A stretch of 32,141 nucleotides of DNA from Verrucomicrobia bacterium Opi.OSU.00C. GTDB taxonomy: Bacteria; Verrucomicrobiota; Verrucomicrobiia; Opitutales; PNEW01. The stretch covers positions 1 through 32,141 of the forward strand of contig PNEW01000015.1 of the NCBI GenBank assembly GCA_002922725.1, given 5' to 3'. Position 1 is the stretch's first letter. Every line of letters starts with the position of its first letter. The notes below the pieces were generated by a model. The model did not search any database and was not told the origin of the DNA. It saw only the letters and a list, made by a program, of their open reading frames with translations. The translations under genes and the position numbers were made by a program. Shown one piece after another: positions 1-32,141 of the stretch.

Positions 1-1
1 A

Positions 2-391
2 ATACTTGTCTTTAAGGTATCTGGAATAGGACCCAAAATAGCACTTAGTATTATGAGTAAACTTTCGGTAGCCATCCTCAAAAATGCCATTGCCGCATCA
101 GATATTGAATTATTGGCAAAATGTCCTGGTATCGGCAAAAAAACCGCTGAACGGATCGTTGTTGAATTACGAGATTCAGTTAACGCTGTTACTACTCGTC
201 AACATCGCTATCACGGCAGTGATGAAAACCTCCATAAGATTGATTATCAAATTCAAGATGCAGTCATGGCCTTAGTCGCGTTGGGTTATAAAACATCTGT
301 TGCCGATAAGCATGTGAGAAGTACGATACGGGAACTAGGATCAGATGTAAGCATCGAAGCAATTATTCGTTCTGCTTTAGGTAAACTATAA
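2..391 (+). CDS. ruvA: Holliday junction helicase subunit RuvA (5' truncated by window edge)
   Basis: C-terminal two thirds of RuvA, the tetrameric subunit that binds four-way DNA junctions and loads the RuvB motor for branch migration. The reading frame is open from base 2, before the first ATG at 53, and begins with the first helix-hairpin-helix (VSGIGPKIALSIMS). The second helix-hairpin-helix (CPGIGKKTAERIVVELRD) follows. After a linker comes the small C-terminal RuvB-contacting domain (DAVMALVALGYK to SALGKL). The N-terminal OB-fold lies outside the window, so the ATG at 53 is internal and not the start. ruvC lies nearby on the opposite strand, and ruvB is not visible here. Identification is firm from the paired HhH motifs and their order. 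Confidence 0.93.
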   Translation: MLVFKVSGIGPKIALSIMSKLSVAILKNAIAASDIELLAKCPGIGKKTAERIVVELRDSVNAVTTRQHRYHGSDENLHKIDYQIQDAVMALVALGYKTSVADKHVRSTIRELGSDVSIEAIIRSALGKL

Positions 392-416
392 AGATAATAA
401 TAGAATATGTTTCATC

Positions 417-430
417 TTTGAGATCTCAAA
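417..430. repeat. Perfect 14-bp palindrome after ruvA
   Basis: TTTGAGATCTCAAA is a perfect palindrome 26 bases after the ruvA stop and about 55 bases before the next gene. It could be a dimeric operator for the downstream DUF5069 gene or part of a terminator. It has no loop and no following T-run, so an operator or chance is likelier than a classic terminator. Confidence 0.4.
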
Positions 431-485
431 CTCGTTAAATCACTCTTAAATTCCCTTATTTTCTTCTTAATATAATATAAATATT

Positions 486-932
486 ATGAATAAGATTTTA
501 AACACTTTGGCAAAAGACTTAATGAAGGAATATCCTCGAAGTCCTCATGAAACCTTGGGAGGTTATGTCATTGCTGCACGTATGCTAGATAAATGCAGGG
601 CATTAGTTAATGGCACCCTTGGAGAATATCGTTTTGATTGTCCGTTAGATAATTTCTTTTTAAGTTTTACAAGCATTAGCTGTACCTCTATTATGCGACA
701 CATTGAAAGTGGTGCCAATGATGAAGATGTAGCCGGATGGATCACGGATCATTCGGATCACTCAGAAGATACTATTAAGCTATGGAATCTTAAAATGCGT
801 CAAACTCGGGTGACTGACCTTCCAGTGCAATTACAGTTATTTCTTGAGGTTTACATAAGAGACTTTATTCCTAAAAATAGGCGCGTTTATACCTGGTTTG
901 ATGTATATGACATTGAGGAGGGACGTATATAA
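486..932 (+). CDS. DUF5069 domain protein
   Basis: A 148-residue soluble protein with no signal peptide or membrane segment. It resembles the DUF5069 family, recognised by the opening LAKDLMKEYPRSPHETLGGY followed by the ARMLDKCRA block. The family is of unknown function and is common in Verrucomicrobiota and Planctomycetota. The C-terminal part is rich in Trp, Tyr and acidic residues (WITDHSDHSEDTI, TWFDVYDIEEGRI). It stands alone between ruvA and the oppositely oriented ruvC, and starts at an ATG preceded by an AT-rich leader with no clear Shine-Dalgarno. The family assignment rests on remembered motif similarity. No catalytic residues can be proposed from the sequence. Confidence 0.75.
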   Translation: MNKILNTLAKDLMKEYPRSPHETLGGYVIAARMLDKCRALVNGTLGEYRFDCPLDNFFLSFTSISCTSIMRHIESGANDEDVAGWITDHSDHSEDTIKLWNLKMRQTRVTDLPVQLQLFLEVYIRDFIPKNRRVYTWFDVYDIEEGRI

Positions 933-993
933 AATACCCTAAAAAGCTGATTTTAGCCATAAAGTTTTCTTTTGTGAATATTTTAAACTCAGA

Positions 994-1009
994 ATGTTAT
1001 ATATAACAT
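994..1009. repeat. 16-bp palindrome between convergent genes
   Basis: ATGTTATATATAACAT is a perfect palindrome in the 219-base gap between the converging DUF5069 and ruvC genes. As RNA it could form a 6-bp AT stem with a TATA loop, which is too weak to be called a terminator with confidence. The rest of the gap is AT-rich with no visible gene. Confidence 0.35.
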
Positions 1010-1151
1010 CTATGAATAAAACGATTATCGATGGCTTGTTCTAATATGTAAAATTTAACTACACCCCTACTATATTCTTTTAATAATATAAATATTACAA
1101 ATTCATATATCTTGTGTAGCAGAATATAGTATAAGAGAGTTTTAATTATAT

Positions 1152-1733
1152 TTAAGTTCTGTATGTCAATGCATGACAAAGGGCCACGCTAGCTGCATCA
1201 GCCTCATCAAATGTTAATTCAGGCTTTACCCCTAATAGTTGGGCTACAGTCCGTAGTATCTGTTCTTTGCTCGCTCGACCATAACCGACAACAGCTTGTT
1301 TTATTCTCAACGGTGGATATTCTATTACAGGAAGACCGCGCAGTGCTACTGCAGCTATTGCAGCTCCCCGTGCTGCTCCAAGAATCTGAGCAGTTTGAAA
1401 ATTCTGAACATAAATTGTTTGTTCCACAGCAACGCAGTCTGGAGGATACTTCCCTATGACATCATCAATTGCTCGTGAGATAGCTCCCAAGCAATCTGCC
1501 ATTGTCAACCCGGAATGAACCTTAACCGTTTGTCGAAATAAAAGCTTTATTTCTTTGTTTCTACTGAACTGTAAAACTGCTAACCCTGTTGAACGTAAAC
1601 TAGGATCAATACCAAGTATAACCCCATAGAATTCCTTACTTAGCTTAAAATCGCCTTTATCCCAAACAAAATTATTTTGTTTTTTGCCTCCTATTTTTTC
1701 TTTCCAAAGTATTCTAGCTGATTTACGTACCAT
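1152..1733 (-). CDS. ruvC: Crossover junction endodeoxyribonuclease RuvC
   Basis: Resolvase that cuts Holliday junctions symmetrically after RuvAB branch migration. The RNase H-like fold is recognisable with all four acidic residues: D43 in LGIDPSLRSTGLAV, E104 in VAVEQTIYVQNFQTA, and D176 and D179 in TFDEADAAS. The conserved block GAARGAAIAAVALRGLPVIEY and the basic KQAVVGYGRASKEQ helix lie between them. At 193 residues it is longer than typical RuvC (about 160-180) because some 36 basic residues precede the first beta strand. No alternative ATG, GTG or TTG start is visible close to the domain, so the extension may be real. It lies 33 bases downstream of the cysteine desulfurase gene and is probably cotranscribed with it. 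Confidence 0.95.
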   Translation of the reverse strand: MVRKSARILWKEKIGGKKQNNFVWDKGDFKLSKEFYGVILGIDPSLRSTGLAVLQFSRNKEIKLLFRQTVKVHSGLTMADCLGAISRAIDDVIGKYPPDCVAVEQTIYVQNFQTAQILGAARGAAIAAVALRGLPVIEYPPLRIKQAVVGYGRASKEQILRTVAQLLGVKPELTFDEADAASVALCHALTYRT

Positions 1734-1766
1734 TATAATATTCTATATTAGTAGAATTTAATAATA

Positions 1767-2930
1767 TTAAATCGAAATAATTCGTGCTTTATTCAGACTA
1801 GATGATCGCATATTTAGGTCCTTCCAAACCCTTTTAAAGGCTTCACCTAACTCATGCCACGCTTTCCGTGAGGTATCACTACCCCCACTTATTCTTACAG
1901 TACGTTTTATTTCGTCAAAAGTGTACCCCATAGCCTTCAATACATGTGAAGGACCTTCCCTACCACTTGCACAAGCTGAACCAGTGGAAATTGCAAATCC
2001 AAGTTTATCTAATCTCATTACCCATCGTATATTATCGTGCTTAGGCAATATAATTGAAGCTGTATTCCATAATTGGTTTACACCCTTACCAATAATTTTA
2101 ACACCAGGAACTTCATTCAATAGAATATCTAAAAATTCATTTTTCCATAATTCTTGATTCGCTTTGATGATCTCGGAATTCAATAACTTACCTTCTAACG
2201 CAGCTATCATCGCCGCTATAGCTGGTAGATTTTCAGTACCACCACGATGACCAGATTCTTGTTCACCTCCATAAAAAGACTTAAAGTTAGCAAAACATTC
2301 AGATATTTTCAGAAACCCAACACCCTTAGGGCCACCAAATTTATGGCCACAACCTGTAAGAAAATCGCATTTCCCAAGGTTTTTTGGTGGTAATTTTCCT
2401 ATCCATTGTGAAGCATCACAGTGGTAAGGAATATTATTTTCATTACACATTTCTAATATTTCACGCCAAGGTTGAATAATACCTGTTTCATTATTTGCAG
2501 CCATAACAGAAATTAATGAATAATTCCCATTTTTAATTAGTGGTAATAAGTTTGGGGTCTCTATAACCCCAGCTGCAGAAACTGGAATAAAGTCAACTTT
2601 TCTCCCAAATGTCACTTCTGCAGCTTTGATTACGCTTGGATGCTCAATATTTGAAATTAAAATACGCGCATCCGATTTACTATTCTTGGCACAATAGTTA
2701 ATAAGAGTATTATTTCCTTCTGTTGCACCAGAATTAAAAATAATATTTTCCGTCTTAGTTTCCAGAATTGATGCCATTTGTTCACGTAATCCTTCAAGGC
2801 GGTTTTTTGCGCGTGCAGAACCAATATAAGGACCAGATGGATTTTGCCAATATTCTTGGTTAGAACTTATCCACACTTCTTCGGCAACAGAAGATAATGG
2901 AGATGTTGCATTGAAATCAAAATATTTCAT
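1767..2930 (-). CDS. Cysteine desulfurase (NifS/IscS family)
   Basis: PLP-dependent enzyme that moves sulfur from L-cysteine to an active-site cysteine persulfide for Fe-S cluster assembly or tRNA thiolation. Landmarks in the 387 residues: N-terminal YFDFNATSPL, cofactor-binding H97 in NIEHPSV, D172 in HCDASQ, the PLP Schiff-base lysine K197 in GHKFGGPKGVG, the RGGTENLP segment, and catalytic C320 in STGSACASG. The length is normal. No iscU, iscR or mnmA neighbour is visible, so whether it serves Fe-S assembly or tRNA modification cannot be told. The window's act operon encodes an Fe-S protein that would need clusters, but that link is only contextual. The same strand continues into ruvC. Confidence 0.95.
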   Translation of the reverse strand: MKYFDFNATSPLSSVAEEVWISSNQEYWQNPSGPYIGSARAKNRLEGLREQMASILETKTENIIFNSGATEGNNTLINYCAKNSKSDARILISNIEHPSVIKAAEVTFGRKVDFIPVSAAGVIETPNLLPLIKNGNYSLISVMAANNETGIIQPWREILEMCNENNIPYHCDASQWIGKLPPKNLGKCDFLTGCGHKFGGPKGVGFLKISECFANFKSFYGGEQESGHRGGTENLPAIAAMIAALEGKLLNSEIIKANQELWKNEFLDILLNEVPGVKIIGKGVNQLWNTASIILPKHDNIRWVMRLDKLGFAISTGSACASGREGPSHVLKAMGYTFDEIKRTVRISGGSDTSRKAWHELGEAFKRVWKDLNMRSSSLNKARIISI

Positions 2931-3020
2931 AAAAGTAAAGTATTGGCTTACAACAAGCCTAATACATCGAACAGTTTACATTATGAACTATCATCGTAAA
3001 GGTAACAGTAAATTTTGTCA

Positions 3021-3806
3021 TTAAAAATCAGGGACCCTTAATTCTTGTCCCACTCTGATTGAATGTGGGTTGGGAAGTACATCCCTATTTGCATCAAAAA
3101 TATCCCGCCATCGACCAGGCGTTTTGTAGAGTTTTATACTAATTCGGCTTAGTGTATCTCCAGATTGGACTACATAAGTTTCAGGACGTATTGGGGTATT
3201 AATAGCCACAGTTTGTTCAGCTGGATATGTCTCCTGGGGCGAAATATCTTTAATTACCTCAGGTAAAGGCTTCGTATGCGTAGTAATATGGTGCTGTAAA
3301 ACATTCAATTCATTTTTTGATTTTTCAAATTGTTGAATAGATCCAGCTAGATTTTTTTTAAGTTTTAAATTTTCAATTTTTAGCTGTTCAATTATATTCA
3401 TTAAATCAAGCCTTTCAAACTCTTCCTTAAAAGGTTGCCCCGGTAAGCTTCTTACAAAGTCTTTTTGAGCTGTTTCAATAAGTTGCCGCACAAGCTTCGA
3501 TTGTTTAGCATTTGGCTTTAGTTCAAGGTATTTACGAAAATGATAGATAGCAGCAATAGGATCTTTAATATGGGTGAGGCTTAGACGCCCTATTTCTAAA
3601 TGTGATTCTGCTGCATCATTGCGTTTATTCACAACCTTTAGAAACGCTTCAAGAGCTTCCTGTTTTCTTCCTTCCCGAAGTAGGCTCTTACCCCTGAGGT
3701 AATGCTTTTCTTCAACTTCTGATATGACTTCAATTTGTTGGTTAGAACAACTATTCAATATCGCGAGTAAAAGTAAGACAAAAATATTTATGAAATATGG
3801 AGGCAT
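3021..3806 (-). CDS. LysM-domain lipoprotein with TPR-like and coiled-coil regions
   Basis: Predicted envelope lipoprotein of 261 residues. The N-terminus is a hydrophobic signal ending in LNSC, a lipobox with Cys20 as the lipid-bearing residue. A helical TPR-like region follows (GRKQEALEAFLKVV, DPIAAIYHFRKYLEL), then a lysine-rich heptad stretch (LMNIIEQLKIENLKLKKNLA) that looks like a coiled coil. A Pro/Thr-rich linker leads to one C-terminal LysM domain (YVVQSGDTLSRI to VGQELRVPDF), which typically binds peptidoglycan. The ATG at 3806 is preferred over an upstream in-frame TTG at 3815. The design suggests a peptidoglycan-anchored scaffold in the periplasm or outer membrane, and no specific partner can be named. 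The T8 run at 3352-3359 does not break the frame. Confidence 0.85.
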   Translation of the reverse strand: MPPYFINIFVLLLLAILNSCSNQQIEVISEVEEKHYLRGKSLLREGRKQEALEAFLKVVNKRNDAAESHLEIGRLSLTHIKDPIAAIYHFRKYLELKPNAKQSKLVRQLIETAQKDFVRSLPGQPFKEEFERLDLMNIIEQLKIENLKLKKNLAGSIQQFEKSKNELNVLQHHITTHTKPLPEVIKDISPQETYPAEQTVAINTPIRPETYVVQSGDTLSRISIKLYKTPGRWRDIFDANRDVLPNPHSIRVGQELRVPDF

Positions 3807-4153
3807 AAAATTCAAATATATTGTATCCTTATGGTAAAGTCGTCTCTGAGATATTGTTTATTAAAAGTGTAAGTTTTTCTAGAGTAAATGACATACAATC
3901 TTGATTACAGCACATATTGCCTTCATTCATTGATAACCTAAAGATATAAAACTATTAGACAATCTGATTATTCTTAGCCTCTAAATAACAAATTATTCGG
4001 GTAATTACATGGTCATTTTGTATTGTCATTACCTTGTACGACGAGAACAAAAGTTTGCAGATATCGCATTTAGCTAATTAAAATAAGAAAATAGGTAATT
4101 CAAGATTTCATATGCCTAAAATAAGCATATGTGATATGTAAAAAGTAGACCTT
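3807..4153. other. Gene-free spacer (347 bases)
   Basis: AT-rich spacer between the aldo/keto reductase and the LysM lipoprotein genes, both on the minus strand. It should contain the end of the sugar-ABC transcription unit and the promoter of the lipoprotein gene. Apart from the hairpin at 4109-4131, no RNA gene, repeat or credible short ORF was seen. Confidence 0.5.
4109..4131 (-). terminator. Possible hairpin terminator after the aldo/keto reductase
   Basis: CATATGC and GCATATG form a perfect 7-bp inverted repeat with a 9-base loop, starting 23 bases past the stop codon of the minus-strand aldo/keto reductase gene. The position fits the end of the sugar-ABC operon. The stem is AT-rich and no strong T-run follows, so this is tentative. 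Confidence 0.35.
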
Positions 4154-5164
4154 CTATTTATCAGTACCCCAATTTGACATCTCTTCTCTTAAATCAGCAT
4201 CAAGGCCCATTTCAAGAGCATTAATAGCATTGTCAATATGTTCTATTTTGCGTGCTCCAATAAGGGTACTTGTAACACAAGGATTTGTCATGACCCATGC
4301 CATTGCTAACTGGACCATAGGAACTTCCATTTCCTCAGCTTTTTTGCGTAGCTGATCCAGCATCTTGAAGTTATGGTCATTAAAATATATATCAGCATGG
4401 CCAGGAGAAATGGCAAACCGTGTGCCTTTTGGTAGTTTTTCTTTGTTAGGTGAATACTTACCTGCAAGAAATCCGGCGGCTAAAGGACTATAAGGTATTG
4501 TAGATATTTCTTCTTTTAAGCATAATGGCAAAAGCTCTTCTTCATACCTGCGGTCCCCTAAACTATATGGTGGTTCTGTAATTTCAAAACGCACCCACCC
4601 TTTCTTTTCACTAACTTCTAGTGATTCTTTTAACATTTCAGCAGTAAAATTACTACACCCAATCGTTTTTACTTTTCCTGCTTCTACCAGTTCATTTAAG
4701 GCCTCAAGAGTTTCAGAGATTGGAACATTTTCATCAAAGTTATGAAGCATATATATTTCAACGCTATCTACTCCAAGTCTTTCAAGACTAGCTGTTACTT
4801 TTCGGTGAATGTTTTCAGGGTGATTATTACCTCCGCTTACTTTGGTGCAAATAATCATTTCATCTCTACAACCACGATCTTTCATCCATCTAGAAAGTAT
4901 TTTTTCAGAAGAATACATTTCAGTAGTTACTTCTCTCGTATCATCAATACCGAACCATTTCTTGCGATTTTCTTTAGCATTTCCTCCACCATACAATTCA
5001 GCGGTATCATACAATTTTATACCATTTTCCATCGCGTAATCGAGTATCTTCCATGAAGTCTCTTCGTCTATTTCTCTTCCAAAAGTCACACATCCCAAAC
5101 TAATTGAACTCATCATTAATTCCGTACGACCAATCTTTTTATCTATTAATTTAAATTTTTCCAT
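4154..5164 (-). CDS. Aldo/keto reductase
   Basis: NADPH-dependent (beta/alpha)8 oxidoreductase that reduces aldehydes or ketones, or oxidises sugars, in the cytoplasm. The catalytic tetrad is complete: D53 and Y58 in LYDTAELYGGG, K108 in IICTKVSGG and H141 in YMLHNFDE. The cofactor end of the barrel is seen in KTIGCSNFT, PYSPLAAGFLAGKYS and the final TLIGARKIEHIDNAI. Length 336 is normal, and it resembles the YajO/Tas/GPR-like clade more than the short AKRs. It follows the sugar ABC permease by 84 bases on the same strand with no terminator seen between them. It may therefore act on the imported sugar, but the substrate is not deducible. Confidence 0.93.
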   Translation of the reverse strand: MEKFKLIDKKIGRTELMMSSISLGCVTFGREIDEETSWKILDYAMENGIKLYDTAELYGGGNAKENRKKWFGIDDTREVTTEMYSSEKILSRWMKDRGCRDEMIICTKVSGGNNHPENIHRKVTASLERLGVDSVEIYMLHNFDENVPISETLEALNELVEAGKVKTIGCSNFTAEMLKESLEVSEKKGWVRFEITEPPYSLGDRRYEEELLPLCLKEEISTIPYSPLAAGFLAGKYSPNKEKLPKGTRFAISPGHADIYFNDHNFKMLDQLRKKAEEMEVPMVQLAMAWVMTNPCVTSTLIGARKIEHIDNAINALEMGLDADLREEMSNWGTDK

Positions 5165-5248
5165 ATTTATTAGCTATTTATCTTTTATTTAAAGTTAATT
5201 AAATTTTAAGCTGTCAATTTAAAATTTAAAATTACAATTTATTAGTTA

Positions 5249-6221
5249 TCACAAATTAAATTGCCGCTGACGTAGTCGATCAAGACCTACGGCAAAAACT
5301 ATTACCAAGCCAATAATAATTTCTTGAACATAGTTTGGCCACCCTATTTGATCTGAACCGTTTCGTAAAGTGGCCATTATTAAAGCGCCAATAACGGCAC
5401 CGAAGACACTTCCAGTTCCACCACTTAAGCTAGCCCCTCCAATTACCACTGCTGCTATTACATCTAGCTCGAGTCCCATAGCAACAGTCGGGTCTCCCTG
5501 CTGTAATCGAGACAATTGCATAATCCCTGCAAGACCATAAAGTAATCCCGCAAAAAAAATATACCCTAAGTTTTGTAAGTTCCGTGCGTATACCACAAAG
5601 ACGAGCTGTTGCTTCATTAGAACCAATTGCGTAAATATGTCGGCCAAAAACTGTTTTATTCATCACAATACTAATAAAAGCAGCCATAAGAAGTGCCACC
5701 ACCACACCAATTGGTGGGACCCATAATGGTATCTCATAACCTCCAAATTGTGCCGGATTATTCATAAGATAGTTAATTGATGATCCGGGATCATAATTAA
5801 CCGTTTGGTTCTTACCCAGCCACTTAGAAGCTCCACGTGCAACTCCCATCATCCCTAATGTTACAATGAAAGGATTCATTTTAAAGCCGGCAATTATACC
5901 CCCATTAATAAGCCCAAATACTCCACCTCCTATGATGGCCAGCAAAAAGACTAAGGGTATTGTTAATCCTTCTAAAACTGCATAAGCACCTAGTACGCTG
6001 GTAAAAGCAACAACAGCACCGACACTCAAATCTATACCTCCACTAACAATTATTTTTGTCATCCCAAGGGCGGCTATTGTTACGATAACCGTTTGAGTTA
6101 AAATGATAGATACATTATTGGGGGTTAAAAATCCACGTGTTTGTGAAAACAGTAATATAACAAGAAGAAGCCCCATAACAGGACCAAAAATTGGAAATTT
6201 TGCTAAAATTTTACTTTTCAT
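5249..6221 (-). CDS. Sugar ABC transporter permease, RbsC-like (one frameshift)
   Basis: Inner-membrane permease of a CUT2-type (ribose/xylose/galactose-like) importer. The N-terminal part runs from 6221 and carries the family signature MTKIIVSGGIDLSVGAVVAF and KMNPFIVTLGMMGVARG. The frame is lost after GIRTELTKLRVYFF at an A8 run (T8 on the coding strand, 5552-5559). With seven T's instead of eight it continues as AGLLYGLAGIMQ, then ELDVIAAVVIGGASLSGGTG, to the stop at 5249, giving 323 residues, the normal size. As read, the first piece ends at 5430. Everything outside the run looks constrained. It lies between the ATPase gene (40 bases upstream) and the aldo/keto reductase. Sequencing error, recent inactivation and slippage-tolerant expression all remain possible. 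Confidence 0.88.
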
Positions 6222-6261
6222 ATTTTCCTAATTCCAGTGGAGTGTAAGCTTAATCATCATT

Positions 6262-7752
6262 TTACTGCCCAATAGCAGTACTTAAAATTTCATTTTCACT
6301 CCATTCTTTAGCGGGTTTTGAATCTTCCATTACCCCACGACACATTACACCAATTGTATCGCATATTCCTATTAGCTCTGGGATGTAGGAACTTATAAAT
6401 ATTACTGATTTCCCTTCCATTGCTAATTCACATATAATTTTATAAATCTGGGTTTTACTAGCTATATCAATACCCCGAGTAGGCTCATCAAGTAAGTAAA
6501 TATCTGCGTCGTGAAGTAATAATCGACCTAATGAAATTTTTTGCTGATTACCACCAGAAAGCTTATTCACTGATTGTGTTAGTTCGGTTATTTTAATATC
6601 TAGGCGATCAACCATTCGTCTAGCAGACGAATATTGTCTAACTCTGTCAATAAGCCCCCAGCGAGTAAAATTCTTATAGGTAGTAGTTGTAATATTTTCA
6701 GCAACATTTCTATTTAACATAAGACCTTCATCTTTACGGTTTTCACTTAAAAATCCTAACCCATCATTAAGACGTCTTTGAGGAATTGAATAGGTTTTTT
6801 CATTACCCTGAATAAAAAGATTCCCTTTTTTAACATCATCAAGACCAAAGCATACACGTAATGTCTCTGTTCTACCTGCCCCAATAAGTCCGGCGATTCC
6901 AAATATTTCACCTTTGTGCAACTTTAAATTCACGCAACGTGGCTTACTCAAACCTGCTAAATTACTAATTTCCATTACAGGTTTCCCAATTGCATGAGGT
7001 CTTTGAGGAAATACTTCATTAATCTTTCTTCCCACCATAAGATGAATTAATTCGGGAAATGTAACATCATCCATTACCCCACTTCCAACTGTAGAACCAT
7101 CACGTAGTACAGTGTATCGATCAGCTATCTCTTGGCATTCTTCTAAAAAATGACTGATATAAATAATACTAGTACCTTCATCACGGAGTTTTTTTATTAT
7201 GGAAAAGAGGGTGGTTACATCAATTTTAGTTAGACTACTCGTGGGTTCATCCATAATCAAAAGATCTACCGAGCCAAGAGTAGCCCGTGCGATCTCTATA
7301 ACCTGCTGCTCAGCTAGAGAAAGGAGATAAACAGGCTTACTAAGAGGTAGATGGTGATGGTTTAGTTTATCAATTGCCTCTTGAGCCAATTTATGACGTC
7401 TAACAGTATTCAACCAACCAAAGTCATTTGGTTCTTCACCTAGCATAATATTTTCTTCCACACTTAAATGAGGTGCTAGGTTTAACTCTTGATAAATCAT
7501 TACGATTCCCGCTTTCCGCGAGTCCAAAGGGTTGCTAGGAACAAATGGTTTACCTTCAAATATAATTTCACCACAATCTGGTGAATGTGCACCACTTAGT
7601 ATTTTCATGAGTGTACTCTTTCCTGCTCCATTTTCTCCAATCAAAGCGTGAACTTCACCCGGTTTTATTTCAAAATTCACATTGTTTAATGCCTGAGTCG
7701 GGCCAAATTGTTTGCAGACTCCACACATTCTCAAACGTACTGAATTTTTCAT
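6262..7752 (-). CDS. Sugar ABC transporter ATPase, two fused nucleotide-binding domains (RbsA/MglA-like)
   Basis: Cytoplasmic ATPase of the CUT2 importer, 496 residues with two ABC domains in tandem. The first has Walker A GENGAGKST (39-47), a signature of the form LSLAEQQVIEIARA and Walker B LLIMDEPTSSLT. The second has the degenerate Walker A typical of this family (GLIGAGRTET), signature LSGGNQQKISLGR and Walker B YLLDEPTRGID. This pairing of one canonical and one degenerate site is the hallmark of RbsA/MglA/XylG proteins. It sits between the binding-protein gene (66 bases upstream) and the permease gene, the usual operon order. The exact sugar is not deducible from the ATPase. Confidence 0.95.
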   Translation of the reverse strand: MKNSVRLRMCGVCKQFGPTQALNNVNFEIKPGEVHALIGENGAGKSTLMKILSGAHSPDCGEIIFEGKPFVPSNPLDSRKAGIVMIYQELNLAPHLSVEENIMLGEEPNDFGWLNTVRRHKLAQEAIDKLNHHHLPLSKPVYLLSLAEQQVIEIARATLGSVDLLIMDEPTSSLTKIDVTTLFSIIKKLRDEGTSIIYISHFLEECQEIADRYTVLRDGSTVGSGVMDDVTFPELIHLMVGRKINEVFPQRPHAIGKPVMEISNLAGLSKPRCVNLKLHKGEIFGIAGLIGAGRTETLRVCFGLDDVKKGNLFIQGNEKTYSIPQRRLNDGLGFLSENRKDEGLMLNRNVAENITTTTYKNFTRWGLIDRVRQYSSARRMVDRLDIKITELTQSVNKLSGGNQQKISLGRLLLHDADIYLLDEPTRGIDIASKTQIYKIICELAMEGKSVIFISSYIPELIGICDTIGVMCRGVMEDSKPAKEWSENEILSTAIGQ

Positions 7753-7818
7753 TTTTCTAATTTCAACATGCTAACTTAACTTCAGGCATGTAGTATTATG
7801 AAGTAATCAAAAGATTTC

Positions 7819-8826
7819 TTATTTTTTATCTATGTATTCCTCAAGAGGAGGGAAGAGCAGTTTTTGTATATTTTCATTTTTTAAATTATATGGCGTTACA
7901 AGTGTAGCACCAGTATCAACACGTTTTTCAACCGATTTACCCGCCAGATGCTGAACCATTAAACTTACCGCGGAGTACCCCATTTTAAATGGATCTTGAA
8001 TTATGATGCCTTGTAGATCACCTGAGATAACTCCTTGAACATTTTGATCCCCTCCATCAAAACCTACAAATTTAACATCCCCATCAGCTCGCCCAATAGA
8101 ACGTAAAGCTAATAACATTCCATTCGTTGAAGACTCATTTGGCATAAATATTCCATCTAATTCGTCCCCGTAGCGATTGAGGATATTTTGAGAAGCAGAA
8201 TATGCGGTATCACGAGTAGCACCCGAATATTTATCTTCCGATAAAATTTTTATTTCAGGAAATTGAGCGATTACATCGAGAAATCCTTTTTCCCGTTCGG
8301 TCGAGCTTGCCGATCCCACCATATATCGCAACATTATTACTTTACCTCTACCACCAAGAAGTTTCACTAGGTATTCACCTGCCATTACACCGCCCCTATA
8401 ATTATCTGTTGCGGCAAAGCTAACAATTCCATCATATTCAAGTCCAGAGTCAAAAATCACAGTTGGAATTCCTGCTCTTTCTGCTTTTATTACTGGGGCA
8501 ACTAAAGCCTTACTGTCCAATGGTGCTAGAACGATACCGTCGACTTTTTGTCCTATAAAATTCTCGACAACATTGATCTGTGCAGATCGATCATCTTCTT
8601 TCAAAGGTCCTTTCCAAATAATTTCTACTTGAACTCCTGAAGAAATGAATTCATTCTGCGCTTTAATTGCTCCAGCATGGATAGATTTCCAAAATACATG
8701 AGTCGTTCCTTTGGGTATAACAGCGATACGATAGATATCAATATTTTCCCTTTGAAAAGAGCAACTATTCACAAGGATTCCTACTAAAATAACAACTATG
8801 AAACGCAAATACATAATTTGACTCAT
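7819..8826 (-). CDS. Sugar-binding lipoprotein of the CUT2 ABC transporter
   Basis: Periplasmic binding protein of the ribose/galactose-binding type (Peripla_BP_4), probably lipid-anchored. The N-terminus is a hydrophobic signal ending VNSC with Cys22 as the lipidation site. The mature part shows the family pattern: YRIAVIPKGTTHVFWKSIHA at the start, a VDGIVLAPLDSKALV loop, AGIPTVIFDSGL, FAATDNYRGGVMAGEYL, and later MPNESSTNGMLLALR and KFVGFDGGDQNVQGV. These segments line the sugar site in homologues. Length 335 is typical. It is the first gene of the operon, and an inverted repeat at 8920-8957 lies in its leader region. Substrate unknown; a pentose or hexose is likely. Confidence 0.92.
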   Translation of the reverse strand: MSQIMYLRFIVVILVGILVNSCSFQRENIDIYRIAVIPKGTTHVFWKSIHAGAIKAQNEFISSGVQVEIIWKGPLKEDDRSAQINVVENFIGQKVDGIVLAPLDSKALVAPVIKAERAGIPTVIFDSGLEYDGIVSFAATDNYRGGVMAGEYLVKLLGGRGKVIMLRYMVGSASSTEREKGFLDVIAQFPEIKILSEDKYSGATRDTAYSASQNILNRYGDELDGIFMPNESSTNGMLLALRSIGRADGDVKFVGFDGGDQNVQGVISGDLQGIIIQDPFKMGYSAVSLMVQHLAGKSVEKRVDTGATLVTPYNLKNENIQKLLFPPLEEYIDKK

Positions 8827-9250
8827 AAAATGTGAAATCCTTGTGATATCGCAATTTAAAATTTAACTAGCATGTAATTAAAGCATAAAATACGAGGATA
8901 AACTAGCCAATGACTATAAAAGACTTACCTGCATTCTTAATTAAATATGTAAGTCTTAAATCACACTTAAATTATGATGCACGAATCCAATTATTACGTA
9001 AATATTGGGTACATGAGAAGACTTATAATAACAAAAATAATTCTTATTCCTTAAAGGTATATAAAGACTCATCCATCGATTTATTTTAGGATTATTAGCA
9101 ACAGAATTCAAGCTGAGTTTAAAATATTTGTCTTTCTTTTGATACAACTCCCCTACTTCTCCACTTTTGGATTATCGATTTGAATATTCTATATTTATTT
9201 TATAAGCTATTACAAAAGGATTGTAATTAGGAAGCTTTGAGTAGTTTAAT
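8827..9250. other. Divergent intergenic region (424 bases)
   Basis: Spacer between the minus-strand sugar ABC operon and the plus-strand FMN reductase, so it should hold two divergent promoters. It is very AT-rich. A 63-codon open frame on the minus strand (8956-9147) has low-complexity, unconserved-looking residues and is not called. The only structured element noticed is the inverted repeat at 8920-8957. Confidence 0.5.
8920..8957. promoter_or_regulatory. 9-bp inverted repeat upstream of the sugar ABC operon
   Basis: AAGACTTAC and GTAAGTCTT form a perfect 9-bp inverted repeat separated by 20 bases, about 94 bases upstream of the binding-protein start. Spaced half-sites of this kind can be an operator or an RNA stem in the leader. 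No regulator gene is adjacent, so its role is inferred from position only. Confidence 0.35.
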
Positions 9251-9799
9251 ATGCAATTTATGAATCTGATTGTAATAAGTTGCAGCCTGAACAGTGAGAG
9301 TAAAAGTTCAGCTTTGGCACAATTTGTCTACCGAGAACTAAAAGACTCTGAATATAATGTAGATCACATAGTACTTATGGGATTGAATCTCCCTACCTGT
9401 GATGGTAGCTCCTGCTATAGTAATGAAAAAGTTGTTATTGTAAGTGAGAAAATAAAAAAAGCTGCAGGCATTCTCATAGCCACGCCAATATACAATTATG
9501 ATGTGAGCGCGGCCACTAAGAACCTTGTTGAATTAACTGGAAAAGCATGGAATGAAAAAATAGTAGGATTTATGTGTGCAGCTGGTGGATATGGTAGTTA
9601 TATGTCTGTTATGCCTTTTGCTAACTCACTCATGCTTGATTATCGGTGTACTATTATACCACGTTTTGTATATACCACTTCTGAAGATTTCAATGATAAC
9701 AATATACAAAATCAAAAAATAAATAAAAGGCTTCAAGAATTAAGCAATGACTTTCTACACTATTCAAAAATATTTGGTATTAAAAAGGACTCTAGATAA
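9251..9799 (+). CDS. NADPH-dependent FMN reductase-like flavoprotein
   Basis: Flavodoxin-like fold protein of 182 residues related to the NADPH-dependent FMN reductase family (ArsH/ChrR/SsuE-like). The first strand and phosphate-binding loop read NLIVISCSLNSESKSSALA. The flavin-ring loop is ATPIYNYDVSAATKNLVEL, matching the family's TPEYN-type motif with Ile in place of Glu. A glycine-rich AAGGYGSYMSVMPF segment follows. It likely reduces flavins or quinone-like compounds in the cytoplasm. A second in-frame ATG at 9260 is an equally plausible start. It is a single plus-strand gene converging with the ABC binding protein at 9920. The precise substrate cannot be read from the sequence. Confidence 0.85.
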   Translation: MQFMNLIVISCSLNSESKSSALAQFVYRELKDSEYNVDHIVLMGLNLPTCDGSSCYSNEKVVIVSEKIKKAAGILIATPIYNYDVSAATKNLVELTGKAWNEKIVGFMCAAGGYGSYMSVMPFANSLMLDYRCTIIPRFVYTTSEDFNDNNIQNQKINKRLQELSNDFLHYSKIFGIKKDSR

Positions 9800-9903
9800 G
9801 TTTAGCCCCAATGTAGTTAAGTCCACGCAGTATACGATAATAAATATTTTGTTATTCAAATAGTATAGAATATTGGACCAATGCCTTTTGAATCATCCTC
9901 GAT

Positions 9904-9917
9904 TCATTTATAAATGA
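9904..9917. repeat. Palindrome between convergent genes
   Basis: TCATTTATAAATGA is a perfect 14-bp palindrome just past the stop of the minus-strand binding-protein gene, in the gap where it converges with the FMN reductase gene. It could contribute to termination, but it is AT-only at the core and lacks a loop, so the evidence is weak. Confidence 0.3.
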
Positions 9918-9919
9918 TT

Positions 9920-11542
9920 TCATATATCACTATATGCAAGTCTCACTGTCTCTTTATACTTTTTTCGAAAATGATTTGAAAGTTTTTTTGCCATAATAAC
10001 TTCTTCAATTTCATTTCGAGAGTTGACTGCTTTCTTTATTGGACCTTGAGCATGTGAGTAATCAATAGCTGATAAATTACTGAAGGTCTCAAAAGCTTCG
10101 TCGGGAAAATTATTGTCAATTAATGCTAACCAGGCTTCTTTTAGTTCTTTATGAACATCAATAAATGCCACTTTAATGATAAATCGTAATTCATTAAACA
10201 AAGGTCCTGTCCATTTACTTTTATAGGTAAATTCCCCTGCTTCGTGATATGGATTAACATCGGGATCTGAACGAAAAGATTTAAAATGATCAGCGTAAAG
10301 TTCCTTTCTTATAGGTGGCCTTCTAAGCGCGTATTTTTGAGGCCCTCCTGGCTCATTTACTTTAAAGTTCCAGAGCTTTTGGCCTTCAATAGATAACACA
10401 TAAGTTATAAACTCACGAGCTAGTTCAATATTTTTCGCACCACGAAAAATAGCAATAGGATCTACAGATACTGCAGACCCATTTCTCGGCATTATAAAAC
10501 CAAATCTGTCACTACCTGAACGATGCCTAATGAGTTCCTCTTGATACCGTCCATAAAAATCAATACTCATCCCAGCAGCACAATCACCATTTGAAACATC
10601 AATTGAAATTTTAGTTGCTGAATCGGTAAAATACCGAGCATTGGCAGCTATTTGCTGGATCAATTGTATTCCTTTAAGCCAACCATCGTGTATTGCTTGA
10701 TCCTCTAAACCTACGGGCATATGAGGTTCTCTTTCTTTATAGTTTTTCAAGGTTATTTGCATTTGCTGTTGTACAATCATTTCAAATGCTTTATTAACAG
10801 AACCACTTTTGGTCGGATCAGCAGATGCAATTTCACCTACGTATCTTGGATTAGTAAGATAGTTCCAGTTCATTGGTAGACTATCAATATCTAGACGCTG
10901 ATGTGAATCTCGATTGTATATAATTCCAAAAGTAGATAGGACTGTACCTATCCATCGTCCATCTCTATCCCAAAATGGTTCACCCGCAAATAGATTAGGT
11001 ATCCCATCTTTACCAAACCATTCCGGGTATCGATCAAGCAGCTCACTGTCGATTATTCGTCCTGCACGCGATTGCTGGATAAAATCGTAACTTCCTCCAC
11101 CAAAAAAGATGTCAATTCCACAACCCACATTAGATTCAAGAAAATAACGACGTGCTAGTTTAGCAACCGAGCCTTCATCTGTTAAATTATCTTTATCCAA
11201 CTGATAATTTGTGAAATTATCTTGTACTTCTAGACTCCATTTTCGATTTAGTTCTTTCTCCCAATAGTTACGAAAAGAATTTGTGTATTCAGAATTAATA
11301 AATCGAACTATCTCACTCGTTCCTCCCGGAGTACGCCAGTCAATCTCCACATCTAAACCGGTATTCTTTTTATACCATTTTTTAAACCCTTTTGAAAACT
11401 CATACCTAATAGAAGCTAGATGTGGAGATACAATGACTAGTATATCATCAGGACGAGATACCTCTTCATCTTCATTTTGCAAAATAAAAGGAGTAACAAG
11501 AATGAGTATAATTAATCCTAAAAATAAAAATATTTGCTTCAT
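9920..11542 (-). CDS. ABC transporter substrate-binding protein, iron/2-aminoethylphosphonate-type (family 1)
   Basis: Exported solute-binding protein of 540 residues, longer than the 320-360 usual for Fe3+-type binding proteins. A hydrophobic N-terminal segment (residues 4-21) acts as a signal or membrane anchor. Family-like segments are ILVIVSPHLASIRYEFSKGF at the start of the mature part, IDIFFGGGSYDFIQQSRAGR, LSTFGIIYNRDS, a NPRYVGEIASADPTKSGSVN block, and AREFITYVLSIEGQKLWNFK near the C-terminus. These fit the SBP_bac_1/SBP_bac_6-like fold. The gene starts 2 bases after the stop of the ATPase gene, so the two are cotranscribed. No permease lies on either side. Ligand unknown; ferric iron, a phosphonate or a small anion are options. 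Confidence 0.82.
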   Translation of the reverse strand: MKQIFLFLGLIILILVTPFILQNEDEEVSRPDDILVIVSPHLASIRYEFSKGFKKWYKKNTGLDVEIDWRTPGGTSEIVRFINSEYTNSFRNYWEKELNRKWSLEVQDNFTNYQLDKDNLTDEGSVAKLARRYFLESNVGCGIDIFFGGGSYDFIQQSRAGRIIDSELLDRYPEWFGKDGIPNLFAGEPFWDRDGRWIGTVLSTFGIIYNRDSHQRLDIDSLPMNWNYLTNPRYVGEIASADPTKSGSVNKAFEMIVQQQMQITLKNYKEREPHMPVGLEDQAIHDGWLKGIQLIQQIAANARYFTDSATKISIDVSNGDCAAGMSIDFYGRYQEELIRHRSGSDRFGFIMPRNGSAVSVDPIAIFRGAKNIELAREFITYVLSIEGQKLWNFKVNEPGGPQKYALRRPPIRKELYADHFKSFRSDPDVNPYHEAGEFTYKSKWTGPLFNELRFIIKVAFIDVHKELKEAWLALIDNNFPDEAFETFSNLSAIDYSHAQGPIKKAVNSRNEIEEVIMAKKLSNHFRKKYKETVRLAYSDI

Positions 11543-11544
11543 AA

Positions 11545-12615
11545 TTAATCCTGAAGCACAATAACATCGTCAATGTCTACACACGCATATAATTTAATCT
11601 GTCGTGACACCTTGAGTAATTGTGGATTCAGTTCAAATATTTTTAGAGTTATATCACCACTTAAAAAAATATATTGTCCAATTTCACCATAATATATACT
11701 TTCATTTATATTCCCTTCGAAACAATTGTGACGCAATCTCTCCCTTTTGATGCGAATAGTTTCTGGTCGAATAGAAAGTGTTACTTCTGATCCCTCAATA
11801 GTAGCAATTTTAATATTAGGTAATATACCATGGATATTGCCTGAAGATGTTTTGATGAGAACTTTATTCCCTTCCCTCTTTACAATTGTTCCTTTTAAAA
11901 AATTTGTTTCCCCAATGAAATCTGCGACGAATGAATTTTTTGGATACTTATATATTTCATGTGGGCTACCAATTTGTAAAACTTTTCCTTCATGTAAGAT
12001 TGCAATACGGTCGGCAATTGATAATGCTTCTTTTTGATCGTGAGTAACATATATAGTTGTAAGATTGTATTCTTTACAAACACGTCGAATTTCCATCCGC
12101 ATTTCAAGGCGCAATTTAGCATCAAGGTTAGAAAGTGGTTCATCCAGGAGTAAACATTGGGGACGTATAACCAAAGCGCGTGCTAGAGCGACCCTTTGTT
12201 GTTGGCCCCCTGAAAGTTGATTCGGTTTACGTTCGGCATAATTTTGCATTTCTACTGCTTTCAAAGCAGCTAAAACTCTCTCCTTTATTAGTCCTTTTTT
12301 TAACTTTTTCTGTTCAAGTCCAAAACTTACATTTTGGGTAACGGTCATATGTGGCCACAATGCATAATTTTGAAAAACCATACCTGTATTTCTCTTATAG
12401 GGTTCAACAGCAGTAACATCCTTATTATCAAAAAATACTTGTCCTTGGTCAGGTATATGAAATCCTGCGATTGTTCTAAGCAAAGTCGTTTTACCACAAC
12501 CGCTTGGACCAAGTAGAAAGAATAATTCACCGGGTTCAATGAGAAGATCAACAGCCTCAAGCGCAGTAATACTGTCAAATTTCTTTACCACTTTTCGGAC
12601 AGACACCGAAATCAT
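11545..12615 (-). CDS. ABC transporter ATPase, PotA/FbpC/MalK-like with TOBE domain
   Basis: ATPase of an importer, 356 residues. Motifs in order: Walker A GPSGCGKTT (36-44), Q-loop GMVFQNYALWPHMTV, signature LSGGQQQRVALARAL, Walker B LLLDEPLSNLD, and the H-loop in TIYVTHDQKEALSIAD. The sequence after FVADFIGETNFLKGTIV is the regulatory TOBE/OB-fold region shared by PotA, FbpC, CysA and MalK. It is the first gene of a two-gene minus-strand unit with the binding protein. The family alone does not fix the substrate, although the downstream binding protein points to iron, phosphonate or a similar solute. A permease gene must be encoded elsewhere if the system works. Confidence 0.93.
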   Translation of the reverse strand: MISVSVRKVVKKFDSITALEAVDLLIEPGELFFLLGPSGCGKTTLLRTIAGFHIPDQGQVFFDNKDVTAVEPYKRNTGMVFQNYALWPHMTVTQNVSFGLEQKKLKKGLIKERVLAALKAVEMQNYAERKPNQLSGGQQQRVALARALVIRPQCLLLDEPLSNLDAKLRLEMRMEIRRVCKEYNLTTIYVTHDQKEALSIADRIAILHEGKVLQIGSPHEIYKYPKNSFVADFIGETNFLKGTIVKREGNKVLIKTSSGNIHGILPNIKIATIEGSEVTLSIRPETIRIKRERLRHNCFEGNINESIYYGEIGQYIFLSGDITLKIFELNPQLLKVSRQIKLYACVDIDDVIVLQD

Positions 12616-12747
12616 AATGTCTTATCTGAACGTCACTTAGGCTTCTGTCAAAATAAAAGGATTCTAAATAAACGAGAATTATTTAAAATCTATTGAAATT
12701 GGCGTTTGAGCTCCATAAAAGTAAAGTACATTAATCAATAAGCCACA

Positions 12748-13293
12748 ATGAGAGAAGATCTAGAAGAGATATATTATACTAAACAAGATATCAAAACCCG
12801 AGTTTCTGAATTAGGTGAGCAAATAACTAAAGTTTACAAAGGGTATGATGAAATTACTATCATATCAATCATCAATGGAGCAATTTATTTTACAGTAGAT
12901 ATCCTGAGAAATATTAATGTTCCTATTCGCTTAGACTGTATACGAGTATCCAGCTACGGTAGCAAACCATACCCTGATAAAAAACCAGAAATTAGTGTTA
13001 GCATTCGCCTCGGCATCAAAAATCAGCATGTCCTTCTCATTGATGATATACTTGATACTGGCAATACAATATCTATGGTCTATGATTACCTAAATAAATG
13101 CAATCCTTCATCACTGTTAACCTGTATATTGCTCGAAAAAGATTGTCCTCGTGAAACTTCATTTAAAGCTGACTTTATTGGATTCAAGGTCCCTGATAAA
13201 TTTATTGTCGGCTATGGCCTAGACTATGCAGAACGTTACCGCAACCTTCCCTATATTGGCAGCCTCAAAACTGAATTACTTAACCCTGTTTAA
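12748..13293 (+). CDS. hpt: Hypoxanthine phosphoribosyltransferase
   Basis: Purine-salvage enzyme that converts hypoxanthine (and often guanine) plus PRPP to IMP or GMP. The PRPP-binding motif LLIDDILDTGNT (96-107), the flexible-loop segment CIRVSSYGSK, and the C-terminal base-binding block KVPDKFIVGYGLDYAERYRN followed by LPYIG are all typical of bacterial Hpt. Length 181 is normal. The ATG at 12748 begins the match. The gene is divergent from the ABC ATPase, with a 132-base gap that must contain both promoters. The SIS-domain gene follows on the same strand 75 bases later and may be cotranscribed. Confidence 0.95.
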   Translation: MREDLEEIYYTKQDIKTRVSELGEQITKVYKGYDEITIISIINGAIYFTVDILRNINVPIRLDCIRVSSYGSKPYPDKKPEISVSIRLGIKNQHVLLIDDILDTGNTISMVYDYLNKCNPSSLLTCILLEKDCPRETSFKADFIGFKVPDKFIVGYGLDYAERYRNLPYIGSLKTELLNPV

Positions 13294-13368
13294 TAAGCAC
13301 TTGATATTGCAATAATTATTGCATCTATAAAATAAGCAACATCAGTAATAATACCTATACTGAATAAA

Positions 13369-14094
13369 ATGAATTTAACAAATGATTATTATAAATTTTT
13401 TGGTGAAATTACTACCGCTGTTTACAAGAAGAATCAGTCAACGATACAAAAACTAGGAGTTATCATAGGTCAATCGATTGCCAATGGAGGAATACTACAC
13501 ACATTTGGTAGCGGACACTCTGGTATCATTGCTCAAGAGATTATTCACCGTGCAGGTGGCTTAGTTCCAGTAAGTGCCATCGTAGATCCCACCGGAGGTT
13601 GGGTTGAAACTATTCCTGGATATGGCACTAAGCTTATCCAACGTCACCACTACACTTATCAATTAAAGGAAAATGAAATTATCATCATTATATCGAATTC
13701 AGGTAAAAATTCCGTTCCTCTTGAGGTCGCTTTACAATGTAAAAAACTTGGACTTATTCTAGTTGCGGTAACGAGTGTTGAAATGTCACAAAGTGTTCAA
13801 CCAAATCCTTTAATTAATAAGAAGCTTTATGAGATTTCTAACTTTGTTCTTGATAATTGCGGTATTATTGGAGATGCAGCAATTGAAATCCCTGGACAAC
13901 CTGATAAAATTGGTCCTACTTCGACCATAACAGGAGCCTTACTCCTTAATTTAGTTGCAATGGAAACAATACAATATTTAGTCCAAAATAAGATACCTCC
14001 ACCAATATATAGAAGTGCAAATTTACCGGGAGCACGAGATTTCAACGAAAAAATATCATCTAAATATAAGAACCGTTTAAGCAGACCACTTTAA
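13369..14094 (+). CDS. SIS-domain protein (UPF0309-like sugar isomerase/binding protein)
   Basis: 241-residue cytoplasmic protein with a sugar-isomerase (SIS) fold that binds phosphosugars. The sugar-phosphate loop is HTFGSGHSGIIAQEIIHRAG (44-63), and the second SIS motif is EIIIIISNSGKNSVPLEVAL, with the Ser-rich SNSGKN turn. The opening block and GGLVPVSAIVDP match proteins annotated as UPF0309 or sugar isomerase domain-containing protein. Related SIS proteins include MurNAc-6-phosphate etherase and GmhA, but the motifs here do not single out either reaction. It follows hpt on the plus strand. The substrate is unknown, and amino-sugar phosphates are a reasonable guess. Confidence 0.85.
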   Translation: MNLTNDYYKFFGEITTAVYKKNQSTIQKLGVIIGQSIANGGILHTFGSGHSGIIAQEIIHRAGGLVPVSAIVDPTGGWVETIPGYGTKLIQRHHYTYQLKENEIIIIISNSGKNSVPLEVALQCKKLGLILVAVTSVEMSQSVQPNPLINKKLYEISNFVLDNCGIIGDAAIEIPGQPDKIGPTSTITGALLLNLVAMETIQYLVQNKIPPPIYRSANLPGARDFNEKISSKYKNRLSRPL

Positions 14095-14102
14095 AACATT
14101 GG

Positions 14103-14939
14103 TTAATCGACTACAAAGCTAATACACCCAAGTTTAACAAAATCAGCTACATATTTACCAGGTCTTGCTGGTAAAATATTCCCCATTGAGCCAGTCAATA
14201 AAACATGTCCTGGTTCTAGGGTCCATCCTTGATTAACAGTATTATTAACAAGCCATAGAGCAGCCTCCCATGGATCCCCAAGAACATCACTACCAGAACC
14301 TTGACTTACAAGCTCTTCCTCTTTCCACAAGAAAAATAATATTTTTTTCAAGTCATATTCGATATGACTCCTATGCCTACCTATAATACATCCATAGGCA
14401 GAAACATTATTGGCAATTACGTCTACTCCTTTTATTTCTGAAATTTTTTCAAAGGTAAGATTGGTTATTTCAATAGCAGGAACTACTGCTTTGATTCTTT
14501 TTTTTAAAATCTCAATTTGGCTAATTGGTTTATTAATCTGTTCTCCTATAATAAAGCCTATTTCAACTTCAAGCATAAGCTTTTCATCCAAATCGAGTTT
14601 AATACTCGTCTCAGTTTTTCTATTACCAGAGCCAAAAAGTACACCTGATACGGGATTATTTATCTTAAGTCGTTTCTGTATATTTACGTTAGTAAGACCT
14701 GCCTTAAACCCCATTATTTGTTCATCTAATAATCTGAGTTTAACATAAGACTTTTGCACCCTGTATGCTGATATTTCTGTTAAAGCAGGATTCATTACAG
14801 AAAGTATTGGTAAAGGCCTCTTATTTAAATGAGCTTCATAAATTCTCATTGCCATAGATTCAATATTCGTAGTCCCATGTCCTTGAAGTTTAAGAGAAAA
14901 GACAACAAATGTAATTATGGCTAAATCTTTAAATCTCAT
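14103..14939 (-). CDS. 2-keto-4-pentenoate hydratase-like protein (FAH superfamily) with an N-terminal signal
   Basis: 278 residues resembling MhpD/2-oxopent-4-enoate hydratase or decarboxylase of the fumarylacetoacetate hydrolase superfamily. The metal ligands of that family can be placed: E124 and E126 in LEVEIGFIIGE and E157 in VPAIEITN. Other matches are GFKAGLT, the ANNVSAYGCIIGR block and GSDVLGDPWEAALWLVNN. Unusually, it begins with a basic residue and a hydrophobic run (FKDLAIITFVVFSLKLQGHG) that looks like a signal peptide, suggesting export, whereas known relatives are cytoplasmic. It starts 6 bases after the transporter gene, with a good Shine-Dalgarno (GAGGAA), so the two form an operon. 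The T8 run at 14508-14515 leaves the frame intact. Confidence 0.8.
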   Translation of the reverse strand: MRFKDLAIITFVVFSLKLQGHGTTNIESMAMRIYEAHLNKRPLPILSVMNPALTEISAYRVQKSYVKLRLLDEQIMGFKAGLTNVNIQKRLKINNPVSGVLFGSGNRKTETSIKLDLDEKLMLEVEIGFIIGEQINKPISQIEILKKRIKAVVPAIEITNLTFEKISEIKGVDVIANNVSAYGCIIGRHRSHIEYDLKKILFFLWKEEELVSQGSGSDVLGDPWEAALWLVNNTVNQGWTLEPGHVLLTGSMGNILPARPGKYVADFVKLGCISFVVD

Positions 14940-14945
14940 ATTTCC

Positions 14946-17543
14946 TCAATCGTTGCTTTCTTTAGGAAGGGTAAATATAGTAAACCCATCAGCTAGGTTT
15001 TTATTACCACCTGTAGCTACACTCGCCAAGTACCCAACTACGATACAGGTTCCTGAGCTAACTAGCCCATAGATAAAAAAATGTAAAGGCGTATATCTTT
15101 GTATGAAGAATATGGCTATAGCACTTGCAATGATCCCTATGCATGTTCCAATTCCATTAGCTCTATTCGTAAACATTCCAAGCCAAAATACTCCGATTAG
15201 AGAACCCCCAAATAGACCATGATAAATACTCATCAGATCGATTAATGATGGAATATTGGTCGTCGTAAATATAAATGCCATTGCCGTACCAAATACACCA
15301 AAAATAATGGTTAACCAACGTGCCAATTTTAGTCCTTCATGGTCAGTAATGGTTTCCTTAAACCTCCGATAGTCTATGACAATACTTGTTGCGAGACTGT
15401 TCATGCTACTATCCATACTCGACATTGAAGCAGAAAAAATCGCCGCTATAATAAACCCAGATATTCCGATTGGTAAATTTTGGACTACAAACCAGGGAAC
15501 GATGCCATCAGTAATAAGAACTGGATTTAGTTCTTCTGGTCGAGCATGATAGTAAGCAAATATTGCAGAACCTATATAAAAAAAAAGGAAAGAGGCAGGA
15601 AGAGATATTATCGCTCCAATGGCTAAAGCTTTACGGGCTGATTTTTCATCCTTTGTTGTTAGCCAACGTTGAACTTCAACTTGATCTCCGGAAGCAGTGG
15701 GGATAACCATCGATGTAAAACTCGCTAAAATAATTACAAACAGCGATGAAGTTCGCACATCCCAACCTTTATTTACCCAATTGAAATTATTTTGGGTGCT
15801 GCATATTTCAATAAATTGAGAAATTCCATCATCAAGGCTTAAAACTGTTATTATAAGAATTATAAAAGCACCGGCATAGAAAACAATCACTTGCAATACG
15901 TCAGTCCAAATAACTGCTTCAATTCCACCCAACACAGTATAAACTGTGCAGAGTAGTCCCATCGAAAGAATACAAAAATAAACATTGAGTCCTGTTGCAG
16001 CTGAAAGTGCAATCGCTGGTAGATAAAGAACTATCCCCATTCGACCCAACTGTACGATAATAAATGTAAGGCTACCAAAAAGTCTCACTAATATATTAAA
16101 TCGCATTTCTAAATATTCATAAGTCGTGGTAACAAATAAACGACGGAAAAAAGGAAGCAGTAGATACATCTGTACGATAATCACGATCGGTAAAGACAAA
16201 CGAAGGAGAAAGTAAACCCAATCCGTAGAATATACCTTGGCCGGCGTACTAATATAAGTAGCTGCACTTAAACCCGTACCAATTATACTTAACCCCACTG
16301 CCCACCAAGGCACTTGTCGCCCCCCAAGAAAATAGTCTTGTGTTGTTTTTTCCTTCTTAGAAAAATAGACTCCCAAAACAACTAAGCCGAGGAAATAGGC
16401 TATAAGGAATGAATAATCAATAACTCCAAAACGACTTTTCTTCAATATTGTTCTCGCTTTAAAAAGTCCTCCAACTGAATCATTCATACTTAGTAAATAA
16501 ATATCATCACCCGACAAAATTACTTCTCCAGCTGAAATATTAGCTGGTAAGTTATCCATTTTAACCCACGTATTGGTGAAGGTGTGATAAGCTAACACTT
16601 CAGAACGAAAACTGTTTACTTTCGGTGAAAAAGAATTTAGAAAATGGTCTCTTTCACCATCATAACCACCATACATTAGTATATGGGATTGGCCTACTTT
16701 ACTACCATTAGCGCCAAAGATAGGCCAGGGTGAATCCGAAATCTTGTCCCATCGGGATTGTACATCAGCACTAGGATTATAGCGATATCCGTCAATCAAT
16801 TCTTTTATAATTGGCGGATGTTTTTCTATATTTGTAATCCCCAAACCGCTTGTAAGGTACAAATTTTCATAAAAACCATCATGCTGTACCGTTGCTACTG
16901 CATGCATACGCGCTGGTCCTGGCCAAGTTTCTAAAATTTCCCATCTATTATCTTTTGAGGATAGATCTAATGACCAAAAATTATTTAATGCTTGAGGATT
17001 CCTTAGTGAATCTATTCCTCCTGCAACAAATACTGACCCGCTAATAATAGCCGCTGCTGAATAGGATCTAGGACCAGGAAGAGACGGAAATTCTTGTTTA
17101 TCAATCTTTTTATTAACTGGATCCCAAGTTAAAAGAAACACGTCAGAATAAGACTTTTTTTCATCTCGTCCTCCAATACAGAGAAGTCCTTTATCGAAAG
17201 GTACTGTAGCTCCATAAGCTAAAGGGTATTCAAGTTTGAAACTAGAATAAATATTATATTTCGAATCTGCATTTCTTTCGAGAACGATGATGCTAGTTTG
17301 TATTAACTCTCCTTCGACCCCACCCGCAATAATAAGTGCTCCATTACTCTCTCCTGAAAAGGCCCCCGCCTTAACAGCCATACTTGACAGCTCACCTAAA
17401 TCAGTCCATTGGTGAACCTCTTCTTCTGAGCTTTTTAATTCAAATTCAGCGCCAGACAACAAGATATTGCTGATTATTAAAAGACAAAATAATGGTAATC
17501 TTTTTTGTATGATCGGTATGGACGTTAAATTTAAGATCAGCAA
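14946..17543 (-). CDS. Kelch/mutarotase-like domain fused to a sodium:solute symporter (SSS family)
   Basis: 865-residue two-part protein. After a signal-like hydrophobic N-terminus, residues about 30-370 form a Kelch-type beta-propeller with repeated GG turns (LIIAGGVEGEL, LLCIGGRDEKKS, VFVAGGIDSLRN, ILMYGGYDGERD), like NanM-type or cyclically permuted mutarotases. From about 380 to the end it is an SSS-family sodium symporter of about 13 membrane helices, including SKKEKTTQDYFLGGRQVPWW, GLSAATYISTPAKVY and FSASMSSMDSSMNSLATSIV. Such fusions are known in Planctomycetota, Verrucomicrobiota and Bacteroidota and are linked to uptake of sialic acid or sugar acids. The start is a TTG directly after a stop codon, with GAGG upstream. 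The hydratase-like gene follows 6 bases downstream. Confidence 0.88.
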   Translation of the reverse strand: MLILNLTSIPIIQKRLPLFCLLIISNILLSGAEFELKSSEEEVHQWTDLGELSSMAVKAGAFSGESNGALIIAGGVEGELIQTSIIVLERNADSKYNIYSSFKLEYPLAYGATVPFDKGLLCIGGRDEKKSYSDVFLLTWDPVNKKIDKQEFPSLPGPRSYSAAAIISGSVFVAGGIDSLRNPQALNNFWSLDLSSKDNRWEILETWPGPARMHAVATVQHDGFYENLYLTSGLGITNIEKHPPIIKELIDGYRYNPSADVQSRWDKISDSPWPIFGANGSKVGQSHILMYGGYDGERDHFLNSFSPKVNSFRSEVLAYHTFTNTWVKMDNLPANISAGEVILSGDDIYLLSMNDSVGGLFKARTILKKSRFGVIDYSFLIAYFLGLVVLGVYFSKKEKTTQDYFLGGRQVPWWAVGLSIIGTGLSAATYISTPAKVYSTDWVYFLLRLSLPIVIIVQMYLLLPFFRRLFVTTTYEYLEMRFNILVRLFGSLTFIIVQLGRMGIVLYLPAIALSAATGLNVYFCILSMGLLCTVYTVLGGIEAVIWTDVLQVIVFYAGAFIILIITVLSLDDGISQFIEICSTQNNFNWVNKGWDVRTSSLFVIILASFTSMVIPTASGDQVEVQRWLTTKDEKSARKALAIGAIISLPASFLFFYIGSAIFAYYHARPEELNPVLITDGIVPWFVVQNLPIGISGFIIAAIFSASMSSMDSSMNSLATSIVIDYRRFKETITDHEGLKLARWLTIIFGVFGTAMAFIFTTTNIPSLIDLMSIYHGLFGGSLIGVFWLGMFTNRANGIGTCIGIIASAIAIFFIQRYTPLHFFIYGLVSSGTCIVVGYLASVATGGNKNLADGFTIFTLPKESND

Positions 17544-17738
17544 TTATTTTAAATTCACCTCAATGCAAACAAACTGACAAGCTTTAAATACTACTACCAT
17601 ATCCCCCCTTTCCTTTATATATGGAATAATATCCAATCTCGATTTAATTATAAATAATATTAATTATGTTGAAAAATATTTATTTTTATAAAGATGCTAT
17701 TTCTGCTTAATTAATTGTAGCCTTAATTTAAAAATACC

Positions 17739-18779
17739 TTGAAATCACTAGATAAAAAACTAGCTCGAATTATAGCTGATCCCCTAGGAGCAAAAGATTT
17801 TATTATAGCTGATGCTAAAGATGCTGATATGGCATTTGGGATTTCAGCTCCTGGCCCAGAATTTGGAGCGTGTAAGCACCCGTATTCTGAATCTGTTGGT
17901 TGTTGGAAAACATTGGAAGACTACCGGAGTCAAATCCGTGATGTTATTAGACAAGGAATTATTGATATTATGCTTCTTTCCGCTTCCAATGTTGAAAAAT
18001 TAGCTATTGAGGAGAAACTATTTGAAAATTCGCCAATTACTCCAGCAGCCCGTGCTAATGATAGCTCAGACATATGGGTTATTCGAGGCGGGAGTTACCC
18101 CAAATCTCCTTCTCGTTCTTTTCGATCGGCCACAATAGAACATATTAAGTATGGTCGTATTGATTGTAATCACAACACCCCTATCATCGGAAGTGACCTC
18201 GGACTTTATTCCGTCACTTTTACAAATAACCTTGAATGGGATTATCGATCCTTACAGGATTTTCACGATTTTCGGCTGGAAGCGGAAAGAAAAAATTTCC
18301 GCTATTTTATGGAAGTATTCAACCCTAATGTTGATCCAGGTATAAATCCAAAAAAAATCTACGCCTTTTTGAATGACCATATCATACGATGTTTAGCTGG
18401 GGTTACTAAAAGAGGTCGACCTTTATTTCTTAAAATTCCCTATCATGGCCCAGCCGCACTTGAGGAACTTGTATCTTATGATCCTAACCTTATTGTTGGT
18501 ATTCTAGGAGGAAGTGCTGGTACCACCTATGATGCTTTTAAACTCATACACGATGTTCAGAAACATGGTGCACGTATAGCCTTGTTTGGCCGAAAAATAA
18601 ATCTCTCTGAACATCCGTTGACATTTATCGAAATGCTAAGGCGAATAGTTGATGGAGAAATTACACCTGAAGAAGCGGTTAAAGCTTATCACGGCGTACT
18701 CCAACAACTAAAAATAAAACCCTTTCGTAGTCTTAACCGTGATCTGGTCTTATCTAAGAACAAGCTAAGCTATGCATGA
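17739..18779 (+). CDS. Putative class I aldolase-like TIM-barrel protein
   Basis: 346 residues, soluble, recognised only at fold level. The C-terminal half shows a barrel pattern similar to DhnA/LacD-type class I aldolases: RPLFLKIPYHGPAALEELVS with a candidate Schiff-base lysine on a strand, NLIVGILGGSAGTTYDAFKL as a phosphate-binding Gly-rich turn, then GARIALFGRKIN and EEAVKAYHGVLQQL. The N-terminal half includes GACKHPYSESVGCWKTLEDY and WVIRGGSYPKSPSRSFRSAT, which I have seen only in uncharacterised Planctomycetota/Verrucomicrobiota proteins. The start is a TTG preceded by an in-frame stop, with no Shine-Dalgarno. It is divergent from the symporter, and cleavage of the imported compound is a plausible role. 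The A8 run at 18350-18357 is in frame. Confidence 0.65.
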   Translation: MKSLDKKLARIIADPLGAKDFIIADAKDADMAFGISAPGPEFGACKHPYSESVGCWKTLEDYRSQIRDVIRQGIIDIMLLSASNVEKLAIEEKLFENSPITPAARANDSSDIWVIRGGSYPKSPSRSFRSATIEHIKYGRIDCNHNTPIIGSDLGLYSVTFTNNLEWDYRSLQDFHDFRLEAERKNFRYFMEVFNPNVDPGINPKKIYAFLNDHIIRCLAGVTKRGRPLFLKIPYHGPAALEELVSYDPNLIVGILGGSAGTTYDAFKLIHDVQKHGARIALFGRKINLSEHPLTFIEMLRRIVDGEITPEEAVKAYHGVLQQLKIKPFRSLNRDLVLSKNKLSYA

Positions 18780-18794
18780 TATTGGCCATGCTTA

Positions 18795-18813
18795 AGGTAA
18801 TCATAAATTACCT
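18795..18813 (+). terminator. Small hairpin after the aldolase-like gene
   Basis: AGGTAAT and ATTACCT form a 7-bp stem with a CATAA loop, starting 16 bases after the stop codon at 18779. The position fits a terminator. The T-tract behind it is weak (AGTTTAATAG), so the call is tentative. Confidence 0.4.
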
Positions 18814-18892
18814 AGTTTAATAGCACCCTGTAGGCGTGAAAATTTCAATACGACTTTTTATATCACCCATCGTTTTAATTATACAGTCCCAT

Positions 18893-18916
18893 TTATCATA
18901 GAAACACCTATGATAA
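18893..18916. repeat. 9-bp stem-loop upstream of the act operon
   Basis: TTATCATAG and CTATGATAA form a perfect 9-bp inverted repeat with a 6-base loop, about 160 bases upstream of the first gene of the respiratory block. It may be a second terminator for the gene to its left or an operator for the act promoter. Neither can be settled from sequence alone. Confidence 0.4.
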
Positions 18917-19004
18917 GATAAGCATAGCTATTAAATTTAAGAATTTAGTTTGCTAATAAAGGATATTAAACAGTTTTTTATGATTATAATTATTAAAATT
19001 AATG

Positions 19005-19034
19005 TTGTAAAAAGACCCCTAAATTATCTATAGA
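19005..19034 (+). promoter_or_regulatory. Candidate sigma70-type promoter of the respiratory operon
   Basis: TTGTAA and TATAGA are spaced by 18 bases and lie 45 bases before the first ATG of the respiratory gene block. This is a reasonable but degenerate -35/-10 pair in a very AT-rich region where such matches arise easily. Confidence 0.25.
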
Positions 19035-19078
19035 TTTCATATCAAAAAAGCCCCACAAGCAAAGATACTGTATATTAA

Positions 19079-19312
19079 ATGAAATTCATTAAATTTAAGC
19101 CTACAGTGAGGTCGAAAATAGACGAAACAATCGACTGCAACAAAATCCCAAGAAAAGCCTTCTTAGTAAGACTAAGTGGAGTTTTTTTAGGTGTATTTAG
19201 CCTAATACAACTATGTAATAAGCCTTTGGGTACACATAAAAAAATAGGTTCACCAAACAGTTCAATTAAAGTGAAACGAGACCCTCGTTCTGTAACACAT
19301 GGTGAAAATTAA
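19079..19312 (+). CDS. Small protein with one hydrophobic segment, first gene of the act block
   Basis: 77 residues with no recognised domain. The middle PRKAFLVRLSGVFLGVFSLI looks like a decayed or variant twin-arginine signal (K in place of the second R) or a single membrane helix. A short basic tail follows, ending IKVKRDPRSVTHGEN. Small Tat-signal proteins with a similar VK-x-(D/P)-PxAV-type ending are found in Verrucomicrobiota, so it may be a real conserved peptide. It is followed by actA after 54 bases on the same strand with no terminator between. Moderate confidence that it is coding; function unknown, possibly in biogenesis or stability of the complex. Confidence 0.55.
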   Translation: MKFIKFKPTVRSKIDETIDCNKIPRKAFLVRLSGVFLGVFSLIQLCNKPLGTHKKIGSPNSSIKVKRDPRSVTHGEN

Positions 19313-19366
19313 CTTAACAAGAGTAGTTGTACCCCGGTAGATGTAACTCTATTAAACAACTCAAAA

Positions 19367-20020
19367 ATGGCTAATATATTCCCCAAGTGGTCCAACAGTA
19401 TTCCTAAACAGATTATTATTGCAGCAGCGCTTATTACTATAGCCTTAACGCTTGGTGCTACTTATTACGCTACCCCAAAATATTTACGTGTGGGATATCA
19501 ACCGATTCAACCTGTTGCCTTTGATCACAGTTTGCATATAGATCAATTAGGGATGGATTGTCGGTATTGTCATACTTTCGTTGATCGATCTGAACATTCT
19601 AATATCCCTGATTCTGCAACTTGTATGAATTGTCATAATCAGATAAAACGAGATAGTCCTGCTCTTGCACCCATCCGTGAAAGCTGGTCAACAGGCAAAC
19701 CTGTCCCCTGGGTGCGTATCCATAAAACACCTGATTATGTATTCTTTAATCATGCCGTTCATGTAAATCGTGGCATTAGCTGTCTTGAGTGTCATGGGAA
19801 AGTCGATGAAATGGAGGTCGTTTACCACGCTAAATCGCACAGTATGAAATTTTGTCTAGAGTGCCATCGTAACCCAGAAGCATACATCCGTCCAGTGGAT
19901 AAAGTCTTTGACCTTGACTGGATGCCTGATAGTGAAGAACAACAATTAATAATGGGAAAAGAAATGGTTCATAATTGGAAAGTTAACCCACCCCAAAGCT
20001 GTTCTGGATGTCATCGATGA
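19367..20020 (+). CDS. actA: Alternative complex III subunit ActA, pentaheme cytochrome c
   Basis: Membrane-anchored multiheme cytochrome c of the quinol:electron-acceptor oxidoreductase ACIII. The 217 residues have one N-terminal membrane helix (about 15-35), then a periplasmic part with five CxxCH motifs at 65, 86, 139, 163 and 212, matching the pentaheme ActA of Rhodothermus and Flavobacterium. Additional His residues (FDHSLHID, FFNHAVHVN, YHAKSHSM) suit distal heme ligands. It passes electrons from the complex to the next carrier. Its TGA overlaps the actB ATG (ATGA at 20017-20020), indicating translational coupling. The gene is intact. Confidence 0.95.
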   Translation: MANIFPKWSNSIPKQIIIAAALITIALTLGATYYATPKYLRVGYQPIQPVAFDHSLHIDQLGMDCRYCHTFVDRSEHSNIPDSATCMNCHNQIKRDSPALAPIRESWSTGKPVPWVRIHKTPDYVFFNHAVHVNRGISCLECHGKVDEMEVVYHAKSHSMKFCLECHRNPEAYIRPVDKVFDLDWMPDSEEQQLIMGKEMVHNWKVNPPQSCSGCHR

Positions 20021-23000
20021 AATCTAAAGTAATAGAACCAAAGTTAGTTAATGAAGAGATTACTGGACCACGCTACTGGCGTAGTTTAGACGAATTAATA
20101 GAAAACCCAGAATTTAAAAACTTTATAGAAAAAGAGTTTCCCCTAGGCGCCTCAGAACTAGCCGGTGTAAACCGCAGACATTTCATAAAGATCATGGCTG
20201 CCTCATTTGCTGCAGCAGGTATGGGTATGGCTGGATGTCGACGACCTATTCAACATATTTTGCCTTACTCAAAACAACCAGAAAATGTCATTCCTGGGGT
20301 TCCTGTATACTATGCTTCGTCACATCCTTCTGCAAAAGATAATCAACCAATATTGGTTGAAACACACCAACATCGCCCCTCTAAAATCGAAGGGAACTCG
20401 AAATACTCCCCTTATGGGGGGACGACTGATATCTTCACTCAAGCAAGTATTTTAGACCTTTATGACCCAGATCGTTCGACTAAAAGTAGTAAAGGAACGC
20501 AAAGTATCAGCCAAGGCATGGTATACGATTTATTACAAAACATCCATGCTAAGTTTTTATCTACGGAGGGACAGGGGCTTGCATTTCTTGCTGATCAATC
20601 CACTTCTCCAACTCGTGCCCGAATTGTAAAGGAAATCAAAAGGATTTTCCCTCGATCCACATGGGCTGAATATGAACCTGTCAATTTCGATAATCCAGAA
20701 ATTGCTGCCCGACGTCTATTTGGACGCCGCCTCCGACCTCAATATCATTTTACTAAAACTAAACGTATATTATCACTCGATGCTGATTTTCTAAATATTG
20801 AGCCTGGTAAATTAGCAAACTCTCGTGATTTTGCCATTAAGCGCAGAGTAAAAAACAGCAAAGAAGCTACAAAAATGAATCGTTTATACCAGGTAGAAAG
20901 CAATTTCAGTGTGACCGGTGCCATGGCTGATCATAGACTTCGATTGTCAAGTGGACAAATTCCCGCATTTACCGCACTATTGGTAATTGAATTACTAAGG
21001 CAAAAAAGTATTCAATCTCCTCTATCAGAGGAATTGAAGAAAAAGGCGTCTAATCTAGATACAAACCCTCACTGGATCCAAGAGTGTGTTACAGACCTTC
21101 TCGCGCATCCTGGCAAATCTGTAGTCACGGCTGGTAGCCACCAACCAGTCGAAGTCCATGAATTAGTATATTTTATTAATGACTTATTGGATGCTAACGG
21201 ACATACAGTTACTTACCTTAACATTCCAAATTATAGTGCAAGTACAATCCAGGATTTGGGTGTAAATCTAGAGAATGGACGAATTGAAACGCTTATAATT
21301 ATAGGTGGCAACCCTGTTTATAATGCTCCACATGATTTAAATTGGTTGGAACTTCAAAAATCTGTCAATGAAGTCATTAGATATGGTTACTTCTTTGATG
21401 AAACATCTATAGAAGCAACGTATCATATTTCAGCTACTCATTATCTTGAATCATGGAGTGATGGGCGGACCTTTGATGGTACAATTGTACCTGTACAGCC
21501 GATGATTCGTCCTCTTTTTGAAGGAATGCAAGAACTAGAACTACTGGCACGGCTAGCCGGTATAAAGAAAGCTGACCCCTATACTCTTGTTAAAAAAAAC
21601 AATTACTGATTTATCTGACGAGGTTGATGAAGAAAGAATTTTTGATCGATTTTTGAGCAATGGCTTTCTAAAAAACAGTAGCTTTACCAACACACCTGTC
21701 AGCGTCAATCAGAGTAGAATAAAACGAACAATTACTACTGGAAATTTCAGGCCTAGTAATATTTCAAGTGATCATCTTGAGGTACGTATAATTCCGAGTC
21801 CAAGGGTGTGGGATGGGTCTTATAATAATAATGGTTGGTTGCAAGAATGTCCCGAGGCGATGACCAAACTCACTTGGGATAATGCAATTTCTATTAGTCC
21901 TAGATTAGCTAAAGATATTGGATATAATCCAGAACAAAATTCCTTTAAGCAAGTTGCTTCAAAAAAAGCTGCGACCTTTAAAATGGGTCGTGAAGTTTCA
22001 CCTTTAGGAGAAATAAATATTGGTGAAACAACTATAAGAGGGCCCATACATATCCAACCTGGGTTGGCCAATTACACAGTTGTAGTTCCTCTAGGATATG
22101 GTCGTACAAAAGTCGGGCGAATTGGAAAAGGAACTGGTTTTACAGCCTATCCTTTAGTAAACAGCCGTTCATCTGGTTATATCCTTGGCGCTAATATACA
22201 TATTACAAATAGATCCTACATTTTAGCAAACACACAAGAACATTGGTCAATGGAAGGAAGAGCCATTGTTCGTGAAGCAAATTTAGAAGACTATGTAAAG
22301 CACCCCAACTTTGTTGATAAAATGGGATTGGAACCACACTCACCCCCAATATACGGGAATGACTCTAATCTAAGTTTACAGAAAAAAGTGACGACACAAC
22401 CTCGAGGAGCTTCAGCTTACGAGATCCCTCAATTTGGGGGAGATCACCAATGGGGTATGAGTATAGACCTTAATACTTGTACCGGTTGTAGCGCTTGTAT
22501 TGTCGCCTGTCAGAGTGAAAATAATATTCCAATTGTAGGTAAAGACCAGGTTACACGTGGTCGTGAAATGCATTGGTTAAGATTCGATCGGTATTACTCA
22601 AGTGGGGATGTTGAAAGTAATAAAAGTGATATACCTGAAGATCCTCAAGCAACCATACAGCCAGTTATGTGTATGCACTGCGAAATGGCACCTTGTGAGC
22701 AAGTGTGTCCTGTAAATGCTACCGTACATGATGATGAAGGCTTGAACGTAATGTCCTATAATCGCTGTGTTGGAACACGCTATTGCTCAAACAATTGTCC
22801 TTATAAAGTAAGAAGATTTAATTTCTTTGATTGGAATAAAAGAGAAATAGGTAGTTTCTATAAAGGTCCGATTGGACCTGGTGGTATGACCGAATTGGAG
22901 AAAATGCAAAAAAATCCTGATGTTTCTGTACGTATGCGTGGGGTAATGGAAAAATGCACTTATTGTCAGCAGCGTATCCAAGAAGCTAAAATAAATACGA

Positions 23001-23305
23001 AGGTAAAAGCCCGCGATTCAAATGATATAAAAGTTCCAGATGGAATGATTAAAACAGCTTGCCAACAGGTGTGTCCTACAGAATCCATTATATTTGGGGA
23101 TGTTAGCGATCCTGAAAGTAAAGTTTCGATGACGAAAACTTCTGATCGTGATTATTCTGTACTTGGGTACCTGAATACAAGACCACGTACTACTTATCTT
23201 GCACGATTGCGTAATCCCAATCCCCTTATGCCTGATTATAGAAATATGCCCCATAGTAGAATGGAGTATGAAAAACAGTTTGGCCATGGATCTCATGGAA
23301 CATGA
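20017..23305 (+). CDS. actB: Alternative complex III subunit ActB, molybdopterin-like plus Fe-S domains (one frameshift)
   Basis: Large periplasmic subunit, about 1,095 residues once the frame is repaired. The first part has a Tat-like signal (VNRRHFIKIMAASFAAAG) and a molybdopterin-oxidoreductase-like domain that in ACIII carries no cofactor. The second part has the four-cluster ferredoxin-like region: CTGCSACIVACQSEN, CMHCEMAPCEQVCPVNA, CVGTRYCSNNCPYKVRR, and CTYCQQRI with CQQVCPTES. The frame breaks at an A8 run (21592-21599): as read it stops at 21609, while seven A's give LVKKTITDLSDEVDEERIFD and an open frame to 23305. A separate second gene starting at the TTG at 21587 is unlikely, because it would begin inside the run and has no ribosome site. 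The start is the ATG overlapping the actA stop. Confidence 0.92.
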
Positions 23306-23390
23306 TGATCATAAAGCTAATTCTGAACAATTGAACGGCATAAATGATAAACAATATCACAAATAATAATATAAATCTTCACCTATCCCT

Positions 23391-24818
23391 ATGTCCTACA
23401 ACGAGGAAATGAATTCAACAGAAGCGGTGTTACTTAAAGAAGTGAACCCTAGTGATCTTCCTCGTCCTCCTTTAGTGAAAAATGATCATAGTTTTCACTG
23501 GATCACAGAAAAAATATGCAGAATTGTAGAAGATAAGACTCCCTTATGGTGGTGGATTTGTTTCTGTGTTGCAGGCTTTATTGCATCTTTTACAGGAATC
23601 GGGTTGGCTTATCTTTTATTCACAGGTGTAGGTGTTTGGGGACTGCGTGGACCTGTCATGTGGGGTTGGGCGATTGTCAACTTTGTATTTTGGATAGGTA
23701 TCGGACATGCGGGAACTCTTATCTCGGCAATTCTTTGTCTTCTAAAACAAGAATGGCGAACATCTATTAATAGAGCGGCGGAAGCAATGACGATTTTTGC
23801 TGTTATGTGTGCAGGGATATTTCCATTATTTCATGTTGGGAGAATCTGGTTTGCTTGGTGGCTCTTTCCATTACCCAATGCAAATGGAATTTGGCCCAAC
23901 TTTCGTAGTCCTCTTGAGTGGGATGTTTTTGCCGTATCTACATATGCCACTGTATCTGTGTTATTCTGGTTTATGGGTATGATACCTGATCTAGCCACCT
24001 TACGTGATCGAGCGACACAGAAATGGAGACAAATTTTCTATGGGATTTTAGCTATGGGCTGGCGTGGATCTAATCGACATTGGAGTAATTACGAAATGGC
24101 ATATCTCCTTTTGGCTGGATTAAGTACACCCCTTGTATTATCAGTTCACACAATTGTATCTTTTGATTTTGCGGTCGCTCATTTACCAGGCTGGCATACC
24201 ACTATCCTACCTCCTTATTTTGTTGCAGGAGCAATTTTTTTTCCGGTTTCGGAATGGTTTTAACAATAATTCTCCCTTTAAGAGCGATCTATAAATTACA
24301 TGATTTAATTACACAGCACCATATCGATTGTATCTGTAAAATCACACTAGCCACAGGAAGTATGGTTGGTTATGCTTACATGATAGAATTCTTCATTGCT
24401 TGGTATGGAGCAAATCCTTATGAAGGATTCACTTTTATTAACCGGGCATTTGGACCATACGCCTGGGCTTACTGGATTATGATAAGTTGCAATGTCATTT
24501 CCCCACAACTTTTTTGGTTTAAAAGAGTACGCGAAAATCCAGCCTTTGTTTTTTATAGTTGCTATATTTGTAAATATTGGAATGTGGTTTGAGCGATTTG
24601 TCATTGTTGTCACTTCATTGGCTAATGAATTCATGCCAGCCAACTGGGATTATTTTACCCCCACTATTGTCGATATATTTACCTTTATTGGTACTTTCGG
24701 TTTTTTCTCCGTTCTTTTCCTATTATTTTTACGGTTTTTACCCCTTATGGCTTTTTCAGAAATTAAAGCTGTTACACCCCAAGCTAATCCTCACAATGAC
24801 AACCAAAATTCAATTTAG
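23391..24818 (+). CDS. actC: Alternative complex III subunit ActC, NrfD-like quinol-binding membrane protein (two frameshifts)
   Basis: Polytopic NrfD/PsrC-family subunit that holds the quinol site of ACIII, about 474 residues when repaired. Conserved stretches include [53 protein letters not shown] and [18 protein letters not shown]. The frame is lost at a T8 run (24235-24242), where the expected next residues [19 protein letters not shown] are in another frame, reachable by removing two T's or adding one. It is lost again at a T6 run (24549-24554), where five T's give [20 protein letters not shown] and a return to the original frame up to 24818. As read, translation stops at 24263. actB ends 85 bases upstream, and actD starts 3 bases after the stop. 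Confidence 0.9.
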
Positions 24819-24821
24819 TTT

Positions 24822-25357
24822 ATGGCAAAACCTCTATATGGTCAAGTAGCCCTTTTTTGATACTGCAGCGGATATTTACCATGCAGCAGAAAAGGTTCGT
24901 GATGCTGGTTTCAAAAAAATGGGATGTCTATACGCCATTTCCTATTCATGGCATGGACGAAGCAATGGGGTTGAAGCGTTCAAAAGTTACATTTTTCTGT
25001 CTGATAGGTGGTGTAAGCGGTTTCTTTATTGGGATGCTCATGGTATGGTTTATGAACGGGTTTGATTACCCTTTAATTGTAGGTGCCAAACCCTATTTCA
25101 GTCCAATCTATCCTTTTCCTGTTATATATGAAATGACCATTCTCCTCGCAGCGTTTGGCGCTTTTTTTGGAATGTTCCTTTCAAACTCTTTACCCCAACA
25201 TTATCATCCAATAATGAATTATCGTAAATTTAGTCGAGTGACAGATGATAAATTTATCATTGTTATTGAATCAAATGACAGGCTTTATCATGAAATAAAA
25301 ACTAAATCTTTTCTTGAAGAAATTGGAGGAAAAGAAATAACCATTTTGGAAGAATAA
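24822..25357 (+). CDS. actD: Alternative complex III subunit ActD, DUF3341 membrane protein (two frameshifts)
   Basis: Small ACIII subunit with two membrane helices, about 177 residues when repaired. It opens with MAKPLYGQVALF and meets a TGA at 24858-24860 caused by a T6 run (24853-24858); five T's continue as DTAADIYHAAEKVRDAGF. A second run, A7 at 24913-24919, needs six A's to read FKKWDVYTPFPIHGMDEAMG, after which the frame is open to 25357. The remainder has the helices GGVSGFFIGMLMVWFMNGF and EMTILLAAFGAFFGMFL around a short periplasmic loop. Its TAA is directly followed by the actE ATG. As read, the only uninterrupted part begins at a non-native TTG at 24857. Confidence 0.9.
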
Positions 25358-25966
25358 ATGCGCTATTTTATTTTTATTTTCATTTTCATTATTGTAGCGA
25401 CTGTCTCAATTATGGGGTTTCGTGGGTCAAAATCGTTAAAACCTCCTCTTGAGGTATTCCCTGATATGGATCGCATGGGCAAATATAAACCACAAGCAGA
25501 GAATACTTTTTATGTTGATGGTATGGCCGACCGTCCCGCTGTCCCGGGTACGGTAGCTGCAGGCTCTTTTAATGAAGATCATTATTTTTCAACAGGTAAA
25601 ATTAATAATCAATGGGGAAAAGGCTTCCCTGTTAAGGTAAACCATAAATTGATTCAACTGGGAGAGGAAAAGTTTAATATACACTGCAGTGTTTGCCATG
25701 GTCTATCGGGTGATGGCAATGGTATCACCAAAACCTATGGTATGATCGCAACGCCCACTTATCATAGTAATCGCTTACGTAGCATGCCCGAAGGGGAAAT
25801 ATTCAATACCATTACCCATGGTAAGAATACAATGGGAGCTTATGGTGTTAAATTAAGACTACAAGAACGTTGGGCAATTATTGCCTATATGCGTACTCTA
25901 CAAAAATCACAGAATGCCAGACTAGAGGACGTACCACTAGATATGCGAAAAGTATTTCTCCAATGA
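25358..25966 (+). CDS. actE: Alternative complex III subunit ActE, mono-heme cytochrome c
   Basis: Membrane-anchored mono-heme cytochrome c of ACIII, 202 residues and intact. A hydrophobic N-terminus (about 3-20) anchors it. The family's proline-rich lead-in (LEVFPDMDRMGKYKPQ) and the ADRPAVPGTVAAGS segment precede a single CSVCH heme motif at 110-114, followed by GLSGDGNG. A methionine in RSMPEGEI is a candidate axial ligand. It receives electrons through ActA/ActB and can pass them to the oxidase. The start abuts the actD stop, and the stop overlaps the actF start (ATGA at 25963-25966), so the unit is translationally coupled. Confidence 0.95.
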   Translation: MRYFIFIFIFIIVATVSIMGFRGSKSLKPPLEVFPDMDRMGKYKPQAENTFYVDGMADRPAVPGTVAAGSFNEDHYFSTGKINNQWGKGFPVKVNHKLIQLGEEKFNIHCSVCHGLSGDGNGITKTYGMIATPTYHSNRLRSMPEGEIFNTITHGKNTMGAYGVKLRLQERWAIIAYMRTLQKSQNARLEDVPLDMRKVFLQ

Positions 25967-27251
25967 GCACCAAAACTATAGGTTCCAGCAATAAAACTAT
26001 GGTCCAAATAAAAAGACATAGTAATAAATCTACTTATGCTTTAATTATTGGCCTCATCGGACTTGCTATTTCGATAATCGGTTTATTTAAGGGCTTAAGT
26101 CAATCTGACCCTAGACCTCTACTAGGATGGTTAATAGGTTTTAGTTTCTGGTTCTCTATTTTGATAGGTAGCCTTTATTTTATAATGCTTTTTTATCTAT
26201 TTGATTCTGGTTGGTCTGTAATTGTTCGTAGACAGTTTGAACATGCCGTGTCAGGGTTAAAGTGGATCGCATTAATATTTTCTCCCTTATTAATCATCAG
26301 CTTATTTTACGATAAAGATCCTGGAATTCTTTGGGGTTGGTTGAATGAAGAAAAATTGCTTAAAAGTACTGAAGGTCATGGAGTCGATGTATTATACCAG
26401 GCTAAATCTCCCTACCTTAGTTCTAAATTTTTTATCATTCGGAGTGTATTTTTCTTTTTTATCTGGATTATATTGGCTGAAGTATTCCGTAATGTTTCTT
26501 TTTCCATGGATCGAGATGGCAATTTAAAGCATATTCGCCGTGGTAGAGTTTTTGCTTCTATTGGTGTAATAGTTACATCATTATCACTAACTTTCGCTTC
26601 TATCGATTGGTTAAAATCACTTGATTATCATTGGTTTTCTACAATGTATGGTGTATGGTTTTTCACATCTTCGATTCTGGCATCTTTAGCAACAATTGTT
26701 ATTGTTTGTTATCTATTTCAAAAACAGGGCCAATCCGGGAAAATATTCAATAACGCTCATTTTTATTACCTCGGTTGTTTGATGCTCGCCTTTACAATTT
26801 TTGGGCCTATATAAGTTTCTCACAATATTTTCTTGTTTATAACGCAAATATACCTGAGGAAACATTTTGGTACAATATACGGGAAATCAATTCTGATGGC
26901 ACTAAAAACTCATGGTGGTGGGTAAGTCTTGGGTTATTATTTTTTCATTTCTTTTTCCCTTTTTTGTGGCTCCTTTGGTATAAGAACAAATTTGGGCTAC
27001 GTATAGTCTTCATTTCTGCTTGGATATTAATCGTACACTTACTCGACCTATATTGGAATATACTTCCAAGTAAAATTCATTTGCCCACTGGTGATGTCAT
27101 ACGCCAATTTAATATTTCTTTCTGGGATATCAGTATGATTTTGGGGACAGGTGGTATTTGTCTTTGGGCTTATTTGAGAAGTATGGAAAAGCATAAATCC
27201 ATTCCGCTTCGTGACCCTCGCATACTTGAATCAATTAATGCCCATGAATAA
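25963..27251 (+). CDS. actF: Alternative complex III subunit ActF, second NrfD-like membrane protein (one frameshift)
   Basis: Polytopic subunit of ACIII, paralogous to ActC and proposed in the literature to take part in proton movement; about 429 residues when repaired. Conserved parts include WLIGFSFWFSILIGSLYFIM, SGWSVIVRRQFEHAVSGL, and after the break NANIPEETFWYNIRE, WWWVSLGLLFFHFFFPFLWL and LLDLYWNILPS. The frame is lost at a T5 run (26798-26802): six T's are needed to read AFTIFWAYISFSQYFLVY, so here a base is missing rather than added. As read it stops at 26814. The start is the ATG overlapping the actE stop, and the gene runs into the next small gene by 14 bases. Confidence 0.9.
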
Positions 27252-27603
27252 TCAACAATTAGAAAGTTCTAGTTTATCTAATTCATCTTCTTGGCTATCT
27301 ATTATTGGATGGGTTGGTGTTATCTCTCTTTTTTTAATCATTGTATTAATTGCATACTATCCCAATCGTCCCCCAGCAATAGGGGAAGAAAACATTAAAG
27401 TACGTCTTGAAAGGTTGAATAAAGTTGAATCAAAACAGCAAAAGATAATCACTAGCTATGGGTGGGTAAATCAAACTCAAAATATTGTCCATATTCCTGT
27501 GAAAAATGCCGCCATTTTATTAGTCGATGAACTTGAGGAATCTCAACCTCAAGAATCAAAAGTTAAAGCGTACAAACCACAAGTAATTGACCCTAATAAT
27601 TAA
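27238..27603 (+). CDS. Small membrane-anchored protein of the ACIII-oxidase cluster
   Basis: About 121 residues (119 if the second ATG at 27244 is used). A Ser/Asn-rich N-terminus is followed by one hydrophobic helix (WLSIIGWVGVISLFLIIVLI). A short periplasmic domain then contains ERLNKVESKQQKIITSYGWV and NIVHIPVKNAAILLVDELEE. Proteins with this TSYGWV/VHIPVKNA-type pattern occur between act and oxidase genes in Verrucomicrobiota and Planctomycetota, but I know of no demonstrated function. It overlaps the end of actF and is followed at once by ccoS, so it is part of the same transcription unit. A role in assembly or linking of the two complexes is only a suggestion. Confidence 0.7.
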   Translation: MPMNNQQLESSSLSNSSSWLSIIGWVGVISLFLIIVLIAYYPNRPPAIGEENIKVRLERLNKVESKQQKIITSYGWVNQTQNIVHIPVKNAAILLVDELEESQPQESKVKAYKPQVIDPNN

Positions 27604-27606
27604 TTG

Positions 27607-27846
27607 ATGGATTGGTATTATTATATACTCACCGGTTTTGTTCTTGCAGGACTAATTTTCATTTCTGCAGTATACGCTTTCCATTGGGCATTAAAAAATG
27701 GTCAATTGAAAGACCTAGAAAAAGGCGCATCTAGCATTTTTGATGATGATGAACCTTTAGGTGAACAAACTGATTATTCCCTATCAAAAAGTAATTATAA
27801 CTTGCACACAACTACTGCAAATGAGTCCAGTAAATTTATCCAATAA
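27607..27846 (+). CDS. ccoS: cbb3-type oxidase maturation protein CcoS-like
   Basis: 79 residues with one N-terminal membrane helix (YYYILTGFVLAGLIFISAVY) followed directly by FHWALKNGQLKDLEKGAS and an acidic patch (FDDDEP). This is the typical CcoS/FixS pattern of WALKxGQxxDLE plus DDD. CcoS is needed for cofactor insertion into cbb3 oxidase. The tail after the acidic patch is longer than usual, is low in complexity, and overlaps the start of ccoN by 26 bases. The ATG at 27607 is preferred to the TTG at 27604. Placement before ccoN rather than after ccoI differs from the classical ccoGHIS arrangement, and no ccoG, ccoH or ccoI is present in the window. Confidence 0.83.
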   Translation: MDWYYYILTGFVLAGLIFISAVYAFHWALKNGQLKDLEKGASSIFDDDEPLGEQTDYSLSKSNYNLHTTTANESSKFIQ

Positions 27847-29257
27847 TAAGATCAAACTAAGTGAGGTTGATCAGTCGATGAAATGGGCAGGCTTACTTTT
27901 TATCATATCAGCTACACTTTGGCTATTAGCTGGAACTGCTCTCGGGATGATTTCATCTTACAAAATGCATAATTCAAATTTTTTGGCAAACTTGGAATGG
28001 CTAACATTTGGACGAATTAGATCTGCACATTTAAATGCAGTAATTTATGGCTGGTGTAATAATGCTATATTTGCGGTTGGTTTATGGATCATGGCAAGGC
28101 TTGCTAGAACTAAAGTTCGTCACCTAGGATTACTTATTATCGCTGGGATATTTTGGAATATCGCGGTAACAATAGGAATTATAGGCATATTAACTGGTCA
28201 TATGACATCTGTTGAATGGCTCGAGATTCCTACCTATATCACTCCCCTTTTGGCTATCTCTTATTGTTTAATTGGCGTCTGGGGCATTATCGTATTTCGC
28301 GACCGCCAATCAGAACATATTTATATCTCACAATGGTATATACTCGGTGCATTATTTTGGTTTCCCTGGATATACTCTGTTGCTCAAATAATGATATTAT
28401 TTGAACCTGCTAGAGGAACAGTTCAATCACTAACAAATTGGTGGTTTGCCCACAATTTTCTTGGCCTTTGGCTCACACCAATGGGCTTGGCTGCGGCATA
28501 TTATTTTATCCCAAAAGTCATAGGACGACCAATACATAGCTATTACCTTTCATTTCTTGGCTTTTGGACATTAGCTCTTTTTTATAGTTGGGCTGGAGTT
28601 CACCATTTAATCGGTGGACCTGTCCCAGCCTGGGCAGTATCTTTAGGAATAACAGCAAGTGTTATGATGGTAATTCCTGTATTAGTTGCTGCTATTAATC
28701 ACCATATGACCGTACTAGGTCATTTTAGAGAAGTTATTGAAAGTCCTACACTTCGATTTGTTGTTTTTGGAGCTTTGTCTTACACCCTCGTTAGTTTTAT
28801 AGGTTCGACAATGTCATTACGTTCCGTAAATGAAATATCACACTTTACCCATTTGACCGTTGGCCATGCACATCATGGGGTATATGCATTTTTTACAATG
28901 ATCATGTTTGGAAGTATTTACTTCATCTTACCCCGACTTATACATCGAGAATGGCCTTCTAAGATCTTAATAACATGCCATTTTTGGTTTGCCGCTTTAG
29001 GTATCACTATAATGATTGTTGCCTTGCATGTAGGTGGATGGCTTCAAGGACTTGCAATGAATAATCCTGAATTACTTTTTATTGATGTAATGAAAGGGAC
29101 TATACCTTGGTTAAAAGCAAGGACTGTATCCGGATTTTTTCTTGCAATTGCCCATATCGCTTTTGCGATTAATGTTTTTTGGATCGTCTTATCTGTTAAA
29201 AATAAGCCGGCTGTAATTGGAACTAAAGCCCTCTTTACTTCACCACACGCAAAGTAA
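27821..29257 (+). CDS. ccoN: cbb3-type cytochrome c oxidase subunit I (CcoN)
   Basis: Catalytic subunit of the high-affinity heme-copper oxidase that reduces O2, 478 residues and about 12 membrane helices. Ligands are visible: low-spin heme b His70 in SAHLNAVIYGW, CuB histidines in WWFAHNFLG and in the HH of FYSWAGVHHLIGGP, with the cross-linked tyrosine six residues before that pair, and the heme b3/heme b pair in VGHAHHGVYAF. The ATG at 27821, inside the end of ccoS, is preferred over a GTG at 27761. The gene is free of frameshifts although it directly follows the damaged act operon. It is followed by ccoO after 9 bases. Confidence 0.95.
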   Translation: MSPVNLSNNKIKLSEVDQSMKWAGLLFIISATLWLLAGTALGMISSYKMHNSNFLANLEWLTFGRIRSAHLNAVIYGWCNNAIFAVGLWIMARLARTKVRHLGLLIIAGIFWNIAVTIGIIGILTGHMTSVEWLEIPTYITPLLAISYCLIGVWGIIVFRDRQSEHIYISQWYILGALFWFPWIYSVAQIMILFEPARGTVQSLTNWWFAHNFLGLWLTPMGLAAAYYFIPKVIGRPIHSYYLSFLGFWTLALFYSWAGVHHLIGGPVPAWAVSLGITASVMMVIPVLVAAINHHMTVLGHFREVIESPTLRFVVFGALSYTLVSFIGSTMSLRSVNEISHFTHLTVGHAHHGVYAFFTMIMFGSIYFILPRLIHREWPSKILITCHFWFAALGITIMIVALHVGGWLQGLAMNNPELLFIDVMKGTIPWLKARTVSGFFLAIAHIAFAINVFWIVLSVKNKPAVIGTKALFTSPHAK

Positions 29258-29266
29258 CTACAACTA

Positions 29267-29914
29267 ATGAATAATCTACCATTAACATTTTGTGGTATCT
29301 TTTTCACTCTTGCCGTTGCATGGGTCGGTATTGTTTTAACTAATCAAATTCAATATGGAGATTTAGAACCGACGACAGAACAGTTAGATCCTAAAACAGG
29401 TGGTCCGATAGAAGGAGATCCACTTTATCCTGAAAAACCTGTTGGGTTAGCTGAACAAGGGAAAAAAGTATACATGGATCTGGGCTGTATGTACTGTCAC
29501 ACTCAGCAAGTCCGCCGAAAAGACTTTGGTAATGACTATAACCGTTCTTGGGGAAAAAGACAATCTGTTGCTCGCGATTATATATACCAAAACCGTGTCC
29601 TTCTTGGTACAATGCGTACTGGTCCTGACCTAATGACAGTTGGAGAAAGATTACCGACCTCAGCTTGGCATCACTTGCATCTTTATAATCCGACTATCAC
29701 TTCGAAAGAATCTCTCATGCCGCCTTATTCTTTCCTTTATAAAAAACGCAAAATAAAAGGTTCTGAAACCTCAAAGTATGCGCTCAAACTACCACCTGAC
29801 TTTACTGTGGAAGAAGGTTATGAAGTTATCCCTGGCTACCGAGCAAATGCTCTTGTTGCTTATCTTTTGAGTCTAAAAATGTCCTATGATTTACCAGAAG
29901 CCCAAAGGGATTAA
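29267..29914 (+). CDS. ccoO: cbb3-type oxidase mono-heme subunit II (CcoO)
   Basis: Membrane-anchored cytochrome c subunit of the cbb3 oxidase, 215 residues. An N-terminal helix (about 8-26) precedes a periplasmic domain with one CMYCH heme motif at 74-78, embedded in the CcoO signature GCMYCHTQQVRRKDFGNDYN. Further typical parts are TMRTGPDLMTVGERL and SWAW-like SAWHHLHLYNP, and a methionine in SLMPPYSFL is the likely axial ligand. It relays electrons to CcoN. It sits between ccoN and the ccoP-like gene with short spacers, clearly in one unit. Confidence 0.95.
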   Translation: MNNLPLTFCGIFFTLAVAWVGIVLTNQIQYGDLEPTTEQLDPKTGGPIEGDPLYPEKPVGLAEQGKKVYMDLGCMYCHTQQVRRKDFGNDYNRSWGKRQSVARDYIYQNRVLLGTMRTGPDLMTVGERLPTSAWHHLHLYNPTITSKESLMPPYSFLYKKRKIKGSETSKYALKLPPDFTVEEGYEVIPGYRANALVAYLLSLKMSYDLPEAQRD

Positions 29915-29928
29915 ATTCTAAAAAAGAC

Positions 29929-30597
29929 ATGAAACATTCGCATGATCATACTAGTCTCGATTTATCAACCAATAAATCAGGATATTCTGATGATAAATTA
30001 AAAGATATTCATGTCCAATCGTTAAGAGAAAAACCAACAAAAGGTTTTCCTCTATTACCTATTTTCATGTTATTTCTTTTTAGTATATTGGTTTTCGGAT
30101 GTGCTATATACATAGCACTATATTCGGGAGGGTTTGATCCACTGATTTACAACGAACAATTAAAACCAGTAAAAAAGTTAGAATTAACTAATTCTACAGT
30201 ACCTTTTGACTACATAACACATGGCAAAAAAATATATAATCGAGATTGCGTTGTCTGTCATCAATCGACTGGATTAGGGGTTCCTGGAGTATTCCCACCG
30301 CTATCAGGATCAAAGTGGGTAACGGGAAATGTGCATCTTAGTGTTAATATAATCCTCTCAGGGCTTATGGGGCCAATTGAGGTAGGGGGCACCGTTTATA
30401 ATAGTGTTATGCCACCACTAGGCAGTCAACTTACGGATCGTGATATTGCTGGTGTTCTTAGTTTTATTCGTCAGGAATGGGAAAATAATGCTGTTGAAGT
30501 CTCTGAAGATTTGATTTCAAAGCTCCGCGAAGAACAGGGGTTGCGCGATACCCCTTGGACAATTGAAGAACTGTTATCCCTTTACCCTGAAGAATAG
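29929..30597 (+). CDS. ccoP: Mono-heme CcoP-like cytochrome c subunit
   Basis: 222-residue cytochrome c with a soluble N-terminal stretch containing a His-rich start (MKHSHDHTS), a membrane helix (about 44-64) and a periplasmic domain. It carries only one heme motif, CVVCH at 107-111, in NRDCVVCHQSTGLGVPGVFP, with a Met ligand in NSVMPPLGSQLTDRDIAGVL. Classical CcoP has two c hemes and is about 300 residues, so this is a shortened variant. Its place as last gene after ccoN and ccoO, and the similar cytochrome fold, support its role as the third oxidase subunit or as the electron entry point. The gene is intact, and transcription probably ends at the hairpin at 30618-30636. Confidence 0.85.
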   Translation: MKHSHDHTSLDLSTNKSGYSDDKLKDIHVQSLREKPTKGFPLLPIFMLFLFSILVFGCAIYIALYSGGFDPLIYNEQLKPVKKLELTNSTVPFDYITHGKKIYNRDCVVCHQSTGLGVPGVFPPLSGSKWVTGNVHLSVNIILSGLMGPIEVGGTVYNSVMPPLGSQLTDRDIAGVLSFIRQEWENNAVEVSEDLISKLREEQGLRDTPWTIEELLSLYPEE

Positions 30598-30617
30598 AAA
30601 GGTTATTTCTCTAGTGT

Positions 30618-30636
30618 TACTGTAATTATAACAGTA
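30618..30636. terminator. Bidirectional terminator between ccoP and the phosphorylase gene
   Basis: TACTGT and ACAGTA form a 6-bp stem with a 7-base AT loop in the 43-base gap between the convergent genes. A T-rich stretch (TATTTTAC) follows on the plus strand. The position between two converging stops supports the call more than the modest stem does. Confidence 0.5.
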
Positions 30637-30640
30637 TATT

Positions 30641-31978
30641 TTACGCAACCCGCTCAACAATAAGTTGTGGCGGATTGGGACGTTTAGGTGCTAAACGATA
30701 GGCACCTCGGAGATATTCAAGTGCATTTTCCATTCGTGATTCATCATCATAATGGATCATCATCAAGGGTTCCCCTTGTTTCATCTGTGTACCGACTTTA
30801 CGTATCTCTGAAACTCCAGAAGCAGTATTCCAAACTCCATCTTTATTTGTCGAAAGAAGCTGAACACCCCTTGCTATCATCCCCGCATTTATAGTATGGA
30901 CATAGCCTCGTTTGGGTGCTGGTAGTTTACGAATATATTTTGCTGTAGGGAATTTATCTGGGTCATCAATATACGAAGTGTCGCCACCTTGTGACTCTAT
31001 CATTTCTTTAAATTTATTAAAAGCTTTGCCATTCTGTAAATATTTTTGCACAGTCTGTTTCGCTGACAATGTTGATCCTGCTACTCCAGCTAGGCGAACA
31101 ATCTCCATACCTAACTTTAATACAATTTCCTTCAATTCAGCTGTTCCTTCACCTTTTAGCATTTTAATTGCATCTTTGATTTCTAAAGCTGTTCCAACTG
31201 TGTCACCTAAAGGTTGATTCATATCTGTGACTAGCGCTACACAGCGGCGCTTCATTGAGCGTCCCACTCGTGTGATTGAACGTGCTAACTGCCGAGCTTT
31301 TTCTACATCTCTAATAAATGAACCATTACCCCATTTAACATCAACAACCAATCCTTCTGCACCTTGAGCTAATTTTCGGCTTAAAACACTTCCTGTAATT
31401 AAAGGCAAACTTGGTATTGTACCAGTATTTTTTCTCATATGATAAAGAATCTCATCCACTGGCGCAATTTCTTTATGCTGCTTAACCATCGCACATCCAG
31501 TTTTCTTGATCTGTTGAACAAACTCTTTAAGTTCAAGTTCGGGGTTAAATCCAGGTATTGCAGCCAATTTATCTAAGTTACTAATAACAAATTCTTCATC
31601 TACCCCATTCATCATAGGCATAGCAACACCTGATGCAGCAGCTAATGGGGCAAGAACGAGCGATGTTATGTCTCCTACTCCACCTGTTGAATATTTATCA
31701 ATCTTAGGTTTTGTAATTTTTGATAAATCAATAACCTCACCAGATAACATCAATTCTTCAGAAAGTATAGCAGTTTCTTGAGCAGACATACCCTCAAAGT
31801 AAATTGCCATCGCCATCGCGGAAAGCTGATATTGGGGTAAAGATCCATCGATAAGAGAATCGACCACGTAGCGTATTTCTTCCTGAGTAAATTCGCCTCC
31901 ATCTCTTTTCTTCTCAATTAAAAAAGCAAAAGATGGTTTTACGAATTTACGTGGTGATATTATTTTCTTCCTCATCAT
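30641..31978 (-). CDS. Thymidine/pyrimidine-nucleoside phosphorylase homologue with replaced active-site motif
   Basis: 445 residues with the full fold of the thymidine phosphorylase/anthranilate phosphoribosyltransferase-like family. Conserved parts are QLSAMAMAIYFEGMSAQET, the phosphate-binding KYSTGGVGDITSLVLAPL, MRKNTGTIPSLPLITGSVLS, VVDVKWGNGSF, VTDMNQPLG and a C-terminal PYNP-type domain. The nearly invariant SGRGLGHTGGT block is replaced, at equal length, by N124-G-V-D-E-E-F-V-I-S-N134, so the active-site His becomes Phe130. The base-binding lysine (K190 in E. coli DeoA) aligns with R201, while R182 and S197 are kept. It is not a frame error, since flanking residues stay in frame. The canonical reaction is phosphorolysis of thymidine or uridine; whether this protein still does it is doubtful. 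Single gene, convergent with ccoP. Confidence 0.85.
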   Translation of the reverse strand: MMRKKIISPRKFVKPSFAFLIEKKRDGGEFTQEEIRYVVDSLIDGSLPQYQLSAMAMAIYFEGMSAQETAILSEELMLSGEVIDLSKITKPKIDKYSTGGVGDITSLVLAPLAAASGVAMPMMNGVDEEFVISNLDKLAAIPGFNPELELKEFVQQIKKTGCAMVKQHKEIAPVDEILYHMRKNTGTIPSLPLITGSVLSRKLAQGAEGLVVDVKWGNGSFIRDVEKARQLARSITRVGRSMKRRCVALVTDMNQPLGDTVGTALEIKDAIKMLKGEGTAELKEIVLKLGMEIVRLAGVAGSTLSAKQTVQKYLQNGKAFNKFKEMIESQGGDTSYIDDPDKFPTAKYIRKLPAPKRGYVHTINAGMIARGVQLLSTNKDGVWNTASGVSEIRKVGTQMKQGEPLMMIHYDDESRMENALEYLRGAYRLAPKRPNPPQLIVERVA

Positions 31979-32122
31979 ATAAATTCCTGTCTATTTTGAG
32001 ATGGAGTTAATATCATAAGATATTAATTATTAAGTATTAATAAATTTATTGTCGAGATTATTCTGTAGAAAAAACCTCATCTCTACAATGTTCCATCTCG
32101 ATGGCTAAGGCTACTATAATAC

Positions 32123-32141
32123 CTGTCTCTTATACACATCT
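32123..32141. other. Illumina Nextera transposase adapter (not genomic)
   Basis: The last 19 bases, CTGTCTCTTATACACATCT, are exactly the Nextera Tn5 mosaic-end sequence read into the library adapter. It marks the artificial end of the contig, so bases from 32123 on should be removed. The preceding 144 bases (31979-32122), upstream of the phosphorylase gene, are AT-rich with no visible gene and probably hold its promoter. Confidence 0.95.

Follow-up and report, generated by a model that had tools for sequence, protein, structure and literature searches.

Six frame breaks in the alternative complex III operon of a Verrucomicrobia draft genome are probably errors of the assembly

Single-base frame breaks at homopolymer runs have been described both as sequencing errors and as true features of genomes. 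Reads of the 454 type contain more insertions (0.541%) than deletions (0.359%), according to PMC3116506. In Buchnera and Blochmannia, real indels can be rescued by transcriptional slippage or frameshifting, and rescue of this kind is known at homopolymer tracts; for Blochmannia, the source stresses single-indel genes, very AT-rich genomes and tracts at least nine bases long (PMC3017870). The alternative complex III (ACIII) operon of Opitutales, actABCDEF, has the same gene order and subunits as the locus described here.

In this study, frame breaks in an ACIII operon were investigated by comparison with the proteins of relatives. The operon lies in a window of 32,141 nucleotides (the whole stretch of DNA that was analysed), which spans contig 15 of a draft genome from end to end. 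We consider, with a probability of roughly nine in ten, that the six breaks of the operon are residual errors of the assembly and that ACIII is intact in the organism. The six breaks would stem from faulty base calls or assembly faults where homopolymers occur in a fragmented draft of the metagenome type, and the organism would carry an intact actABCDEF followed by a cbb3-type oxidase, like its relatives.

The draft genome comprises 2,050,539 bases in 287 contigs, with 82.6% completeness, 3.2% contamination and a GC content of 35-44%. The window and 40 further stretches (703,616 bases in total) were sampled from the assembly, and 244 genes (225.5 kb) were aligned across them with relatives' proteins as reference. 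A purpose-written protein-to-DNA aligner that permits frame changes was used; for the window, 597 pairs were formed with open reading frames (ORFs) of relatives. Alignments with less than 35% identity or fewer than 60 residues were dropped, as were breaks whose flanking pieces scored below 60 or had less than 30% identity. The site at 24856 in actD and candidates on stretches L117, L119, L121 and L192 were left out of the 22 breaks counted below. In a protein search for ACIII, most of the best 80 of 242 loci were titled Opitutales, Opitutaceae or other Verrucomicrobia, and the titles of two among these 80 read Akkermansia; on this basis the host is assigned to Opitutales. The operon DNA was matched by 34 of the 51 genomes searched (own genome excluded), which are relatives at the level of the order and not of the same genus or family. 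It had one match in its own genome, and comparison with plasmid records by DNA gave four matches, all weak.

The ORFs and their protein families give the order actA, actB, actC, actD, actE and actF, then small ORFs, then a COX1-family oxidase subunit, as follows.

19367-20020, plus strand: actA, pentahaem cytochrome c subunit, intact; five CxxCH motifs, cytochrome c7/CIII families, no frame change
20008-23305, plus strand: actB, one frame break; ORFs 20008-21609 and 21587-23305, Fer4 families in the second piece
23391-24818, plus strand: actC, NrfD-like membrane subunit, two breaks; NrfD PF03916 in the first piece
24822-25357, plus strand: actD, two breaks near the start; ActD PF11821, 182.8 bits, start codon from the sequence
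25358-25966, plus strand: actE, monohaem cytochrome c subunit, intact; one CxxCH motif, cytochrome c families, no frame change
25963-27251, plus strand: actF, membrane subunit, one break; start codon from the sequence, alignment to a relative's ORF in the same gene order
27761-29257, plus strand: ccoN-type oxidase subunit I ORF, intact; COX1 PF00115, 239.8 bits

By gene content, the operon is predicted to encode a quinol:cytochrome c oxidoreductase of the ACIII type. At the sequence level, the hallmarks of the complex are present, namely the pentahaem ActA, the Fe-S protein ActB (over two frames), ActD and the monohaem ActE, and the intact pieces retain haem motifs (ActA and ActE) and Fe-S cysteine motifs (ActB). 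As to the NrfD-like pair, the first piece of ActC matches PF03916, and neither piece of ActF has a Pfam match, the identity of actF resting on alignment to relatives. A small membrane ORF stands 5' of the oxidase, at 27604-27846 of the window, and we take it to resemble CcoS by its motif.

Six breaks were located in the operon, all on the plus strand, as follows.

21592-21599, plus strand: A8 run, break in actB; frame change at 21593 in 71 of 72 alignments
24235-24242, plus strand: T8 run, first break in actC; frame change at 24239/24242 in 102 of 102 alignments
24549-24554, plus strand: T6 run, second break in actC; frame change at 24538-24571 in 101 of 101 alignments
24853-24858, plus strand: T6 run, first break in actD; frame change at 24856 in 44 of 79 alignments
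24913-24919, plus strand: A7 run, second break in actD; frame change at 24914 in 79 of 79 alignments
26798-26802, plus strand: T5 run, break in actF; frame change at 26799 in 49 of 49 alignments

The initial annotation had placed six breaks at these very runs, and positions and alignments agree with it; the support is weaker at 24856 because about ten residues alone lie 5' of that site in actD. It had also described actA, actE and ccoN as intact, along with the two genes that follow ccoN, and zero frame changes were counted in these five on alignment. Conservation extends to both sides of the breaks, with 83% identity to the best relative in actC and 63% in actB. The window's best alignments are free of in-frame stops. 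Stop codons are listed in a minority of the wider alignments of the 597-pair run, and we infer that these come from relatives' ORFs on the opposite strand. Four long runs had further been reported to lie unbroken inside other genes of the window. Those at 3352 and 18350 are real; the sequence at 14508-14515 is AATCTCAA, which is no homopolymer, and the run at 15578 is A9, longer than the A8 or T8 claimed. An 865-residue ORF on the minus strand (window 14946-17543), in which a part resembling Kelch/N-acetylneuraminate epimerase is joined to a sodium:solute symporter, remains open through this A9 run.

The annotation had implied that breaks were peculiar to the ACIII operon, and this did not hold across the sampled assembly. 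In the 244 aligned genes, 22 frame changes passed the filter. The window held 5 of them, and the other 17 lay in 208.6 kb of coding sequence aligned on the remaining sampled contigs. For these contigs, longer runs were broken at a higher rate: 1 of 8418 runs at length 3, 3 of 2712 at 4, 3 of 855 at 5, 2 of 285 at 6, 2 of 96 at 7, 4 of 36 at 8, and at length 9, 2 of 6. Thus 4 of these 17 breaks sit at runs of 3 or 4. The nearest run was of T for 9 of the counted breaks, of A for 8, of C for 3 and of G for 2, and 15 of the 22 were +1 changes. This insertion-leaning and run-length-dependent pattern is consistent with flow-type chemistry. Stop codons were found in 4 of the 244 aligned genes and none of these was in the window. 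Of the 78 genes on other contigs that reached 60% identity or more, 3 had breaks. Grouped by contig, 3 breaks occurred in 86.9 kb (contigs 1-14), 9 in 67.7 kb (contigs 16-28) and 4 in 37.7 kb (contigs 29 and above), which gives a hint that the smaller contigs are worse in accuracy.

Breaks fall in genes whatever the need of the cell for them. The gene nrdA, encoding the large subunit of class I ribonucleotide reductase (RNR), carries two breaks on contig 27, and its pieces have 71% identity to a relative. It is the sole RNR large subunit found in the 82.6%-complete assembly, both PF02867 matches being its pieces, and no profile match to the class III NrdD was found in the assembly. On contig 20, rpsH (ribosomal protein S8) changes frame mid-gene, as judged from a single reference protein and away from any long run, and rpoC on the same contig is intact. 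The gene mutS is split near 57338 on contig 3, where its reading passes from one frame to another at an A6 run; the TAA reported within its match is the end of an open frame. The gene dnaE was unusable as a further test gene, the first 112 profile positions alone being found (contig 75). Both rpsH and RNR are essential, and breaks there would be lethal.

The split mutS also bears on whether the lineage lacks working mismatch repair, with homopolymer slippage truly breaking many genes, ACIII included. No mutL match was found in this 82.6%-complete assembly; mutL is present in 23 of 25 relatives, including 22 of the 22 that are at least 90% complete, and the two relatives without a match are 80% and 50% complete. 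The climb of the break rate with run length would likewise suit such a mutator. However, mutL may sit in the missing 17% of the genome, the mutS break belongs to the very class of breaks that needs explanation, and the rpsH break and those in the only RNR found would kill the cell. We therefore regard a mutator as highly improbable. The fuller account, in which the mutS break and the mutL loss are real, mismatch repair is gone, slippage is eroding the genome and ACIII has just been disabled, with quinol oxidation falling to another route, for example a bd-like oxidase, is improbable to the same degree. Were the breaks real, Verrucomicrobiota would contain a free mutator lineage whose respiratory chain is collapsing. 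A true mutator with breaks in S8 and RNR could not live, and therefore those breaks at least are errors; the same cause then suffices for the others.

Control sequences were consistent with errors of this assembly. Across 206,392 aligned residues of the six act genes in relatives, 3 frameshifts were counted (109 loci, including some copies of one contig from two collections). A control set of four further Opitutales genomes (51 genes, 45,488 aligned bases) gave zero frameshifts that passed the filter, and 3 stops; one of these genomes (G008) had two shifts, both below the filter. About 3.8 breaks would be expected in the four genomes at the rate of 16 in 192.3 kb found in this genome outside the window, and the zero count is therefore supportive but not strong.

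Uniform sequencing error had been held to explain the clustering in the operon poorly. With the break rates of the other contigs, 0.70 breaks would be expected in the stretch from actB to actF, which holds 6 (P 9e-5 without correction, for a region picked for its cluster and with rates built on 17 events). Per contig, 5 breaks were counted against 1.35 expected in the window, and 4 against 1.23 on contig 27. Across all sampled contigs, the spread weighted by run length was not significant (P 0.30; max-statistic P 0.38), nor was the overdispersion of contigs per aligned base (P 0.146 with the window and 0.116 without it). The clustering argument against error is thus weak, because no sampled contig stands out once run lengths are counted, and the excess of the operon alone over genome-wide rates makes some local loss of accuracy plausible in the window, as on contig 27. 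No cause peculiar to ACIII is required by the data.

The same excess of six breaks in 5.2 kb over the genome-wide prediction could be read as very recent decay: selection on ACIII would have ceased, and four genes would have been broken by slippage at their runs before further damage could accumulate. With rank 70 of 72 by mean distance, the second piece of ActB is one of the most divergent, a possible sign of relaxed selection. This divergence is ambiguous, because the lineage branches deeply and similarity to that very piece was the basis on which the relatives were selected. The other ranks are unremarkable (ActA 27 of 34, first piece of ActC 61 of 81, ActE 28 of 60, CcoN 17 of 45), ActA and ActE are intact with complete haem motifs, and the nonsense codons expected beside indels in a decaying operon are absent from the best alignments of the window. 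A bd-like oxidase gene on contig 10 (17102-17788; bd-family match of 81.8 bits) could bypass ACIII. The annotation had expected quinol oxidation by another route if ACIII was lost. No PF00033 match for a bc1-type cytochrome b to take over was found in the incomplete assembly, and actC is the only NrfD-family match in it. Like breaks in unrelated genes, rpsH and nrdA included, also weigh against decay, and we judge it very unlikely.

The bd-like match on contig 10 (17102-17788) is a partial match to bd-oxidase subunit I within a 578-residue open frame. By eye from the translation, the neighbours of this frame are an ORF resembling a CuA-type oxidase subunit II and a cytochrome c-like ORF.

Error in the assembly remains the most likely explanation, since like breaks split genes that the cell could hardly live without, and we infer a technical cause instead of mutation. 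Besides the excess in the operon, the divergence of ActB and the small control coverage, two points run against error. Runs of T5 and T6 are short compared with those that errors commonly hit, though other short-run breaks exist, and the S8 break is seen against a single reference protein, with no long run at the site. The annotation had offered three kinds of explanation, and its reading holds in part. Of the three, a fault of the assembly has the strongest support, extended from a local one to errors that run through the sampled genome, depend on run length and hit basic genes, and decay or a slippage lineage is unlikely. Its suggestion of a non-functional ACIII finds no support. The finding is an ordinary one. 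It calls for caution, as automated annotation would label ACIII, RNR, S8 and mutS as broken in this draft genome, and a metabolic reconstruction from it would wrongly drop the respiratory chain.

The locus can be set beside the systems described above. Against the ACIII operon of other Opitutales, it differs in its four split genes, a condition confined to this assembly. In the insect endosymbionts, the frameshifted genes with slippage rescue are otherwise intact and broken at A or T tracts, as here (PMC3017870). However, the runs here are shorter (T5 to A8), several breaks fall in one gene (two each in actC, actD and nrdA), and the genome is larger and, as its GC content indicates, less AT-rich; real indels rescued in this manner are hardly credible. 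The 454-type homopolymer errors of draft genomes are single-base breaks that lean towards insertion and rise in rate with run length, as here. This last likeness is one of pattern, and the present genome differs in that some of its breaks sit at runs of 3 or 4.
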